Notes under the pieces: model-generated | The model's database searches: none | What the model was told of the DNA's origin: nothing | What the model saw: the letters and a program-made list of their open reading frames with translations, nothing else | NCBI RefSeq assembly: GCF_000473365.1 | Contig: NZ_KI421517.1 | Coordinates: 1,323,363-1,387,362 of the forward strand | Origin: Adhaeribacter aquaticus DSM 16391 | GTDB lineage: Bacteria > Bacteroidota > Bacteroidia > Cytophagales > Hymenobacteraceae | Reading direction: 5' to 3' | DNA: 64,000 nucleotides | In this document: piece by piece, positions 1 through 64,000 of the stretch | How the letters are laid out: each line of letters begins with the position of its first letter | Position numbering within the stretch: position 1 is the first letter of the stretch | Made by a program: the position numbers and the translations under genes

Positions 1-3000
1 TAAGTACATTGCTTACACTGTTGCGGGCAGTGGTAGCCAGGGAGCCCCCACCCGAAGATTGCAGCGGATCGGAAGCCATAAAACGACCTAATACAATTAG
101 GGAGAACGCCTGCCGGTTCAGTTCGGAAGCGTCCTGCCGGATGTTTTCCAGGCGCGCCGCTGCCGCATTAGCCGTTCCTGTTCCTCTTGCCGATTCTTCT
201 AACTCAATATCGAAACTGATATCAGGTTTCAACAGATCGCCATCTAAATTGATAATTACATCAAAAGGCAGTTGTTGCCGCGATTGGTTACGGGTTACTT
301 CGTCATCTCCGGATCCGGAAAGCTGGTTTGAAATTAGCTCGGTGGTACCGGTTTTTATATTGTAAATAGCCCGAATGTCCATATTGGCGGTAAACGGATC
401 GCCAGCCCAGGTAATGCTGCTGCCCCGTCCAATTTCAAATTCCCGTTTGGCTAGATTATAAAAGTTTAACCGGTACCGGCCACTGCTTACCACATAGCGT
501 CCGCTTAAGGTAATATGCCCATCATCGTCCATGCCGGTATTTAACTGGCCTCGTCCTCTAATTTCCAAAAAGTCGCCGGAAGCTTCGTCAATAATTACAG
601 TAAACGGAACATTATCCGATACATCTACTACGGCACTTACATTGTAACCAAACAAATTGGTTTGAGACAGGGTATCCCGTTTTTGCAGTTCGGCTAGTCG
701 TGCCGTCAAAGTATCGGTAACATCTACAAACTGTACAATGCCTTCGTGTTCTACCATACCGGCCGCCGTAGCCGGGATAACCAAGGTCATGGCTGAGCCA
801 TCTACTACGGTTACATTGCCGCTAATATCAGGATGGTTTTCCTCACCGCCAATACGGGCATTTGCATTCAGAATAAGCTTTCCATAATAAAGTGGGTTAT
901 CTTCGCGGGTAGAATTCATGACCACGAAGTTGTTGGTGTTCACATTCAGGGCAAAGCGGTAGGTCAGGTAATCTTTGGTAAAGACCGTTCCGTTTACTGT
1001 AGCTTTGTTGTTTAGGGAATCGAGCAGGGTGAAATTATTAAAGCTGATACCCCGTTCATCAAAGGTCATGGATTCGTTTTGTAACCGGAATGGTGCACCC
1101 AGCATGGTAGGTACAAAAGAGGCATTGGCAAAAGTTGCCTGCCCGCGTATGGCCGGCTGAGCTACACTGCCGGTAATGCTTAGCCGCCCAACCAGAGAAC
1201 CTGACATATCCTGCAATTGGCCCATAGCAAAGCCCTCGAACGCAGCTAAATTTAATCCACCAATATCGGCAGTCAGGTTAAGTGAATTAGATGTGGCCTG
1301 AGCTACATAATAGCCGTTAATAGTGGCGTTATTACCATTTCCTGTTAAGCTGGCATTCAAATTATAGCGGTCGCCGCCGGCATTATCGGCCTGCAAAGCA
1401 ATATTACCAATCAGGTTTTTCTGGAAGGCAAAATTATCAACCCGCACATCTGAAGTAAAACTTAGTTTTGTAGGGATGTCGCGTAAAGTAATGGTGCCAT
1501 TTACGGCCCCACTTACTAAACTATCGGTACGCTGAATGGCTTCGGAAATATCGGTTAACTGAAAGTTAGTAAAGCCAATTTGGAAAGGCGAATTCCGGCT
1601 GCTACCCTGGCTATTAAAAGTTAAGGCACTGCCGGCTGCATTCGATAATCGTACATTATTGGCAAATATATCGCCTGTATTATAATACTGGAGGTAATTG
1701 TCGGAATTTACGTTCCAGGGCTGGTGGTTAAAAATAACATCTCCTTGCGTAAACTGAAAGCGGTAAGCGTCGGGCAGCGTATTCAGTAAGCCTCCTAACG
1801 CAAACCGTTCCTGTCCATTGTCTTCCGCAATGGCTAAGCGGGTTTTTAACTGATCGTCCTGGGCGTAGCCTCCAAAACTTAAATTCTTAATAAGCATGGT
1901 AGAATCTGATAACTCCTGCAGACCTACTGCATAATTAATTCTGTTGGCGTCGCCATTTAATTGTATGGTTAAGCTATCAAGATTGTAACTGGTGTAAATT
2001 ATGTTAGGTAAATACCCATCTACATCTAAGGTCTGGTTGGCGCGGGTATAGGAGCCGGTCATAATGCCGGGCCCAAATTTCTTCAATCCGGGTACCAGGC
2101 CATTGGTTAATAAATCAGTACGACGGAAGCGGAAATCGAAGTTAAAGTCATTTAAGTTTACGTTGGCCGGGAATGGGGGCTCCTGAATGTTAAAGTAAGA
2201 ATCGGCGTATTTCATAAAGGCGGTGCCTAATTCTTCGGCGCTGTTGGTTCCTCTAAAAAAGCCATTCATAATATCAGACCGAATCGCAATATTAGTGCTG
2301 CCTATCTGGTTGGCCATCCGGACGAACAAAGAATCGATGCGGTATGTTTTTGGCCCCTGTCGGATAGTGAATTTGCCGGCATCTACAGTGCCGGTTAAGG
2401 TATTAAGTGAGGCTCCCCGCATGTCAGCAACCACTTTTCCCTGCAGGCGCAGCGGGCTGGTATATAAATTTAAAGCCTGTAAATTGGCTTCATCCAGGTT
2501 AAGGGTAAAGGCATAACTTGGTTCTGCCCCACGCATATTTACATTCCCATCAAAATTGAAAGCCAGGTTCTGGTCTTTCATGCTAACCGTGCCATTAAAT
2601 ACATTTCGGTCAGCAAGACCTTTGATAGCAATATTATTGTAGTTGTAGTTGTTGTATTGCACCTGCTGAATGGTAGCATCAATATCGGCGCGCATAGTTT
2701 CTGGTGTTAAGCCCGTGCCGTTAACAGTAGCGGTGGTGGTTATGGTACCTAAGGTACTATCCATCTTCATTAAGTGGCCTAAATTAAACTTGGCTAAACT
2801 AACCGTGCCGTTGTAGCGTTCGCCAGGCTGCATCCGTATGTTAGCAGTTGCATTTCCAAAAGTGGTAGTTATAGTAGAGTTGGTAGTAAAGTTTTCCAAG
2901 CTACCAGTAAAATTACCCGTCAGGCTCATGCTTTCCGGTAGTTGTATGGTAGGAGGAATTAAATCTCGTGGTAATAAAGTTTGAATATCGGTACGGGTGG

Positions 3001-4858
3001 TGGCAAAACGCTGAATAGTTACGTTTGCAAATAAACGATTAGGTTCAGTCAGATTCCGGATGGTACCCGTAGCTTGCAGCGCTGTATTAGGCCCTGCTGT
3101 TAGCCTAACGTTTTGAAGGTTTAAGTTCTGCATGCCGCCATTAATGCCACCGCTCAAACTTACCCGGCTTGGTACCTGGTACCCTGGAGGTAAGGAACCA
3201 GGTGGTAAGAAAGCTAAAATATCAGCGCGAGAAGCGGTAAAGCGAGTAATATTCAGGTTCAGGTTAGCTTTTTCCGGATCTGGTAAGCCCGTAATGGTGC
3301 CGCTTACATTCAGGGCAGTCCCATTTAAACCGGCAGCTTGCAGGTTCTCGATTCTTAGATTATCCATGCGCCCATACATGCGGCCATCTATGTACAGCGG
3401 GCGGTTTAATATACTCCGGAAAGAAGGATTTTTAGCTAATGCCGGCTGGAAATACAATAAGTCACGGAAGCCAATTTTTGAATTATCTAAATCAGCTTCG
3501 ATGGTTAAACGGTTGATATTATCAGCTATGGTTTCTAAAGACGGATACCCTATAGCAAATCGCCTGCGTAAAATACTTTCACCGGTTTCCAGGTGCAGAT
3601 CTTCTAAAGCGGCACGGGTGGAGTCGACAGAGATAGCAGCGGTAAATTTCCGAACTTCAAAACCACTCTTTTCTTTCAATCTAAAATCATTTAAATCAGC
3701 GGCTATGCGGTTCTGGCTAAAGTAAAAGTCATCCAGATCCAGGTTGATATCTGTAAAATTTAAATGATTAAAATCCATGCCGGTAGTCTGGGCGGGAGTG
3801 TTATAATTTCCAAACTGTACGTTAAGCCCCCCAATGTTCATGTCTTTCAGGGTTACTACCCAGTTTACGGGTGCTCCTTCTCTTTCTTCTACCGCTTTGT
3901 CCAGTTCTTTCGCTGTTTCTACGGGTTCAATGGCCATAGAATCCGGATGCGTATACTTGTCCTGGAAGTAAGCGACTGAGGTATTCTGTAGATCAAACTT
4001 ATTCAGGTTTACTTTGGCATTGGGTAGGTCAATGTTATCGGCCTGAAGTTCAGTGCGGCCTATATTTAAAGCTATGCGCTGCGAGGCAACTGTATTCTGG
4101 TAATTTAATTTTACTTTTTCCAATAATACGCTGCCTATATTAAACTGCATTGTCAAAGGTTTGGTCTCCGCTGTATCAGTTGTGGCATCAGGTACTTTGG
4201 TTTGAATAATATTGGCATAACTGTTTTGCAGGGTTACGTTATTAATCCGGTATATTTCTTTATCGGGATTAATTTCATCCATGCGGGCTTTTAGGTTGCC
4301 AATGCGGGTGCGAACATTATTACCATAAATCTGGTCGTCCATTGTCAGGAAAATATTCTCCAGTTGCATATCGCCCATTTTATAGGTAAAAGGTGCGGCA
4401 GTAGTATCTACCGGTTGCGCAGTAGCTGTATCTGCGGCAAAAGCATTTAATACAAAGTCATAGTTGGTAGTACTGTCGGGCATAAAAGTTTTTATATGCG
4501 CCGTAGCATTCCGTAAGGTGGCAGAACTGATATTGATTTCGCTATTAAGTAGGGAAAAAAAGTTAATATCCAGGCCCAGCCGACCAGCATAGAGCAACGT
4601 ATCGCCTTTCTGGTCTTCCATGTAAAAATCTTCTAAAACAAAGCTGTTTCTAAAGTCTGTTTTAACACGGCCAATGCGCACTTCCGTTTTCAGCTTATCA
4701 GCTAAATAATTTGTGCCCTTGTCTGCTAAGTAATTTTGGGTGGCCGAAAACTGCAGGGCTATCACCAGCACCAGAATTAAAACCAAGGGGATCCCGATAA
4801 TCCACAAAAGGATTTTAAGGATGGTACGGCCAATATGAGAGTTATGTGTAGTTGTCAA
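1..4858 (-). CDS. TamB-like translocation/assembly module protein (DUF490), C-terminus cut by window edge
   Basis: This frame is open on the minus strand from about 4890 to the window edge, about 1,619 codons, without a stop. An N-terminal hydrophobic anchor (ILKILLWIIGIPLVLILVL) is followed by long repetitive beta-rich sequence with AsmA/TamB character (for example DLDNSKIGFRDLLYF and NVNLNDFNFDFRF). The visible end (SSGDDEVTRNQ, then IVLGRF) matches the conserved TamB C-terminal domain. Family members are inner-membrane-anchored proteins that span the periplasm and help outer-membrane biogenesis or lipid transport. No ATG lies in frame near the N-terminus. I placed the start at TTG 4858, which gives MTTTHNSHIG before the anchor. 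The ATG at 4892 is out of frame and stops after 16 codons. Family assignment is firm; the start is uncertain. Confidence 0.92.
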   Translation of the reverse strand, partial: MTTTHNSHIGRTILKILLWIIGIPLVLILVLVIALQFSATQNYLADKGTNYLADKLKTEVRIGRVKTDFRNSFVLEDFYMEDQKGDTLLYAGRLGLDINFFSLLNSEINISSATLRNATAHIKTFMPDSTTNYDFVLNAFAADTATAQPVDTTAAPFTYKMGDMQLENIFLTMDDQIYGNNVRTRIGNLKARMDEINPDKEIYRINNVTLQNSYANIIQTKVPDATTDTAETKPLTMQFNIGSVLLEKVKLNYQNTVASQRIALNIGRTELQADNIDLPNAKVNLNKFDLQNTSVAYFQDKYTHPDSMAIEPVETAKELDKAVEEREGAPVNWVVTLKDMNIGGLNVQFGNYNTPAQTTGMDFNHLNFTDINLDLDDFYFSQNRIAADLNDFRLKEKSGFEVRKFTAAISVDSTRAALEDLHLETGESILRRRFAIGYPSLETIADNINRLTIEADLDNSKIGFRDLLYFQPALAKNPSFRSILNRPLYIDGRMYGRMDNLRIENLQAAGLNGTALNVSGTITGLPDPEKANLNLNITRFTASRADILAFLPPGSLPPGYQVPSRVSLSGGINGGMQNLNLQNVRLTAGPNTALQATGTIRNLTEPNRLFANVTIQRFATTRTDIQTLLPRDLIPPTIQLPESMSLTGNFTGSLENFTTNSTITTTFGNATANIRMQPGERYNGTVSLAKFNLGHLMKMDSTLGTITTTATVNGTGLTPETMRADIDATIQQVQYNNYNYNNIAIKGLADRNVFNGTVSMKDQNLAFNFDGNVNMRGAEPSYAFTLNLDEANLQALNLYTSPLRLQGKVVADMRGASLNTLTGTVDAGKFTIRQGPKTYRIDSLFVRMANQIGSTNIAIRSDIMNGFFRGTNSAEELGTAFMKYADSYFNIQEPPFPANVNLNDFNFDFRFRRTDLLTNGLVPGLKKFGPGIMTGSYTRANQTLDVDGYLPNIIYTSYNLDSLTIQLNGDANRINYAVGLQELSDSTMLIKNLSFGGYAQDDQLKTRLAIAEDNGQERFALGGLLNTLPDAYRFQFTQGDVIFNHQPWNVNSDNYLQYYNTGDIFANNVRLSNAAGSALTFNSQGSSRNSPFQIGFTNFQLTDISEAIQRTDSLVSGAVNGTITLRDIPTKLSFTSDVRVDNFAFQKNLIGNIALQADNAGGDRYNLNASLTGNGNNATINGYYVAQATSNSLNLTADIGGLNLAAFEGFAMGQLQDMSGSLVGRLSITGSVAQPAIRGQATFANASFVPTMLGAPFRLQNESMTFDERGISFNNFTLLDSLNNKATVNGTVFTKDYLTYRFALNVNTNNFVVMNSTREDNPLYYGKLILNANARIGGEENHPDISGNVTVVDGSAMTLVIPATAAGMVEHEGIVQFVDVTDTLTARLAELQKRDTLSQTNLFGYNVSAVVDVSDNVPFTVIIDEASGDFLEIRGRGQLNTGMDDDGHITLSGRYVVSSGRYRLNFYNLAKREFEIGRGSSITWAGDPFTANMDIRAIYNIKTGTTELISNQLSGSGDDEVTRNQSRQQLPFDVIINLDGDLLKPDISFDIELEESARGTGTANAAAARLENIRQDASELNRQAFSLIVLGRFMASDPLQSSGGGSLATTARNSVSNVL

Positions 4859-4968
4859 CGATGCGAATTGAATTTTCTTCCGAACTCGTCATACGTTTTT
4901 TTATCACTTTGGATAGTCTTTGATTTGGATATATTATAAAATTTTTATATGTAGAATAGGTTATAAAG

Positions 4969-4997
4969 CAAAAAGCCGGGAATTTACCGGCTTTTTG
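4969..4997 (-). terminator. Intrinsic terminator of the 5023-5745 gene
   Basis: A perfect 11-bp inverted repeat (CAAAAAGCCGG / CCGGCTTTTTG) has a 7-nt loop. It lies 26 bp past the stop codon of the minus-strand gene and upstream of the TamB-like gene, so it separates the two transcription units. Confidence 0.85.
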
Positions 4998-5022
4998 TCA
5001 ACTGCAAAATATTATTTAATCC

Positions 5023-5745
5023 TTATTTATCTTCATGTATACCGTTAGAAGAGTTGTTTTCAGCGGAGCTGCCAAAATTTAATTGCCGATCCAGGTCTTC
5101 CAATCGGCTATCCAGGGTTTGGAGTTGAGAATTTATATCACGGGCTTTTTTATCTTTATTTATAACGCTACTCATTAACTCTATTTTCTGATTGAGTAAC
5201 ATCATCTTCTCATTTAAAAGACGCGACCGATCCAGTTGTAAGAATATTTCGCTCTGCATGGCATCTAACGTGGCTTTATCATAAAAACCTGTTGCAGACA
5301 AGCCGCCTGACTGCACATTGCCCTGGCGCTGATAGCTCATGGAGCCATTTAAATCAGGGTTGGTAGTGGCAGTGTTATTGTTGCTCAGAGACTTGTTCCC
5401 ATTAGAGGAGTTGCTGCTTCTGTTTTGAGAAACGCTGCTAGCCGGATTTTTTTTATTATGACCAACTTTAGAGCTTTTATCCACAGCAGATTGGCTGCCA
5501 CTGGAGCTTAATGGATCGCCGTTATAGCCAGGGTTGCTTAAATAGTTATGTTGCACCTGGTTATAAACATCGGAAGGAGCATTAGTATTGGCACCTGCTT
5601 TGGTATTAGTACCCGATTGTGAGGTTGTACTTTTATCTCTTTGAGATTGCGTTCGGTTAGTGGAAGAGCCATTACTCTGTGCATTGGCAGCCAACGAGCA
5701 AAAAGCAAAAGCAACTGCCGGAATTAATTTAATGTAACGTTTCAT
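5023..5745 (-). CDS. Ser/Asn/Thr-rich exported protein of unknown function
   Basis: 240 aa. A clear signal peptide (MKRYIKLIPAVAFAFCSLAANAQ) is followed by about 120 residues of low-complexity Ser/Asn/Thr/Gln sequence, probably disordered. The C-terminal ~90 residues (from about FYDKATLDAMQSEIFLQLDR) are rich in Leu, Gln and Lys with heptad-like spacing and probably form coiled coil. I recognise no named domain. It is transcribed as a single gene, with a strong terminator downstream and about 500 bp of non-coding DNA upstream. A periplasmic or surface role is an inference from the signal peptide only. Confidence 0.8.
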   Translation of the reverse strand: MKRYIKLIPAVAFAFCSLAANAQSNGSSTNRTQSQRDKSTTSQSGTNTKAGANTNAPSDVYNQVQHNYLSNPGYNGDPLSSSGSQSAVDKSSKVGHNKKNPASSVSQNRSSNSSNGNKSLSNNNTATTNPDLNGSMSYQRQGNVQSGGLSATGFYDKATLDAMQSEIFLQLDRSRLLNEKMMLLNQKIELMSSVINKDKKARDINSQLQTLDSRLEDLDRQLNFGSSAENNSSNGIHEDK

Positions 5746-6242
5746 AGCTTATTAATTTAGGTTAAACATTTACCTCCGGCCGGCAGAAACTACCAAAATG
5801 GACACATGGGTTTTCCTAAATTAAATTTTGCTGATTTCCCCGCTGTCCTTTCTCATTTCTTACCAGACCAACTTTGCTACTCAGTTAGCAGCAAAGCCTG
5901 ATTTTTTACGGGTACCAAATATGATAGGATAAAATTTATGGTAAAAAATTTGGGTATCAAGTATAGATTCTGCTTTAATTACAATAAAATAATTTATTAG
6001 TTAATATTTTAATATTCAGTGTTTTATATGTAGTAATGGAGGGTGTCATTAAGGGTCGGTAGCCATTTTAGAAGTGCTACTTTACAAACTGACCTAGCAG
6101 CAGGTAAAAGCAACATAAATAAAACCAGAATTTTTTTTCTGAAAATTTATCAGTGGGGGTTTAAATAAAATTACCTAAGTTTAACGTTCGATTGTAGAAA
6201 ATACACCACAAACTAATTCAATTCATTTAACTAAGTAAAGAC
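5746..6242. other. Divergent intergenic region, no gene seen
   Basis: About 500 bp of AT-rich DNA between two divergent exported-protein genes. It must hold both promoters. A weak TAnnTTTG-like element (TAAGTTTA) lies near 6176, upstream of the CHRD lipoprotein. I see no ORF with coding character and no repeat. Confidence 0.5.
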
Positions 6243-6740
6243 ATGAGAAAGCAAGTAAGAAAAGCAACATTTTCCCTAACGGGACTTTTATTGGTAATGG
6301 CTTTAGTTTTGGGAGCTTGTAAAAAAGATGAAGAATCGCCGGTAGTAACTTTTCAAACTACCACTTTATCTGGTGCAAATGAAAGACCGACCGTAGTTAA
6401 CTCACCAGGAACCGGAACAGTTAATGGTTCTTATAATAAGGATACAAAAACAATAACGTATACCATAGCCTGGAGCGGAATAACTACCAATGTAACCGGT
6501 ATGCACTTTCATAATGCTATCCCAACAGCAAATCTGCCTGCAACGGCTGTTTCTGGTAACATAGTTATTCCAATACCAGGTACCGGAAATCCAGCTACTT
6601 ATACCTCCCCTGTTTCTGGTACTACCCGTACGCTTACTGCTGATGAGGAAACTGCTTTATTGGCTGGTAACTGGTATGTAAATATTCATAGCAGCCAATT
6701 TCCGGGTGGCGAACTTCGGGCACAGGTACTTCCCCGCTAG
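6243..6740 (+). CDS. CHRD domain-containing lipoprotein
   Basis: 165 aa. The N-terminus is a lipoprotein signal with lipobox LGAC (Cys about residue 26) followed by acidic and basic residues (KKDEE). The rest is one CHRD domain: the TTLSGANERPTV start, the GTVNGSYN strand, MHFHNA, and the closing WYVNIHSSQFPGGELRAQV are all typical. CHRD domains, first seen in chordin, occur in many bacterial secreted proteins of unknown function. The protein is probably anchored in the outer membrane. It is monocistronic, with an inverted repeat about 75 bp past the stop. Confidence 0.9.
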   Translation: MRKQVRKATFSLTGLLLVMALVLGACKKDEESPVVTFQTTTLSGANERPTVVNSPGTGTVNGSYNKDTKTITYTIAWSGITTNVTGMHFHNAIPTANLPATAVSGNIVIPIPGTGNPATYTSPVSGTTRTLTADEETALLAGNWYVNIHSSQFPGGELRAQVLPR

Positions 6741-6816
6741 TAAGCTATAACCTATAATTTTTTAAGTAGCTAAAGCAGTTATTTAATTAATATTGACAAA
6801 TTTCATTTAAACTAAG

Positions 6817-6845
6817 GAGGAGAAAAGACTTAGTCTTTTCTCCTC
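6817..6845 (+). terminator. Probable terminator hairpin of the CHRD gene
   Basis: A 13-bp perfect inverted repeat (GAGGAGAAAAGAC / GTCTTTTCTCCTC) with a 3-nt loop, 76 bp after the CHRD stop. There is no T-run immediately after the stem, so the terminator role is likely but not certain. Confidence 0.6.
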
Positions 6846-7264
6846 TCTGGCATGCTGTACCTTTATTAGCCTTCATTAAAATATATTGCTGTTACGGCTC
6901 TAATCCCCACTTCAATTAATGAAGTTAGTAGAGAGCAAAAAGAAATTGGTAACTGCAAACCAGCAGGCTCTTTGTAAACTGATAGTATTTAGCCCACTCC
7001 CTCTAGTGTAATTGCTCTGGTTATCCTTATACTATTTTTAATTAAGGAATAATCCCCTATTTCCTTGTAAAGAGGTAATATAAAGCTTTTTTCGTTGCTA
7101 AAACTGAGGTAAAATGGCCTTCTGTACTAAACTGTTTAGTCGGAATCCAACGTATTAGCTGCTTTCTGGAGCGGCTTTAAAGGCTAAATTATATAGGTCT
7201 TTACTATATTAGAGAGAGTATATAATTGGTACATATTTTGTTGTAATATACAAAAAGAAGTGCC
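6846..7264. other. Intergenic region, no gene seen
   Basis: About 420 bp of AT-rich sequence before the small lipoprotein gene at 7265. I found no coding frame, repeat or convincing promoter. Confidence 0.45.
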
Positions 7265-7534
7265 ATGAAAAAGTTTCTAATTTTTATCGGTCTAGTTATC
7301 CTGGTTGGGTCAGGTTTAACTAGTTGTACCGGAGCTTATGTAGGTTATTCTTCCTACCCTGCTTATCCGGTGGTACCAGCTCCTTATTATCGCACTTACC
7401 CCAGACCCTATTTCCGACCATACATGGTATACCCGCAACCTTATCGGTACTACCCACCTCCTGGCCATGGTCGGGGTGGCTACTACGGAAGAGGTGGCGG
7501 CAGACACCAAGGGCGGTATTATCGGGGATATTAA
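7265..7534 (+). CDS. Small Tyr/Pro/Gly/Arg-rich lipoprotein
   Basis: 89 aa. The signal sequence MKKFLIFIGLVILVGSGLTSC ends in lipobox LTSC. The mature part is very rich in Tyr, Pro, Gly and Arg (SYPAYPVVPAPYYRTYPRP, then GRGGYYGRGGGRHQGRYYRGY). Such tails are common in short Bacteroidota lipoproteins and are often unstructured. No function is assignable. The two other frames that stay open over this region are products of its skewed composition. A strong bidirectional terminator follows 8 bp after the stop. Confidence 0.8.
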   Translation: MKKFLIFIGLVILVGSGLTSCTGAYVGYSSYPAYPVVPAPYYRTYPRPYFRPYMVYPQPYRYYPPPGHGRGGYYGRGGGRHQGRYYRGY

Positions 7535-7542
7535 GTAGAAAT

Positions 7543-7573
7543 AAAAAAGCTTCGCGTATAACGAAGCTTTTTT
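7543..7573. terminator. Bidirectional intrinsic terminator
   Basis: A perfect 12-bp stem (AAAAAAGCTTCG / CGAAGCTTTTTT) sits between the convergent genes at 7265-7534 and 7595-7885. It has A- and T-runs on both sides, so it can serve both transcripts. Confidence 0.9.
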
Positions 7574-7594
7574 ATTTGATTTGAGCAGGAAAGG

Positions 7595-7885
7595 CTAAAT
7601 CATATAAGTATCTAGTAAAGGCTCGTATTCTTTGTGCTTTCGGATATAAGCGGCTACTATCGGACAGGAAGCAATTACTTTATAATTATTGTTCTGCGCA
7701 TATTCTAATCCGGTTTTAATTAATTGAAAAGCAACGCCCTTCCCTCTAAAGTTTTCGGGTACAAATGTATGTTGAAAGTTCATCACATTATCTTTTGGTA
7801 AACTATAGGCCAATTCAGCCTGGTCGTTTTCCAGAGTAATGCTAAATTCCTGATTGTCTTTATCGTGATTTACAGTAGTTTCCAT
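7595..7885 (-). CDS. GNAT-family N-acetyltransferase, short YjdJ/Acetyltransf_CG type
   Basis: 96 aa, the usual length of this compact GNAT subfamily. The acetyl-CoA binding loop is visible as ENFRGKGVAFQLI (the RGKGVA motif), preceded by the strand NFQHTFVP. It is followed by the helix and the strand NNYKVIASCPIVAAYI, where the CP-x-A-x-Y-I pattern is typical. The substrate of this family is not established. The gene is transcribed away from radA, and the 575-bp divergent region carries a 31-bp palindrome. Confidence 0.85.
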   Translation of the reverse strand: METTVNHDKDNQEFSITLENDQAELAYSLPKDNVMNFQHTFVPENFRGKGVAFQLIKTGLEYAQNNNYKVIASCPIVAAYIRKHKEYEPLLDTYMI

Positions 7886-8014
7886 AATAAGTGTATTAGT
7901 AGCTAATTCTCAAGCCTTACGCCGGTAAAAACAGAAAGTTCGCCTACTTATAATCCAGAAGCAGTACTGAAGGTAGTTGCTTATTATAAACCTAGCTTTA
8001 TAACTTGGTTCTGG

Positions 8015-8045
8015 CAATATATTACTTTGGCAAAGTAATATATTG
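8015..8045. promoter_or_regulatory. 31-bp perfect palindrome, operator-like
   Basis: Two 15-bp arms (CAATATATTACTTTG and its exact reverse complement) flank one central base. The site lies 130 bp upstream of the divergent GNAT gene start and 415 bp upstream of radA. A second small inverted repeat (TCCTAC / GTAGGA, 8046-8065) directly follows. Symmetry of this size without a T-tail suggests a dimeric repressor site rather than a terminator. The remainder of 7886-8460 shows no gene. Confidence 0.55.
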
Positions 8046-8460
8046 TCCTACATCCTCCGGTAGGATTCTAAAAATTAGTTGCTAATAAAGCTTTAATGTA
8101 TCTATCCATTTCCTTCTATACTTTATAAAAACGGTAAATTTTTAAATCAATAATGCAGAAAGAGATTTCTATTGTAAGAAATTAAATAGAATTTATTTAA
8201 TAAGTTATTGCCTAATTTATGATTCTTTATGTGAAATATAAAAGCATATATTAAAGTATTTCTATATTATACAGTTTCGCTTTAACGGGTGCCAGAATGA
8301 GCAATATGTAGGAAAAACAGCAAAAAGCTAGTATCTTGTATAGGTGTTTAAAGGGCAAACCTATTTAATGGCTGCTCGGTTAAGCATAACATTTTCAATC
8401 AAAGATTATTCTCGCCAAGTTATTAATATTACCTCTTTAATACTTGGATCTCATTAATAC

Positions 8461-9831
8461 ATGGCTAAAGTTAAAACCTCTTATTTCTGCCAAAACTGCG
8501 GTGCCCAATCTGCGAAATGGATTGGGCGGTGCCCGGCTTGTGGTGAATGGAATACCTATGTAGAAGAAGTATTGCAACGAGAAGAAGCTAGCGGTCCTAC
8601 CTGGCGGAGCACTTCTACTCAGGTAGCAGCTAAACCTCGTGCTATTGCCGAAATAAATTACCAGGAAGAGTCTCGGGTTGTAACTGCGGACCAAGAGCTT
8701 AACCGGGTATTGGGAGGCGGTATCGTGCCCGGTTCTATGGTATTAATTGGCGGCGAACCAGGCATTGGTAAATCTACTCTAATGCTGCAGATAGCCCTAA
8801 GTTTAAAGAAAAACCGGGTGCTGTATATCTCTGGAGAAGAAAGCGACCAACAAATAAAAATGCGGGCTGAGCGCTTAGGCGTGCAACATCCTAACTGTTT
8901 TATTTTAACCGAAACCGGTACCCAAAATATTTTTAAACAAATAGAACAATTACAGCCCAATGTGCTGATCGTCGATTCTATTCAAACCTTGCATTCCTCG
9001 TTCATAGAATCAGGCGCTGGTAGTATTTCGCAAGTGCGTGAGTGTACCGCAGAGTTATTAAAATATGCAAAAGAAAGTGGAACGCCTGTGTTTTTAATTG
9101 GTCATATTACCAAAGAAGGAAACTTAGCTGGCCCTAAAATTTTAGAGCATATGGTAGATACTGTGTTGCAGTTTGAGGGAGATCGGCACATGACCTACCG
9201 CATTTTGCGTACTACCAAAAACCGCTTCGGTTCTACGGCCGAACTGGGAATTTATGAGATGCATGGGACTGGTTTACGCGAAGTAAGCAATCCTTCCGAA
9301 ATTTTATTATCGCAGCGCGAAGAAAACTTAAGCGGGATTAGTATTGGCGCTACTTTAGAAGGGAACCGGCCATTGTTAATTGAAGTGCAAAGCCTGGTGA
9401 GTCCGGCTACCTATGGTACTCCGCAGCGTTCCTCTACCGGGTATGATGCTAAACGGCTTAATATGTTACTGGCGGTACTGGAAAAGCGGGGCGGATTTAA
9501 ATTAGGATCCCAAGATGTATTTTTAAATATTGCCGGGGGATTAAAAGTAGAAGATCCGGCTATTGATTTAGCAGTATGTGCCTCCATCCTATCATCTTTT
9601 GAAGATATCGCCATACCCAACACTACTTGTTTCGCTGCCGAAGTAGGCTTAAGTGGCGAAATTAGGGCTGTTAATCGGATAGATCAGCGTATAGGTGAAG
9701 CTGAAAAACTAGGCTTTACAGAAATATATATTTCTAAATTCAATGTAAAGGGAACCGACCTAAAACGCTACGGCATTAAAGTGCATGCTGTAAGTAAACT
9801 TGAAGAAGTATTGAGTGGTCTCTTTGGATAA
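8461..9831 (+). CDS. radA: DNA repair protein RadA
   Basis: 456 aa, full length. An N-terminal C4 zinc finger (C10, C13, C24, C27) is followed by the RecA-like ATPase with Walker A GEPGIGKST (about 98-106) and Walker B around VLIVDSIQTL. The RadA-specific KNRFG motif is at 253-257, and the C-terminal third is Lon-protease-like. RadA is a DnaB-type branch-migration helicase that helps process recombination intermediates and stalled forks. The ATG start directly precedes the zinc finger. It is apparently monocistronic. Confidence 0.97.
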   Translation: MAKVKTSYFCQNCGAQSAKWIGRCPACGEWNTYVEEVLQREEASGPTWRSTSTQVAAKPRAIAEINYQEESRVVTADQELNRVLGGGIVPGSMVLIGGEPGIGKSTLMLQIALSLKKNRVLYISGEESDQQIKMRAERLGVQHPNCFILTETGTQNIFKQIEQLQPNVLIVDSIQTLHSSFIESGAGSISQVRECTAELLKYAKESGTPVFLIGHITKEGNLAGPKILEHMVDTVLQFEGDRHMTYRILRTTKNRFGSTAELGIYEMHGTGLREVSNPSEILLSQREENLSGISIGATLEGNRPLLIEVQSLVSPATYGTPQRSSTGYDAKRLNMLLAVLEKRGGFKLGSQDVFLNIAGGLKVEDPAIDLAVCASILSSFEDIAIPNTTCFAAEVGLSGEIRAVNRIDQRIGEAEKLGFTEIYISKFNVKGTDLKRYGIKVHAVSKLEEVLSGLFG

Positions 9832-9994
9832 TGTAAAGAGTAAATTAAATTTAAAATATAACGTAACTAAGGTTAAAAAATGTGACTGCCTTTTTGAATT
9901 TTATTTAATTAGTTGTGTTATAGCTGAATTATATCAAAAGTAATAACTATTTGGTGTATTAACTTTTGTGTTTACTTTATAAATTAGTTAGCCT

Positions 9995-11386
9995 ATGAAG
10001 CAGCTTAACTTACTCTTAATTTTTCTTCTTTCCAGTTTTTCTCTATTTGCGCAAAAAGCAATTGTAAAGGGTAAAGTGATTAACCCCGAGCAGGATAGTA
10101 TTATGGTAGCAGTTAATCCTAATACTTTAAGTGCTAAGGAAGTGCAGAGTTTGAGCGCTATAGATGCGCAGGGCCAGTTTGCTATTAGTGTTCCTGTTTC
10201 CGAGGCTACTTCTGCTGATTTCGTTTATGATGAGGAATCCATTAGTTTGTTTCTGCACCCCGGTGATGAACTGGAGGTGCGCTTTAATCCTGAGAATTTT
10301 TTTAAAACCTTAAAATTTAAGGGTAAAGGCGCAAATGAGAATAATTTTCTGGTAAGTTTTAATCTTAAATTTTATGAAGATGAAGATTACCAGATATTGC
10401 CGAATAATATCCGGTTAAATGAAAAAAGCTTTGTTGCCTTTCTGGATTACCGCAAAAAAGACCAGTTACAATTTTTAGAGCGGCATGCTGCTAAAACCCC
10501 TTTATCAGAAGATTTTAAAAATTATATAAAGGCCGAAATAGAATATAGTTGGGCCAACGATTTGTTAACCTTTGCCAGTCTGCGCCAACGCGTTATTGGA
10601 GGCTCACTAATAAAATTATCTCCGGGTTATTATGATTTTCTAAAAACTGTTACCATCAATAACTCCCAGGCCTTAAAAAGCCATGCCTACACCAGCTTTT
10701 TAACTAATTACCTTCAGTTTGTATTAACGGCAACAAACCACCAGCCAAGTAATCCGGATTATTACTGGGCTCTGTATAGTACAGCCAAAGAAAAATTAAC
10801 CGGCGAGTGCCGTAATTTAGTACTGGCGCAAATTCTGCACAACTCTATTCAAAATGGCTTTATAAAATATACCGATCAGATATGGCAGGATTTAATGAAG
10901 CTAGCCCCCAACCTGAAACTTAATGATCCTTTAGTGACGGCATATAATGTTAATAAAGCTTTTGCCTTAGGCGGCCAGGCACCAGATTTTAAATTAAAAT
11001 CTATTGAAGGAAAAGATGTTTCCTTAAAAGATTTTAAGGGGAAGGTAGTGTACCTCAATTTCTGGAGTACCACCTGTATTTTATGTAAAGTAGATTTGCC
11101 TTATGCCAAAGAACTGGAAAAAGAAATGCTTAATAAAAACATTATTTTTATAAACATTGGAGTAGATGGCGATGAGGAATTATGGCGAAAGTCGGTTGCC
11201 TCTCGTAAATTAAAAGGAGTACAACTGTTTGCCAGGAATAAAGAAGAATTATTACAAAAATATAAAGTGGTAGAGGCACCTGCTTATTTTCTGATAGATA
11301 CAGACGGTACATTTATTAGTACCAATGCAAAACGCCCCAGCAATGCCAGCATTAATAATGAGTTATTAAAAGCGCTTAAAATGTAG
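9995..11386 (+). CDS. Exported TlpA-like thioredoxin-fold protein
   Basis: 463 aa. A signal peptide (MKQLNLLLIFLLSSFSLFAQ) precedes an N-terminal region resembling the DUF4369-like domain of Bacteroidota thiol-disulfide proteins. A C-terminal thioredoxin domain of the TlpA/AhpC-TSA type begins at about residue 329 (APDFKLKSIEGKDVSLKDFK). The active-site pair is C361-I-L-C364 in FWSTTCILCKVDLP, where most relatives have WCxPC; the cis-Pro is near P429 (EAPAYF). A periplasmic thiol-disulfide reductase is likely. It ends in a 20-bp terminator stem. Confidence 0.88.
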   Translation: MKQLNLLLIFLLSSFSLFAQKAIVKGKVINPEQDSIMVAVNPNTLSAKEVQSLSAIDAQGQFAISVPVSEATSADFVYDEESISLFLHPGDELEVRFNPENFFKTLKFKGKGANENNFLVSFNLKFYEDEDYQILPNNIRLNEKSFVAFLDYRKKDQLQFLERHAAKTPLSEDFKNYIKAEIEYSWANDLLTFASLRQRVIGGSLIKLSPGYYDFLKTVTINNSQALKSHAYTSFLTNYLQFVLTATNHQPSNPDYYWALYSTAKEKLTGECRNLVLAQILHNSIQNGFIKYTDQIWQDLMKLAPNLKLNDPLVTAYNVNKAFALGGQAPDFKLKSIEGKDVSLKDFKGKVVYLNFWSTTCILCKVDLPYAKELEKEMLNKNIIFINIGVDGDEELWRKSVASRKLKGVQLFARNKEELLQKYKVVEAPAYFLIDTDGTFISTNAKRPSNASINNELLKALKM

Positions 11387-11399
11387 AAATAGTAAAAGA

Positions 11400-11444
11400 T
11401 TAAATTAAAGCGATACAGGCACTTCCTGTATCGCTTTAATTTAA
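11400..11444 (+). terminator. Intrinsic terminator of the TlpA-like gene
   Basis: A perfect 20-bp inverted repeat (arms 11400-11419 and 11425-11444, core AAAGCGATACAGG) with a 5-nt loop, 13 bp after the stop codon. Confidence 0.9.
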
Positions 11445-11549
11445 GGCTCTAGCAGTTTATTATTTTCGGCTGGCTCAAGCTTCTTTCCGTAGTTACTCGT
11501 ACTTTTAGATTCCTATTTCGGAAACCTCCCGAATATTTAAAGCTGCTGT

Positions 11550-12572
11550 ATGAAGGGCAAAATCTCTGACGGATTTAATTTTTTATCTAAGTTAACACTG
11601 CCGCGCGCTATTAATGCAACCAAGGTGATTAGCAGTTATATTCTTTCCAAAGTCACTAAAACCTCCCGGCATTGGGGAAGCCCAATAAGTATTTCGTTTG
11701 AGCCTACTACCAGTTGTAATTTACGGTGTCCGGAGTGTCCCAGTGGCTTGCGGTCCTTTACGCGGCCTACTGGTATGTTGGATGATACCTTGTTCAGGCG
11801 GACTATTGACGAACTTCACCAGAAATTACTGTATCTAATTTTTTATTTCCAGGGAGAGCCGTACCTCCATCCCCGTTTCTTGGATTTAGTTAAACACGCT
11901 TCCGCAAAAGGTATTTATACCGCTACTTCTACCAACGCTCATTTTTTAAATGAAGAGAATGCCCGTAAAACTGTAGAATCAGGGCTGGACCGTATGATTA
12001 TATCTATAGATGGAACCACACAGGAAACCTACCAGGCTTACCGCATTGGAGGGCAGTTAGACAAAGTATTGGAGGGCACACGTAACTTAATTAAATGGAA
12101 AAAAAAGTTAAAATCCAGGACACCCTATGTGGTATTCCAGTTCTTAGTGGTGCGCCCCAACGAACACCAGCTGGATGAGGTGCGGAATTTGGCGAAAGAA
12201 CTGGAAGTAGATGATGTATGGTTTAAAACCGCTCAAATTTATGATTATGAGCAAGGCTCCCCTCTTATTCCTACCATTGATTATTACTCCCGGTATCAGA
12301 ACAATGGCAATGGAAGCTTCTCTATAAAAAATAAACTTCTGAATCATTGTTGGAAAATGTGGCACTCTTGCGTAATAACCTGGGATGGTTTGGTGGTGCC
12401 TTGTTGTTTTGATAAAGATGCTGAGTACCGCATGGGCGATTTAAAACAACAGAAATTTGAACAACTATGGCGGGGCACTCCCTACCGTAAATTTCGCCAG
12501 GCTCTATTAAAATCACGAAACGAAATCGAGATGTGCCGCAACTGTACACAGGGAACTAAAGTATGGGGATAG
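11550..12572 (+). CDS. Radical SAM/SPASM domain protein
   Basis: 340 aa. The radical SAM cluster motif C56-x3-C60-x2-C63 sits in TTSCNLRCPECPSG. A TIM-barrel-like region follows, with IFYFQGEPYLHP and the glycine-rich RMIISIDGTTQETY. The C-terminal SPASM-type Cys set (HCWKMWHSCVITWDG, then VVPCCFD, then MCRNC) would hold an auxiliary iron-sulfur cluster. Family members modify peptides, cofactors or lipids; the substrate cannot be read from the sequence. No precursor-peptide gene is apparent beside it. Its 3' end abuts the DUF2007 gene, so the two are probably co-transcribed. Confidence 0.9.
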   Translation: MKGKISDGFNFLSKLTLPRAINATKVISSYILSKVTKTSRHWGSPISISFEPTTSCNLRCPECPSGLRSFTRPTGMLDDTLFRRTIDELHQKLLYLIFYFQGEPYLHPRFLDLVKHASAKGIYTATSTNAHFLNEENARKTVESGLDRMIISIDGTTQETYQAYRIGGQLDKVLEGTRNLIKWKKKLKSRTPYVVFQFLVVRPNEHQLDEVRNLAKELEVDDVWFKTAQIYDYEQGSPLIPTIDYYSRYQNNGNGSFSIKNKLLNHCWKMWHSCVITWDGLVVPCCFDKDAEYRMGDLKQQKFEQLWRGTPYRKFRQALLKSRNEIEMCRNCTQGTKVWG

Positions 12573-12586
12573 GTCACGTAATAAAC

Positions 12587-12994
12587 ATGGAAGAAGAAAA
12601 TACAGAGGTGGTAATGGTAACGGTGGCTACTTTTCCGGAAGCTATTGAAGCACATATTTACCGCAACCGTTTAGAAGTAGAAGGTATTCCGTGTGTATTA
12701 GGCGACGAAAATATTATTTCGAACCAGCCCTGGCACAGCATTGCGTATGGGGGCGTAAAATTACGGGTCCGGCAACAGGATAAAGAAAATGCCAGAGCAA
12801 TTATAGCGGAGATTCGAGATGAGTTGCAACCAACAATGGGCGTTGTAGGAGCCTGTCCGGTATGTGCATCGCCCCAGGTACAAGTAGAGGAGCAGCCAGG
12901 TATATTTAAAAAACTACTTTCTTTTATCTTGGCAGACCCCTTACGCAACCATATTCTCGTATGTGGCAATTGTGGCCATACGTGGCGCCCTTAA
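12587..12994 (+). CDS. DUF2007 putative signal-transducing protein with C-terminal zinc ribbon
   Basis: 135 aa from ATG 12587. A longer in-frame ATG at 12563 would overlap the previous gene by 10 bp and add eight residues. I prefer the internal start because it falls 14 bp after the upstream stop and directly precedes MEEENTEVVMV. Residues about 5-75 form the DUF2007 domain (VTVATFPEAIEAHIYRNRLE, then GVKLRVRQQDKENARAII). The tail has a two-pair Cys ribbon, CPVCAS and CGNCGHTW. The function of the family is unknown. It is probably in an operon with the radical SAM gene and the MscS channel. Confidence 0.85.
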   Translation: MEEENTEVVMVTVATFPEAIEAHIYRNRLEVEGIPCVLGDENIISNQPWHSIAYGGVKLRVRQQDKENARAIIAEIRDELQPTMGVVGACPVCASPQVQVEEQPGIFKKLLSFILADPLRNHILVCGNCGHTWRP

Positions 12995-13006
12995 AAATTA
13001 TATTCT

Positions 13007-13927
13007 ATGCTAGAGATAAACCGGTACTTAAATTTAATGGTGGCTAAGATCGATTCTTGGTTAAAGCAACTGGTGCTCATGTTGCCCAACCTGATAATCG
13101 CACTTATAGTTTTAGTAGCTACTTTTTTTGTGGCACGGCTCATTCAGCGCACTACTGAAAAAGTATTGCCCCGGTTTTCGCACAGTTTAGCCTTAAATAA
13201 CCTTATTGCTTCACTGGCTTACACAGCTTCTCTCCTGATTGGCTTTTTCTTTGCGCTGGATATTCTGGAACTAGATAAAACCGTTACCTCATTGCTGGCT
13301 GGGGTTGGTATTATAGGTTTGGCTTTGGGTTTCGCCTTTCAGGATATTGCCGCTAACTTTATTTCGGGGGTTATTATTGCTGTACGTAAACCTTTTGGGG
13401 TAGGCGATGTGATAGAATCCAACGATTATTTTGGGACAATTGAGCGGATTAATTTACGGACCATTGATATCAGACAGGTAACAGGGGAGTTAGTAAAAGT
13501 ACCTAACCGGAAAGTTTTTGAGAATGTAATGGTGGTTTTTACCCATTACGGTATCAGGCGGGTAGATGTAACCTTGGGTATTTCTTATGGAGAGGATTTA
13601 GAACGGGCGCAGCAAGTAATAAAGGAAGCTGTAATTGGTATAAAAGGCCAGGTAGAAACCAAAGATGTAGAGGTAGTTTATGAAGAGTTTGGCGATAGTT
13701 CTATAAATTGTAAAGTACGGTTTTGGGTTCATTATAACCGGCAGTTTGATTATGTATTTGCCCGTAGTGAAGCCATTATAAAAATAAAGAAAGCGCTTGA
13801 TGCCAATAATATGGCTATACCATTCCCAATCCGGACATTAGATTTTGGTATTCAGGGAGGAGTAAATTTAAGCGATCAGCTTTCTGTTTTAAAACCAGAA
13901 GCGCCTGAGGAAAAAAAGGAATCCTGA
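13007..13927 (+). CDS. MscS-family small-conductance mechanosensitive channel
   Basis: 306 aa, typical MscS size. Three N-terminal membrane segments lie at about residues 20-45, 65-85 and 90-130. The pore-lining helix and start of the beta domain are seen as GLALGFAFQDIAANFISGVII followed by KPFGVGDVI. The cytoplasmic alpha/beta vestibule follows (VPNRKVFENVMVVF). MscS channels open in the inner membrane on sudden osmotic downshift to release solutes. The gene starts 12 bp after DUF2007 and ends at a 20-bp terminator. Confidence 0.94.
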   Translation: MLEINRYLNLMVAKIDSWLKQLVLMLPNLIIALIVLVATFFVARLIQRTTEKVLPRFSHSLALNNLIASLAYTASLLIGFFFALDILELDKTVTSLLAGVGIIGLALGFAFQDIAANFISGVIIAVRKPFGVGDVIESNDYFGTIERINLRTIDIRQVTGELVKVPNRKVFENVMVVFTHYGIRRVDVTLGISYGEDLERAQQVIKEAVIGIKGQVETKDVEVVYEEFGDSSINCKVRFWVHYNRQFDYVFARSEAIIKIKKALDANNMAIPFPIRTLDFGIQGGVNLSDQLSVLKPEAPEEKKES

Positions 13928-13939
13928 ATTAGGTTTTAG

Positions 13940-13984
13940 AAAAAATAAAAGCTGAAGGATGTACTCCTTCAGCTTTTATTTTTT
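13940..13984. terminator. Bidirectional intrinsic terminator
   Basis: A perfect 20-bp stem (13940-13959 / 13965-13984, core GCTGAAGGA) with a 5-nt loop and flanking A/T runs. It lies between the convergent MscS gene and the gene at 14000-14335. Confidence 0.92.
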
Positions 13985-13999
13985 GTGCTATAATTTCGC

Positions 14000-14335
14000 T
14001 TAGTTCTTATCTACATTTTTTCCTAAGTCCTGTACTCTTACTAAGAAAGCATCAATATCCGTATCGGCTAAAGGACCATACGAGTTAGAGATAGTTCCTT
14101 TTGTTCCATCGTTGCATTCAATAGCATATAAAATGGCCATATCATCCGGATTAGTTTCTCCTTCAAAACGGTAAAAGTCTACAATTTTTACTTCCTCGGC
14201 TCCGTATGTTTTACCATCGTTTTCGCCATAACTAGTTAACCGTTCATTCTCAACCCGGAAATCTTTTGTAAAGCCTTCTTCCTTAAGCTTCTTTTGTACA
14301 TCTATTTGCGACGTTAATTCTTCTTTGTCTTGCAT
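14000..14335 (-). CDS. Small conserved Bacteroidota protein of unknown function
   Basis: 111 aa, no signal peptide. The core VKIVDFYRFEGETNPDDMAILYAIECNDGTKG matches a family of about 100-aa Bacteroidota proteins. These are sometimes labelled phosphoribosylpyrophosphate synthetase in databases, although they have no PRPP-binding motif and are far too short to be that enzyme. I would call it a conserved protein of unknown function. It has its own start downstream of the FeoB-associated peptide and ends at the shared terminator. Confidence 0.8.
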   Translation of the reverse strand: MQDKEELTSQIDVQKKLKEEGFTKDFRVENERLTSYGENDGKTYGAEEVKIVDFYRFEGETNPDDMAILYAIECNDGTKGTISNSYGPLADTDIDAFLVRVQDLGKNVDKN

Positions 14336-14475
14336 AGCAGTATAATTATTAAGGGTTATTCATCGAATATAGTATAGCTGCTATACGTAAAAACCGAAAC
14401 AAGTTAACTGCACAAACCGGAAAAATTTGGAAGTCTGTAAATTCTCTAGCTAAAGAGTCGCATAAAAACAGGCTT

Positions 14476-14655
14476 TTAACTCTGGGAAGCCGAGTTTATA
14501 TTCTTCTGAATTTTAGTAAAATCAATAGAAGAACAAGCGCTACCACAACCTTTAACACAGCCGCCAGACTTGGTGCTAAAGTTTCTGTAAACTAAACGAC
14601 CTACATAAAAAGCAGCGGCAATAAATATGAGAAATATAATAAGTTGCTGTACCAT
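14476..14655 (-). CDS. FeoB-associated Cys-rich membrane protein (59 aa)
   Basis: Reading the minus strand from ATG at 14655 gives a 59-residue protein. One N-terminal membrane helix (MVQQLIIFLIFIAAAFYVGR) is followed by a short Cys cluster (GGCVKGCGSACSS) and a polar tail. This layout, helix then C-x3-C-x3-C, is that of the FeoB-associated Cys-rich protein family, thought to assist ferrous iron uptake. No feoA or feoB is present in this window, so the gene is an orphan here. The helix, Cys spacing and clean ORF between two genes support it as real. Confidence 0.75.
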   Translation of the reverse strand: MVQQLIIFLIFIAAAFYVGRLVYRNFSTKSGGCVKGCGSACSSIDFTKIQKNINSASQS

Positions 14656-14704
14656 GTCTTGTTAAGAACCGCTTAAGTTTAAAAAAAGTTTATTGTGGCT
14701 GCTA

Positions 14705-15514
14705 TTACAAAGGTTGTTCACTCTTATTCCAGTAGGATAAAATAAATTGACTGGTTTCGTCGTGAATCCGCCCGTTAGTAGCCAATAATTCTTTGCCAAA
14801 AACCGGATCGCCACTGCCGCCGAATTTTGTAACACGTCCGCCCGCTTCTCTTACAATAACTACTCCTGCTGCCACGTCCCAAGGCTTTAAATTAAACTCA
14901 AAGAACCCTTCAAACCTGCCGCAGGCAACATAAGCTAAGTCTGCAGCCGCTGATCCTAACCGCCGTACGCCATGTGATTTTTGCATAAAGCCACCTAGCA
15001 ATTGTAAGTAATCCTGCATCCAGCCAAAATCGGTATAGGGGTACCCGGTTACCATTAAACTATTAGCTAAGTCAGGAGTATCAGTTACTTTTATAGGCTT
15101 GCCATTCAGGAAAGCTCCACCACCCTTTGTCGCATAAAAGCATTCATCCTGGTTTATCTCATAAATAACTCCCAGCACCATTTCATCCCGCTCCATTAAG
15201 CCAATGCTCACGCAAAAAACAGGCACCCCATGAATGAAATTGGTAGTTCCATCCAAAGGGTCTATAATCCAGTTGTATACCTCGTGTTTCTCATCAGAAG
15301 TGCCTTCTTCCGCAATAAATCCCGAATCTGGAAATACAGCTTTTATGCCAGCTATTATTTGTTCTTCAGCCTGTTTGTCTACATACGAAACCATGTCGTT
15401 CAGGCCTTTATGTTCAATTTTACTTCTGTCAAAAGCCGCCGCTTCGGCACGAATAAATTCGCCGGTTTTTTTAGCAATAGCAACTATTTCCTGGCAAAGT
15501 TCAGAAAGATTCAT
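14705..15514 (-). CDS. Inositol monophosphatase family protein
   Basis: 269 aa, full length. The family metal-binding motifs are present: E69-E70 (FIAEEGT), the signature D85-P-L-D88-G-T (WIIDPLDGTTNFIHG), and the second motif WDVAAGVVIVREAGG near residue 213. Members hydrolyse inositol monophosphate or related sugar phosphates using Mg2+. In bacteria the physiological substrate is often unclear, and a SuhB-like or CysQ-like role is possible. It is cytoplasmic. It lies 16 bp after the DUF4105 gene and is the third gene of a likely rsmI-DUF4105-IMPase operon. Confidence 0.93.
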   Translation of the reverse strand: MNLSELCQEIVAIAKKTGEFIRAEAAAFDRSKIEHKGLNDMVSYVDKQAEEQIIAGIKAVFPDSGFIAEEGTSDEKHEVYNWIIDPLDGTTNFIHGVPVFCVSIGLMERDEMVLGVIYEINQDECFYATKGGGAFLNGKPIKVTDTPDLANSLMVTGYPYTDFGWMQDYLQLLGGFMQKSHGVRRLGSAAADLAYVACGRFEGFFEFNLKPWDVAAGVVIVREAGGRVTKFGGSGDPVFGKELLATNGRIHDETSQFILSYWNKSEQPL

Positions 15515-15530
15515 AGGCTTATTTTTAGGT

Positions 15531-16739
15531 TTATTTATACGGGTTTGTAGAACTTTTTACTTTTTTGCTGCCCTTGGCAATATACCAGCCCCGGATAGCC
15601 AGGGTTAGTACGAGTGGCAATACGGATGGATGAAATTCTTGAGGTAATATTTTCCAGCTAACGGCTAACAGTACTAAAATGGCAGCTGTAACTAAAAAGT
15701 AAGTTTTTATAAAAGTTGATTTCTTTTCTTTAAGCAAAAGAAAAGCAACTGGTAAGTGAAGAGGAAAAGCCCAAAGAATATTGAGGTTTTGGGAAAACGA
15801 CTGGTGGTCGGTGCCAAACCAAAGAAACGTTAATATAATACCTAATAAGCCGGTTAAGCTAAATAGAACAATATCTAATGCGTGGGAAACAGCTTTTTGC
15901 CGAATCTGCAGAATGGTAACAAGTACTACTACCACCAGTAACACCCAGAAAATAAACGAAGGTGTTAGAAGGGGCGCTTCAGCTGGTGGGGCAGTTGCCT
16001 TAAATAATTGTTGCTTAGATTGTACAAAAGGAGCCATACCTCCTACCCTGGATTTGTCAAATCCCTGCATTAAAAAGTCCGGCAAAAACATCATTTGGGT
16101 GGGCGATGCTACTTTGTCGGCAGGCAAGCCCATTAATAAATCTATGCCCAAATCTACCCAGGGGTGCGGTGCCTGGTAAATGCCAACCAACTGCCGGAAA
16201 GTAGGCGGACCATCTAACGGGGTTTGAGGGTAAATTAATTTGTTCCCTAAGCCTTTTTTAAAAACATCCCGGATACGGGTAGCGCAGTTATCGTAGAAAA
16301 AGTCGTAGAGATACGAGCGGTTTTCGGGCAGGTAATTATTTTCCAGGAAATCCATTACCCATTGTTTTTCCTGCAAATTTAAATTCAATACTTGCTCATA
16401 TACCGACCGGTTATCTTCCTGGCTGTTCTCTAATAATTGTTGGAAGTATCCGGCTGATAAATTATAAGGTAACTTACCCTGAATAAATTTTATATAAAAG
16501 TTAGGGGTATTAAAATCAAAAGTGCCATAGTTAAAAACCACATCCATATCCTGGACCGGGTCTACTACCCGTATGGCACTGTGGCCATACATCGAGTATA
16601 ATTCGGCCCCAGGAGAAACTGTAATAAGGCTAATTTTAGCTTGCGGCGACAACGGGAATGCCTTACTTTGTTGAATAACCAACAGGAATCCCAGACAAAG
16701 TATTATTAATTTAAAAATTGATCTTTTATTCATTTGCAT
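15531..16739 (-). CDS. DUF4105 (Lnb N-terminal-like) membrane protein
   Basis: 402 aa. A signal or first membrane segment (IFKLIILCLGFLLVIQQSKAF) is followed by a periplasmic domain. Its pattern GAELYSMYGHSAIRVVD, FNYGTFDF, NLSAGYFQQL and FYDNCATRIRD marks the Lnb N-terminal periplasmic/DUF4105 family, which looks like a cysteine-peptidase fold with conserved His and Cys. The C-terminal ~130 residues hold four or five membrane helices. Function is unproven. The start overlaps the 3' end of rsmI by 14 bp (or 8 bp with the second ATG at 16733), showing translational coupling. Confidence 0.85.
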   Translation of the reverse strand: MQMNKRSIFKLIILCLGFLLVIQQSKAFPLSPQAKISLITVSPGAELYSMYGHSAIRVVDPVQDMDVVFNYGTFDFNTPNFYIKFIQGKLPYNLSAGYFQQLLENSQEDNRSVYEQVLNLNLQEKQWVMDFLENNYLPENRSYLYDFFYDNCATRIRDVFKKGLGNKLIYPQTPLDGPPTFRQLVGIYQAPHPWVDLGIDLLMGLPADKVASPTQMMFLPDFLMQGFDKSRVGGMAPFVQSKQQLFKATAPPAEAPLLTPSFIFWVLLVVVVLVTILQIRQKAVSHALDIVLFSLTGLLGIILTFLWFGTDHQSFSQNLNILWAFPLHLPVAFLLLKEKKSTFIKTYFLVTAAILVLLAVSWKILPQEFHPSVLPLVLTLAIRGWYIAKGSKKVKSSTNPYK

Positions 16740-17439
16740 AAGAGGCTTTTAAAGCTTTCCCTCCTTCTACTACCAACACAAATTCTCCTTTTATTGCCTT
16801 CTGGTTAAACTGCTGAATTACGTCGGCTAAAGTACCGGTAATGGTTTCTTCAAACATTTTAGTTAGTTCCCTTGATACCGATACTTGCCGTTCCGGACCA
16901 AAGTATTCGCTAAATTGGCCCAGTGTCTTAAGTAAACGATGCGGCGATTCATAAAATATCATAGTGCGCTCTTCTTTGGCTAACTCCTGTAAGCGGGTTT
17001 GTCGGCCTTTTTTCTGTGGCAAAAATCCCTCAAAAGTAAATCGCTCGGCGCTAAAGCCAGATTTTAGTAAAGCTGGTACAAAAGCAGTGGGTCCGGGCAA
17101 ACATTCTATTTTAATATTGTTGCGCAGGCACTCGCGCACCAGTAAAAAGCCAGGATCCGATATGCCCGGGGTACCAGCATCTGACACCAAAGCCATTTTT
17201 TCGCCTTTACTCATACGATCTATTAAGTGGGCTACCGCTTTGTGTTCGTTGTGCAGGTGGTGGCTGTGCATGCGTTTATCTATGCCTAAATGTTGCAGCA
17301 GTTTTCCACTGGTACGGGTATCTTCGGCCAGCACGGTGTCTACCTCTTTTAAAATCCTAATTGCCCGAAGCGTTATATCCTCCAGGTTACCAATTGGAGT
17401 TGGTACTAAGTAAAGCCTTGTTTCTTCGCCAGATGACAT
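16726..17439 (-). CDS. rsmI: 16S rRNA (cytidine-1402-2'-O)-methyltransferase RsmI
   Basis: 237 aa from ATG 17439; an in-frame TTG two codons upstream is less likely. Tetrapyrrole-methylase fold signatures are clear: YLVPTPIGNLEDITLRAIRIL at the N-terminus, the SAM-binding VSDAGTPGISDPG, and LPGPTAFVPALLKSGF. RsmI methylates the ribose of C1402 in the decoding centre of 16S rRNA. It is the first gene of the likely operon with the DUF4105 and IMPase genes. A TACCTTTG promoter element ends 3 nt before the ATG, which suggests a leaderless mRNA. Confidence 0.96.
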   Translation of the reverse strand: MSSGEETRLYLVPTPIGNLEDITLRAIRILKEVDTVLAEDTRTSGKLLQHLGIDKRMHSHHLHNEHKAVAHLIDRMSKGEKMALVSDAGTPGISDPGFLLVRECLRNNIKIECLPGPTAFVPALLKSGFSAERFTFEGFLPQKKGRQTRLQELAKEERTMIFYESPHRLLKTLGQFSEYFGPERQVSVSRELTKMFEETITGTLADVIQQFNQKAIKGEFVLVVEGGKALKASYANE

Positions 17440-17442
17440 GCC

Positions 17443-17450
17443 CAAAGGTA
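17443..17450 (-). promoter_or_regulatory. Bacteroidota -7 promoter element for rsmI
   Basis: TACCTTTG matches the TAnnTTTG consensus and is separated from the rsmI ATG by only three bases (GGC). I see no good TTG at the -33 position. If this element is used, transcription would start at or beside the start codon. Confidence 0.5.
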
Positions 17451-17529
17451 AATATTTCAGTTTAATTGCGGGTAATGGTGCTGGTAAAATACGTGTCTAT
17501 TTTTTATGTGGCTATTTAAATATACACGA

Positions 17530-17775
17530 TTAGTACTCTAAATATTTTTCAGCTACCCGATCTATGGCCTGAGCTAGTTTCCGGTCGCGGGTTGTTACTT
17601 TATTTCCCGCAAAGGTATAAAGCTTAAAACTTACTTTGTTGTAGATATTGGTCCATTCCGGGTGGTGGTCCAAATCTTCTGCTACAGCGGCTACTTCGGT
17701 CATAAAAGCAAAGGCTTCTTTAAAGTTCTTAAAAATAAAGGCTTTTTTAAGGCTGTTGTTTTCTTCTTCCCACAT
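17530..17775 (-). CDS. 4a-hydroxytetrahydrobiopterin dehydratase (pterin carbinolamine dehydratase)
   Basis: 81 aa, slightly shorter than the usual ~95 because the N-terminus is trimmed. The family signature is present: a [15 protein letters not shown] helix, then [16 protein letters not shown], which contains the catalytic HHP pattern, and the C-terminal [18 protein letters not shown]. The enzyme dehydrates 4a-hydroxytetrahydrobiopterin during pterin recycling, or acts in molybdopterin-related metabolism in bacteria lacking phenylalanine hydroxylase. No aromatic amino-acid hydroxylase is nearby. Its start is separated from rsmI, so it has its own promoter. Confidence 0.92.
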
Positions 17776-17935
17776 AACAAATAAGGTTTTAAAATTTAAA
17801 TATATCTGATTACCTGAATATTATGGATTATTAAAATCTTGAAAATAAATGGGTGCTGCTCCAACTACCAATTTTAGAAGGCCGTATAGAAAGCCTCTTA
17901 AAGAATTATTAGTTTGATCTAACCCTAAACCAACT

Positions 17936-18790
17936 ATGGAAAATAAACCTACTTCTGTTCCGGACCAGCACCAGGCAGAGCAACCGGGCAAAGAACATAA
18001 AATGACCCCCGAACCAGAAGTTATTCGGGATAATTATAAAGGTAGTGATAAATTAAAAGGAAAAGTTGCCCTTATTACCGGAGGCGATAGTGGTATTGGC
18101 CGGGCCGTTGCGGTTCATTTTGCCCGCGAAGGTGCAGATGTGGCTATTGCTTATTTGTCGGAAGATCAGGATGCCCAGGATACAAAGCAAATGGTAGAAG
18201 CAGAAGGACGAAAATGTCTGTTACTACCAGGTGACCTGCGGGAAGAACAGTTTTGTAAATCTATTGTTCAAAACACGGTGCAGGAACTAGGAGGTTTAAA
18301 TATTCTGGTAAATAATGCAGCGGAGCAACACGAGAAAGAAGATTTAAAAGAGATAACCAGCGAGCAGCTCGAAAAAACTTTCCGGACTAATATTTTCGCC
18401 TACTTTTTTGTGGCGCAAGCAGCCCTGGAACGTCTGCAAAAAGGCGATTCTATCATAAATACTACTTCGGTAACTTCTTTTAGGGGAAGCACTCATTTAA
18501 TCGATTATTCCGCCACCAAAGGTGCCATTACCACTTTTACCCGGGCCTTAGGCCAAAATTTAGCTGAGAAAGGCATACGGGTAAATGCTGTAGCGCCAGG
18601 TCCTATCTGGACACCTCTTATTCCGGCTACTTTAAAAAATGTGGAAGAGTTTGGTAAAAGTACGCCAATGGGCCGAGTAGGACAACCTTCAGAAGTAGCT
18701 CCTGCGTATGTATTCTTAGCTTCGGAAGATGCCTCTTATATAACCGGACAAGTTATCCATATTAATGGTGGCGAAGTAGTAGCGGGTTAA
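17936..18790 (+). CDS. SDR family oxidoreductase (YhdG/YhxC type)
   Basis: 284 aa. A hydrophilic N-terminal extension of about 45 residues precedes the Rossmann domain, as is usual in this subgroup. Visible motifs are the cofactor loop TGGDSGIGRA, the structural NNAAEQ (NNAG-like), the catalytic Ser region INTTSVTSF, the Tyr-Lys pair YSATKGA, and the C-terminal ASYITGQVIHINGG. This subgroup is often called glucose 1-dehydrogenase-like or general stress SDR. The substrate is unknown; NAD(P) dependence is inferred from the family. It is followed by the two acidic/hydrophilic small-protein genes. Confidence 0.92.
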   Translation: MENKPTSVPDQHQAEQPGKEHKMTPEPEVIRDNYKGSDKLKGKVALITGGDSGIGRAVAVHFAREGADVAIAYLSEDQDAQDTKQMVEAEGRKCLLLPGDLREEQFCKSIVQNTVQELGGLNILVNNAAEQHEKEDLKEITSEQLEKTFRTNIFAYFFVAQAALERLQKGDSIINTTSVTSFRGSTHLIDYSATKGAITTFTRALGQNLAEKGIRVNAVAPGPIWTPLIPATLKNVEEFGKSTPMGRVGQPSEVAPAYVFLASEDASYITGQVIHINGGEVVAG

Positions 18791-18906
18791 GCAAATTAGT
18801 TAAACCCCATCAGCAAAAATAGAGTAAGAAGCAAAAACTGAAATTTATTATAAGCACTAAAGCTTAGGAAAATAAAAATAAAATAAAAACTAACTAAACA
18901 GAACAA

Positions 18907-19365
18907 ATGGCATCAGTTAGAGGAAATACTGAAAGACGTGTTCGGGTTATTGAGAGTAACACCGATTACGAAGAAATGCAAGCCGGTCACATCATTCCAG
19001 GTGCTGATCCCCCAAAGAATGACCATGCCCGGGGTGGTTTTGGTGACCGGGATGGCCGAAATGGCTTTGGAACCGACTCAAGCGATGGCTCCACATCTTT
19101 GTCAATGAATGAAGATACTGTAGATCAAAATGCTCATACCGATGGGTTGCGTACAAGTTCGCAATTAGCTAACAAAACTCCTGTTGCTGTAGCCGATGAC
19201 GAGGATGATGACTTGGAAGAGGATGATGACTTAGGAGATGATATAGATGTTGATGACATTCCGGATGATGATTTCGATGACATCGATATAGATGATCCGG
19301 ACTTTGACGATGATTTGGACGAAGATCTGGATGAGGATTTGGACGAAGAAGATGATGACATTTAA
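18907..19365 (+). CDS. Highly acidic Asp-rich protein
   Basis: 152 aa, no signal peptide. Residues 1-97 are polar and glycine-containing (GGFGDRDGRNGFGTDSSDG), and the last ~55 residues are almost wholly Asp/Glu with spaced Ile, Leu and Phe. The acidic tail probably arose by slippage of GAT/GAC/GAA codons. It could bind cations or basic proteins, but no function is known. It is followed 25 bp later by another small hydrophilic gene with a strong ribosome-binding site, so the two likely form one unit. Confidence 0.75.
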   Translation: MASVRGNTERRVRVIESNTDYEEMQAGHIIPGADPPKNDHARGGFGDRDGRNGFGTDSSDGSTSLSMNEDTVDQNAHTDGLRTSSQLANKTPVAVADDEDDDLEEDDDLGDDIDVDDIPDDDFDDIDIDDPDFDDDLDEDLDEDLDEEDDDI

Positions 19366-19390
19366 TTAAATTTAAAAAGGAGGGAAGATT

Positions 19391-19630
19391 ATGCCGTATA
19401 AAAGCAATAATACCAATCAACAATCGAGTCATCCTGGTGGTGATCCGGCTGGAAAAGGCGTTGGCGGAGAAAAAATTGTTAATTCAGAGGCTAGCGAAGA
19501 TGCACTGCACGATATGATTCGGGCTAAGTATACAGATGGGGAAGATGAACCAACTATTGATACAAGATTAGGAAGTCATCCTAATCGCAATACCAATAAA
19601 CCTAAAATTGATAAACCTCCTTATAGCTAA
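19391..19630 (+). CDS. Small hydrophilic protein of unknown function
   Basis: 79 aa, no signal peptide or membrane segment. It is Asn-, Gly- and Lys-rich with the central segment SEASEDALHDMIRAKYTDG. A good Shine-Dalgarno sequence (AAGGAGGG, 19376-19383) lies 7 bp before the ATG. This is uncommon in Bacteroidota and suggests strong translation. It is probably co-transcribed with the Asp-rich gene upstream and ends at a clear terminator. Confidence 0.7.
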   Translation: MPYKSNNTNQQSSHPGGDPAGKGVGGEKIVNSEASEDALHDMIRAKYTDGEDEPTIDTRLGSHPNRNTNKPKIDKPPYS

Positions 19631-19647
19631 GGAAATTTTTCAATAGG

Positions 19648-19687
19648 AAAAAGGCGAAGAAGTCACTATGAACTTCTTCGCCTTTTT
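19648..19687 (+). terminator. Intrinsic terminator of the 18907-19630 pair
   Basis: A perfect 16-bp stem (AAAAAGGCGAAGAAGT and its complement) with an 8-nt loop, followed by a T-run. It starts 17 bp after the stop codon. Confidence 0.92.
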
Positions 19688-19689
19688 TG

Positions 19690-20236
19690 TTTTTATCTTT
19701 TTCTGTATACTTTATTGTTAACTATTTAAAGAATTTTAACGGATCTATTTTATAATTTTTCTAATAATGACTTTGCTGACTTAGTTTCAAGGCAAATGCC
19801 TAGGGTGTATTTATAAAAATAGGGGGTTCTTTATATAGTAATATTAAGGAATTATAATAAACTAAAGCTATATAAAAAAGATAAGCTAGGCTTGCATTAG
19901 TTTAATCCCTCAAAAACTTTCCGACAAGAAATAAAACTGCCATATTGAAGTCATTATTAAATTTAACATTATAAACTAGTTTGAAGGTTAGGTATTAAAT
20001 CTTATTCTTTCTAATTTTAAAATAATGCTGCTTTATTTTTTTGCTGGTAATAAGTATAAAAACGGATTTTTGGCTAAATTTTTCTAAAACAGATCGTTTT
20101 AAATGTGGAAAAAATTTAACTTTAACGAGATTTTAGCAAAAAGGTTTAGCATAAGTATTTTAAATATATCAATCTCTTATTAAAATGAGATAGTGAGGAT
20201 AACAAAGATTTAAGAACAGGTTAAAGGTTAGTTTGT
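19690..20236. other. AT-rich intergenic region, no gene seen
   Basis: About 545 bp of very AT-rich sequence ahead of the T9SS cargo gene. I found no ORF with coding character, repeat or clear promoter in it. Confidence 0.45.
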
Positions 20237-22057
20237 ATGGTTAAAAATTTACTAAAAAGTTATTTCTTAAGGGAGCAAAATTATATCAAGACAGCAGTTT
20301 TGATATCCGCCTTTCTAGGCTTATGCTCATTTAATGCGGCAGCGCAAAGTTATCGGACAAGAGCAGACGGTGATTGGAGTAGAAGTGCGTCTATTTGGGA
20401 AGTTCGAAATGGTAACTCGGGACCTTATACTCTGACAGATGTTGTGCCCAGCAGCGCTAATAGTACTGAAATCCTTATTGTGCATAATATTGCTATCAGC
20501 ACACAAGTTTTAGTGGATCAAACAGTAGTTTTAAATGGAGCTTCTCTTTCCGTTAATAAGGGTGGAGTTTTAACCATTGTTCCTAACTCTGAAGGAGAAG
20601 ATTTAACAATAGGTGGAGCATTATATAATAATGGAGCCATAAATTTCTACACAGAATCTGGAGTGCCTAGAGTTGTTGTAACTGGTACCTTCAATAATAA
20701 AAGTACGATTACGGGGGCTAGTGCATCAACCTTATTTTTTAGACCAGGTAGTGTTTATGAACACCAGTTTACGGCTACTTCCGGTGAAATACCTCAGGCA
20801 ACCTGGGATCCCTCTTCAACAGCAAAGATTACTGGGTTTACTGATAACCAGGTTCTGCCAGTGGGGTTAACACAAACCTTTAGTAATCTTACTTTGAATA
20901 TTAATAATGGAAATACAATATCATTAGCTTCTAATTTATCTGTATCACATGCCCTTACTATTAGTGGTAATGGAGTGCTAAATACGGGTACTTATATAGT
21001 TACTATTGCTGAGACTGGCAGTCTGCACGAATCAGCAACAGGCTATTTATTTGGAAGAGTGGATGCTACCAGAACTATCAGTAATGGCAATTTAGAAAAT
21101 TTTGGAGGGATAGGCGTTACTTTAAGATCGACTGGTACAGTTTATCCTGGAGTAACAAAGGTTACGCGGTCTAATTTTGGTTATATAAGAGATATTGAAA
21201 AAAATACAGGGGATAAAATTGTCAGAGGATTGTATAGTATATCTCCGGCAGCAAACGGTAACGCTGGATTAAAGGCCGATTTGACTCTAAACTATAGCAC
21301 TTTAGAAGCAGAAAATTTTAATAAAAATACGCTTGTATTCTATAGAAAGAGAGATTCTGATTTAAAATATTTAGAACAATTAGAAGGAGAAGGGCAAACA
21401 TATAGCCGGGACTTAAATAACCAAACCGTTACATTATCCGGTGTAACTGGGTTTTCGTTATGGACAATGGGGCATAAAGATCCAAACACTACCCTGCCCG
21501 TAACCCTTACTTATTTTAAAGCAACCCGTAAAGGCGCCAATGCAGAACTTGCCTGGCAAACAGCTATGGAAGCAAATAACCAGGGATTTGAGCTTCAGGT
21601 GTCAAATGACGGTGAGAATTTCAGAAAGTTAGCTTTTGTACATACTAAAAATGGAAATTCCTCAGTTGCCCAATCGTATATTTACACAGATAAAGAACCG
21701 GCAAAACAAGGCGTACGTTACTACCGGATTAAACAATTAGATCTGGATGGGAAAGAAACATTTTATGCCGTTGAAGCCGTTCGATTTGATATAAATAAGA
21801 ATCAAACAACAGTAAAAGCTTATCCAAATCCGTTTACTAATTCTTTTGAGGTTGAATTAGGTGGTTCTGGTAAGCAAGAGGCCACGCTTACTGTTACTGA
21901 TTTAACTGGTAAAAAAGTATTGGAGCAAAAAGTGCCGGTTGCAGCTGGCCTGAACCGGATACCTGTTTCTTTGGCAGGTAATTATCCAAGTGGTGTTTAT
22001 ATTTTAAATGTGGTAACCGATACCGTTAAGGAGCAGATTAAACTGATCAAGCAATAA
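20237..22057 (+). CDS. T9SS type A sorting domain protein, beta-rich surface protein
   Basis: 606 aa. The N-terminus carries a signal peptide after a short basic extension (KTAVLISAFLGLCSFNAAAQ). The middle is a repetitive beta-rich region resembling G8/autotransporter-like solenoids (GDWSRSASIWEVRNGNSGPY, then LTLNINNGNTISLASNLSVS). Near residue 420 an FN3-like segment begins (LPVTLTYFKATRKGANAELAW). The last ~80 residues are a type A T9SS signal: AYPNPFTNSFEVEL, then DLTGKKVLEQ and GVYILNV. The protein should cross the outer membrane by T9SS and remain on the surface or be released. Ligand unknown. Confidence 0.9.
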   Translation: MVKNLLKSYFLREQNYIKTAVLISAFLGLCSFNAAAQSYRTRADGDWSRSASIWEVRNGNSGPYTLTDVVPSSANSTEILIVHNIAISTQVLVDQTVVLNGASLSVNKGGVLTIVPNSEGEDLTIGGALYNNGAINFYTESGVPRVVVTGTFNNKSTITGASASTLFFRPGSVYEHQFTATSGEIPQATWDPSSTAKITGFTDNQVLPVGLTQTFSNLTLNINNGNTISLASNLSVSHALTISGNGVLNTGTYIVTIAETGSLHESATGYLFGRVDATRTISNGNLENFGGIGVTLRSTGTVYPGVTKVTRSNFGYIRDIEKNTGDKIVRGLYSISPAANGNAGLKADLTLNYSTLEAENFNKNTLVFYRKRDSDLKYLEQLEGEGQTYSRDLNNQTVTLSGVTGFSLWTMGHKDPNTTLPVTLTYFKATRKGANAELAWQTAMEANNQGFELQVSNDGENFRKLAFVHTKNGNSSVAQSYIYTDKEPAKQGVRYYRIKQLDLDGKETFYAVEAVRFDINKNQTTVKAYPNPFTNSFEVELGGSGKQEATLTVTDLTGKKVLEQKVPVAAGLNRIPVSLAGNYPSGVYILNVVTDTVKEQIKLIKQ

Positions 22058-22075
22058 CAGTATATATTATAAGTT

Positions 22076-22104
22076 AAAAGGAGGGCCAAAAGCCCTCCTT
22101 TTTT
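22076..22104 (+). terminator. Intrinsic terminator of the T9SS cargo gene
   Basis: An 11-bp perfect stem (AAAAGGAGGGC / GCCCTCCTTTT) with a 5-nt loop, followed by further Ts, 18 bp after the stop. Confidence 0.92.
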
Positions 22105-22164
22105 GGTAAAGAGGAATTAGTATAAAAGATTTAGAACTAATTAAAAGAGAATAAATAAAAGCAA

Positions 22165-22195
22165 TTGGTTTATTGAAGTTCTTCCCGTAATTTTG
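22165..22195 (+). promoter_or_regulatory. Bacteroidota promoter of glyA
   Basis: TTG at 22165-22167, 20 bp, then TAATTTTG at 22188-22195, matching the TTG / TAnnTTTG consensus. The element ends 20 bp before the glyA ATG. Confidence 0.65.
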
Positions 22196-22215
22196 CGCCA
22201 CTAAATAGTAAAAAA

Positions 22216-23490
22216 ATGCAGCAAGACAGCGTTATATTTAACCTAATCCGTCAAGAAAAAGAGCGCCAGATGCATGGCCTTGAATTAATTGCTTCCGAAA
22301 ACTTTGTTTCGGAGCAGGTAATGAAAGCCATGGGTAGTGAATTAACCAACAAATATGCTGAGGGTTTACCGGGTAAGCGTTATTATGGAGGTTGTGAAAT
22401 TGTAGACCAGGCTGAACAATTAGCGATTGATCGGGCAAAAGAATTATTTAACGCTGCTTGGGTAAACGTGCAGCCGCATTCTGGGGCACAAGCCAATGCT
22501 GCTGTAATGTTGGCTGTTTTAAATCCAGGCGATAAAATATTAGGTTTTGACTTGTCTCATGGTGGTCACCTAACTCATGGTTCGCCGGTAAACTTCTCCG
22601 GTAAAATTTATCAGCCTACGTTTTATGGCGTAGAGCCAGATACGGGGTTAATTGATTGGGAAAAAGTAGCTGATATTGCTCGTCGGGAAAAACCAAAATT
22701 AATCATTTGCGGGGCGTCTGCCTATTCCAGAGATTGGGATTATGAAGCCTTGCGGGCTGCTGCTGATGAAGTAGGTGCTTTATTATTGGCCGATATCTCC
22801 CACCCTGCTGGTTTAATCGCTCACGGGTTATTAAACGATCCTTTTAAACATTGCCATATAGTTACTACTACTACTCATAAAACCCTGCGTGGTCCAAGAG
22901 GTGGTATGATTATGTTACCGCACGATTTTGATAATCCGTTTGGTTATAAAACACCAAAAGGTGAAATCCGGTCAATGTCCTCGTTATTAGATATGGCTGT
23001 TTTCCCTGGTACGCAAGGTGGACCTTTAGAGCACGTTATTGCTTCTAAAGCGGTTTCTTTCTTCGAAGCATTATCTGATGATTATCGCCAATATATTCTT
23101 CAGGTGCAGAAGAACGCACAAGCCTTAGCAAAAGGATTTACCGACAGAGGTTACAATATTATTTCTGGCGGTACTGATAACCACTTAATGTTAATTGATT
23201 TACGTTCCAAAGGTTTATCAGGTAAACAAGCAGAGAATACTTTAATTAAAGCGGATATCACCATTAATAAAAATATGGTGCCGTTTGATGATAAATCTCC
23301 ATTTGTTACTTCTGGTATGCGCATTGGCTCTGCCGCGGTAACTACTCGTGGGTTGAAGGAAAACGACATGGAACGTATTGTTTCCTTAATTGATGATGTG
23401 TTGCAAAACCATGAAAACGAGTCCAAGATTGCCGGCGTAAAGCAAGAGATTAATTCCTGGATGAAAAACTTCCCTTTATTTAATTATTAA
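22216..23490 (+). CDS. glyA: Serine hydroxymethyltransferase
   Basis: 424 aa, full length. The pyridoxal-phosphate lysine is K222 in [14 protein letters not shown]. Other signatures include [38 protein letters not shown] and [11 protein letters not shown]. The enzyme interconverts serine and glycine with transfer of a one-carbon unit to tetrahydrofolate, the main one-carbon source of the cell. It has its own recognisable promoter and is followed 26 bp later by tatC. Confidence 0.98.
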
Positions 23491-23516
23491 TTATAACCAT
23501 TAGAACGGGTACACAC

Positions 23517-24347
23517 GTGACTGTAGAAGAACACGGAGAACAGGAAATGTCATTTATTGACCATCTAGAAGAATTAAGATGGCACATTATCCGTTCATTG
23601 GCTTCCATATTAGTTTTTGCAATTGCCGCCTTTATCGCGAAGGAGTTTGTATTTCATGATTTAATACTGGCTCCTTCCCGGGCAGATTTCTATACCTACC
23701 GCAAGTTGTGTGAATTAGGCGAGTACATGAATAGTCCGGGCATGTGTATTCAGAAATTGAACTTTACCCTGCAGGCACGGGATATGAGTGGCCAGTTTAC
23801 CACCCACATGACTGTTTCAGCAATTATTGGTTTGATTTTAGCGTTTCCTTACACCTTTTGGGAAATATGGCGTTTTATTAAACCAGGTTTATACCCGCAA
23901 GAGCAAAAAAACTCCCGGGGTGCTGTATTCTTTGTTTCATTGCTGTTTATTATTGGATTATTATTTGGTTATTATGTAGCCGCTCCCCTATCCATTAATT
24001 TTCTGTCTTCTTATACCATAGATCCAAGCATTACAAACGAGTTTGACTTATCTTCTTATATCGATACGTTAACCCGGATGACCCTAGCTTGTGGTATTAT
24101 GTTTGAGTTGCCGATGATTGCTTTCTTTTTAACAAAAGCGGGTATTATCTCATCGGAATTTATGATAGCTTACCGTAGGCATGCTATTGTTGTGATATTA
24201 ATTATAGCTGCATTGATATCGCCACCTGATGTGTTAAGTATGACCATCTTTGCTTTGCCTCTATTAGGACTCTATGAAGTAAGTATTTTGATCTCTAATA
24301 TAGTACGTCGCAGAGATTTAAAACGCCTGAATAAAAGCACAAACTAA
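23517..24347 (+). CDS. tatC: Twin-arginine translocase subunit TatC
   Basis: 276 aa with a GTG start; an internal ATG at 23547 giving MSFIDHLEELRWHIIRS is possible. That segment is the TatC N-terminal signature for binding the twin-arginine signal. Six membrane helices follow, with FPYTFWEIWRFIKPGLYPQE and the sixth-helix region ALISPPDVLSM, both characteristic. TatC recognises folded twin-arginine cargo in the inner membrane. There is no tatA/tatB in this window. It lies between glyA and rpiB, 8 bp before the latter. Confidence 0.96.
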   Translation: MTVEEHGEQEMSFIDHLEELRWHIIRSLASILVFAIAAFIAKEFVFHDLILAPSRADFYTYRKLCELGEYMNSPGMCIQKLNFTLQARDMSGQFTTHMTVSAIIGLILAFPYTFWEIWRFIKPGLYPQEQKNSRGAVFFVSLLFIIGLLFGYYVAAPLSINFLSSYTIDPSITNEFDLSSYIDTLTRMTLACGIMFELPMIAFFLTKAGIISSEFMIAYRRHAIVVILIIAALISPPDVLSMTIFALPLLGLYEVSILISNIVRRRDLKRLNKSTN

Positions 24348-24355
24348 TAAGCATC

Positions 24356-24790
24356 ATGGTTAAGAGAATTGCAATTGGTGGTGACCACGCCGGTTTTCAA
24401 TATAAAGGATTGATAACAGAATTATTACAAAAAGAGGGGTATGAAGTAATAGATTTCGGACCTGACTCAGAAGCTTCTGTTGATTATCCGGACCATGTGC
24501 ACCCATTGGCTACATCAATAAAACAAGGCGAAGCGGAAGCCGGTATTTTAATTTGTGGTAGTGGCAATGGCGTTGCTATTACAGCTAATAAGCATCCAGA
24601 AGTTCGCGCTGCTCTTTGTTGGGAACCTGAAATTGCGAAGTTGGCTCGGGAACACAACAACGCAAATGTTTTATGTGTGCCAGCCCGTTTTGTTTCTGTA
24701 GAAGTAGCAGCCGAAATGGTAAAAGTATTTCTTACTACTGCTTTCGAAGGTGGCCGTCACCAAACTCGGGTAAATAAAATTACCTGCTAA
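24356..24790 (+). CDS. rpiB: Ribose 5-phosphate isomerase B
   Basis: 144 aa. RpiB/LacAB signatures are present: GGDHAGFQYKG near the N-terminus with H11, and the catalytic C67 in LICGSGNGVAITANKHPEVR. It converts ribulose 5-phosphate to ribose 5-phosphate in the pentose phosphate pathway. It is co-oriented with glyA and tatC with an 8-bp gap, so probably part of one operon. It is convergent with the membrane protein gene at 24806. Confidence 0.96.
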   Translation: MVKRIAIGGDHAGFQYKGLITELLQKEGYEVIDFGPDSEASVDYPDHVHPLATSIKQGEAEAGILICGSGNGVAITANKHPEVRAALCWEPEIAKLAREHNNANVLCVPARFVSVEVAAEMVKVFLTTAFEGGRHQTRVNKITC

Positions 24791-24805
24791 TCCTCGGTTC
24801 TACTT

Positions 24806-26212
24806 TTAATCTATTCTTTTGTATAAATGGTTCTGGCCGATATGCTTATATCGGCCAAACACTTCCGGAGCCTTATATCTAAGCTCTGGCATTAATCCTT
24901 TCTCATCTACAATATATTCAGGCTTGGCAGTAGCTATGTTCTGAGAAATCTTGAAAACAGCATAATAGGTATTTAACTGTCCAAAATCTTCCTGGGCTAG
25001 TTGCCAATTAATGTAAGGCGTAGCCGCCTTATTAGCTACATAAAAATTTATATCATCTCCTAAAACCAATATTCGGGCGTTTGTTACCTCATAGTATTTA
25101 GAGGCTGATTGGGTGGTAAGGCCAGACGTATTAATTGCTACATAAGGTAAAGGAGGTAAAAGCGTATTGTACCGGGTAAGGATGGCAAACCCAAATAAAA
25201 TCAAAAATAAGGGCTCCGTTAGCCATAAAAAGTTGGACCTTAGAAATAGAAAGGTCGCAAAATAGGTAAAGGCCGGCAAAAACAATAACCAGGTTATAGC
25301 AGATATCTCCTGGCCAGCTATAGTTACCAATGCCGCAATAGGTAACCAAATTAACATTAACTGAAAAAACTTAAGCTGATAGTTTAGACCTGGAGCATAA
25401 ATGGCACAAAAGGTTACTGCAAATAATAGGAATAGTATAGGTAAGGCTACAATTTTAAGTAAATCCAGCCCAGGTAATAATAAATCTATATCAAATTGCC
25501 AGGCCGATAAGATATTGTATTGGATAAAATTAGGTAGGGCATCGGCATAAAGAAAATAAGTAAAAGCTACAATATAAGGGAACAATAACCCGCACAGAAA
25601 TAACAGGAAGCTACGAAAGGTATTGAAAGCAAAGAACACAACCGCAAAAAAACCAAATATTAAAAACAGTAAAAAAGGTAAATAACAAAGCGCAGCTATA
25701 CCTAGCATAAATCCACCTTTAAATAATCTAGGATTACTTATGCCCTCTTTGGGTGCTACAATCAGGTATTGTATTGAGAAGATCAGAAATGTCATGCCCA
25801 GCAGCAAAGGCGATAAGGTATCAAATTCGAAAAAGATACTGCCAAATATAAAATATAATAAGGCCGGTAAATAAGTTTTCTCATTAAGAACGCCGTTAGT
25901 ATTCAGGGTTAGGTTTAGGCGCAGGCCCTGGATAAAAATTAAAGTACTGGCAATAATTCTGTACATTAAAATATTTCGGCCAAAAGCTACATCAACTACC
26001 CAGAAGAGCGCCGCCGACAAAGGAGCGGTTGTATCGTAAACATCCCGGTACAGCATAAAATTCTCTGAAAGCCGTTCGCCGAGAACCATGGCTTTGACTT
26101 CTTGTAGCGTAAGCGGTATGCCTAACAAAATGAGGGGCACCCGAATAGCTAAAAACAATAGCACTAACAAAAACAAGCGGGATAATAATATGCTCTTAAA
26201 GTAGCTTATCAA
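24806..26212 (-). CDS. Multi-pass membrane protein, GT-C glycosyltransferase-like
   Basis: 468 aa with about 11-12 hydrophobic segments. The first extracytoplasmic loop after helix 1 contains LSENFMLYRDVYDTTAPLSA. This resembles the Y-x-D / PP-L loop of GT-C glycosyltransferases (GT39/ArnT type). The C-terminus is a soluble segment with LVLGDDINFYVANKAATPYI, as in related Bacteroidota membrane proteins. I cannot name a substrate, and a DUF6427-like membrane protein of unknown function is an alternative. It stands alone on the minus strand. Confidence 0.7.
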   Translation of the reverse strand: MISYFKSILLSRLFLLVLLFLAIRVPLILLGIPLTLQEVKAMVLGERLSENFMLYRDVYDTTAPLSAALFWVVDVAFGRNILMYRIIASTLIFIQGLRLNLTLNTNGVLNEKTYLPALLYFIFGSIFFEFDTLSPLLLGMTFLIFSIQYLIVAPKEGISNPRLFKGGFMLGIAALCYLPFLLFLIFGFFAVVFFAFNTFRSFLLFLCGLLFPYIVAFTYFLYADALPNFIQYNILSAWQFDIDLLLPGLDLLKIVALPILFLLFAVTFCAIYAPGLNYQLKFFQLMLIWLPIAALVTIAGQEISAITWLLFLPAFTYFATFLFLRSNFLWLTEPLFLILFGFAILTRYNTLLPPLPYVAINTSGLTTQSASKYYEVTNARILVLGDDINFYVANKAATPYINWQLAQEDFGQLNTYYAVFKISQNIATAKPEYIVDEKGLMPELRYKAPEVFGRYKHIGQNHLYKRID

Positions 26213-26345
26213 GGGATCTGGTAAATTTTAAGTAGGTACAAATTTATGTTGCCTAAAGAGCAAACAGGCTTAATTACCAAGAACTATAACTAAAGCCTTT
26301 TAAAACGGGTAAAAATGCAAAAATAATACGATATTTGCAGCTTCT

Positions 26346-26741
26346 ATGGAAAGTAAACGACAACAAAAGTTTGCCAAACTTTTACAGAAAGAATTAGCCG
26401 AGATTTTTCAGCGGGAGTTAACCCATGTTGTAAATGGAGCTTATATTTCTATCAGTACAGTGCGAGTAAGTCCTGACTTGGGCACGGCAAAAGTATATTT
26501 AAGCCTTATATTGGCAGGAGATGGCAAAGCTATATTACAGGAGGTAAAAGTTAATACCAAAATAATCAGACATGCCCTGGCCCAGCGCATTAAAAATCAG
26601 GTGCGGGTTATTCCAGACCTTATCTTTTATTTAGATGATAGTGCAGAATACGCCGCGCACATGGATAAAATATTTTCAGGTCTTGATATTCCGCCTGCCG
26701 ACGAGAAAGAGCCGGAAGAGGACGATGATGCTACTTATTAG
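26346..26741 (+). CDS. rbfA: 30S ribosome-binding factor RbfA
   Basis: 131 aa. The KH-type fold of RbfA is recognisable from MESKRQQKFAKLLQKELAEIFQRE, then ISISTVRVSPDLGTAKVYLSL and RIKNQVRVIPDLIFYLDDSAEY. It ends in a short acidic tail. RbfA helps mature the 16S rRNA 5' end and is needed for growth in the cold. A near-consensus -7 element (GATATTTG) sits 9 bp before the ATG, so the leader is very short. It is followed by a methyltransferase gene after 9 bp. Confidence 0.95.
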   Translation: MESKRQQKFAKLLQKELAEIFQRELTHVVNGAYISISTVRVSPDLGTAKVYLSLILAGDGKAILQEVKVNTKIIRHALAQRIKNQVRVIPDLIFYLDDSAEYAAHMDKIFSGLDIPPADEKEPEEDDDATY

Positions 26742-26750
26742 GGGAATTTA

Positions 26751-27563
26751 ATGCAATACGATCCGATAAAGCGTGTATTGGGCGAAACGTTCAATAAAAC
26801 GCCATTTTTACGGCGCTTTTTCTATAATCTTCTGGATTTACTTTTACTCCGGACTTGGCATGTGCATAAAGAGTTAAAGGTATGGGCGGTTGGTAAAAGA
26901 GAAAAGCCTATTAAAATTCTCGATGCTGGTTCCGGATATGGCCAATATACCTATTACATGTCGGGTATGAGCCCGAAGTGGCAGATTTTAGCCGTTGATG
27001 TTAAGGAAGAACAGATAGCTGATAGCAATCATTTTTTTAAGCAAATTGGTAGAGGGGAGCGGGTAAAGTTTGAAGTAGCAGACCTGGTAACATTCCGGCA
27101 AAATAACCTTTACGATTTAGCCCTGTCAGTAGATGTAATGGAACACATTCTGGAAGATGTAGAAGTATTTAAAAACATAAATGTCGGCTTAAAACCAGGA
27201 GGTATGTTACTTATTTCTACCCCATCTGACCAGGGAGGCTCTGATGTACACGAAGATGATGAAAGTTCTTTTATAGAAGAGCACGTGCGGGATGGATATA
27301 ATATTCAGGAAATTCAGGATAAATTAATGCTAGCCGGGTTTAGTAAAGTACAGGCGCGTTATTCGTATGGCAAGCCCGGGCAAATTTCCTGGCGCTTATC
27401 AATGAAGTACCCTATCTTGATGCTTGGTAAATCAAAAGCTTTCTTCCTATTACTGCCTTTCTATTATTCTCTTACCTTCCCTTTCTGTTTAATTTTAAAC
27501 TGGCTGGATGCTAATACCCACCATCCAACAGGTACCGGATTAATTGTAAAAGCCTGGAAGTAA
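26751..27563 (+). CDS. Class I SAM-dependent methyltransferase
   Basis: 270 aa. Motif I is KILDAGSGYGQYTYYM, followed by an acidic end of strand 2 (ILAVDVKEEQI) and the later motif DLALSVDVMEHILEDV. This is the UbiE/Methyltransf_11-like layout. The C-terminus has a hydrophobic stretch (AFFLLLPFYYSLTFPFCLILNWL) that could associate with the membrane. The acceptor is unknown; lipid, quinone or polysaccharide are all possible. It is coupled to rbfA by a 9-bp gap and ends about 170 bp before the permease gene. Confidence 0.88.
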   Translation: MQYDPIKRVLGETFNKTPFLRRFFYNLLDLLLLRTWHVHKELKVWAVGKREKPIKILDAGSGYGQYTYYMSGMSPKWQILAVDVKEEQIADSNHFFKQIGRGERVKFEVADLVTFRQNNLYDLALSVDVMEHILEDVEVFKNINVGLKPGGMLLISTPSDQGGSDVHEDDESSFIEEHVRDGYNIQEIQDKLMLAGFSKVQARYSYGKPGQISWRLSMKYPILMLGKSKAFFLLLPFYYSLTFPFCLILNWLDANTHHPTGTGLIVKAWK

Positions 27564-27731
27564 TGGATAAATAGTAAAAGGTGTATTAAAAGTAGTTATT
27601 CAGCAAAAATCAGTCTGACTTTTTACCTAAGACAACTCTTTACTCTTCTTACAAGTACTATAGACCTCCATTAAAGCAATAAATATTTTATATATACTGT
27701 TTTACTCAACCTAATCTGCTTTAACTAAACT

Positions 27732-28955
27732 ATGAATGTCCCTTTTCTTATAGCAAAACGCTATTTTGTTTCGAAGAAGAAGAGGAATATAATCAGCATT
27801 ATTTCCAATATATCCATGATTGGAGTTGCTGTTGGTTCGGCGGCCCTTATTATTGTGCTTTCGGTTTTTAATGGATTGGAAGATTTAATCCGCAGCATCT
27901 ATGGGAGTTTTGATCCGGATTTACGCATAGTAGCAACAAGGGGCAAAAATTTTGTAACAGATAAAGAATTTCTGGATAGCCTAAGAAATACACCAGGCGT
28001 AGCATTTATAACCGAAGTGGTAGAAGACAATGCTTTGTTGCGTTATGAAGGCCGGCAAAAGGTTATTAAGTTAAAAGGCGTAAGTGGTAATTTCTTTGGC
28101 CAGAATCGGATAGATTCTACTATTATAGAAGGAGATTACCGGTTACGACGCAATGGGTATAATTATGCACTTATTGGTAGAGGAATTCAATACGAGCTAT
28201 CGGTAAGGGTAACTAATGCTATTGTGCCCATGCAGTTACTCTATCCTAAAAAAAAGAAAGGGTTAACATTGACACCGGAGGATGCATTTAATGAAAAATC
28301 CATTATTGCGGGCGGTGTTTTTGTAATAGAAAAGCAATACGATGACAGTTATGTTTTTGTGCCGTTGGAATTTGCCAGCGAACTGTTTGAGTACGGCAAT
28401 AAGCGCTCCTCTCTAGAAATAAAAGTAAAAAAAGGGCAATCTATTGCACGCGTGCAAAATGCCCTGCAAAATTTATTAGGAAACAGATATAAGGTTCTGG
28501 ATAGTGACCAGCAACATGTAAGTTTATTAAGGGCGGTTAAAGTAGAGAAAATGTTTGTGTTTATTACATTTGCTTTCATTTTATTAATTGCCTCTATTAA
28601 TATCTTCTTCTCACTTTCAATGTTGGTAATAGATAAAAAGAAAGATATCGCGATTCTGGCCTCTATGGGAGCTACTCCCGAAATAATTCGAAATATTTTT
28701 CTGGCAGAAGGGGCACTTGTGGCTTGTATTGGTGCAGGAGGAGGCTTGTCGTTAGGCTTGTTGGTGTGTTGGGTACAAAAAACCTTTGGTTTGATTTCAA
28801 TGGGTATGGCTACTGCGCTGGTCGATGCCTATCCCGTAAAAATGCGCCTTTCAGATGTGTTATTAACTGGCCTGACTATCATTTTTATTACCTTGCTGGT
28901 ATCCATTCGGCCAGCTATCAAAGCCGCCGCCATAGAGCCAAAAGATATTCTATAA
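27732..28955 (+). CDS. LolC/LolE-type ABC transporter permease
   Basis: 407 aa. One membrane helix follows RYFVSKKKRNIISIISNISMI at the N-terminus, then a MacB-like periplasmic domain. Three C-terminal helices lie at about 280, 330 and 380, ending in RPAIKAAAIEPKDIL. The FtsX-like signatures (VIDKKKDIAILASMGATP) are typical of the LolCE family, which releases lipoproteins from the inner membrane. The matching ATPase LolD is not adjacent. Assignment to the family is firm; lipoprotein release is inferred from it. Confidence 0.9.
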   Translation: MNVPFLIAKRYFVSKKKRNIISIISNISMIGVAVGSAALIIVLSVFNGLEDLIRSIYGSFDPDLRIVATRGKNFVTDKEFLDSLRNTPGVAFITEVVEDNALLRYEGRQKVIKLKGVSGNFFGQNRIDSTIIEGDYRLRRNGYNYALIGRGIQYELSVRVTNAIVPMQLLYPKKKKGLTLTPEDAFNEKSIIAGGVFVIEKQYDDSYVFVPLEFASELFEYGNKRSSLEIKVKKGQSIARVQNALQNLLGNRYKVLDSDQQHVSLLRAVKVEKMFVFITFAFILLIASINIFFSLSMLVIDKKKDIAILASMGATPEIIRNIFLAEGALVACIGAGGGLSLGLLVCWVQKTFGLISMGMATALVDAYPVKMRLSDVLLTGLTIIFITLLVSIRPAIKAAAIEPKDIL

Positions 28956-29121
28956 ATCTCAAAGCTCAATATTTATTTTAATTAATACAAAATATTTAAC
29001 GATTGTAGCCGTTGCCTATATATTTTTTATAATAATGATTGGTTTAATAAAATAATAATACGATTTAAATAGATTATTTGAAATAATTTATTAATTTAAT
29101 CGTCTGATTATATTAGAACCG

Positions 29122-32067
29122 ATGAAGGTATTCACTACACAGCCTTTTCAGATTGTTTATTCGCTGTTTGAGCACGAATACCTGGGCTATTTATTCCAGT
29201 CATATGTGGTGCAGGTAAATAGTAAAAATCAGCTTACCCTGCAGCACCAAAATATTTCAGCTAAAAATGCCACTGAATTCTCCTCGCGCTTAGATGCAGT
29301 AGATTTTAAATTAATAAGTCTAATAGATCAAATTCAGCAGGAAGCAGTGGTGAAGAAGTTTTCCCCTAAAAAGCTTAGTGTTGCTGATTTCTTCCTTAAA
29401 ACGTTTGATTCCGAAAAAGGCGATAAAGTTTTACAAGATACTATTATTAGCTTCGTGCAAGGCCGGCTTGCCAAGATTCTGGATTTATTATGCCATGATA
29501 AAAAGGTTTTTATTATGGGAAAGGACGGTGAACCTACCTGGAAACCAATACATCTGGCTCAGGATAAAGCCAGTATTCTATTTCATTTCAGACGCAACGA
29601 AGAAAATACGCATTACTTTCCCACTATAAAGTTTGGTGGCGAAAAGTTAGATTTCCAATATAAAAATGCTGTTTTGGTTTGTAATGACCCTGCGTGGTTA
29701 TTATTGAACGATGTGCTATACAGTTTCCAAAAAGATGTAGACGGTAAAAAGCTTCAGCCTTTTCTGAATAAGAAATTTATCTTGATACCGCGGAAAGTGG
29801 AGGAAGCGTATTACCAGAAATTTGTGGCTCCTTTGGTAGAACAATTTGATGTTTATGCCAAAGGCTTCGATATAAAATCGGAGAAGTTTGAACCAAACCC
29901 GCATTTAACTTTTACAGAGATAATAGATGCTGCTGCCAACCCAAAGTTGTTTGTAAATGGTAACGGACTTTTAAATGGAAACGGTAAAAACGGCAGTACT
30001 GAAAAAATTGTTTTTAATCTGTCCTTTAAATACGGCGACTATACCATCCAAAATCAGGATGTAAAGCAGGTAAGTGTAAACGTAGAAAAAACTTCTGATT
30101 CTTATGTGTTTCACCGGCTAATACGGGATATAGATAATGAAAAAGAGTTTGTAAAAGAGCTAACCAAACGGGCATTAGAAGTTAAAAATGGCAAAGCTGT
30201 TTTAGACAAAAATCTGGCTTTTTCGTGGCTGAATAATTACGCACAGGAATTACAGGAACTCGGCTTTACCATTAAACAGCTAAATGGGGGCAGCAATAAA
30301 AATTATTTTATCGGTGAGGTAAAAATTAGTGTCGGCATCCAGGAAAACAACGATTGGTTTGACATTTACGGAACAGTTCATTTCGGTGAATTTGAAGTTC
30401 CTTTTATAAAACTAAAGAGTTACATCCTGAACCGGAGAAACGAATACAAGCTGCCTAACGGACAAATAGCCATTATTCCGGACGAGTGGTTTACCCAATA
30501 CATAGAACTATTTGCTTTTTCGGACGGCGACGAGCAGGAATTAACCTTGCGCAAACACCACATGGCGCTTGTAAATGAGTTGCAGAATGGCAACCTAGCT
30601 GTGGTAACCATGACGCGTAAACTGGAAAAACTGCGCGAGTTTGATACTATTGACGATAAGCCGTTACCAGTTGGTTTTAAAGGGAGTCTGCGTCCCTATC
30701 AAAAAGCGGGTTATAACTGGCTGCACTTTGTAAAAGACTATAAATTTGGCGGTTGTTTAGCTGATGACATGGGTTTAGGAAAAACCGTACAAACGCTGGC
30801 AATGCTACAATACCAAAAGGAAAATGGAGCCCAGAGCGCTTCCCTGCTGGTAATGCCTACTTCGCTTATATATAACTGGCTAAACGAGGCTCAAAGGTTT
30901 ACCCCTGAGTTACGCGTATTGAATTACACTGGGACCTATCGCGATAAAACCGTTTCCCAATTTAAGCACTACGATCTTATTCTTACTTCTTATGGTATTG
31001 TGCGATTAGATAAGGAGTTGCTTAAAAGTTATTATTTTGATTATATAATCCTGGACGAGTCGCAGTCTATTAAAAATCCTGGCTCAAATACTTCTTTAGC
31101 CGTTCGCGAATTAAAGTCCAAGCACAAGTTAATTCTAACGGGTACACCCGTAGAAAACAGCACAATGGATTTATGGTCGCAGATGTCGTTTATAAATCCG
31201 GGGTTATTAGGTAATCAAAATTTCTTTAAAGAAGAGTTTTTGAAGCCCATAGAAAAAGATAAAGACGAAGCCAAAACCAAGAAACTGCATTCGCTGATAA
31301 AACCATTTATTTTGCGGCGGCATAAGTCGCAGGTTGCTACTGAATTGCCAGAAAAAGTAGAGCATATTACCTACTGCAAAATGACGGAAGAACAGGAACA
31401 TGCTTATGAAGAAACCAAGTCTTTCTACCGGAATAAAATCCTGAAAAGTCTGGAAGAAAAAGGGACCAACAATACGCAGTTTATGCTCTTACAGGGCTTA
31501 ATGAAACTAAGACAAATTGCGAATCATCCGCGGATGGCTGATGAAGCTTACGAAGGTGAATCCGGTAAAATGAAAGAAATTATCCGGATGATTCGCAATG
31601 TAGTGGCCAAAGGGCACAAGGTGTTAATATTCAGTCAATTTGTTAAGCATCTGGAAATTGTACGTTCTGCGTTACACGAAAGACAGATAATTTACACCTA
31701 CCTGGACGGCAGTACTAAAAACCGACAGGGGGAGGTAGAACGTTTCCAGAATGATGAAAGCATTCGCGTATTTTTGATTTCACTTAAAGCCGGTGGGGTA
31801 GGGTTGAATTTAACGGCCGCAGATTATGTTTTTATTCTTGACCCGTGGTGGAACCCAGCCATTGAGGCCCAAGCTGTAGACCGGGCGCATCGCATTGGCC
31901 AACAAAATACCGTATTTACTTATAAATTTATTACCAAAGATTCGGTAGAAGAAAAAATACTGGCGCTTCAGAATAAGAAGTTACAGTTAGTTACGGATCT
32001 TATTTCTACGGATGAGGCTATCATGAAAAACTTAACCAAGGATGATATAGAAAACTTATTAAGTTAA
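29122..32067 (+). CDS. SNF2-family DEAD/DEAH-box helicase
   Basis: 981 aa. The N-terminal ~500 residues are a poorly conserved domain found in bacterial SNF2 proteins. The ATPase starts near LRPYQKAGYNWLHFV, with Walker A DDMGLGKTVQT (about residues 548-558), Walker B-like LDESQSIKNP, and motif III LTGTPVENS. The C-terminal lobe has LISLKAGGVGLNLTAADYV and AVDRAHRIGQQNTV. Such proteins translocate on DNA and remodel protein-DNA complexes or RNA polymerase (compare RapA). The gene is alone and ends in an unusually long perfect terminator stem. Confidence 0.95.
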   Translation: MKVFTTQPFQIVYSLFEHEYLGYLFQSYVVQVNSKNQLTLQHQNISAKNATEFSSRLDAVDFKLISLIDQIQQEAVVKKFSPKKLSVADFFLKTFDSEKGDKVLQDTIISFVQGRLAKILDLLCHDKKVFIMGKDGEPTWKPIHLAQDKASILFHFRRNEENTHYFPTIKFGGEKLDFQYKNAVLVCNDPAWLLLNDVLYSFQKDVDGKKLQPFLNKKFILIPRKVEEAYYQKFVAPLVEQFDVYAKGFDIKSEKFEPNPHLTFTEIIDAAANPKLFVNGNGLLNGNGKNGSTEKIVFNLSFKYGDYTIQNQDVKQVSVNVEKTSDSYVFHRLIRDIDNEKEFVKELTKRALEVKNGKAVLDKNLAFSWLNNYAQELQELGFTIKQLNGGSNKNYFIGEVKISVGIQENNDWFDIYGTVHFGEFEVPFIKLKSYILNRRNEYKLPNGQIAIIPDEWFTQYIELFAFSDGDEQELTLRKHHMALVNELQNGNLAVVTMTRKLEKLREFDTIDDKPLPVGFKGSLRPYQKAGYNWLHFVKDYKFGGCLADDMGLGKTVQTLAMLQYQKENGAQSASLLVMPTSLIYNWLNEAQRFTPELRVLNYTGTYRDKTVSQFKHYDLILTSYGIVRLDKELLKSYYFDYIILDESQSIKNPGSNTSLAVRELKSKHKLILTGTPVENSTMDLWSQMSFINPGLLGNQNFFKEEFLKPIEKDKDEAKTKKLHSLIKPFILRRHKSQVATELPEKVEHITYCKMTEEQEHAYEETKSFYRNKILKSLEEKGTNNTQFMLLQGLMKLRQIANHPRMADEAYEGESGKMKEIIRMIRNVVAKGHKVLIFSQFVKHLEIVRSALHERQIIYTYLDGSTKNRQGEVERFQNDESIRVFLISLKAGGVGLNLTAADYVFILDPWWNPAIEAQAVDRAHRIGQQNTVFTYKFITKDSVEEKILALQNKKLQLVTDLISTDEAIMKNLTKDDIENLLS

Positions 32068-32084
32068 CGAAAACATAGTAATAG

Positions 32085-32141
32085 TAGTCCTACAACAGCA
32101 AGGCCAGAACGTAATATTCTGGCCTTGCTGTTGTAGGACTA
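32085..32141 (+). terminator. Intrinsic terminator of the SNF2 gene, 25-bp stem
   Basis: Perfect 25-bp arms (32085-32109 and 32117-32141, core CAACAGCAAGGCCAGAA) with a 7-nt loop, followed by TTTT. It starts 17 bp after the stop codon. Confidence 0.93.
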
Positions 32142-32572
32142 TTTTGTAAAATGGGATATCCAGAGATAAGGAAATTAGCATGAATGCTTGTTCTGGTATG
32201 TGTAATACTGGTGGTTAAGTACAGAAATTTAAGTTAAAGCTATCTTCCTTATACAGAAGAATTAATAAGATTAACTAGCGAACCTGTTTCTTGTTTTTGA
32301 CGAAATCTAAAATTGTTAATAGTAGCTAATTCAAAATTATGAAGTTTAGCTGAAAGCTGTTAATGATATAAGTGGGAAATAAAGGATCAGCAAAGAATAT
32401 TTCTAATAAATATTTAAGGTATTAGCTTATGCAATTAGTTAGTTATCAATTAAATATATTTTATAAAAATATAAAGGGCTAAAAATTATTAAAGTTATAT
32501 AAAATATTATATATAAAGTAATAACTTGTAATCCTAAAATAATGCTGTTTGAAAGAAATTAGCGAATGATTT
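32142..32572. other. AT-rich intergenic region, no gene seen
   Basis: About 430 bp with no ORF of coding character, no tandem repeat and no strong hairpin. It presumably carries the promoter of the SRPBCC gene. Confidence 0.45.
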
Positions 32573-33007
32573 GTGAAAATTAGTATACATACAACCGTAG
32601 GGCAAGACTTTCAAACTGTTTTTTATAACTTCGATCGAGAATTGTTTTTGTATTTAGCTCCTCCTTATCCTAAGCTTAAACTTCTACGATTTGATGGAAC
32701 TGAACCAGGAGATTTGGTTGCAGTCGAGTTAGACTTTGTCCTATTCCGGCAATACTTTGCAAGTTTTATTTTAGATCGGAAAGAATCTGAGAAGGCTGCT
32801 TATTTTATTGATTTGGGACAAAATTTGCCGTGGCCATTGCGGTATTGGCAACACAAGCATTTGATTACTGAACACAATGGCGGCGCTGTTATAAGCGACT
32901 TAATAGAATATAAAACTTTCTCCAAAATTATAGATTGGCTAATTTACCCATTTATGTATGTGCAGTTTGCCCGCAGGAAAGCTATCTATAAATCCGTCTT
33001 TAATTAG
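32573..33007 (+). CDS. SRPBCC-superfamily protein (START/Bet v1-like)
   Basis: 144 aa with a GTG start. The sequence alternates strand-like segments with the C-terminal pattern LPWPLRYWQHKHLI, then ISDLIEYKTFSKIIDWLIYPFMYVQFARRK. This is the end helix typical of SRPBCC/cyclase-dehydrase-like proteins of Bacteroidota. These proteins bind hydrophobic ligands in a deep pocket; the ligand here is unknown. The gene is convergent with and almost touches the minus-strand gene at 33009, with one base between stops. Confidence 0.75.
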   Translation: MKISIHTTVGQDFQTVFYNFDRELFLYLAPPYPKLKLLRFDGTEPGDLVAVELDFVLFRQYFASFILDRKESEKAAYFIDLGQNLPWPLRYWQHKHLITEHNGGAVISDLIEYKTFSKIIDWLIYPFMYVQFARRKAIYKSVFN

Positions 33008-33008
33008 G

Positions 33009-33299
33009 TTAAGCCACTAAAAATTCCTGCACAATAATTTCCCACTCCTGAGCTAACGAAACGTTGGGCATTTTACGGCCTGCGCGGTTGTACCAGTAGT
33101 TGGCATTCCATTGGTCGCCCTCTTTCCGGTGCAGATAAGCGTGCACCAGGCAATGGGGAGCCGTATTTACTTCCTGCGCAATTTCATGAGCCTGGTTCCA
33201 ATCTTCTTTTCCGTCGTACCACATAGCTTTTAATTCGGAGCTTAAGCCTGCGGGAGGATTTCCGTTTGATAAAGAAGATTTAAATTCCTGCAAAGTCAT
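33009..33299 (-). CDS. Conserved small protein of unknown function
   Basis: 96 aa, no signal peptide. It is rich in Trp and His with the conserved-looking core MWYDGKEDWNQAHEIAQEV followed by CLVHAYLHRKEGDQWNANYW. The same pattern occurs in small cytoplasmic proteins of many proteobacteria and Bacteroidota, but I know no function. It stands alone on the minus strand, convergent with the SRPBCC gene. Confidence 0.8.
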   Translation of the reverse strand: MTLQEFKSSLSNGNPPAGLSSELKAMWYDGKEDWNQAHEIAQEVNTAPHCLVHAYLHRKEGDQWNANYWYNRAGRKMPNVSLAQEWEIIVQEFLVA

Positions 33300-33412
33300 A
33301 GAAAGATATAGTAGTTATAGTGCTAATAAGGGTTTACGCAAGCGGCCTTTTTACTGTTAAGCAGCTTAAAAGGGCGTACATGGTATACCGCATAGGTAGA
33401 ATTTAAAAGCAA

Positions 33413-34153
33413 CTAATATGAACGGAAATAAGGAAAGTCTAGGGCAATTTTTTCTCCTAAATGAAAAACCGTTTGTTCAAAATTATTGCCAAGTGTAGAG
33501 GTTAACTCTCTTTCAAATTGCCAAAGTAAATCGTTGGTTTGGCCGTTGTGCAAGCTCACGATGGCTTTGCCGGCACTTGGGCCTGCCATTTTTTTAAAGC
33601 GCTTCAGGTTTTCAAATAACCTAGCCTGGGAAACCAGCTTTTCGTCCCGTTCTATGGTGCAGCTAACAATAGCATCAACACCTAACACAGAGGCCAATTG
33701 TTGAGCTGATAGAGTCTTCAAGCTTTCAGCCGTAATATTATTTTCTTCCAGTAATTGTTTGGTTCTGGAGATATCCTGGATAGTAATATTCTTTATTTTA
33801 AAATACTTTTCTTTTTGTAAGCAGGCAAATAAAACAGGATAAGCATTTTGAGCCTCTAAATAAGCCCGGTGTTGTAATTCCTGAACAGGAGTATGGTATT
33901 TAGGGTCTTTATCAATGATAATATCAATAGGTAAAATAGCTACCTGTTTATGCTCCTGGGTAAGCTCCTTAAATTTTTTGTGGGTTAAAATCTTGCGTAC
34001 GCCTCTATCGGGAGCTTTAACTTTCTCCTTTTTTAGTTTAACCTCGGAGGCAATAAGTTTGGGATGAACTTCTTTAAATAGATGTTGAGCTTGGCTAACG
34101 TAAGAAGCAAAAAATAAAAATAATACTACTGGAAGGGTAAAGCATTGTTTCAT
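33413..34153 (-). CDS. Exported protein of unknown function, possibly GNA1162/CsgG-like fold
   Basis: 246 aa. A signal peptide (MKQCFTLPVVLFLFFASYVSQAQ) precedes a mature domain with HKQVAILPIDIIID, then a helical section and QQLASVLGVDAIVSCTIERDE. It later has SLHNGQTNDLLWQFERELTS. The order of a VAILP strand, a GVDAIV strand and a closing -WQF- strand resembles periplasmic CsgG N-terminal/GNA1162 domains. That resemblance is my inference. No operon partner is evident. Confidence 0.7.
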   Translation of the reverse strand: MKQCFTLPVVLFLFFASYVSQAQHLFKEVHPKLIASEVKLKKEKVKAPDRGVRKILTHKKFKELTQEHKQVAILPIDIIIDKDPKYHTPVQELQHRAYLEAQNAYPVLFACLQKEKYFKIKNITIQDISRTKQLLEENNITAESLKTLSAQQLASVLGVDAIVSCTIERDEKLVSQARLFENLKRFKKMAGPSAGKAIVSLHNGQTNDLLWQFERELTSTLGNNFEQTVFHLGEKIALDFPYFRSY

Positions 34154-34301
34154 TCTCTTAATTAAAAGAAAATTAAGAAGTTATAAAAGTAAAAAATAAT
34201 AAATTTATTTATAGGTAGTTATATCTGAATTTGCAGTTATTTTAAACTATTTTAACCTTTTCAGGTTAACACAGGAAATATAAATTTACTAGTTTACAGG
34301 C

Positions 34302-35768
34302 GTGAAAAAAGCCGGTATTGTAGGTTCTGGTATAGGTGGTATTGCTGCAGCTATTCGATTAGCAGTAAAAGGGTATGCCGTTACCGTTTTTGAAGCTAGC
34401 GAAACCTTTGGCGGCAAGATGAAGCAGTTTCAATTGGGCGGATACCGGTTTGATATGGGGCCATCGTTATTTACGATGCCGCACCTGGTAGACGAGCTAT
34501 TTACTTTGGCTGATAGAAATCCAGGCGATTATTTTCAGTATCAGAAGTTGGATATCATTACCCAATACTTTTTTGCTGACAATACCCGATTAACGGCCTA
34601 TGCCGAGCCTGTTCAATTTGCCCGGGAGGTAGAAGCCACGTTTAATATTCCGCAGGCAGATGTATTGCAGTATTTACATAAAAGTGCCCGCATTTATAAC
34701 GCTACCGCTGATACCTTTTTGCACAAGTCGTTGCATAAGGTAAAAACCTACCTGAGTAAAGATATTTTGAAAACCATACCGGTTCTGCCGGATTTGGGGC
34801 TTACTACCACCATGCACAAAGCTAATGCTCAGGCCTTCCAAGATGCCCGTTTTGTACAACTACTGGATCGGTTTGCTACCTATAATGGCTCAGACCCTTA
34901 TCAGGCTCCGGCTACGTTAAATCTGATTCCGCACTTAGAACATAACCTCGGGGCTTATTATCCAACTGGGGGCATTTATGCTATTGCCAAAAGCTTAGTA
35001 CAATTAGCCGAGGAACTTGGTGTGGTGTTTAAGTACAAGGAGCCGGTGAAGGAAATAGTGGTTGAAAATAACCATATAACGGGTGTACGTACTGCTAAAG
35101 CTCTTTACAATTCTGATGTGGTAGTAAGTAATATGGATATTGTACCTACGTACCGCAAATTGTTGCCTGGTGTAACCGCTCCCGAAGACACCTTGCAACA
35201 ACCCCGTTCCAGTTCTGCTTTAATATACTATTGGGGAATACGCCACAGCTTTCCTGAATTGCACCTGCACAATATATTCTTTAGCAAAAACTATCAGGAA
35301 GAATTCAGACATATTTTTCAGGAAAAGGATATAAGTCTGGACCCCACCGTGTATGTAAACATAACCTCTAAATATTCGCCGGAAGATGCGCCGGAAGAAT
35401 GTGAAAATTGGTTTGTAATGGTAAATGTACCGCATAACGAAGGCCAGGACTGGGATAACTTAATCAGGACAACACGGGCAAATGTGATTCAAAAATTATC
35501 AGCCGTTCTTGGGGTAAATTTAGACCAATTAATAGAAGCAGAACAAATCTGGGATCCGCGGGGCATAGAAGCGCAAACGTCTTCGTTCGCCGGGGCTTTG
35601 TATGGCAGTAGCTCTAACAACAAAATGGCGGCTTTCTTACGTCATGCTAATTTTAGCTCCAGTGTTAAAGGCCTGTACTTTTGTGGAGGCAGTGTGCACC
35701 CGGGAGGTGGTATTCCGTTATGTTTGCTATCTGCTAAAATAGTAGGCGATCTGGTGCCAGCTAACTAG
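34302..35768 (+). CDS. Phytoene desaturase-family oxidoreductase, likely CrtD-type carotenoid 3,4-desaturase
   Basis: 488 aa from a GTG start. The FAD-binding motif GSGIGGIAAAIRLAVKGYAV and E30-region (VFEASETFGGKM) are at the N-terminus, followed by RFDMGPSLFTMP. The C-terminal signature is GLYFCGGSVHPGGGIPLCLLSAKIV, diagnostic of the CrtI/CrtD/CrtN group. Because the next gene is CruF-like, a C-3',4' desaturase acting with a 1',2'-hydratase on monocyclic carotenoids is more likely than CrtI itself. Members act on membrane-dissolved carotenoids. The gap to the next gene is 8 bp, so they form one operon. Confidence 0.88.
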   Translation: MKKAGIVGSGIGGIAAAIRLAVKGYAVTVFEASETFGGKMKQFQLGGYRFDMGPSLFTMPHLVDELFTLADRNPGDYFQYQKLDIITQYFFADNTRLTAYAEPVQFAREVEATFNIPQADVLQYLHKSARIYNATADTFLHKSLHKVKTYLSKDILKTIPVLPDLGLTTTMHKANAQAFQDARFVQLLDRFATYNGSDPYQAPATLNLIPHLEHNLGAYYPTGGIYAIAKSLVQLAEELGVVFKYKEPVKEIVVENNHITGVRTAKALYNSDVVVSNMDIVPTYRKLLPGVTAPEDTLQQPRSSSALIYYWGIRHSFPELHLHNIFFSKNYQEEFRHIFQEKDISLDPTVYVNITSKYSPEDAPEECENWFVMVNVPHNEGQDWDNLIRTTRANVIQKLSAVLGVNLDQLIEAEQIWDPRGIEAQTSSFAGALYGSSSNNKMAAFLRHANFSSSVKGLYFCGGSVHPGGGIPLCLLSAKIVGDLVPAN

Positions 35769-35776
35769 ATAAATAT

Positions 35777-36409
35777 ATGAAAGATAAAAAGCTTGTAATA
35801 GCGGTTACCGTACTAATAATTTTGCATGTGGTCGGTTTTTTTGGAATCGCATTTAGTCCGTACCGTAACTGGTTTTTAGATTTAACAGCTTTTAATCTGG
35901 CAATAACAGCTTTTCTCCTGTTTTCTTTTCATAAGACCTGGAATCTATCATTTACTCTTTTTGCTGCTGTTGCATTTGCGGTAGGGCTTGTGGTAGAATT
36001 AATAGGTGTTCATACCAATCTGCTTTTTGGTAGTTACGTTTATGGAAACGGCTTGGGGCCCAAGCTGTGGGATGTACCCTTGGTTATAGCGCTTAACTGG
36101 TTAATGCTGGTGTACATTACAGGGGTGTTGGTAACGCCTTTTAAATGGCATTGGCTTATAAAAGCATTTTTAGCTGCCGGTTTTATGGTATTACTGGATT
36201 TACTGATTGAGCCTGTTGCCGCCATTTTAAATTTCTGGACCTGGCACAATTACCAAATACCCGCTACCAATTATTGGGGATGGTTAGGAGTAGGCTTTTT
36301 GTTGCAGATTTACTTTCAGCAAGCCGATTTCCAGAAAGCCAACTCCATGGCTAAATATGTATATGCTACCCAGTTTTTTTTCTTTTTAGGATTTAATCTA
36401 ATGTTTTAA
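35777..36409 (+). CDS. Carotenoid biosynthesis protein, CruF-like hydratase
   Basis: 210 aa with about six membrane helices. The family (carotenoid synthesis protein, former DUF422) is recognisable from VELIGVHTNLLFGSYVYGNGLGPKLWDVPLVIALNW and DLLIEPVAAILNFWTW. CruF adds water across the psi end of carotenoids at C-1',2', as in myxol, saproxanthin or bacterioruberin-type pathways. Paired here with a CrtD-like desaturase, it would yield 1'-hydroxy-3',4'-didehydro carotenoids. No crtB, crtI, crtY or crtZ is in the window. Confidence 0.85.
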   Translation: MKDKKLVIAVTVLIILHVVGFFGIAFSPYRNWFLDLTAFNLAITAFLLFSFHKTWNLSFTLFAAVAFAVGLVVELIGVHTNLLFGSYVYGNGLGPKLWDVPLVIALNWLMLVYITGVLVTPFKWHWLIKAFLAAGFMVLLDLLIEPVAAILNFWTWHNYQIPATNYWGWLGVGFLLQIYFQQADFQKANSMAKYVYATQFFFFLGFNLMF

Positions 36410-36724
36410 TTACTGGTTTAGTAGTAAGGCGCTAAACAATAAAAGAACAAACTTGCTTGATAGAAGTGGTAAAAGGTGAAAATAAAGCTTTAACGGTAAC
36501 CCTTTTCAGTACGCTTTAGCTTTCGCAGGTAACTCTTTAAAATATCTCTGAAACCTTCTCCCTTGCTCCATTAATTTTGTGTTTTCGTAATCTAAAATGG
36601 TAAATTTTATTGAATATTTTCTAAAATGTATCTTTTTTAAGCTTGGAAACTAATTATGTGTTAAAAGTTTTTATCTTGTTTTAAATTTTAGATACTTAAA
36701 ATAGTAAAGCTTCAATAGAGAAAT
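36410..36724. other. Intergenic region, no gene seen
   Basis: About 315 bp between cruF-like and the first TetR gene. It shows no coding frame or strong inverted repeat; promoter elements are not obvious. Confidence 0.4.
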
Positions 36725-37345
36725 ATGGTATTAGCAGGCCGGGAAGCATTATTCAGGAAAGCCATGTCCTATTTTTATAAAAATGGGGTAAAAAGTATAT
36801 CCGGAAAAAAGATATGCGAAGATTTTGATTTATCTGAGGAAGACTTTAAAATTCATTTCAAAAACAAAGAAGGCTTTCTGAGGCAGGCAGTTGAATTTGA
36901 TCTGGAAGACCAGAAAAATCAGGAAAAGGAAGTATTGGTAAATACAGACAATGCTGTAGAGGAAATTATTAAAATACTGCGCCACTATACACTTAAAATA
37001 GCCAATATACATCCTTCTTATTTTATTCAGATCCAATATTTGTACCCGGAGGTATGGCAAACTTATCTGCGGCATGCCCAAATGTACGGCTATTACCTAT
37101 TCTACGACCTCATTAGCAAAGGCATCGATCAACAGTTACTTCGTCGGGATTTAAATATTGAAATTGTGACGAAGGTTTTGATAGAACAAATTAATGTAAT
37201 GCATAATACTCATCTCTTTCCTAAACATCGGTATAATATGGGCGAGGTGTTTAGAAGCATTTACCTGTTTTACTTACGCGGTATTTGTACTGAGAAAGGG
37301 TTACATAAAGCCGATCAGTTATTTGTTCATAACATTTTTGATTAA
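36725..37345 (+). CDS. TetR/AcrR-like regulator, first of a tandem pair
   Basis: 206 aa. An N-terminal helix-turn-helix of TetR type (LFRKAMSYFYKNGVKSISGKKICEDFDLSEEDFKIHFKNKEGFL) is followed by an all-helical ligand domain. The C-terminus ends with FRSIYLFYLRGICTEKG. It is a clear paralogue of the next gene: both share the N-IE/QLVTKVLIEQ, FPxxRYNxxEVFRSIYL and RGICTE segments. No transporter or enzyme gene is divergently placed, so the target is unknown. Confidence 0.85.
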   Translation: MVLAGREALFRKAMSYFYKNGVKSISGKKICEDFDLSEEDFKIHFKNKEGFLRQAVEFDLEDQKNQEKEVLVNTDNAVEEIIKILRHYTLKIANIHPSYFIQIQYLYPEVWQTYLRHAQMYGYYLFYDLISKGIDQQLLRRDLNIEIVTKVLIEQINVMHNTHLFPKHRYNMGEVFRSIYLFYLRGICTEKGLHKADQLFVHNIFD

Positions 37346-37504
37346 TCAAGTTTTTCTCTCTTCCTCCATAGGAGCAGGTACAAATTAATATTGAGTAGAA
37401 TCTAATTAATTTTTCTATTTTTAACCAGTAATAATTCAGGAAGTATCAATATTAAAGGCTGATTGTATTTGCTAATTGGCTAAAAAGCGTGACGTATAAA
37501 TAAA

Positions 37505-38116
37505 ATGATGTTAAGAGATACCGTTTTGCAAGAGGCAGTTAATCTTGTAAAAACAGAAGGTTTGGCTGATTTCAATGAACAGAATATATTGGTCAGACTT
37601 GATATTAGCCAGGCTACTTTTAAGGAGTTATTTTCCGGAATGGAGGATATGGTGAATAAGGTAGTAATGTATGACCTGGAAAACCAAAAGAAGGAGCACG
37701 CCAAAGCTTTTGCCCATTCCAAAAATGCCGTAGAAGACATTATGTTTTTATTGCAGGACGGTATTGAAAGTGTTAAAAAAACCAATCCTGTTTATTATAA
37801 GCAATTGCAGGAAAAATACCCTAAAGCTTGGGCCATTTCGCTGGAGCATTTAAATTCTTATTCTTACCCCCAGGTGCACGACGTTATAAACAGGGGCGTA
37901 TTAGAAGGTAGCTTTCGGCGGGATGTAAATATTCAGTTAGTTACTAAAATTATTTTAGAACAACTGAATATGATGTTAAACCCGGCTATTTTTCCGCCTG
38001 AAAGATATAATTTAGCGGAAGTTTTTCGAAGCATCTATTTATATTATGTAAGAGGTATTTGCACGGAAAGTGGCTCCAAGTTAGCTGAAGAATATTTTAC
38101 CCGGAATAGGTTATAA
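37505..38116 (+). CDS. TetR/AcrR-like regulator, second of a tandem pair
   Basis: 203 aa, paralogous to the gene 160 bp upstream. The HTH region is LQEAVNLVKTEGLADFNEQNILVRLDISQATFKELFSGMEDMV. The helical C-terminal domain ends in AEVFRSIYLYYVRGICTESG. The strongest similarity between the two lies in the C-terminal ligand and dimer region, while the recognition helices differ. They may therefore sense similar signals and bind different sites, or form heterodimers. It ends in a long terminator. Confidence 0.85.
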   Translation: MMLRDTVLQEAVNLVKTEGLADFNEQNILVRLDISQATFKELFSGMEDMVNKVVMYDLENQKKEHAKAFAHSKNAVEDIMFLLQDGIESVKKTNPVYYKQLQEKYPKAWAISLEHLNSYSYPQVHDVINRGVLEGSFRRDVNIQLVTKIILEQLNMMLNPAIFPPERYNLAEVFRSIYLYYVRGICTESGSKLAEEYFTRNRL

Positions 38117-38133
38117 GTTATAAAGTACATTCA

Positions 38134-38190
38134 GAACCTAAACAAGAAGGCCAGCTGCACTTAGTGTAGCTGGCCTTCTTGTTTAGGTTC
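38134..38190. terminator. Bidirectional intrinsic terminator with 23-27 bp stem
   Basis: Perfect 23-bp arms (38134-38156 and 38168-38190, core ACAAGAAGGCCAGCT). The loop bases can add four more pairs, including one G-U. It lies between the TetR gene and the convergent DUF6952-like gene. Confidence 0.9.
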
Positions 38191-38200
38191 TAGTTATATT

Positions 38201-38443
38201 CTATGAAATAGAAACGCGTACCTTCTGCGTAAATTCCCGCAGAGCCGTTTTAAAGTCTGTTTGGTGGTCGTGCATGTGGTTTAAAATCCAGATGGCGCCA
38301 AAAACATGCGTTAATTGTTCGCCTTCATCAGAACCCTCTACCTCAAAATCTGGTTGCTGTTCGTCCAGTAGTAATTCTTCAGCGTGGCGCAGCGACTCAA
38401 TAGTTTGCGTTTCGACTAACTTTTTTATAGCTGGTATTTTCAT
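38201..38443 (-). CDS. DUF6952-like small protein
   Basis: 80 aa, cytoplasmic. The sequence MKIPAIKKLVETQTIESLRHAEELLLDEQQPDFEVEGSDEGEQLTHVFGAIWIL matches a short Bacteroidota family often found next to thioredoxin and peroxiredoxin genes. The function is unknown, but the constant neighbourhood suggests a redox or oxidative-stress role. It starts 4 bp after the thioredoxin stop, so the two are translated together. Confidence 0.8.
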   Translation of the reverse strand: MKIPAIKKLVETQTIESLRHAEELLLDEQQPDFEVEGSDEGEQLTHVFGAIWILNHMHDHQTDFKTALREFTQKVRVSIS

Positions 38444-38447
38444 AAGC

Positions 38448-38765
38448 TTAGTTTAATTTATTAATTAAATTAGTTACCGCATCCTCTTTGCTGGCGGCTA
38501 CTGTATCTACTAATTCGCCATTTTTAAATACAGCAAAGAAAGGTAAATTAGTAACACCGGCTACTTTGCGGGCTTCCGGGCTTTGTTCAGCGTTTACATC
38601 AACAAAAGTAACATCTTTATACTGCTCATTATCCGACATACGCTTAAACTTTGGAGAAAATAAACGACAGTTACCACACCAGTCGGCATAGTATTTCACA
38701 ATAACTTTCTCGTTAGAGGTAAGAATATTATTAAAATCAGAATCGGTTGCTTGAATAATTGCCAT
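38448..38765 (-). CDS. Thioredoxin-family protein
   Basis: 105 aa from ATG 38765; a longer in-frame start at 38798 adds eleven residues (MYKILSKPFRN) not typical of thioredoxins. The active site is C-G-N-C in VKYYADWCGNCRLFSPKF, with cis-Pro in TNLPFFAVFKNGE. It lacks a signal peptide, so it is cytoplasmic. It probably reduces protein disulfides, perhaps as donor to a peroxiredoxin. It forms a two-gene unit with the DUF6952-like gene. Confidence 0.9.
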   Translation of the reverse strand: MAIIQATDSDFNNILTSNEKVIVKYYADWCGNCRLFSPKFKRMSDNEQYKDVTFVDVNAEQSPEARKVAGVTNLPFFAVFKNGELVDTVAASKEDAVTNLINKLN

Positions 38766-38880
38766 ATTTCTAAATGGTTTACTTAAAATTTTGTACAAAA
38801 TTACGTAATTTATTTAATTGGCATCAACTATACGTAGTCCTAATGAGAAAGATTATTAGGTTTATTATGTTTAGGGTTAG

Positions 38881-39534
38881 TTATTTAAACAGGTTCCGGA
38901 TTCGTTGATCTTTGCCACGTTTCATAGTTAAGCTAGCTAGTACTACCTGCCGCTTTAACGGCAGGTGCCACCTTCCTATTGGTTCGCCGGTTTTAAAGCC
39001 ATTAAGTTTATAACCTGGAAACTGTGCCTGTAAGGTGGCAAAATCGGCTGTTGCAATATCTGTATTAACCTGGCCATGGCATTTTAAGCAAGTATTTTTT
39101 AGATAGATAGGAGCCGTGTATAAAACTTCTGTTTGGCTTAAGCGCTGGGTTTGGGCGGTTGTAAGTTTGCTCTGGTGGTCTGTTTGCCGTGTAAGCTTAG
39201 TTTGTAATTCCTGCGCCATAGAAGTTATTTCAGCGTATTTTTCCGGCGGATAAACAGTTAGGGCCTGAGTTATACCTCCATTTTCAAAGGCCTGGGTTAG
39301 GCGGGTGTGCAACAGCGTATCAGCAATAAAAACTAAGCTGTCACCAATCCGGGTGGCTTCTGATAATATTTGTTTGTCGGTAATACGTTTTACCGATCTT
39401 CGCTCAAACTCATCAGCAATTTCTTTCCCATTCTCCAGTTTTTTAGGTTTACAGCCAGAATCAAATAGCACTGAACTAACGAGAAGTAACAGAAAACAAA
39501 ACCTGTATAGCATGGTTATGGATTTTAGACGCAA
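38881..39534 (-). CDS. Tll0287-like (DUF3365) haem-binding lipoprotein
   Basis: 217 aa. The signal ends in a lipobox-like SGC (residues about 25-27) followed by KPKKLENG. The domain contains one CxxCH haem-attachment motif in LKNTCLKCHGQVNTDI. The closing segment KTGEPIGRWHLPLKRQV is typical of the Tll0287/DUF3365 family. Covalent c-type haem is expected; a sensor or electron-transfer role is inferred. It is a single gene upstream of and divergent from prfA. Confidence 0.85.
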   Translation of the reverse strand: MRLKSITMLYRFCFLLLLVSSVLFDSGCKPKKLENGKEIADEFERRSVKRITDKQILSEATRIGDSLVFIADTLLHTRLTQAFENGGITQALTVYPPEKYAEITSMAQELQTKLTRQTDHQSKLTTAQTQRLSQTEVLYTAPIYLKNTCLKCHGQVNTDIATADFATLQAQFPGYKLNGFKTGEPIGRWHLPLKRQVVLASLTMKRGKDQRIRNLFK

Positions 39535-39615
39535 GTTAAACCCTGCCAGTTATATTACGGTACAACCAAATAAATTTTTGCTTTAGAAATAACCTTTGTT
39601 GCTCATATGCAACTC

Positions 39616-39648
39616 TTGTGCATTCACAAATGTTATTTATTATCTTTG
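39616..39648 (+). promoter_or_regulatory. Bacteroidota promoter of prfA
   Basis: TTG at 39616-39618, 22 bp, then TATCTTTG at 39641-39648, matching the TTG / TAnnTTTG consensus. It ends 25 bp before the prfA ATG. Confidence 0.65.
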
Positions 39649-39673
39649 CAGTTAAAACACAATTTCTAAAGAA

Positions 39674-40744
39674 ATGTTAGATAAATTAGAAGCGATCAAA
39701 GAGCGTTTTGAAGATGTTAGCCAGCAGCTCATACAGCCGGATGCTATGAGCGACATGAAGAAATACAAATCGCTTAACAAGGAATATAAAGACCTTGAAA
39801 AGATCGTAATTGAATATAAAAAATACTTAAACCTGATTAGCAATATTGATAATGCCAAGCAGGTAATTGCTACCGAAAAAGACGAGGAATTTCGGGAAAT
39901 GGCGAAGGAAGAGCTGGACGAGCTGCTTCCGCAGTTGGATGAAATGGAAGAATTGATTAAAAACCTGTTGATTCCAAAAGACCCGAACGATAGTAAAGAC
40001 ATTATTATTGAAATCAGAGCTGGCGCTGGCGGCGATGAGGCCTCTATTTTTGCCGGTGATTTGCACCGCATGTACTCTCGTTTTGCTGAGAAACAAGGCT
40101 GGAAAATGGAATTGATTGATGCACAGGAAGGTACTTCCGGTGGTTATAAAGAAATTATTTCCAGTATTTCCGGCGAAGATGTATACGGCAAGCTTAAATT
40201 TGAATCAGGTGTGCACCGGGTACAACGGGTACCGGCTACCGAAACACAAGGTCGTATTCACACCTCCGTAGCCAGTGTGGTGGTATTACCAGAAGTAGAA
40301 GAGTTTGATATAGAGTTGAGCATGAACGATATCCGAAAAGACCTTTTCTGTGCTTCCGGACCAGGTGGGCAGTCGGTAAACACTACTTATTCGGCCGTTC
40401 GTTTAACCCACATTCCATCTGGTATTGTGGCGCAGTGCCAGGACCAGAAATCCCAGTTAAAAAACTTTGATAAAGCTCTCAAAGTTTTACGTTCGCGGGT
40501 TTATGAAGTAGAGTTGGCTAAAAAACTGGAAGAAGAAGGTGCGCAACGAAAAAGCATGGTAGGTGGCAACGATCGTTCAGATAAAATCCGGACCTATAAC
40601 TATCCGCAAGGCCGGGTTACCGATCACCGGATTGGCCATACTGTTTATAACCTACCTTCTGTAATGGATGGTAACATTGACGACTTTGTGGAACAGTTGC
40701 GTATTGCTGAAAGTGCCGAGAGATTAAAAGAAGGGGTTGCGTAA
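39674..40744 (+). CDS. prfA: Peptide chain release factor 1
   Basis: 356 aa, full length. The catalytic GGQ motif is in FCASGPGGQSVNTTYSAVRLTH. The RF1 stop-codon recognition tripeptide (P-A-T) lies in RVQRVPATETQGRIHTS, which distinguishes RF1 from RF2. It reads UAA and UAG and releases the finished peptide at the ribosome. It is a single gene with its own promoter; an inverted repeat follows 38 bp after the stop. Confidence 0.98.
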   Translation: MLDKLEAIKERFEDVSQQLIQPDAMSDMKKYKSLNKEYKDLEKIVIEYKKYLNLISNIDNAKQVIATEKDEEFREMAKEELDELLPQLDEMEELIKNLLIPKDPNDSKDIIIEIRAGAGGDEASIFAGDLHRMYSRFAEKQGWKMELIDAQEGTSGGYKEIISSISGEDVYGKLKFESGVHRVQRVPATETQGRIHTSVASVVVLPEVEEFDIELSMNDIRKDLFCASGPGGQSVNTTYSAVRLTHIPSGIVAQCQDQKSQLKNFDKALKVLRSRVYEVELAKKLEEEGAQRKSMVGGNDRSDKIRTYNYPQGRVTDHRIGHTVYNLPSVMDGNIDDFVEQLRIAESAERLKEGVA

Positions 40745-40782
40745 TTTTTTAACCGTAACCTTTTATAATGATAGCTATTCTG

Positions 40783-40842
40783 ATTAAATTGTTTAATTGT
40801 TATTCGCTTTACAATACAAGCCTGACGATTAAACAATTTAAT
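40783..40842. repeat. Inverted repeat after prfA
   Basis: Perfect 15-bp arms ATTAAATTGTTTAAT and its complement (40783-40797 and 40828-40842), extendable inwards through G-U pairs. There is no T-tail, so it could be a weak terminator or mRNA-end hairpin, or an operator for the DinB gene at 40875. Confidence 0.55.
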
Positions 40843-40874
40843 ACTTCTAAATCTTAATTACTTGGTTAGGGGAG

Positions 40875-41465
40875 ATGCAAAACAGTTATTTGCCGGATGT
40901 GGTTTATGAGCTAAACCTGATATCTAGAAAGGTTAAAAGTGAGTTTGGGGGCCTTACTACAGAGCAGCTAAACTGGAAGCCATCGGCAGATGCGTGGAGC
41001 ATTGGGCAATGCCTTGATCATTTAATCAAGACCAATATTTTATATTTCCCTGTTTTTGCGTCTATCCATAACGGTAGGTATAAGAAACCTTTCTTAGGTA
41101 ATTTACCAGGTTTACCGGCCCTAACCGGCCGGATGATGCTAAAAGCCTTAGACCCATCATCTGCCAAAAAACTGAAGACACCCGGAGCTTTTAAACCTGC
41201 GGCCAGTAATATACCAGGTACTGTTGTTACTGATTTTGGCTATCACCAGGAAGAATTTATCCGACAAATTACGGCAACGGATAAAGTTAAACATGATAAA
41301 GTTATTGTAGCCTCACCTATTTCGGGGCTAATTACTTTTAGCTTGAAGGATTGTATTAATATTTGTGTAACGCACGAAGAAAGGCATTTTTTACAGGCTA
41401 AACGCGTCCTGAAAAACCAATCATTCCCAATAAATACTAAAAATAATTCGTTCTCCAGAAAATAA
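40875..41465 (+). CDS. DinB-family protein
   Basis: 196 aa. The DinB_2 four-helix-bundle pattern is visible: LISRKVKSEFGGLTTEQLNWKPSADAWSIGQCLDHLI near the N-terminus, the central DFGYHQEEFIRQI, and the C-terminal CINICVTHEERHFLQAKRVL. Histidines at the ends of helices (CLDHL, THEERH) would bind a metal. The family includes thiol-dependent transferases and DNA-damage-inducible proteins of unknown function. Single gene. Confidence 0.88.
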   Translation: MQNSYLPDVVYELNLISRKVKSEFGGLTTEQLNWKPSADAWSIGQCLDHLIKTNILYFPVFASIHNGRYKKPFLGNLPGLPALTGRMMLKALDPSSAKKLKTPGAFKPAASNIPGTVVTDFGYHQEEFIRQITATDKVKHDKVIVASPISGLITFSLKDCINICVTHEERHFLQAKRVLKNQSFPINTKNNSFSRK

Positions 41466-41545
41466 CCCTTCTGGCAACCTTATTTATAACACCCAGGGAA
41501 GGATGGCGTAAGAATGGTTGTTATAAGTACATTCAATAATATTCT

Positions 41546-42952
41546 GTGAATTACCTCATTGGCTTTTTGTTATTAATTTCGGTTTGGGTAGGTCTGGTAG
41601 CTTGCGAGCCGGAAGAGGAGGTAGTAATCAGAAATCCCAAAGCAGATTTAGAGTTTTCAGCTGATTCAGTGTTGTTTGATACAGTTTTTGTACAAACAGG
41701 CAGTGTAACCAGGCGCCTGACAGTTTATAACTTTAATAAAAATGCAGTTGAGGTAGACGAGATCAGGTTAGGAAATGCTACCAACTCGCCCTATACCCTT
41801 ATTATTGATGGGGTAGATGGCCCGGTTGCCCGCCAGGTGCGTATCCGGGGCCAGGATAGCTTATATGTGCTGGTAAAAGTCAAGATTAAGCCGGGCAATA
41901 GTAATGCGCCTTTCTTGGTACAGGATGCTATTAGTTTTAAAATCAATAATAAAGTTCAGGATGTAAAATTGGTAGCCTATGGGCAGGAGGCCTATTTCTA
42001 TCGGGATGTCGAATTGCCTTGTGATGCTACCTGGGCTGCCGATAAGCCTCATGTAATATACGGAAATATTAAGGTGAAAGACGGATGTTCCCTTACCATT
42101 CAGAAGGGAGCCCGGATTTATGCGCATAAAGATGCTGCTCTGCAAATAAGCGGTACTTTACGCATAGAAGGCACCTCCGACCAGCGGGTAATATTTGATG
42201 GAGACCGGTTGGAGCCCTTTTACAACGAAGTTCCCGGGCAATGGTCGGGTATTCAGTTTTTGGGAAAAAGCAAAAACAACACAATCCGGTATGCTGATAT
42301 AAGAAATGCGAATGTTGCTATTTTAGCTAATAACAGCGACCGGAATGCCAATACTTATGATGTTGTATTGGAGAATTGTATTATTAAAAATATGTTTACG
42401 GCAGGTATTCTGAGCTATACAGCCGATGTGGAAGTAATTAATTCGCTTATAACCAATTGTGGACAATATGCTGTAGCTGGTTTAGGAGGTGGTACTTATA
42501 GTTTTAAATATTGTACCATTGCTAATTATACACCCGAATTTAAGCGCGAAACTCCCTCCTTTTATTTTACAGACCAAGAAAAGCAAGTAACCTACCGGCT
42601 TAAAATAGCAATGGTCAATTCTATTATTTGGGCTGGTAAAAGAGGGCTGCGCCTAACAGAAGAAATGCATTTGCAACATACCGGTGGAACTACTCTGGAT
42701 ACAACTTTTACCCATAACATTCTGCAAACAGAGCGGTATAAAAATGTGTTAAATAAAACTAACTTAATTAATCAGGAGCCCGGCTTCAAAAATACACCAG
42801 AAACTACCCGTAATTATAAATACGATTACAGCTTAGTTGCCGGGGCAAAAGCCAATGGAGCGGCTAAACCATTACCGGATATACAAAAAGATATAAAAGA
42901 TGTAGTCCGGGATGCAACGGCTCCGGATATAGGCACCTACGAACTTCCTTAA
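41546..42952 (+). CDS. Predicted lipoprotein with right-handed beta-helix region
   Basis: 468 aa from a GTG start. The signal MNYLIGFLLLISVWVGLVAC ends in lipobox LVAC. After a beta-sandwich-like N-terminal half, residues about 165-330 resemble pectate-lyase-type parallel beta-helix rungs (HVIYGNIKVKDGCSLTIQKG, then NTIRYADIRNANVAILANNS). No catalytic residues are identifiable. It is probably on the outer-membrane surface. The next gene follows after 11 bp. Confidence 0.75.
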   Translation: MNYLIGFLLLISVWVGLVACEPEEEVVIRNPKADLEFSADSVLFDTVFVQTGSVTRRLTVYNFNKNAVEVDEIRLGNATNSPYTLIIDGVDGPVARQVRIRGQDSLYVLVKVKIKPGNSNAPFLVQDAISFKINNKVQDVKLVAYGQEAYFYRDVELPCDATWAADKPHVIYGNIKVKDGCSLTIQKGARIYAHKDAALQISGTLRIEGTSDQRVIFDGDRLEPFYNEVPGQWSGIQFLGKSKNNTIRYADIRNANVAILANNSDRNANTYDVVLENCIIKNMFTAGILSYTADVEVINSLITNCGQYAVAGLGGGTYSFKYCTIANYTPEFKRETPSFYFTDQEKQVTYRLKIAMVNSIIWAGKRGLRLTEEMHLQHTGGTTLDTTFTHNILQTERYKNVLNKTNLINQEPGFKNTPETTRNYKYDYSLVAGAKANGAAKPLPDIQKDIKDVVRDATAPDIGTYELP

Positions 42953-42963
42953 CCCTTAGAACT

Positions 42964-43392
42964 ATGGAATGGTACCAAAAGAGTTTTCGACTTCCGGCAT
43001 TAAAGCGGGGTTTTCATTTAATAACAGATTTGGTGGTGGCTGAAATGTCTGAAATCGAAAAGATAAAAGTTGGCCTGGCGCATGTCTTTATCCGGCATAC
43101 TTCGGCTAGCTTAACCATTAATGAAGATGCGGACCCTACGGTAAGAATGGATTTTGAAAGCCACTTTAACAAGATGGTACCAGAAAATGCTCCTTATTAC
43201 CGACATAATGATGAGGGTTCTGATGATATGCCGGCTCACTTAAAAGCATCTATTTTGGGTAATTCCGTTACCATACCCATCACCAATGGAAAACTTAATC
43301 TAGGTACCTGGCAAGGTATTTACCTTTGCGAGCACCGCGACCATGCCACACGCCGCTGGATAGTGGTTACACTACAAGGCCAGAGTTTGTAA
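42964..43392 (+). CDS. YjbQ/UPF0047 family protein (secondary thiamine-phosphate synthase)
   Basis: 142 aa, full length. Family signatures include HVFIRHTSASLTINEDADPTVRMDFE, then YRHNDEGSDDMPAHLKASILG and GTWQGIYLCEHRDH. Conserved His residues probably bind metal. Members complement thiamine-phosphate synthase mutants when overexpressed, but the normal role is unsettled. It is probably co-transcribed with the lipoprotein gene upstream. Confidence 0.93.
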   Translation: MEWYQKSFRLPALKRGFHLITDLVVAEMSEIEKIKVGLAHVFIRHTSASLTINEDADPTVRMDFESHFNKMVPENAPYYRHNDEGSDDMPAHLKASILGNSVTIPITNGKLNLGTWQGIYLCEHRDHATRRWIVVTLQGQSL

Positions 43393-43407
43393 TTAGTTTT
43401 TCTGATT

Positions 43408-44901
43408 TTATTTAAGAACAATCAGTTTCCTGGTTATTACCTGCCCTGTGTGTAAGATAATTCTGACGTAATAAATTCCATTCGCTAAACCCGCCAGGTT
43501 AATTGTTAATTCTTTACCTGGAGCGTTGCCGGCCCGGATAGATTGGCCCAGGGAATTTAACAGCATAATAGAATTTACCTCCAAATTGGCTGGTACCACT
43601 ACGGTTACCATATCTCGGGCAGGGTTCGGATAAATAACCGGCTCGTTGGGGGTTACCAGTATATAATTAATTTTAGTCTCGGTATCAGAGATATTGCCTG
43701 CAGAAACTGTAAGCGTTACAGTATACTTGCCGGGTTCCGGAAAAGTAACAGTAGGGTTCTGAATACTGGTGCTATTAGCAATACCTCCGCCAAAATCCCA
43801 TTTCCAGCTGTTAGCCCGGATGCCGATAGAATTATCTGTAAACTGCACTGTAGAACCGGTTACAATAACAGAATCACTAACAGAAAAATCGGCCTGTAAT
43901 GGATTAGCGCAAACGACTGAACTTAATAAACCAGGCCGGGCAGTATTAATTATGGCTTGCATGTACGTGCCCTGCCCCCTGGTAAACAAATTCATACAGG
44001 CGTCATCGGTGTAATCCATAAAGTTCTGGTACATATCACCTCCTAAGCTGGCATTGTTACAGGATATTCTGGTTCCGGTAGGGCAACCAGTGGTAGCATC
44101 ATCCTGATTGGGCGTGTCGTCAATACCATCGGTGTCGTCGCAGCCGAAGTTTATGCCCCAGATATGCTCCAAACCCAGCCAATGTCCTACTTCATGAGTA
44201 CCGGTACGTCCCAGGTTATAAGCAAAGTTCTGGTTGGGGTTAGCCGGAAACCTGCCCACTGCTTTATAATATAAGGAAACACCATCTATATTAGCCGGAC
44301 TTCCTGGAAACTGTCCATAACCTAAAACCTGATTACCTAGGTTACAAATCCAAATATTCAGGTACTTCTTTGTGTTCCAGGCATCTTTTCCTCCGGTAGC
44401 GGAAAACTTCATGTTATCTTCTAAATCAAAAGATACAGAATCGGTGTAGGTGCGGGTAATACCGGTAGTAGGTTGCCCATTAGGGTCTACTATGGCTAAA
44501 CAAAATTGAATCTGGGTATCGGCGGCTAATTTTTTGAATGGACGTAATGTTTTTACTGAATCAGCATTCCGGTGGCGGTAATCTTCGTTTAATACTTCCA
44601 GTTGAGACAATATTTGAGCTGTAGTTATATTTTCTTCGGGAGTATGATAAAGAACATGAAAGACTACCGGAATTTGAATAACAGGCTGGGTTAGCCTGGC
44701 CTTTTGGGAATTCTGGGCAAAAGCAGCAGCGGCTTTCCGGGCATTTTCCATATGCGTTTTAGTTTCCGGGTACCGCCGGATTAACTTATCGCGCTGATGG
44801 GTAGCCCCACAGGTTCTGCTAACAATAGGTGGAGTAAGTTGAGCCTGCGTAGGTACTGCCAGAAACAGGAGCAAAACTAAAAACCCAATGATTCTTGGCA
44901 T
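43408..44901 (-). CDS. Secreted M43 (pappalysin-type) zinc metalloprotease with PKD and T9SS domains
   Basis: 497 aa. A signal peptide (MPRIIGFLVLLLFLAVPTQAQ) and pro-region precede the protease. The zinc-binding site HEVGHWLGLEHIWG (HExxHxxGxxH) is near residue 238, and the Met-turn region is FMDYTDDACMNLFT. A PKD domain (WKWDFGGG, then PGKYTVTLTV) follows. The C-terminal ~80 residues are a type A T9SS signal (IYPNPARDMVTVVVP, then GIYYVRII). It would be an extracellular protease. A TATATTTG promoter element lies at 44918-44925, 16 bp before the start. Confidence 0.95.
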   Translation of the reverse strand: MPRIIGFLVLLLFLAVPTQAQLTPPIVSRTCGATHQRDKLIRRYPETKTHMENARKAAAAFAQNSQKARLTQPVIQIPVVFHVLYHTPEENITTAQILSQLEVLNEDYRHRNADSVKTLRPFKKLAADTQIQFCLAIVDPNGQPTTGITRTYTDSVSFDLEDNMKFSATGGKDAWNTKKYLNIWICNLGNQVLGYGQFPGSPANIDGVSLYYKAVGRFPANPNQNFAYNLGRTGTHEVGHWLGLEHIWGINFGCDDTDGIDDTPNQDDATTGCPTGTRISCNNASLGGDMYQNFMDYTDDACMNLFTRGQGTYMQAIINTARPGLLSSVVCANPLQADFSVSDSVIVTGSTVQFTDNSIGIRANSWKWDFGGGIANSTSIQNPTVTFPEPGKYTVTLTVSAGNISDTETKINYILVTPNEPVIYPNPARDMVTVVVPANLEVNSIMLLNSLGQSIRAGNAPGKELTINLAGLANGIYYVRIILHTGQVITRKLIVLK

Positions 44902-44984
44902 AAATGAATAGCTGGTTCAAATATATTGGGTAAAGCCCCTGGTTTCCTTTTAAACGGGTGCAGTTTTTAAATGGCAATCGTAAT

Positions 44985-45584
44985 TTACCGTATTTCTGTA
45001 AATATTACATACCGAAGCGAGTCAAAAAATACAGATTTTTGTACCCCTTTTATCTGGTATTTATTAACGATAGCTTGCCCATTCCTGGTATAACACTCCA
45101 GTTCTAATTCTTTCCGGGAAAAAATCAAGGTATTATAGCTGGTTCTTAAGGCTTTAATCTTGTTTACTTGCCCCTGCAAATCTCTGGTAACACTTAAAAA
45201 TTGTATATCACCATCTGTCTCTGGTTTTTTTGTATACGTTTCGGTGGTATAACCAGCAACATTTTGTTTTTTCTGAATGGTGTAGCTGTTTCGTAAAGCT
45301 GGTTTATTTATATCCAGCTCCGAAAAAGATTCCAGTTCTTTTTGCCAATTTAAATTTCGAAGTGTTTTGCTCTCCTTTGAGGTATTATTCTCGGCTACAG
45401 TTTTAGTAGCTACAGGCTTTTGTTGGTTAAGTACATTAACCTGATCCTGTATAAAAGCAGCCACATTAAAGTACTGGCCGGTAGCTCCCTGCTTATGGGC
45501 CTGGTCAGCATTATTCTGACAAGCATTCAAAGAAAAAATGCTTGCCAGAATGCTAATGAAGAGTGAATATTTAGGCAAAGCCAA
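44985..45584 (-). CDS. Predicted lipoprotein of unknown function
   Basis: 199 aa. The signal sequence ends in lipobox LNAC (FSLNACQNNADQ). The mature protein has a polar linker (QKPVATKTVAENNTSKES) followed by a mixed alpha/beta domain with GYTTETYTKKPETDGDIQFL and VNKIKALRTSYNTLIFSRKEL. I recognise no domain. It starts 4 bp after gpmI ends, so it is translated from the same transcript. Confidence 0.75.
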   Translation of the reverse strand: MALPKYSLFISILASIFSLNACQNNADQAHKQGATGQYFNVAAFIQDQVNVLNQQKPVATKTVAENNTSKESKTLRNLNWQKELESFSELDINKPALRNSYTIQKKQNVAGYTTETYTKKPETDGDIQFLSVTRDLQGQVNKIKALRTSYNTLIFSRKELELECYTRNGQAIVNKYQIKGVQKSVFFDSLRYVIFTEIR

Positions 45585-45588
45585 AATA

Positions 45589-47115
45589 TTAATGTTGTAA
45601 TAATGAAGTTCCGGTCATATCAACAGGTTGCTCAACGCCCATTAATTCTAAAATGGTAGGAGCTAAATCGCCTAATTTGCCGCTGCTCAAGGTACCTGTG
45701 TAGTCGTTGCTGGCAACTATAAAAGGCACCAGATTAGTAGTATGAGCCGTGTTTGGAGTACCATCCGGATTAATCATCATGTCGGCATTACCATGGTCAG
45801 CAATTACAATACAAGTATAATCGCTGGCTAGAGCAGTAGAAATTACTGCCTGAGCGCACGCATCTACGGTTTCGCAGGCTTTAACAGCGGCTTCAAATAC
45901 GCCGGTATGGCCTACCATGTCCGGATTAGCAAAGTTTAGGCAAATAAAGTCAGCGGTTTTTTGTTCCAGTTCCGGTACAATAGCATCCCGGATATCGTAG
46001 GCACTCATTTCTGGTTTCAGGTCGTAGGTAGCTACTTTGGGTGATGGGCATAGTAGCCGTTTCTCGCCCGGGAATTCGGCTTCGCGGCCTCCTGAGAAGA
46101 AGAAAGTAACGTGCGGGTATTTCTCGGTTTCGGCTATTCTTATTTGTGTACGACCTGCATTGGATACTACTTCGCCAAGTGTGTTGTTCAGGTTATCTTT
46201 ATCAAAAATTGGTTGTACCCCTACAAACGAGTCGTCGTAATTCGTTAGCGTAACATAATAAAGATTTAACTTCTGCATGTTTTGCTCTGGGAAGTCACGT
46301 TGGGTTAAAGCTTGCGTAATTTCACGACCACGGTCGGTCCGGAAGTTAAAGCAAATAACCACATCATCTTCCTGAATGGTAGCCACCGAGTTACCAGTAG
46401 CATCAACAGCCACAATAGGTTTGATAAATTCATCAGTTACGCCTGCCTCGTAAGAAGCCTGTACCGCTGCAATTACATCCTGAGCCGGTGTGCCGGTGCC
46501 GTTAACCATTACATCATAGGCTTCTTTTACGCGCTCCCACCGGTTGTCACGGTCCATGGCATAATACCGCCCTACTACAGAAGCAATTTTACCTCCGGTA
46601 GTATTTAAATGGCTTTGTAAATCCGTAAGGTATCTTAAGCCTCCTTTGGGATCAGTATCCCGACCATCCGTGAAGGCATGTACATATACTTCCGGTACTT
46701 CTTTTTCAGCGGCAATAGAAAGTAAACCTTTCAAATGTTCTATATGCGAGTGCACACCACCGTCTGATACTAAGCCGATAAAGTGAAGTTTTTTATTCTG
46801 ATTCCGGGCATAATCCAGGGCATCTGCGAGCACAGTCTGTTGGGCCAATGTTTGTTCCCGGATAGCCTTATTAATTTTAACCAAATCCTGGTATACAACC
46901 CGGCCGGCACCTATATTCATGTGTCCTACTTCGGAGTTACCCATTTGCCCTTCCGGTAAACCAACGGCCTCGCCAGATGCTTCTAAAGTAGAATTAGGGT
47001 ATTTTTGGAAAAGAGAGTCTATAAAAGGAGTATTGGCCTTGTCAATGGCCGAAACCTCTTTGTTGGTAGAAATGCCCCAACCATCAAGTATAATTAATAT
47101 CACTTTCTTGTTCAT
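45589..47115 (-). CDS. gpmI: 2,3-bisphosphoglycerate-independent phosphoglycerate mutase
   Basis: 508 aa, full length. The phosphorylated serine is S61 in GQMGNSEVGHMNIGAGR, with the N-terminal metal ligand D11 in LIILDGWG. Other signatures are HAFTDGRDTDP, CFNFRTDRGRE and IADHGNADMM. It interconverts 3- and 2-phosphoglycerate in glycolysis and gluconeogenesis using two Mn2+ ions. A TATATTTG element ends 4 nt before the ATG, pointing to a leaderless or near-leaderless transcript. The lipoprotein gene follows directly. Confidence 0.98.
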   Translation of the reverse strand: MNKKVILIILDGWGISTNKEVSAIDKANTPFIDSLFQKYPNSTLEASGEAVGLPEGQMGNSEVGHMNIGAGRVVYQDLVKINKAIREQTLAQQTVLADALDYARNQNKKLHFIGLVSDGGVHSHIEHLKGLLSIAAEKEVPEVYVHAFTDGRDTDPKGGLRYLTDLQSHLNTTGGKIASVVGRYYAMDRDNRWERVKEAYDVMVNGTGTPAQDVIAAVQASYEAGVTDEFIKPIVAVDATGNSVATIQEDDVVICFNFRTDRGREITQALTQRDFPEQNMQKLNLYYVTLTNYDDSFVGVQPIFDKDNLNNTLGEVVSNAGRTQIRIAETEKYPHVTFFFSGGREAEFPGEKRLLCPSPKVATYDLKPEMSAYDIRDAIVPELEQKTADFICLNFANPDMVGHTGVFEAAVKACETVDACAQAVISTALASDYTCIVIADHGNADMMINPDGTPNTAHTTNLVPFIVASNDYTGTLSSGKLGDLAPTILELMGVEQPVDMTGTSLLQH

Positions 47116-47119
47116 GGCG

Positions 47120-47127
47120 CAAATATA
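47120..47127 (-). promoter_or_regulatory. Bacteroidota -7 promoter element for gpmI
   Basis: TATATTTG matches TAnnTTTG and is followed by CGCC then the ATG. No TTG at the expected -33 distance is obvious. If used, transcription would begin within a few bases of the start codon. Confidence 0.55.
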
Positions 47128-47254
47128 CTAAGGTCTAGTAAAATGTAGAATTAATTATTAACTTGTCGGCGGGCTGATATATAAACTTTAACGAAATAGA
47201 AGGCTTGGCATAATTTTCGCTTTGTCTGGAGTAGTATTGAAGTTAACTAAAATT

Positions 47255-47659
47255 ATGAAATATTTAAAGCTTGTGCTGATTTTAGGATTAATGCTTGCCG
47301 GAATATTGGGCACAGAAACAGCACGCGCGCAGGCAGCCTTACCGGGCGAAATAAGAACAGCTATCAAAAATGGTTCTTCCCGTGATTTGGCTAAGTTTTT
47401 AAACAGCACAGTAGAAATTGGTTTAAATGGTGATAAGTCTCCATATAGCAAAACCCAGGCAGAATTTGTTTTAAAAGATTTTTTTAGCAAGAATCCACCG
47501 GTAGGGTTTGAATTTGAACATCAGGGCGGTTCTGATAAAGGGCAGCGGTATGCAATTGGTACTTATAATAGTAAAACCGGGCTCCATCGGGTTTTTGTGG
47601 TAGTAAAACAGGTGGGAGGGGTTTATTTAATTGATACAATTGATTTTACGAAGAAATAA
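47255..47659 (+). CDS. DUF4783 exported protein
   Basis: 134 aa from ATG 47255; the frame continues upstream to TTG 47222, but the ATG directly precedes the signal peptide MKYLKLVLILGLMLAGILGTETARA. The mature domain has NGSSRDLAKFLNSTVEIGLNG, FVLKDFFSKNPP and GTYNSKTGLHRVFVVVKQ. This is the DUF4783 family, a small cystatin/NTF2-like periplasmic fold. The function is unknown. It commonly precedes nadC in Bacteroidota, as here. Confidence 0.88.
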   Translation: MKYLKLVLILGLMLAGILGTETARAQAALPGEIRTAIKNGSSRDLAKFLNSTVEIGLNGDKSPYSKTQAEFVLKDFFSKNPPVGFEFEHQGGSDKGQRYAIGTYNSKTGLHRVFVVVKQVGGVYLIDTIDFTKK

Positions 47660-47697
47660 TCCGGTATTGTGTAACTACTTCCGGAATAAAAAGTAAG

Positions 47698-47728
47698 AAA
47701 GGCTCGCAAACATATAGCGAGCCTTTTT
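47698..47728 (+). terminator. Intrinsic terminator between DUF4783 and nadC
   Basis: A perfect 10-bp stem (AAAGGCTCGC / GCGAGCCTTT) with a 9-nt loop and T-run. It ends only 11 bp before the nadC GTG, so nadC translation must depend on read-through or on a promoter inside or beside this hairpin. Confidence 0.88.
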
Positions 47729-47739
47729 ATTTTTACACC

Positions 47740-48603
47740 GTGGAAAAACCAAGTTATTTAACCGAAGAAGCAATTAACCAGTTTATTCAAACTGCCTTGC
47801 ACGAAGATGTTGGCGACGGCGACCATTCTTCCTTAGCCGCTATTCCAGAATCAGCTCAAAACCAGGCTCGCTTGCTGGTTAAAGACAATGGCATTTTAGC
47901 TGGGGTAGAATTGGCTCAAAAAATTTGTTCAGTCGTGGATCCTGCCTTAAAGCTTACTATTTTACTGACAGATGGTACGCCGGTGAAATATGGGGATGTT
48001 GCCTTTACCGTTGCAGGTAAAGCTCAATCTATTTTAACGGCAGAGAGATTGCTGCTTAATTGCATGCAGCGGATGAGTGGGATTGCCACTTACACTAACC
48101 ATTTAAACGAATTAATAGCCGGAACCAAAGCTCGTTTACTGGATACGCGCAAAACAACTCCTAATTTCAGAATGATGGAGAAGTGGGCGGTATTAATTGG
48201 CGGCGGGATAAATCATCGGTATGGTTTATTTGATATGATAATCCTGAAGGATAACCATGTTGATTATGCAGGTGGAATCCGGCAGGCTATTGGAGCCACC
48301 CATGACTACTTAAACCGAACTGGTAAAAGTCTGCGCATTGTAATAGAAACCCGCAATCTTGATGAGGTAAAACAAGCCGTAGAAACTGGTGGAATAGATC
48401 GTATTATGTTAGATAATATGAGTCCGGATTTGATGCGCCAGGCATTGGAACTGATTAATGGCCGTTATATAACTGAGGCATCAGGCGGAATCAATGAAGA
48501 AACCATTGCCGCCGTAGCAGCTACGGGAGTAGATTATATTTCGGTCGGAGCCTTAACACATTCTATTAAAAGTTTAGATCTAAGCCTGAAAGCCTTTAAA
48601 TAA
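47740..48603 (+). CDS. nadC: Nicotinate-nucleotide diphosphorylase (carboxylating)
   Basis: 287 aa from a GTG start, the length usual for the family. Motifs include ALHEDVGDGDHSSLA at the N-terminus, the PRPP/quinolinate-binding RLLDTRKTTPNFRMMEKWAV, and DRIMLDNMSPD. The C-terminal glycine-rich region is TEASGGINEETIAAVAATGVDYISVG. It converts quinolinate and PRPP to nicotinate mononucleotide in de novo NAD synthesis. nadA and nadB are not in the window. Confidence 0.97.
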   Translation: MEKPSYLTEEAINQFIQTALHEDVGDGDHSSLAAIPESAQNQARLLVKDNGILAGVELAQKICSVVDPALKLTILLTDGTPVKYGDVAFTVAGKAQSILTAERLLLNCMQRMSGIATYTNHLNELIAGTKARLLDTRKTTPNFRMMEKWAVLIGGGINHRYGLFDMIILKDNHVDYAGGIRQAIGATHDYLNRTGKSLRIVIETRNLDEVKQAVETGGIDRIMLDNMSPDLMRQALELINGRYITEASGGINEETIAAVAATGVDYISVGALTHSIKSLDLSLKAFK

Positions 48604-48830
48604 ATAAGTAAGGCATTCTTGTGCAGAAGTGAGGGAAGTAGGTCCTGATTTTGTAAACTTAGTAATAAAGAACGCCGAAATCTAAAAATAACTCTGGCTA
48701 ACGTGCCAGTAATAACTAAAAGCTAATTGTTAAAAGCTAAATTTTAACTACTTTTGTGCTCGAAATCAGGAAGGGGGAACTTCAAAAGAGGCCTTCTTAA
48801 TTTCTAGTTACAAATTTTAATTTTTTTCGC

Positions 48831-49304
48831 GTGCTTATTAAAACCAAAAAGTACAAGTTAGAAACCAGTCAATATATAAAAATGGCAATGACCGAACTAC
48901 TGCGCAAGCAATGGTGGTATGTTGCTGGTCCGATAGCTGTGGCTTGTTTAGCTTTTATCTGGCCTTCATGGTGGTTTATTTCAGGAGCTATTTTAATCAT
49001 AGTTTTATACCTGTTGTTCTGGGCTATACAGTTTACGGGTGTTACTCAGGTAGAGCAGAATAAGGTTATGTTTGAGAAACTGTCTTACGAGATTGATGGC
49101 CGGCAAATTCTGATGAAATTAAACGAACGTCAGGGAATGCCCATCAGCTGGGAAATGGTTAAAAGTGCGAAAAGAGAAGAGGATCATTTTCTGCTTACCC
49201 TTTCCAAAGCTCAATTTATTTACCTGCCATTCAGGATATTTAATAGCTCAAATGATATAAAGCTGATGGAAGCATACCTGAAGCGTAAAAATTTGATAGC
49301 TTAG
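48831..49304 (+). CDS. YcxB-like membrane protein
   Basis: 157 aa from a GTG start. Two adjacent membrane helices (WWYVAGPIAVACLAFIWP and WWFISGAILIIVLYLLFWA) follow a short cytoplasmic segment. The C-terminal half is a small beta domain (MFEKLSYEIDGRQILMKL, then FLLTLSKAQFIYLPFRIF) of the YcxB/PH-like type. The function is unknown. About 225 bp upstream is non-coding. Confidence 0.78.
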   Translation: MLIKTKKYKLETSQYIKMAMTELLRKQWWYVAGPIAVACLAFIWPSWWFISGAILIIVLYLLFWAIQFTGVTQVEQNKVMFEKLSYEIDGRQILMKLNERQGMPISWEMVKSAKREEDHFLLTLSKAQFIYLPFRIFNSSNDIKLMEAYLKRKNLIA

Positions 49305-49380
49305 AAAAATAATTATAAATATCACGTACAAGCTAACTGCCCGGATAAGGCAGCAACCTATAAAATAAAAAATACGAAAG

Positions 49381-49680
49381 ATGACTAAACGTTTTTTAAC
49401 CGTAGCCTTTGTAGCATGCAGCTTATATTTAGTTTCCTGCAGCAGCGAACCATCTGATTTACGTCCGGGCAAAAAAGTATCGGTAGATGCAGTGCCTCCA
49501 GGAACCCGCGATACCCCTAACCTGGATAATGCTGAAGATAAAAGCGCGCATGATAAGCAGCAGGATGTTCAGTTAAATCATGACGAACATGCCAATGAAA
49601 TCAGCAATGACACTAAAAATAAGGATGTAACCCAGGAAGAAAAAACTCAGCATAAACAAAACGTAGAAAACCACAATTAA
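49381..49680 (+). CDS. Small hydrophilic lipoprotein
   Basis: 99 aa. The signal MTKRFLTVAFVACSLYLVSC ends in lipobox LVSC. The mature part is charged and His/Asn/Asp-rich (QLNHDEHANEISNDTKNK) and probably disordered. No domain is recognised. It precedes by 37 bp the heavy-metal-binding lipoprotein, and the His/Asp richness is compatible with metal binding, which is an inference. Confidence 0.75.
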   Translation: MTKRFLTVAFVACSLYLVSCSSEPSDLRPGKKVSVDAVPPGTRDTPNLDNAEDKSAHDKQQDVQLNHDEHANEISNDTKNKDVTQEEKTQHKQNVENHN

Positions 49681-49717
49681 TATTTGTTGGTGGTCTTGGG
49701 AGAGAAGGAGTAATATC

Positions 49718-49984
49718 ATGAAGAATATATTAGGCGTACTGGTGTTGCTATTTAACTTAGCCTTGCTTCCTGCTTGTACTGGAAACGGTGCCGGGGAAAC
49801 AACAGAAGCTACGGCAACGGAGCATGAACATGCTTCCGATCCGACAATGAAATTAGCCTATGTTTGCCCGATGAAGTGTGAAGGCAGTGGCAGCAACGAG
49901 CCCGGGAAGTGTAAGGTTTGTGATATGGATCTAGTAAAAAATCCTGATTTTGAACCTGCCCAGGACTCTTTAAAAACAAACTAG
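49718..49984 (+). CDS. Lipoprotein with heavy-metal-binding domain (HMBD)
   Basis: 88 aa. The signal MKNILGVLVLLFNLALLPAC ends in lipobox LPAC. The HMBD core YVCPMKCEGSGSNEPGKCKVCDMDLV has the CPM and CxxCxMxL pattern seen in CusB/CopB-type efflux proteins and in free-standing metal chaperones. Copper or similar soft metals are the expected ligands. A ribosome-binding site (AGAAGGAG) precedes the ATG. A terminator follows, then a ZIP-family transporter gene. Confidence 0.88.
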   Translation: MKNILGVLVLLFNLALLPACTGNGAGETTEATATEHEHASDPTMKLAYVCPMKCEGSGSNEPGKCKVCDMDLVKNPDFEPAQDSLKTN

Positions 49985-50007
49985 TTCTTAAAAGTAAATA
50001 TTAAGTT

Positions 50008-50035
50008 AAAGGCAGGTAGCTCTACCTGCCTTTTT
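50008..50035 (+). terminator. Intrinsic terminator of the HMBD lipoprotein gene
   Basis: A perfect 11-bp stem (AAAGGCAGGTA / TACCTGCCTTT) with a GCTC tetraloop and T-run, 24 bp after the stop. Confidence 0.92.
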
Positions 50036-50144
50036 CCTGTTTAGTAGTTTCTAAGCAAGTGGTTTTGCCTGTATGTTGCAGGCAAGTACCTGGAAATCCT
50101 TCTTTAGAAGGTAAATACACACTATATATTAGTTATTCGGTTAG

Positions 50145-50897
50145 ATGCTGATAGCAATACTGGTTCTTTTCTTTACCGTAATTTTCTCAGGTTGGCTGGT
50201 ACGATTTTTCCCACAACGTAAACAACACTGGCTAAAGATTATTTTGGCCTTCAGTGGCGCTTACCTGTTTACGCTTACTATTATTCATATCCTACCCGAT
50301 GTGCTGTTAGGAGCGCCGGACCCGCATGAGGTTGGGTATTATATTTTAGCTGGATTCTTTTTGCAGTTAATACTGGAGATATTTTCGCATGGTATTGAGC
50401 ACGGGCACATGCACATGCATCCCCATGAAAAGGAAACGGGGGTAGTACCGTATCTGTTACTGGCTTCGCTTACCATTCATTCTTTTTTGGAAGGAAGTAT
50501 ATTAGTAGAGAATCGGCAGGTAGCCCCTCATACCCATTTAGTTGAGAATTTTTACCAGGTACTGGCAGGAATAGCCATTCATCATATCCCTGCAGCTTTT
50601 GCGTTGATGTCTATTTTGGTTTTCCGGTTAAATAATTTTCGGAAGGCTTTTTTGTATTTGCTCGTTTTCGCAATAGCCTCACCTATTGGTATTTTATTTA
50701 GTAATTATGTAATACCAGAGCAACTGCAGGATGGAAAAGTATTTACTATTTTATCAGGTCTGGTAGCTGGTAATTTTTTACATATCTCTACTACTATTCT
50801 TTTTGAAACCAGCCCTGAGCACCGGTTTAACCGCAATAAAATTCTGGCTACCTTGGTTGGGGCTTTGCTGGCCTTAGCCAGTGACTGGATTCACTAA
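50145..50897 (+). CDS. ZIP-family divalent metal transporter
   Basis: 250 aa with about seven or eight membrane segments. The His-rich cytoplasmic loop GIEHGHMHMHPHEKE is at about residues 84-98. The ZIP metal-binding helices are seen as ASLTIHSFLEGSILV and LAGIAIHHIPAAFALMSIL. ZIP proteins import Zn2+, Fe2+ or related ions into the cytoplasm. It follows the metal-binding lipoprotein but has its own terminator-isolated unit. Confidence 0.92.
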   Translation: MLIAILVLFFTVIFSGWLVRFFPQRKQHWLKIILAFSGAYLFTLTIIHILPDVLLGAPDPHEVGYYILAGFFLQLILEIFSHGIEHGHMHMHPHEKETGVVPYLLLASLTIHSFLEGSILVENRQVAPHTHLVENFYQVLAGIAIHHIPAAFALMSILVFRLNNFRKAFLYLLVFAIASPIGILFSNYVIPEQLQDGKVFTILSGLVAGNFLHISTTILFETSPEHRFNRNKILATLVGALLALASDWIH

Positions 50898-50980
50898 GAG
50901 TTTACAACAGGACGTTCTAAACTTTTTTGGTTACTGTAAGGTCATAAGCTTACCCATTATAAGGTAGCAGGTCTTATTCG

Positions 50981-53900
50981 CTACCTCACAATTTCTATCC
51001 AGCCTTTCCATGTCTCGCCTTTAGTACTGGTAAGCTGGTAAAAATAAATACCATCGGTCAGGTTTTCTCCACCCCAGTTATTCTGATAATTTTTTTGTTC
51101 GTAAACCAGATTTCCCCACCGGTTAAATATCCGTAAATCAGTGGGCAGACAAGTAATACGGGGAGCAAAAGTATCATTTACCCCATCGCGGTTAGGCGTA
51201 AAAATATTAGGAATTGATTGGCTTTTCTCTACTACTACCACTGCCACCAGCTGGCTGGCCTTGCAAATATTCCCAAAAAAAACGGTAAGTGTTACTTCGT
51301 AAGTTCCCTCTTTCAGGTATTGATGGGCGGGAACTTGTTCGGAGGAGGTGGTGCCATCTCCAAAATCCCATAAATAACCGGTGGCTCCTTTCGTGGTATT
51401 GGTGAAGTTTGCGGTAAACGGAGCAAAGCCCTGGATATTGGTAGGCGTACCACATTCTGTTGGTACAGCAGCAGCTGTTATAGTTGGATTAATAATTATA
51501 TCCTGGCTATACGAAACGGTGCAATTTGCCTCAGTGATGTAACTGTAAGTAATGGTATGAGTTCCGGGGCCGGCTATTACCGGATCAAAAGTAGAGCCAG
51601 CTATGCCTTTGCCGGTAAAAGTGCCGCCAACAGGTGAGCCAACTAAAGTAACAGGTGCAGAAGGTAAACAAGCTGCCGTTGGTAAGCCAGTAAAAGTTAT
51701 AGTTGGGGAGGGAATTAAGCTAATGGTTTTGGTACTGGTACTGATACAACTGCCGTTTGCTACGGAGTAAGTTAGGGTAACGGTGTTGCCCAGAGTTGGA
51801 CTAGGCGTAAACGTACCATCGGCGGTAACACCCGGACCTGACCAGGTACCACCCGTTTCCGGAGTAAAACCAGTTAATTTAAAAGGTGCTGCTTTATCAC
51901 AAACTGTTTGATCGGGGCCGGCTGCGGCTAAGGTTATATTTATGCTAAACTTAAAAGCTGCATTGTTGCAATTGGCATCGGGCTGGCCCACTGTGCCATT
52001 TGTGCTAGACCAGGCTCCAGGAGTGGTAGGGAAAGCTGATGTGCCACTACAGCCACCACAGACCGCCTGATAAACGAAACCACGCTTATCAAATCGGCTG
52101 GTGCCACCATCTACGTGCTCACCAGATTGGTTGGCTGCCTGAACGCCTCCAAAAAAGGTAGCATACTCTAGGGCACTGGCGTCTCGGGATAGCATCATTA
52201 AATAAAAATCTTTACCATCGGTGGTGCGTTGGTAAGCATCATTGGTAGTAGGTAATCCCTGGGTATTGCCATTTTGGTACTGACCAGTAGCGTTGGCGCC
52301 ACCTCCCCAGCCGGCAACGTATATCCGGTTACAATTATCAACCAGGAAAGCTGTAGGCGAAATATTAGGCCTGATATCGTTGTTGCTAGATCCGAAAACT
52401 GTGGATAATAGGCTGGTAGTTAAACTGTTGTTTAATTTATGTATAAACTGACGACCAGAATCAACTTTGTAAACCCGGGGAGAATTAGGATATTCACCGC
52501 GGGTTTGGCCCAGAATAAAAACATCATTGTTGCTGTCTAATTGCACAAAATAAGCCTGGTCATAAGCCGTGGTCCCTAAATAGCTTAATCGATCTATACC
52601 AGTGCCATCATTTTTTATTTTAGCTACAAAGCCATCGGTATTAGAAACCGTATAGCTTTGTTTATAGGCACCTGTAGTTCCGGCCAGGTTAGAGCTGGTG
52701 GTTCCGCCACAAATAAAAATATTCCCGGCAGTATCTAGTTGTAATGAATAAGCCGCATCTGCCCCATTGCCTCCCAAAAAGCTACTCCATTGCAAATTTA
52801 GCTCAGGAGTTAGTTTTGCAATTACAGCATCTAATTCGCCGCCTCCAAAAGTATTCTGAAAGCCGTTTCTGACCGGGAAATCGCGGGAAGCCGTATTGGA
52901 AACTATATATACATTGTCGGTGGCATCGGTAAAAATATCGGCCCGAAATTGATCGCCGTAGTTATGATCAAGCCTGAAGCTGCCATCTAATAAGCCATCG
53001 TTGGCTGTGCCGCCCAAAAAAGTGGAAGCCAGTAAGCGGGAGCCATCTGGGCTTAATCGGGTAATAATAAGATCTGAGCCTTCTGAATATAAAATGCCAC
53101 CAATTGGTTCGGTAAAAGAGGCACCTCTATTAAAGGTTTGGTCATAAGCACCAGGGGTGGTAGGAAAGTTTCCGGAGCTGGTGGATCCTAAAATCAGTAA
53201 TTCGTTTTTACTGTTTACAACTAAACTGCTTGGTATTTCAGTACGGTTACCTCCTATATAAGTAGCATACAGGAGCGAGGTTGCTCCGGTAGCATCCGGC
53301 TTATATTTTAGAATGCCTATATCCCAGCTGCTTTCAGTAAAGCCATCGGCATTTCCATTCCACGACATGTTATACGCTCCGGTTGTAGTTGGAAAGCCCA
53401 CCCCTTGCACAATGCCTCCCGAATACATGTTGCCATCGTTATCGTAGGTGGCGGTAAATCCCCAGTTGTCGGCCTGGCTGCCAGAAAAAGTAGAAAAGAT
53501 AAGGGTAGGATCAATAATCAAAAGCTGATTAGTATCGTATCCTTCCGGGAAAGAGAAAGACACGATGTTTTTTTCGAGTTTGAAATAACAGGGTACTTCA
53601 ACTTCCTTGCCGTTCACATATTGGTAGGCATAAGGCTTTTTTTCAATAACTTCATTAACGGATGTTTTAATATGTAGATCCTGGTTTTCTAGAGAAAGAG
53701 CTTTGGCACCTTTATATTGCATTTGAATAACAGCTGGACTAACCTGGGGTTGTACCAAAAATTCATATTTTAAATGCGCCTTATTTTCGTAAAGGTGCAT
53801 ACTTATTCCAGGATAAAGGGCTTCATAATTTACTTCCTCATAACTACGGACATTGGAAGCCCACCGAGCAGGGTCATTGCCAATAAAATAATTCCGAACT

Positions 53901-54283
53901 TCTTTGGTGGTACTTTTGCCAGTGGTGGCACCAGCAGTAGCGTTTAAAAAAGTAACCGAATAAGCATGGGCTTTTACTTTATCAGAAACTGGCCCTGATC
54001 CAACTTTTTGGCCCGAGCCATGTTGATGAGCAATAGCTGAGTTGTCGTAGAATTTATACACGAAGCCTTTGTCCTGGAGAAATAAATTCCCGCCAGGCAA
54101 TGGCGCCATATACTTTACCGATTTGTCCCATTGGTTTTTATTCTGAATAAATTGAAGGCTTTTTTGGGTAGGAGGTTGCTGTTGGGGCGCAATGGTCGGT
54201 TTGGTCCATTGTGCCATAGAAGCAAATGGTGTACAGGCAAGGTTAATAAGTAAAGAAAGTAAAATGGTAAACCTATATTTCAT
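50981..54283 (-). CDS. Large surface protein: SBBP beta-propeller, PKD and gliding-type (T9SS type B) C-terminal domain
   Basis: 1100 aa. A signal peptide (ILLSLLINLACTPFASMAQ) precedes an N-terminal domain with KSLQFIQNKNQWDKSVKYMA, common at the start of such Bacteroidota proteins. Residues about 250-750 contain beta-propeller-like SBBP repeats (ATYIGGNRTEIPSSLVV, ASTFLGGTANDGLLDG, LSYLGTTAYDQAYFVQLD). Ig/PKD-like domains follow (GATGYLWDFGDGTTSSEQ). The C-terminus is a gliding motility-associated type B T9SS domain: IPNIFTPNRDGVNDTF, then IFNRWGNLVYEQ and WKGWIEIVR. It is expected on the cell surface, perhaps as an adhesin. Confidence 0.93.
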   Translation of the reverse strand: MKYRFTILLSLLINLACTPFASMAQWTKPTIAPQQQPPTQKSLQFIQNKNQWDKSVKYMAPLPGGNLFLQDKGFVYKFYDNSAIAHQHGSGQKVGSGPVSDKVKAHAYSVTFLNATAGATTGKSTTKEVRNYFIGNDPARWASNVRSYEEVNYEALYPGISMHLYENKAHLKYEFLVQPQVSPAVIQMQYKGAKALSLENQDLHIKTSVNEVIEKKPYAYQYVNGKEVEVPCYFKLEKNIVSFSFPEGYDTNQLLIIDPTLIFSTFSGSQADNWGFTATYDNDGNMYSGGIVQGVGFPTTTGAYNMSWNGNADGFTESSWDIGILKYKPDATGATSLLYATYIGGNRTEIPSSLVVNSKNELLILGSTSSGNFPTTPGAYDQTFNRGASFTEPIGGILYSEGSDLIITRLSPDGSRLLASTFLGGTANDGLLDGSFRLDHNYGDQFRADIFTDATDNVYIVSNTASRDFPVRNGFQNTFGGGELDAVIAKLTPELNLQWSSFLGGNGADAAYSLQLDTAGNIFICGGTTSSNLAGTTGAYKQSYTVSNTDGFVAKIKNDGTGIDRLSYLGTTAYDQAYFVQLDSNNDVFILGQTRGEYPNSPRVYKVDSGRQFIHKLNNSLTTSLLSTVFGSSNNDIRPNISPTAFLVDNCNRIYVAGWGGGANATGQYQNGNTQGLPTTNDAYQRTTDGKDFYLMMLSRDASALEYATFFGGVQAANQSGEHVDGGTSRFDKRGFVYQAVCGGCSGTSAFPTTPGAWSSTNGTVGQPDANCNNAAFKFSINITLAAAGPDQTVCDKAAPFKLTGFTPETGGTWSGPGVTADGTFTPSPTLGNTVTLTYSVANGSCISTSTKTISLIPSPTITFTGLPTAACLPSAPVTLVGSPVGGTFTGKGIAGSTFDPVIAGPGTHTITYSYITEANCTVSYSQDIIINPTITAAAVPTECGTPTNIQGFAPFTANFTNTTKGATGYLWDFGDGTTSSEQVPAHQYLKEGTYEVTLTVFFGNICKASQLVAVVVVEKSQSIPNIFTPNRDGVNDTFAPRITCLPTDLRIFNRWGNLVYEQKNYQNNWGGENLTDGIYFYQLTSTKGETWKGWIEIVR

Positions 54284-54484
54284 GCGCTTTAACTGCTGGT
54301 AATTAAAGGTATTAAGAAGTTTTAACAGTTCTAAACTTATACTACTTATGTTGTATATTATTCTGGAATAAAAGGCGCTTGTTAGGTTTTAGAGGCTAAG
54401 CTTACAGCCTTTTAGATGAACTTGGACTGCTCTTACTGAAAAGCTGTTATGGATTGGGTTTATTCTGGCAAAGGCAGCATAAAC

Positions 54485-54874
54485 TTAATTTGGTCTTCTA
54501 CCATTCAAGACTTTTATTTTTACAGGTACCACTCCTGTCTGCACCATATCAATTCGTTTGGCAGCATGTAAAGATAGATCAACAACACGGCCCTTAACAA
54601 AAGGTCCCCGATCTGTAACGCGTACTTTTACCGATTTACCGTTCTGCTGATTTGTGACGCGTAGTTTTGTGCCAAAGGGTAAGGTTTTATGGGCTGCCGT
54701 TCTTTTGCCTTTGCGATAAGGATTGCCGTTGGCCATTTTCCTTCCCTGTAACTTATTGCTGTAGTAAGAAGCTTTTCCAAACTCTGTAAAAGCTTTGTTG
54801 CCGGCACAACCATTTAAAACAATTAAGATTAATAAAAAGAATATGCTATTGAAGCAACTAGAGGAAAAACGCAT
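54485..54874 (-). CDS. rlpA: RlpA-family double-psi beta-barrel lipoprotein
   Basis: 129 aa. Lipobox LNGC (Cys about residue 23) is followed by the RlpA domain: GKASYYSNKLQGRKMANGNPY, then TAAHKTLPFGTKLRVTNQQNGKSVKV and RVTDRGPFVKGRVVDLSLHAA. The catalytic Asp region (VTDRGPF) is intact. RlpA proteins cleave denuded peptidoglycan glycan strands at the septum; this short version lacks the SPOR domain. It stands alone on the minus strand. Confidence 0.93.
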   Translation of the reverse strand: MRFSSSCFNSIFFLLILIVLNGCAGNKAFTEFGKASYYSNKLQGRKMANGNPYRKGKRTAAHKTLPFGTKLRVTNQQNGKSVKVRVTDRGPFVKGRVVDLSLHAAKRIDMVQTGVVPVKIKVLNGRRPN

Positions 54875-54990
54875 CTATAAGAAATCAGGTAAAAAATACA
54901 TTATTTCTTAATTAAGAACGTAGTAAAGCGGGTTTTGACGTATGAACAGAATCATTTTTAAATAAGGTTAAATTTAAACTTTTGATTATT

Positions 54991-55251
54991 ATGCCGTTAC
55001 AATCAGCAATAGAAAATCGTTTAGCTAAAAAATATGCCAGTTCCAGCCGGTTAGATGATGTTTATAATGGTAAAGATTTAACTTATATCACCAACCAGAA
55101 CGGAGATCCGGTAACTTTATTTATTGGGAAGCGAAACCCCGATGGCAGTATTGCCGGGGAAAGATATGTACGGCGTATTCAGTATGCTCCGGATGGTCTT
55201 ACTATCGTAAAAAGCCATTGGGATTTTAAAGGCAAGGTTTATCGTTCCTGA
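54991..55251 (+). CDS. Small protein of unknown function
   Basis: 86 aa from ATG 54991; an in-frame TTG at 54982 would add three residues. There is no signal peptide. The sequence is hydrophilic with beta-rich character (DLTYITNQNGDPVTLFIGKRNPDGS, then GERYVRRIQYAPDG). It may be a conserved Hymenobacteraceae protein, but I recognise no domain. Confidence 0.7.
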   Translation: MPLQSAIENRLAKKYASSSRLDDVYNGKDLTYITNQNGDPVTLFIGKRNPDGSIAGERYVRRIQYAPDGLTIVKSHWDFKGKVYRS

Positions 55252-55382
55252 AAGAGCTAATGAAAAAAGAAGGTACGGGCTGTAAACTGGTACATAAAAT
55301 AGTACTGCCTCATCTGTTATCCCGTAATAGGGAGCAGTTAGTACTTAAGGTAATTTACCTAAAGAAACAGCGGGATTAAAAT

Positions 55383-55425
55383 AAAAAGTCGCGAAACCAG
55401 TTCTGAGCTGGTTCCGCGACTTTTT
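55383..55425. terminator. Bidirectional intrinsic terminator
   Basis: An 18-bp stem with a single A-C mismatch (arm AAAAAGTCGCGAAACCAG, 55383-55400; complement 55408-55425) and A/T runs at both ends. It lies between convergent genes at 54991-55251 and 55446-56219. Confidence 0.85.
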
Positions 55426-55445
55426 AAAAGGGAAATATTGGGTTG

Positions 55446-56219
55446 CTAATCTCTTTTTTGGTAGTTGTAAAGTTCTACTGCTTGTGTAAGTTTATCTTTC
55501 TTAAACAAGCCTTTTACTAGGGGTATACTTAATATCCCTGCTCCTGCGTATACCATTGGCGATACACGGGAAACACCGGTTTGCAAATCAGTGTTTCTAA
55601 TAGTAGAGGTGAAACCAGCAATTAGAATAGCGGCACCAGCCAACGATAAACCAGTATCAATATATTTATCACGACGGTATTTAGCCAGCACTTCTAAACT
55701 TCCTGGATTATCAGACATGGCCTGCCGTAAATTTTCGAAAGTGTAGTTTTGCAATTGGCCGCCATCCTTTGAAAAGAAGTAGATATTTCGCCGGCTAGGA
55801 CCGTAGCCGTAGCCAGGGTATCCAAAACCACCATAACCAAACCCGCCGTAGCGTGGGTAACCAAAAGCACCATTGCCATACGGATTATAATCTACCCGCG
55901 AAATATAAAATTTAGAGATACGACCGGCTACCGTACGTTTGGCAAATTCCTGCCCACCATACACATCGGAAATCTTCAGAAAAAAGCCATTATCACTTTG
56001 GTAAAACTTTACTGCATCCACCGGATAACGAATAGAATCATCAATTAAGAAATAATTGCTTTTTAAGAGCGGGCTTTTTAGCTGTACGCGTTTTCCGTAT
56101 ATTTTTTGTCCGTTTTGTAAACCAACAAAACGAGCCCGTGGATCATCATCACTACCAGTCTGGGCAAAAGCTAAACTGTTTAGCAGGAAGAAAAGTAATA
56201 AGAGAAATCGGTATTTCAT
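55446..56219 (-). CDS. Exported protein with Gly/Tyr-rich linker, unknown function
   Basis: 257 aa. A signal peptide (MKYRFLLLLFFLLNSLAFAQ) precedes a beta-rich domain (NGQKIYGKRVQLKSPLLKSN, then VDAVKFYQSDNGFFLKI). A low-complexity Gly/Tyr/Phe segment follows (YGGFGYGGFGYPGYGYG). The C-terminal part has two weak hydrophobic segments (LSLAGAAILIAGFTS and PMVYAGAGILSIPLV). It probably lies in the periplasm or is membrane-associated; function unknown. Confidence 0.75.
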   Translation of the reverse strand: MKYRFLLLLFFLLNSLAFAQTGSDDDPRARFVGLQNGQKIYGKRVQLKSPLLKSNYFLIDDSIRYPVDAVKFYQSDNGFFLKISDVYGGQEFAKRTVAGRISKFYISRVDYNPYGNGAFGYPRYGGFGYGGFGYPGYGYGPSRRNIYFFSKDGGQLQNYTFENLRQAMSDNPGSLEVLAKYRRDKYIDTGLSLAGAAILIAGFTSTIRNTDLQTGVSRVSPMVYAGAGILSIPLVKGLFKKDKLTQAVELYNYQKRD

Positions 56220-56664
56220 GTTAATGTTATTATTTACTCAATAATACTGAGTTTAACTGTTTTAGATAAGGTAATTAATTTATTTTAATAACTTTTTTAT
56301 ATAAATAAAATTGTACGGCATTTGTAATAAAATCGAACATTTGTTGTACGATAGCGAACACTAAATAGAGTACTAAAAACTCCTCTGTTATTAAGATTAA
56401 GTAAAGAAATAGATGGTTGCAAGGTAGAAAAAAGAAAAATAAATAAAACTCTCTTTTAATCCCTTATCTAATTCTAAAGTAAAAATTAACCCTCCTTTAA
56501 TTCAGTTTATCCCTTTTTTGCTGCTTTATGCCTCCGTAACAGCCCAGATTAATAAAATCGGAGGTAAAATAATCATTTTGCTCCTTCGCTGATTTCAGCT
56601 ATAACTCCTGGTAAGAGGCAATTCTTTTAGCAAGAAGTATTCATTTGGCAAGAAAAAATTGAAG
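56220..56664. other. Intergenic region upstream of the first sigma-54-type promoter
   Basis: About 445 AT-rich bases with no coding frame. Two CGAACA motifs (near 56333 and 56355) recall the half-site of the dyads found before the two related SH3 genes (CCGAACA), but the full 38-bp symmetry is not present. This region would be expected to hold the activator site of the promoter at 56665. Confidence 0.4.
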
Positions 56665-56681
56665 TTGGCACATGGCTTGTA
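56665..56681 (+). promoter_or_regulatory. Sigma-54-type -24/-12 promoter before SH3 gene 56886
   Basis: TTGGCAC-ATGGC-TTGTA matches the RpoN consensus TGGCAC-N5-TTGCW with correct spacing; C of the -12 GC is replaced by T. It lies about 205 bp before the ATG at 56886, so the leader would be about 195 nt. The same element recurs three more times in the window. Confidence 0.65.
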
Positions 56682-56885
56682 AAAAATAAATATGAATAAA
56701 GGCTGTAACTTCTTAAACGAAGGCAGGTGTTTAGATTAGTTTTTATAAATAATTAGCCAGGCAACCTAAAAAATAAAAGGCGCATCTGGTAAGTAAAAGA
56801 GGAGTTGAAAGCGGAAGTTGGATATTTGATTTAGAGCTAAATAAATAACTATAAAAATAACTTCAAAAAATTAAAATTTAAAATT

Positions 56886-57185
56886 ATGAAAAAAGTAATC
56901 TTCGCCCTGGCTCTTTTAGTACAAACTGCTTTCGCTTTCGCTGGTGAAAATACCCAGGCTATTGCGCACACCAAAAATGATGATGTAAAATTATTTAAAC
57001 AACCGTCTACTAAAACCGAAGTTGTTAAAACTTTAAAAAGTGCTGATGACTTAGTAGTAGTGCGTAAGTTCAATAATCACTGGACCATTGTAACTGTAAA
57101 TGGTGAGGTAGGTTATGTAAGGTCTGTTAGCTTAAATAAATCAAAAGAATCTAAAATTGCTTTAGCTAAACCTGAAAATAATTAG
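56886..57185 (+). CDS. Small exported SH3-like protein, paralogue 1
   Basis: 99 aa. A signal peptide MKKVIFALALLVQTAFAFA is followed by one bacterial SH3-like domain: DDVKLFKQPSTKTEVVKTLKSADDLVVV, then HWTIVTVNGEVGYVRSVSL. It has a Lys-rich tail (KSKESKIALAKPENN). It is paralogous to the genes at 61766 and 63410, most strongly in the signal peptide and the WxIVxxNGxxGYV strand. Bacterial SH3 domains often bind peptidoglycan or other envelope polymers. It ends in a normal terminator, without the hairpin array of its relatives. Confidence 0.82.
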   Translation: MKKVIFALALLVQTAFAFAGENTQAIAHTKNDDVKLFKQPSTKTEVVKTLKSADDLVVVRKFNNHWTIVTVNGEVGYVRSVSLNKSKESKIALAKPENN

Positions 57186-57232
57186 GCTAAAGAACCGCTC
57201 CTTTGTTTTTGTTATATTTTCGTTTTCGTTTT

Positions 57233-57261
57233 AAAAACTACCTGCACAGCAGGTAGTTTTT
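57233..57261 (+). terminator. Intrinsic terminator of SH3 gene 56886
   Basis: A perfect 13-bp stem (AAAAACTACCTGC / GCAGGTAGTTTTT) with a 3-nt loop and a long T-run, 47 bp after the stop. Confidence 0.92.
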
Positions 57262-57296
57262 TTTCTTTAAACCGACAGCCTAGTAGCAGCTATAAC

Positions 57297-57719
57297 TTAT
57301 GCCTGATTGGCTAACCAATCGGAAGCCTCTTCTAAATTATCAAAAAGCATCAAATTTAAATTTACTGGTATCAAGGGCAGTAAAGCTTTTATTGATTCTT
57401 CTCCATAAATACCAGGCGATACTACATGTGCCACGTGTTTAATACCTGCATTTACAACAGCCGGTATCCATTCCTGGGCAAGCCAAGAGTTAGCAGTATC
57501 CCAGGCACCTAAAATATGGGTATTGTCATTCAGGTATTTGGCTGTAGGAGCTAGTGTAAATACTTCCAGTAATTCCTGGGCACCTTGTCTGATACTTTCG
57601 AAAGAATGTACACCTATCCAATTAGCATAAATCCAGTTATTCACCTTATCATAAGAAATTTCCAGACGCGTATTTCCAAAAGGCATCTGAATAATCCGGT
57701 TTAAGTTAGTGTCTGGCAT
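57297..57719 (-). CDS. STAS-like small cytoplasmic protein
   Basis: 140 aa, no signal peptide. The pattern LEISYDKVNNWIYANWIGVHSFESIRQGAQELLEV, then KYLNDNTHILGAW and AHVVSPGIYGEESIKALL resembles Bacteroidota proteins with a SpoIIAA/STAS-like fold. No phospho-acceptor Ser is evident. The gene at 58977 encodes a protein of the same general layout. The role is unknown; a link to stress signalling is speculative. Confidence 0.72.
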   Translation of the reverse strand: MPDTNLNRIIQMPFGNTRLEISYDKVNNWIYANWIGVHSFESIRQGAQELLEVFTLAPTAKYLNDNTHILGAWDTANSWLAQEWIPAVVNAGIKHVAHVVSPGIYGEESIKALLPLIPVNLNLMLFDNLEEASDWLANQA

Positions 57720-57902
57720 AATTTACTGCTATATGTTTTGTATACGGAGCAGGTTGTAAGATGAATGCCTAAATCCTTGGTAGCTTGTATAATTGTATAA
57801 AACAAAAGATAGTTTAAGTGAGATGAAAAAATAATAATTATAGCGGTAAGAGTAAGTTATACCGGGGCAGATAGGAAAGCAATTTATTTTTAAGTAGGCG
57901 CC

Positions 57903-58076
57903 ATGGTGTTTATAATGGTGGGTTTACTAGTAGCCCTTCTGGAAGCAGTGCTGGTGATAAAAAGTAACAGTGACCTGAGTAACGAGGAGTTCAATTCCCA
58001 TATTAATCCGCGTAAGGGTTACCGCCAAGTGGTGGTGGCCAGCTTTGTCGCATTGTATATTGCCATAGCATCATAA
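57903..58076 (+). CDS. Possible 57-aa membrane protein
   Basis: ATG 57903 to TAA 58076 encodes two hydrophobic segments (MVFIMVGLLVALLEAVLVI and QVVVASFVALYIAIAS) joined by a polar loop (KSNSDLSNEEFNSHINPRK). The frame is clean, of plausible composition, and is followed within 50 bp by a terminator-like hairpin. I see no Shine-Dalgarno site and recognise no family, so it could be a chance ORF. Confidence 0.5.
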   Translation: MVFIMVGLLVALLEAVLVIKSNSDLSNEEFNSHINPRKGYRQVVVASFVALYIAIAS

Positions 58077-58082
58077 TTAAAA

Positions 58083-58123
58083 TAAAAGAGCTGGTAAAAT
58101 AAAATCTTACTGCCTCTTTTTTT
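58083..58123 (+). terminator. Probable imperfect terminator
   Basis: An imperfect hairpin (AAAAGAG...CTCTTTT with inner GTAA/TTAC pairing) followed by a run of seven Ts, just after the possible 57-aa ORF and 66 bp before msrA. Confidence 0.6.
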
Positions 58124-58188
58124 GTTATATAAGAAATGAAAATCTGGATACTCTCTTAATTTCGTACATCCCTTTAAAGATTATAAAT

Positions 58189-58860
58189 ATGAAGCGCTTA
58201 TTATTTTTATTACCACTATTCTTACTGTTTCTGGCTTCCTGTACAGATGCTAGTTCTAAACAAACTATTCTGCGGCCTAAGCTAACTGCTGCTGACCTAG
58301 CCGGAACCGAAAAGGCTATTTTTGCTGGTGGATGCTTCTGGTGCACCGAGGCAGTATTTGAACGGGTACAAGGCGTAAAGCAAGTAATTTCGGGTTATGC
58401 CGGGGGCAAAGAGAAAAACCCAACCTATGAGCAAGTTAGTTCTGGTTTAACAGGCCATGCAGAAGCGGTACAAGTGTATTATGATCCGAAAGTTATCACC
58501 TATAAGGAATTACTAGAGATGTTTTTTGTTGCCCATGATCCTACTACGCTTAACCGACAGGGACCTGATGTGGGGCGCCAGTACCGTTCAGCAATTTTTT
58601 ATCAGAATGAAGAACAACAGCAACTGGCTGAAGCTTATATAAAAGAGTTGGACAACAATCGGGCTTTCCCCAAAAAGATTGTAACAGAGGTAAAGCCATT
58701 AACAACTTTCTGGTTGGCCGAAGATTATCACCAGAATTATTATGACATTGCTGAGAATAGAAGCAATCCATATATTATGAATGTAACCGCTCCTAAAGTG
58801 CATAAATTTGAAAAGCACTTTAAAACTAAACTTAAGCCTCAGTATCAGAAGGGAGTTTAG
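58189..58860 (+). CDS. msrA: Peptide-methionine (S)-S-oxide reductase MsrA, lipoprotein form
   Basis: 223 aa. The signal ends in lipobox LASC (C18), so the enzyme is exported and lipid-anchored, unlike cytoplasmic MsrA. The catalytic motif GCFWC (C49) lies in AIFAGGCFWCTEAVF, with SGYAGGKEKNPTYEQVSSG and FFVAHDPTTLNRQGPDVGRQYRS following. It reduces methionine-S-sulfoxide in periplasmic proteins after oxidative damage. Single gene with its own terminator. Confidence 0.96.
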   Translation: MKRLLFLLPLFLLFLASCTDASSKQTILRPKLTAADLAGTEKAIFAGGCFWCTEAVFERVQGVKQVISGYAGGKEKNPTYEQVSSGLTGHAEAVQVYYDPKVITYKELLEMFFVAHDPTTLNRQGPDVGRQYRSAIFYQNEEQQQLAEAYIKELDNNRAFPKKIVTEVKPLTTFWLAEDYHQNYYDIAENRSNPYIMNVTAPKVHKFEKHFKTKLKPQYQKGV

Positions 58861-58876
58861 AAGGTGTGTTTAGTAC

Positions 58877-58910
58877 ACAAAGGCCCGGGAAATAATTTCC
58901 GGGCCTTTGT
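58877..58910 (+). terminator. Intrinsic terminator of msrA
   Basis: A perfect 12-bp stem (ACAAAGGCCCGG / CCGGGCCTTTGT) followed by a T-run, 17 bp after the stop. Confidence 0.92.
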
Positions 58911-58976
58911 TTTTTATTTAGGCTTATGCTGTCTGCCAATGGTTGTGGAGCGATTTATCTAAAAACAAATAGATGC

Positions 58977-59381
58977 TTAAAATGTGTAAGAATATAACTG
59001 ATCCAGATACGCGTCGGCAGATGCCACATCCGGAAACCGGTTATAGGACAGTTGGGCTTTATCAGCCATTCCGGTAGTTTGTAGTACTGCAATTTTATCG
59101 GCTGGCGTTACTTCTGCAATATGTGATACTCCGGCTATAATGCACAAATCTATTGCTTTCTCGTGTAACTGTTTTACCTCTCTGGGATGAGTAATCATAT
59201 TCCGTACATCGGCTACAATCGTAAATCCGGGTTTTGTAAGTTTAATAACATGGCCCCACTCCTGTAAATAATCCGGAACAACATCCGGGCTTTTCCAGTA
59301 CCCTAAAAATTTAAAATATAAACGGTTCTTAGCAGGATCATACGAGAATTCGTAGTACGGATTTTGGGCAACAGCTATCAT
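58977..59381 (-). CDS. STAS-like small cytoplasmic protein
   Basis: 134 aa, no signal peptide. The layout (YYEFSYDPAKNRLYFKFLGYWKSPDVVPDYLQEW, then GFTIVADVRNM and GVSHIAEVTPADKI) parallels the protein encoded at 57297. Both look like SpoIIAA/STAS-like folds of about 135 residues, with a strand ending in AD or ND followed by a helix. Function unknown; the two flank msrA on the opposite strand. Confidence 0.7.
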   Translation of the reverse strand: MIAVAQNPYYEFSYDPAKNRLYFKFLGYWKSPDVVPDYLQEWGHVIKLTKPGFTIVADVRNMITHPREVKQLHEKAIDLCIIAGVSHIAEVTPADKIAVLQTTGMADKAQLSYNRFPDVASADAYLDQLYSYTF

Positions 59382-59628
59382 ACAAAAAAATTTTTGTAGG
59401 TAAAACGTAGTGCAGCTTTATTGGTGTAAATATAAAAAAGGATTTATCTATAGAATAAAGATTATAGTTGGCTTTTGTAAATAGATTCTGGCCATACAAT
59501 TAAGGTTGCAGCTGTGCTTTGGTTTTAAGAGTTACTTTTTATTAGTAGTTCTTTCAACTAAAATATCAATAGGTATTTATACTTTAGCATCAACAAACAA
59601 TTTTACTTTTGCTTATAAATTCATCAGT

Positions 59629-60042
59629 ATGCACGCATTTCTGGACAAATTTTCTGCACTGTTTATTTTAAGATTAGGACTAGGTATAAATATGCTGATG
59701 CACGGATTGGTACGCCTTCCGAAATTGGAGGCTTTTGCCTCTAAAATGGCAGCTGGTTTTGAGGGCACGTTATTATCCGAAACCGTAGTTAAGGCCTTTC
59801 TGATGGTGCTGCCCTTCCTGGAGTTTATAACCGGGCTTCTCATACTTTTTGGAGGTAGGTTAGGCCGGTATGGCTTAGTAGCTTGCGGATTAATTTTAAG
59901 TTTTTTATTGTTCGGGACTACCTTAAAAGAAGATTGGAGTGGAGCTGGAAATCAGCTTATTTATGTTATTGCCACTGCCTACGGCCTTGCTTTATACGAT
60001 CAGCAGGAAAAAGAGCGTACTAGATTATTTGAAAACAAGTAA
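59629..60042 (+). CDS. DoxX-family membrane protein
   Basis: 137 aa from ATG 59629; the frame extends upstream to a TTG at 59506 but those 41 residues do not look coding. Four membrane helices are visible: ALFILRLGLGINMLMHGL, VVKAFLMVLPFLEFITGLLIL, YGLVACGLILSFLLFG and QLIYVIATAYGLALY. The N-terminal R-x-x-x-G-x-x-x-x-x-H-G pattern is that of DoxX proteins. Their role is unclear, with links to oxidoreductase complexes. It lies 28 bp before the YwbE gene. Confidence 0.85.
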   Translation: MHAFLDKFSALFILRLGLGINMLMHGLVRLPKLEAFASKMAAGFEGTLLSETVVKAFLMVLPFLEFITGLLILFGGRLGRYGLVACGLILSFLLFGTTLKEDWSGAGNQLIYVIATAYGLALYDQQEKERTRLFENK

Positions 60043-60070
60043 GCATCTTTGTTTTTTAATCAATAAATAA

Positions 60071-60262
60071 ATGGACGGAAAGTACAGAAAGGATGTTTAC
60101 CCGGGAGTAGAAGTGGATATTGTTTTAAAAAAGGATCAGCGTAGTGGCAAGCGTACGCCAGGCGTTGTAAAGGATATTCTAACCAGTGCCGCCTACCACT
60201 CCAGAGGAATAAAAGTGCGTCTGGAAGACGGCCAGATTGGTCGGGTAGTAGAGGTGTTTTAG
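60071..60262 (+). CDS. YwbE-family protein
   Basis: 63 aa, full length for this family. The sequence RKDVYPGVEVDIVLKKDQRSGKRTPGVVKDILTSAAYHSRGIKVRLEDGQIGRVVEV is the typical YwbE pattern with its conserved QRSG-x-x-T and SxxHxRGIKVRL segments. It is predicted to be a small beta-barrel; the function is unknown. It is probably co-transcribed with the DoxX gene. Confidence 0.92.
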   Translation: MDGKYRKDVYPGVEVDIVLKKDQRSGKRTPGVVKDILTSAAYHSRGIKVRLEDGQIGRVVEVF

Positions 60263-60329
60263 CAGGTTTTATTATTACAAGAATTTTGGAGAGGTGCGGT
60301 ACCTCTTTAAAATTTAGTGCCCCAATAGC

Positions 60330-60578
60330 CTAACTAATGCCACAACGGCAAGAGGAAACATGGGTGTTGAACATATGCAGGACATTTTCAAAGTTTTGAA
60401 ACTGTTCTATTCTGTCTTCTATTAAATAAATGTATTGCTGATATTTGACCTTAATAGCTGTTCGTGGTTCCCGTTCTAAAAAGTATTCTACCACAATTAA
60501 TTTTTCTTCGGCCTCCTTTAAAGTATAACTTTGAATGTCTTTAATATTTATTTCCAATACAAGGATATTGTTGTTCAT
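60330..60578 (-). CDS. Small hypothetical protein
   Basis: 82 aa, no signal peptide. Predicted beta strand then long helices (LKEAEEKLIVVEYFLEREP, then YLIEDRIEQFQNFENVLHM), ending in CRCGIS. I recognise no domain and see no Shine-Dalgarno site. The ORF is isolated on the minus strand. Confidence 0.55.
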   Translation of the reverse strand: MNNNILVLEINIKDIQSYTLKEAEEKLIVVEYFLEREPRTAIKVKYQQYIYLIEDRIEQFQNFENVLHMFNTHVSSCRCGIS

Positions 60579-60832
60579 CTTAGTAAAATTTTATTTTGCA
60601 AATATCCACAAAAAATTAATCATAAATAAGTGTTTTCGATCAATCCTTTAAAAAACCCGATATACGGTAATAAAAATGGCTATAATATTTTATAAATAAA
60701 AAATAACCATTTTGTTTTAAAATTTTATATTAAAATAATTATAAATGATAAGCTTTTTGTCTGGTAAAAAGTAGGCCTTGTAGTTATACTTTTTTAAGAA
60801 AATCGAGTATAAGTTTTTGTAAAGAAACGGTT

Positions 60833-61228
60833 ATGGCGCGTCCGAAAAATTCACTATTGTCCACTATTATGCAGGCGAAGTGCCCGCGGTGCCGCGAAGG
60901 AAATATGTTTCCGGCTAATACGTTGTATAGTCGCAGGTTTGCCGATATGTATCCTGGCTGTCCTTGCTGCGGACAAACCTTTGAGCCGGAGCCAGGCTAT
61001 TACTACGGTGCCATGTACGTAAGCTTTGGTTTTAGTACCGGTATCTTTCTGTTTGTGGTATTTGTTTTAAATTTTTTAGTGGAAGAAATAACTATGGCTA
61101 TGGTAATGGGTGCTGTTGTAGCTATAGTTGTAGGTTTATTACCGGTTGTTTTCAGGTTATCCCGGGCCGTATGGATCAATATCTTTATTCGTTACGAAGG
61201 GCCTTGCAATGAGATTTCCAGAAAGTAA
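60833..61228 (+). CDS. DUF983 membrane protein
   Basis: 131 aa. An N-terminal Cys pair (QAKCPRCREGNMF) and a second pair (GCPCCGQTFEPEPGYYYGAMYVS) form the DUF983 zinc-ribbon-like signature. Two membrane helices follow (FGFSTGIFLFVVFVLNFLV and MVMGAVVAIVVGLLPVVF). Some members are linked to cytochrome oxidase assembly gene clusters, but no such genes are close by. Single gene. Confidence 0.92.
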   Translation: MARPKNSLLSTIMQAKCPRCREGNMFPANTLYSRRFADMYPGCPCCGQTFEPEPGYYYGAMYVSFGFSTGIFLFVVFVLNFLVEEITMAMVMGAVVAIVVGLLPVVFRLSRAVWINIFIRYEGPCNEISRK

Positions 61229-61574
61229 AGCAGGCTTTTTCCGCTGGGGTTACTGGCAATAGTATATGGCTATTAATCCTGGCTTGTCTCATTAATTGGT
61301 CTCCTTGCTGCTTCCTGTTATGTTTCTGGTACTCCGGGTTCAGTTCTAATAGTACCCTAACGGCTGATTAATTATTTGCCAGTTTTACATTTATATCTAC
61401 AAATTATTTATTTAAGATTTTATAAGAGGCTGCAAAGGAACGAGCTTGTTCTTGGTATAAGTGGCCTTCATATAATAAAAGTCTTTACCAGGTGTATACA
61501 TCCAAGTTTTACAAAAGTAGTGTAGTAATCCTATCAACAGGTATCTTATATACTTCACTTTTTCTCTCTGGCAC
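61229..61574. other. Intergenic region, no gene seen
   Basis: About 345 bp after DUF983 with no coding frame or clear terminator. The regulatory region of the SH3 gene at 61766 begins at 61575. Confidence 0.4.
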
Positions 61575-61612
61575 TGTTCTACTTCCGAACATTAGCGTCC
61601 GGAAGTAGAACA
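61575..61612. promoter_or_regulatory. 38-bp dyad, likely activator (enhancer) site 1
   Basis: Two 17-bp arms with 15 of 17 matched positions surround TTAG: TGTTCTACTTCCGAACA on the left and its near complement on the right. The outer 14 bp (from CTGTTCTACTTCCG) are perfectly paired. It lies 62-100 bp upstream of the -24 element at 61674, the usual place for a sigma-54 enhancer-binding protein. The same architecture occurs at 63221-63258. Confidence 0.65.
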
Positions 61613-61673
61613 GTTTCTTAGCCAATTAAGCCTTGAAAAAACTATTTTAAGCAATCAGGGAACTTTTTTAAAG

Positions 61674-61690
61674 TTGGCATGCAAGTTGTA
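61674..61690 (+). promoter_or_regulatory. Sigma-54-type -24/-12 promoter before SH3 gene 61766
   Basis: TTGGCAT-GCAAG-TTGTA has the GG and TTG elements at the correct spacing. It lies 75 bp upstream of the ATG and downstream of the dyad at 61575. Confidence 0.7.
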
Positions 61691-61765
61691 ATTTGTTTAT
61701 CAGAAGCCGCAAATTATAAGGCCTCAACAGTTTACAATCTGAAAATACGCTGATCTTATAAAACT

Positions 61766-62038
61766 ATGAAAAAAGTAATTTTTACCCTAGCTCTTTTAGT
61801 ACAAGTTGGTTTTGCTATGGCCGGTAGCAAAGTAAGGCTAGCCCAGGTCCGTCATGAAAATGTTAAAATGTTTCAGCAAGCAGGTACCTCCACTGCGGTT
61901 CTACAAACTTTAAGTACTACCGATAAAGTAGAATATGTGCGGAAACATAATGCTCATTGGGCTATTGTAACAGCCAATGGAAAAGCTGGATATGTTTTGC
62001 TTTCGGAAATAGCTAAACTAAAAGCAGGAGCTGAATAA
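61766..62038 (+). CDS. Small exported SH3-like protein, paralogue 2
   Basis: 90 aa. Signal peptide MKKVIFTLALLVQVGFAMA, then one SH3-like domain: RHENVKMFQQAGTSTAVLQTL, then VEYVRKHNAHWAIVTANGKAGYVLLSEI. It is very close to the gene at 63410 (the segments MFQQAGTST, QTLSTTDK and NGKAGYVL are identical) and more distant from 56886. It is periplasmic or envelope-bound; a peptidoglycan-binding or sensing role is inferred from bacterial SH3 domains. It has a sigma-54-type promoter and a nine-hairpin 3' tail. Confidence 0.85.
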   Translation: MKKVIFTLALLVQVGFAMAGSKVRLAQVRHENVKMFQQAGTSTAVLQTLSTTDKVEYVRKHNAHWAIVTANGKAGYVLLSEIAKLKAGAE

Positions 62039-62079
62039 TTAAGGTTTTTATTGTTGTTTGTTTTTGGTTTTACTTACCT

Positions 62080-62363
62080 GATGAACCCGTAAGTTCATCC
62101 CCTGCCTTTAGGCTGAGCCCGTAAGCTCTCCTGTTTAACCCACCATGAACCCGTAAGTTCATGAGCAAAAAGATAAACCTGTAAGTTTATCCTGATTTAT
62201 ATAGGCCCGTAAGCCTGATAACACAATGATAAGCCCGTAAGCTTATTCTCCTAAAATAAAGTGTGCCCGTAAGTATACTTTCTAATCCAGTGCCAGCACC
62301 AGGGAGCCTGAGAGCTCCTTGTGCCAAGTAAAAAAAGGTGAACCTGTAAGTTCACCTTTTTTT
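62080..62363 (+). repeat. Tandem array of nine hairpins with constant hexaloop (array 1)
   Basis: Nine stem-loops lie directly after the SH3 gene. The six-base loops start at 62087, 62119, 62151, 62179, 62207, 62235, 62267, 62308 and 62344. Six loops are CCGTAA, two are CTGTAA and one is CTGAGA, always closed by C-G. Stems of 4-14 bp differ in sequence but remain paired: ATGAAC/GTTCAT twice, GAGC/GCTC, ATAAAC/GTTTAT, AGGC/GCCT, ATAAGC/GCTTAT, AAGTGTGC/GTATACTT (with two G-U pairs), GGAGC/GCTCC and GGTGAAC/GTTCACC. Constant loops with covarying stems indicate selection on RNA structure. Confidence 0.85.
62330..62363 (+). terminator. Last hairpin of array 1, an intrinsic terminator
   Basis: A 14-bp stem (seven A-T pairs, then GGTGAAC/GTTCACC) closes the loop CTGTAA and supplies seven Ts. 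It is both the ninth member of the array and the transcription end. Confidence 0.9.
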
Positions 62364-62483
62364 ATTTAATGTCTCCTCAAGTTTTAGTTTGTGCTATTAC
62401 CTTACAGGCTGAACTCCAATATAACCTTACCGGCAATAGCTTTATATAAGCCTTACAAAGAAAACAATTATTGCAATTAGTGT

Positions 62484-62537
62484 AAATTGTCACTGGTTCA
62501 GAGAAAAGCCCATAGTACAGGCGTAGTCTGACAATTT
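62484..62537. promoter_or_regulatory. Possible inverted repeat upstream of hsp20
   Basis: AAATTGTCA at 62484-62492 and its complement TGACAATTT at 62529-62537, about 100-150 bp upstream of the -24 element at 62637. The spacing would suit an activator site, but the sequence is unlike the CCGAACA dyads. The rest of 62364-62636 shows no gene. Confidence 0.35.
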
Positions 62538-62636
62538 TTAAGTTACTATATCCTGAAGAAGTATACTACACTGAAAAAATTTCATTTCAAGCTCCTGTTT
62601 GTAGCTGGTATTCTGTCAAAAATTCATTTTTTTAAA

Positions 62637-62653
62637 TTGGCATTTCACTTGTT
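62637..62653 (+). promoter_or_regulatory. Sigma-54-type -24/-12 promoter before hsp20
   Basis: TTGGCAT-TTCAC-TTGTT matches the same pattern as the three SH3 promoters, 56 bp before the Hsp20 ATG. Confidence 0.65.
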
Positions 62654-62696
62654 ATAAGCAAGTTGTTAAAATTAATCATAAGTTAAATCTTAAAAT

Positions 62697-62702
62697 AGGA
62701 GG
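62697..62702 (+). promoter_or_regulatory. Strong ribosome-binding site of hsp20
   Basis: AGGAGG lies 7 bp before ATG 62710. A perfect Shine-Dalgarno is unusual among the genes here and suggests strong translation. Confidence 0.75.
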
Positions 62703-62709
62703 ATTAGTT

Positions 62710-63168
62710 ATGGGACCTTTAGTGAAGAATAATCGAAGCTTATTTCCAGGCATCCCGTCCTTTTTTGATGATATGTTAACGCGGGATTTGTTTAACTGGC
62801 CGATGAACCACAGCAACTCCAATGGTAATTCTGTTCCGGCTGTTAACATAAAAGAAACAAACGATGCCTTTGAATTAGAGGTAGCTGCTCCTGGTATGAG
62901 CAAACAAGACTTTAGAATTGAGCTGGACAATAACCTGTTAGTAATTTCAGCTCATAAAGAAGATAAACACGAAGAGCAGGACGAAAAAGGTAACTATGCC
63001 CGCAGAGAGTTCAGTTATCAATCCTTTAGCCGTTCTTTCAGCTTACCTGAAAGATTAGTGAAAGGAGAAGAGATCTCTGCTAAATACATAGATGGTGTTC
63101 TGCACATTACGGTTCCAAAAGCTGAAGAAGCTAAGGTTAAGCCGGCTAAGCAAATAGCTATAGAGTAA
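62710..63168 (+). CDS. Hsp20/alpha-crystallin small heat-shock protein
   Basis: 152 aa. An N-terminal segment typical of bacterial Hsp20 (FPGIPSFFDDMLTRDLFNW) precedes the alpha-crystallin domain (VPAVNIKETNDAFELEVAAPGMSKQDFRIE), which closes with YIDGVLHITVPKAEE. It is a cytoplasmic ATP-independent holdase that keeps unfolded proteins soluble. It has its own sigma-54-type promoter and a strong ribosome-binding site, placing it in the same regulon as the flanking SH3 genes. Terminator 63172-63191. Confidence 0.96.
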   Translation: MGPLVKNNRSLFPGIPSFFDDMLTRDLFNWPMNHSNSNGNSVPAVNIKETNDAFELEVAAPGMSKQDFRIELDNNLLVISAHKEDKHEEQDEKGNYARREFSYQSFSRSFSLPERLVKGEEISAKYIDGVLHITVPKAEEAKVKPAKQIAIE

Positions 63169-63171
63169 CAG

Positions 63172-63191
63172 AAGGCGGGCTTTCCCGCCTT
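63172..63191 (+). terminator. Intrinsic terminator of hsp20
   Basis: An 8-bp GC-rich stem (AAGGCGGG / CCCGCCTT) with a 4-nt loop and T-run, 4 bp after the stop. Confidence 0.92.
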
Positions 63192-63220
63192 TTTTATTAC
63201 TACACTTTGGTTAGGGTGAT

Positions 63221-63258
63221 TGTTCTGATTCCGAACATAGCTGTTCGGGTTTAGAACA
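63221..63258. promoter_or_regulatory. 38-bp dyad, likely activator (enhancer) site 2
   Basis: TGTTCTGATTCCGAACA, then TAGC, then a near-complement arm with 14 of 17 pairs. It matches the dyad at 61575-61612 in arm length, 4-bp centre and in TGTTCT...TCCGAACA. It lies 61-98 bp upstream of the -24 element at 63319. Confidence 0.65.
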
Positions 63259-63318
63259 TTTTTATTCTTAATAATATTGAATAAGGGCTTTTTTTTGAGT
63301 TAGGGAACATATTTACAA

Positions 63319-63335
63319 TTGGCACGCAGCTTGTA
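63319..63335 (+). promoter_or_regulatory. Sigma-54-type -24/-12 promoter before SH3 gene 63410
   Basis: TTGGCAC-GCAGC-TTGTA, the best match to the RpoN consensus among the four. It lies 74 bp before the ATG, the same distance as at the paralogous gene 61766. Confidence 0.72.
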
Positions 63336-63409
63336 ATTATGGTAATACAAGCCGATTAAGGCTTGCAAAATGAATAAAAGTATTGTGTAACCAATTGATC
63401 TTTAAAACT

Positions 63410-63685
63410 ATGAAAAAAATTATTTTTACCCTCGCCCTTTTAGTACAGGTTGGTTTTGCTATGGCCAACAACAATGAATTTACTTTAGCAAAAGTTCGGC
63501 ACGAAAACGTTAGAATGTTTCAGCAGGCAGGTACTTCTACTACGGTTGTACAAACACTAAGTACTACTGATAAAATAGAGTATGTGCGTATGTATAACGA
63601 TGAATGGGCTATTGTAATGGTAAACGGAAAGGCCGGCTATGTATTGGTTTCAGAAATTATTAAGCTGAGAACCGAAGCGAAATAA
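63410..63685 (+). CDS. Small exported SH3-like protein, paralogue 3
   Basis: 91 aa from ATG 63410, which begins the signal peptide MKKIIFTLALLVQVGFAMA; the frame extends nine codons upstream to a TTG that I reject. The SH3-like domain (RHENVRMFQQAGTSTTVVQTL, then EWAIVMVNGKAGYVLVSEI) is nearly identical to that of 61766. It is the third member of the family and, like 61766, has a dyad, a sigma-54-type promoter and a downstream hairpin array. Confidence 0.85.
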   Translation: MKKIIFTLALLVQVGFAMANNNEFTLAKVRHENVRMFQQAGTSTTVVQTLSTTDKIEYVRMYNDEWAIVMVNGKAGYVLVSEIIKLRTEAK

Positions 63686-63720
63686 GGTAGCTTCTAAATT
63701 ATACCCTTGATTCATATATA

Positions 63721-64000
63721 AGCTACCCCGAAAGTTGGCTATCAAAAAGAAGGTAGGGCCATAAGTTCTCCCGTATTAGTGAAAAGTGAACCCGTAAGTT
63801 AGCTTATGATAACCAGACCCGTAAGTCTGTCTGAATTGATAGGGTTCGTAAGTCCTGAAATGCAAGAATAAGGCCGCAGCTTAATACATTTAGAAACGTG
63901 CGCCTGTAAGCTCATTTTCTATTAATTAAATTTCCTAAATACCGAAGAACCCGTAAGTTTTTTAAGTTAATCAGTAGTAAGGCGAACCCGTAAGTTCACC
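63721..64000 (+). repeat. Second hairpin array with the same hexaloop (array 2), cut by window edge
   Basis: At least seven stem-loops follow the SH3 gene at 63410. Loops start at 63728 (CCGAAA), 63792 and 63819 (CCGTAA), 63846 (TCGTAA), 63904 (CTGTAA), 63951 and 63988 (CCGTAA). Degenerate copies lie near 63759 (CCATAA) and 63874 (CCGCA). Stems include CAGAC/GTCTG, AGGGT/GTCCT with G-U pairs, AAGAAC/GTTTTT with a G-U pair, and GGCGAAC/GTTCACC with one mismatch. This array is more worn than array 1 and no terminator is reached before the window ends. Confidence 0.75.

Follow-up and report, generated by a model that had tools for sequence, protein, structure and literature searches.

Tandem hairpins with a common CYGUAA loop downstream of an SH3 gene in Adhaeribacter aquaticus and their counterparts in Bacteroidota

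Nine consecutive hairpins, which share a hexaloop while their stems differ and yet are paired, lie on the + strand at positions 62080–62367 of a 64,000-nucleotide stretch of the Adhaeribacter aquaticus DSM 16391 genome (hereafter the window; positions are counted from its first base). We lean, with slightly better than even confidence, towards reading this array as a structured RNA of the 3′ untranslated region (3′ UTR) that displays CYGUAA to a trans-acting partner, and as a member of an undescribed class of tandem hairpins in Bacteroidota. No earlier report of CYGUAA hairpin arrays was found in the literature searched, chiefly papers open to all readers.

Anatomy of the array and its surroundings

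The hexaloop is CCGUAA in six hairpins, CUGUAA in two, and CUGAGA in one, and successive loop starts are spaced by 32, 32, 28, 28, 28, 32, 41, and 36 nt (Table 1). A recount of the loop positions confirmed the nine loops, the loop counts, and the eight spacings reported in the first-pass annotation, and its description of stems that differ freely but remain complementary, G-U pairs included, agrees with both the stem count and the fold. The extent it had given, 62080–62363, is right at the start and too short at the end, as the last hairpin reaches 62367. The array had also been placed in the 3′ region of an SH3 gene; it does adjoin that gene, but it starts 41 nt past the stop codon and therefore lies downstream of the coding region. 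No open reading frame (ORF) of 60 aa or more covers it. Hairpin 9, which carries the only U-run of the array, is terminator-like by inspection and is absent from the list of a simple terminator scan.

Elsewhere in the same genome, a stem of at least 4 bp flanks 20 of the 645 other CYGTAA sites, counted on both strands of the window and of a 400-kb sample. Dinucleotide shuffling of the region, repeated 1000 times, gave at most two hairpins per shared hexaloop (5/1000 shuffles) against five observed, a count that omits the first hairpin, which stands at the region edge. The minimum-energy fold of the + strand from 62076 to 62370 contains all nine hairpins (z = -8.73, with 0 of 200 shuffles folding as well), and each of them also forms when folded alone.

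Table 1. Positions of the hairpins, genes, and putative control elements in the window.
Feature	Position	Strand	Loop start	Evidence
Hairpin 1, loop CCGUAA, 7 bp	62080–62099	+	62087	Hairpin search, fold of whole array
Hairpin 2, loop CCGUAA, 4 bp	62115–62128	+	62119	Hairpin search, fold of whole array
Hairpin 3, loop CCGUAA, 7 bp	62144–62163	+	62151	Hairpin search, fold, single-hairpin fold
Hairpin 4, loop CUGUAA, 7 bp	62172–62191	+	62179	Hairpin search, fold, single-hairpin fold
Hairpin 5, loop CCGUAA, 5 bp	62202–62217	+	62207	Hairpin search, fold, single-hairpin fold
Hairpin 6, loop CCGUAA, 7 bp	62228–62247	+	62235	Hairpin search, fold, single-hairpin fold
Hairpin 7, loop CCGUAA, 9 bp with G-U pairs	62258–62281	+	62267	Hairpin search, fold, single-hairpin fold
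Hairpin 8, odd loop CUGAGA, 8 bp	62300–62321	+	62308	Hairpin search, fold, single-hairpin fold
Hairpin 9, loop CUGUAA, 18 bp, A-run and U-run, terminator-like with array loop	62326–62367	+	62344	Inverted repeat, hairpin search, fold, single-hairpin fold, inspection
Palindrome upstream of SH3 gene, 18-nt arms, 94% complementary	61573–61614			Inverted-repeat search
Sigma54-like -24/-12 element TGGCATGCAAGTTGT	61675–61689	+		TGGCAN6TTGY, -91 from SH3 start
Small SH3-domain gene, 90 aa, array 3′ of gene	61766–62038	+		PF08239 SH3_3, 23.4 bits, below curated cut-off of 27
Sigma54-like element TGGCACGCAGCTTGT of SH3 paralog	63320–63334	+		Motif scan
SH3 paralog, 91 aa from inner ATG	63410–63685	+		ORF list, protein search, Pfam
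Second, eroded array 3′ of SH3 paralog	about 63785–64000	+		Loop search, hairpin search, fold

The protein encoded upstream of the array has an N-terminus that resembles a signal peptide by eye. Between this gene and its paralog lies an Hsp20 gene (Pfam) with a sigma54-like element of its own, read from the sequence at 62638–62652. The genus has an enlarged family of small SH3 proteins, with 46 genes in eight genomes; a third member in the window (56886–57143, corresponding to G000:C1:1380248-1380505) precedes a terminator-like hairpin whose loop is not that of the array (L079). The motif TGGCAN6TTGY occurs no more than 250 nt upstream of 26 of 60 SH3 genes, where the background expectation is 0.0019 per 250 nt, and of the nine array-bearing SH3 genes six have the element and three lack it. 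RpoN was found in seven of eight genus genomes, the one miss being a genome that is 78% complete. Judging from these motifs, many members of this gene family appear to make up a sigma54 regulon, and since sigma54-like elements precede both SH3 and Hsp20 genes and RpoN occurs in the genus, the array-bearing SH3 gene looks like part of a sigma54 stress unit. The palindrome at 61573–61614 may be a site for a sigma54 activator; a palindrome upstream of the SH3 paralog, at 63222–63261, was also noticed by eye. A scan for sigma70-type promoters gave 12 sites in the window region against 7.6 expected.

Behind the SH3 paralog the second array has kept its loops while its stems have decayed. The loops are CCCGTAAG at 63791, 63818, 63950, and 63987 and CCTGTAAG at 63903, and the overall folding is not significant (z = -0.59, with 27 of 100 shuffles as good). 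Its last hairpin has a C-A mismatch in the stem and ends on the last base of the window, and a T-rich tail follows beyond it. Genome-wide, CCCGTAAG is little commoner than its reversed control (154 against 125 sites), and among the first 100 of these 154 sites hairpin clusters occur only at the window locus, two other close pairs having been inspected. At G000:C1:1533812 two CCCGTAAG sites stand 65 nt from each other; they form no hairpins and were rejected as an array. No set of dispersed target sites for sponge competition was found.

Loop, stems, and distribution in Bacteroidota

A pair pattern, run on 78 relatives including the genome itself, matched 18. Nine clusters of this pattern belong to three genus genomes (G000, G001, and G002), and all nine lie directly downstream of an SH3 paralog on the same strand, the paralogs having been located by protein search independently of the arrays. 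One contig of A. aerolatus NBRC 106133 has two arrays. One more pair in the genus, a tenth, belongs to G003 and does not appear among the matches listed for the two-hairpin model at E 0.3. Altogether, 9 of the 46 SH3 genes of the genus are followed by an array, 5 by just one CYGTAA hairpin, which in one case is weak, 2 by a terminator with the reverse-complement loop, and 30 by none of these. The single hairpins behind SH3 genes in G003 (two genes), G004, and G006 are terminator-like and have the stem of hairpin 9, GGTGAAC/GTTCACC. At the locus L093 (G005:C1:3788973-3790295) the terminator-like hairpins behind two SH3 genes have the loop TTACGG on this same GGTGAAC stem; as TTACGG is the reverse complement, these hairpins read CCGUAA on the opposite strand.

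The C-G closing pair, which the first-pass annotation regarded as shared, does close all nine hairpins of the window array (9/9). It is not retained in relatives, where T-A, A-T, and G-C also close the loop, and some units of G001 and G002 read GGAAG-CTGTAA-CTTCC or TAAAT-CCGTAA-ATTTA. The invariant part is therefore the hexamer CYGUAA, and not the closing pair.

Covariation of the stems was assessed in two ways. In 22 hairpin pairs, whose units were pre-selected for at least four paired bases, two-sided changes occur at all ten base pairs (10/10), 95.9% of cells are paired, and 79 cells are compensatory against 22.5 in shuffles. A second test, free of selection on the stem, used 92 distinct units from 30 loci, picked by loop and closing pair alone: at stem positions 2–6 they pair with their own partner in 97, 99, 91, 82, and 67% of cases, against 73, 79, 77, 56, and 43% when matched with other units from their locus. 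Where the neighbourhood is conserved, orthologous arrays likewise show compensated changes of the stem over a constant loop, for example from CCCAGCC/GGCTGGG to ACCTGTC/GACAGGT; when their loops do change, they switch most often between CCGUAA and CUGUAA, and a few units are degenerate. Relatives thus show the opposite of conserved stems with a free loop, and the contrast with REP and CRISPR repeats that had been proposed for the window, a conserved loop on free and complementary stems, extends to other Bacteroidota. Compensatory change in the stems around an unchanging CYGUAA marks the loop as the conserved part, and presumably as the one that a partner recognises.

In the whole genome collection a triple-loop pattern was found in at least 119 stretches, plus 22 viral stretches. 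Of these 141 stretches as listed, 17 contain three or more hairpins, each with a stem of 4 bp or longer, and no fewer than two different inner stems among them; among the matches listed, 15 of the 17 come from Bacteroidota, one is unlabelled (L181), and one, the only pass labelled outside the phylum, is a 24-nt tandem repeat of a gammaproteobacterium (L205). The gene upstream of L181 is a tRNA pseudouridine synthase, of the same kind as on the Chitinophagales contig L140. Five further stretches (L114, L122, L124, L189, and L220) are array-like and fail the strict count through repeated inner stem bases or short stems. A viral origin was rejected, as none of the 22 viral stretches passed the hairpin test. 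The triple pattern occurs in 21 of 395 Bacteroidia genomes (about 5%), spanning 11 families, against 4 of 395 for the reversed control; one of the 21 (G698) also turns up with the reversed control, and its sequence is that of a constant tandem repeat. A covariance model built from the 22 hairpin pairs (two-hairpin model R1) had matches in 7 of 395 genomes of the phylum (E 0.001, strict filters), including a match in G304 that looks coding, and in 21 chosen genomes it found further small arrays that the triple pattern had missed. The largest arrays hold 12–13 hairpins.

The arrays are patchy across Bacteroidota and mostly intergenic, and their neighbourhoods are unrelated: the neighbours examined include HSP70, thymidylate synthase, tRNA pseudouridine synthase, TatD DNase, phosphomannomutase, and rhodanese, with outer-membrane and secreted proteins added by eye. 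In a distant member of the phylum, eight CYGUAA hairpins stand directly 3′ of an HSP70 (dnaK-like) gene (L283, G210:C44, 7606–7850, - strand), a further stress gene that precedes an array. Several arrays would need a promoter of their own, because the upstream gene points away from them. By eye, a putative TTTTACTTTnAGAAA-like promoter is common to intergenic arrays. Among the 38 arrays with 150 nt on both sides, a terminator follows the last hairpin in 20 on the CYGUAA strand and in 9 on the other strand; together with the sigma54-like promoter of the SH3 gene, this excess suggests that the window array is transcribed. In 4 of the 36 clusters examined, the hairpins fall within an ORF called on the opposite strand, which in one case is 657 aa long. 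Many arrays have A-rich linkers by eye. In parts of the arrays at two loci (L298 and L299, in G559 and G755), short linkers (about 8 nt) alternate with long ones (about 18 nt), as if the hairpins worked in pairs. Two contigs of G767 end inside or right beside CYGUAA arrays (L364 and L365), so draft genomes may under-report them.

Comparable RNA families and candidate readers of the loop

Rfam 15 gave no match at gathering score in the window or in 20 array loci, and a permissive scan of 61500–64000 gave 13 sub-threshold matches that are chance-like. Taken as analogies, the closest known systems are CsrB/RsmZ in logic and CcsR1-4 of Rhodobacter in genomic setting. CsrB and RsmZ are RNAs that sequester CsrA through GGA hairpin loops. 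The arrays resemble them in their many small hairpins, presumably on one transcript, with a conserved loop motif, variable stems and linkers, and, in some species, several loci per genome. CsrB and RsmZ differ in that their loops are GGA and not CYGUAA, and in that they are bound by CsrA, whereas CsrA (PF02599) had no match in the 25 array genomes searched, the controls Escherichia coli, Bacillus subtilis, and Thermotoga maritima being positive. Some array copies, moreover, stand behind protein genes, and sequestration by the arrays is something that we infer. The loop motif of CcsR1-4 is CCUCCUCCC. These small RNAs of Rhodobacter sphaeroides are reported to be processed from the 3′ UTR of ccaF1, a gene for a small RNA-binding protein (PMC8625941). 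They share with the window array repeated units in the 3′ UTR, putative in Adhaeribacter, of a small stress-response gene. Phylum, loop motif, and gene are different.

Two further families offer partial parallels. ANTAR-binding hairpins and sponges of the EutX type are tandem hexaloop hairpins, of which a multivalent copy is able to sequester a dimeric regulator, and the alternating short and long linkers of some arrays fit that picture. The ANTAR hexaloop has A at position 1 and G at position 4, a rule that the array loop C-Y-G-U-A-A fails. The ToxI RNA of type III toxin-antitoxin systems also consists of tandem repeats of about 30–40 nt; its repeats are near identical and precede a toxin endoribonuclease, whereas array stems differ and, among the neighbours examined, no gene is consistent. 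Pfam named no toxin among 20 array neighbours, 8 of which had no family at E 0.001 or sub-cut-off matches only.

Post-transcriptional control in Bacteroidota is poorly understood, and the familiar RNA-binding regulators did not single out a reader. Hfq had no match in the 47 genomes searched (26 with arrays and 21 without). For ANTAR (PF03861) none of 31 genomes was over the cut-off, with two sub-threshold matches, and no control genome was positive either. RRM proteins are present in 10 of 13 genomes and were not found in G000, G001, and G560; this is the family of RbpB, reported as a global RNA binder of Bacteroides (PMC11697453). CsrA, Hfq, ANTAR, RRM, and PyrR, which is taken up below, were thus all negative or non-discriminating as readers. 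Mimicry of the tRNA-Tyr anticodon (CUGUAAA) was considered as well, and is unlikely with a six-base loop in which C dominates at the place of U33. A bS6:bS18 site, which contains CCG, is also unlikely given C or U at loop position 2. The arrays fail the defining features of CsrB (GGA loops and CsrA) and of PyrR sites. If they are multivalent hairpin RNAs, their loop code is new and so, probably, is their reader.

Alternative explanations and the proposed role

The strongest competing account is that CYGUAA is simply a favoured loop of terminator hairpins, and that the array blocks exonucleases or secures termination with no loop-specific reading. We consider it clearly less probable than recognition of the loop by a partner; all the same, an mRNA-stabilising structured tail has to be taken seriously as a rival, most of all for the copies in Adhaeribacter. 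Several arrays end in a terminator hairpin that carries the array loop, and one such hairpin stands behind the SH3 genes of three other genomes of the genus (those of G003, G004, and G006, described above). In the 400-kb sample of the A. aquaticus genome, 3 of 127 terminator-like hairpins carry CYGTAA on one strand where uniform loop use predicts 0.02. A looser first count agrees with this result, and a larger one (26 CCGTAA among 109 terminator hexaloops) was set aside, most of its loci having been chosen for arrays. The same figure speaks against the account too: as only 3 of 127 terminator-like hairpins use the loop, CYGTAA is not a general terminator loop. The window array, furthermore, has its U-run at hairpin 9 only, and stabilisation alone demands no single loop sequence on free stems. 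Two of the three CYGTAA hairpins lie on the strand opposite the T-run. Outside arrays, the occurrence of CYGTAA in terminator-like hairpins hints at dispersed sites at RNA 3′ ends.

That the loops instead pair with another RNA, through kissing or antisense contacts with a target UUACRG, is in our view improbable. UUACGG would be a partner for CCGUAA and CUGUAA alike, by G-C or G-U pairs, and C or U at loop position 2 would suit pairing to G; a target of 6 nt is very common, however, and the lack of Hfq matches in the 47 genomes also argues against such pairing.

A loop-reading regulator of the PyrR type seems very improbable, in spite of a likeness between the loops. The RNA hexaloop bound by PyrR has the consensus CNGNGA and is closed by C-G. 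The wider form C-N-G-N-R-A, which like the PyrR loop is usually C-G closed in the arrays, covers CYGUAA as well as the odd CUGAGA at 62308; CNGNGA itself fits only the latter, the other eight of the nine window loops being CYGUAA. The PyrR family passes the cut-off in 21 of 22 genomes, a set with 20 array-bearing members, but it is nearly universal in the genome set and the arrays are not. PyrR-binding RNA is a leader element of pyr genes, whereas the arrays do not lie near pyrR: at 26 PyrR-type loci no CYGUAA hairpin was found, and nine CNGNRA hairpins were scattered among them. Among the array neighbours examined, one gene, for thymidylate synthase, is related to pyrimidines.

We give as little credit to the binding of a small ligand by tandem hairpin loops, as in mini-ykkC RNA, the guanidine-II riboswitch. 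Mini-ykkC has two hairpins, which stand before genes, and the arrays differ from it in loop and in location: they lie behind genes or between unrelated ones, not before a consistent gene, and have up to 13 hairpin copies. Both consist of small hairpins in repetition whose terminal loop is conserved; that of mini-ykkC is reported as ACGR (PMC2864571).

Least probable of all is repetitive DNA with no function as RNA (REP, minisatellite, CRISPR, or coding repeat), which has in its favour duplicated blocks in some arrays (L122, L213, L296, and G767) and the opposite-strand ORFs of 4 of 36 clusters, and against it stems that differ and covary within a unit that is not conserved, as well as the lack of an ORF of 60 aa or more across the window array; REP elements conserve a palindromic stem where the arrays conserve the loop, and CRISPR has long identical repeats with unique spacers where the window array is constant only in loop and closing pair.

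Returning to an RNA that offers CYGUAA loops to a trans-acting partner, the array would form the 3′ UTR of the SH3 transcript, which sigma54 probably controls. Its stems, being interchangeable, would serve only to hold the loops out, and the loop would be what the partner recognises. The partner would most likely be an RNA-binding protein, and that such a trans-acting protein reads the loop in the manner of a CsrA sponge is a sensible inference from analogy. With many copies of the loop per molecule, the RNA would be multivalent and could concentrate or titrate its partner following the CsrB/RsmZ logic; by that analogy, titration of a factor that reads CYGUAA would be the likeliest use. In Adhaeribacter the availability of the partner might in this way be tied to the sigma54-driven SH3/Hsp20 response.

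A more specific scenario is put forward tentatively, and we regard it as possible rather than probable. In those array-bearing Bacteroidota in which CsrA and Hfq gave no match, a dedicated regulator would read CYGUAA mainly at RNA 3′ ends, that is, in terminator hairpins, and phylum-specific decoy RNAs with many hairpins would titrate this regulator; in Adhaeribacter the decoy would form part of the 3′ UTRs of sigma54-controlled SH3 stress genes. Because nature already shows the stems to be exchangeable, a mutation test of loop against stem would be a clean one. With one invariant loop in up to 13 copies per locus, the arrays are a ready-made bait for an RNA-binding regulator in Bacteroidota.
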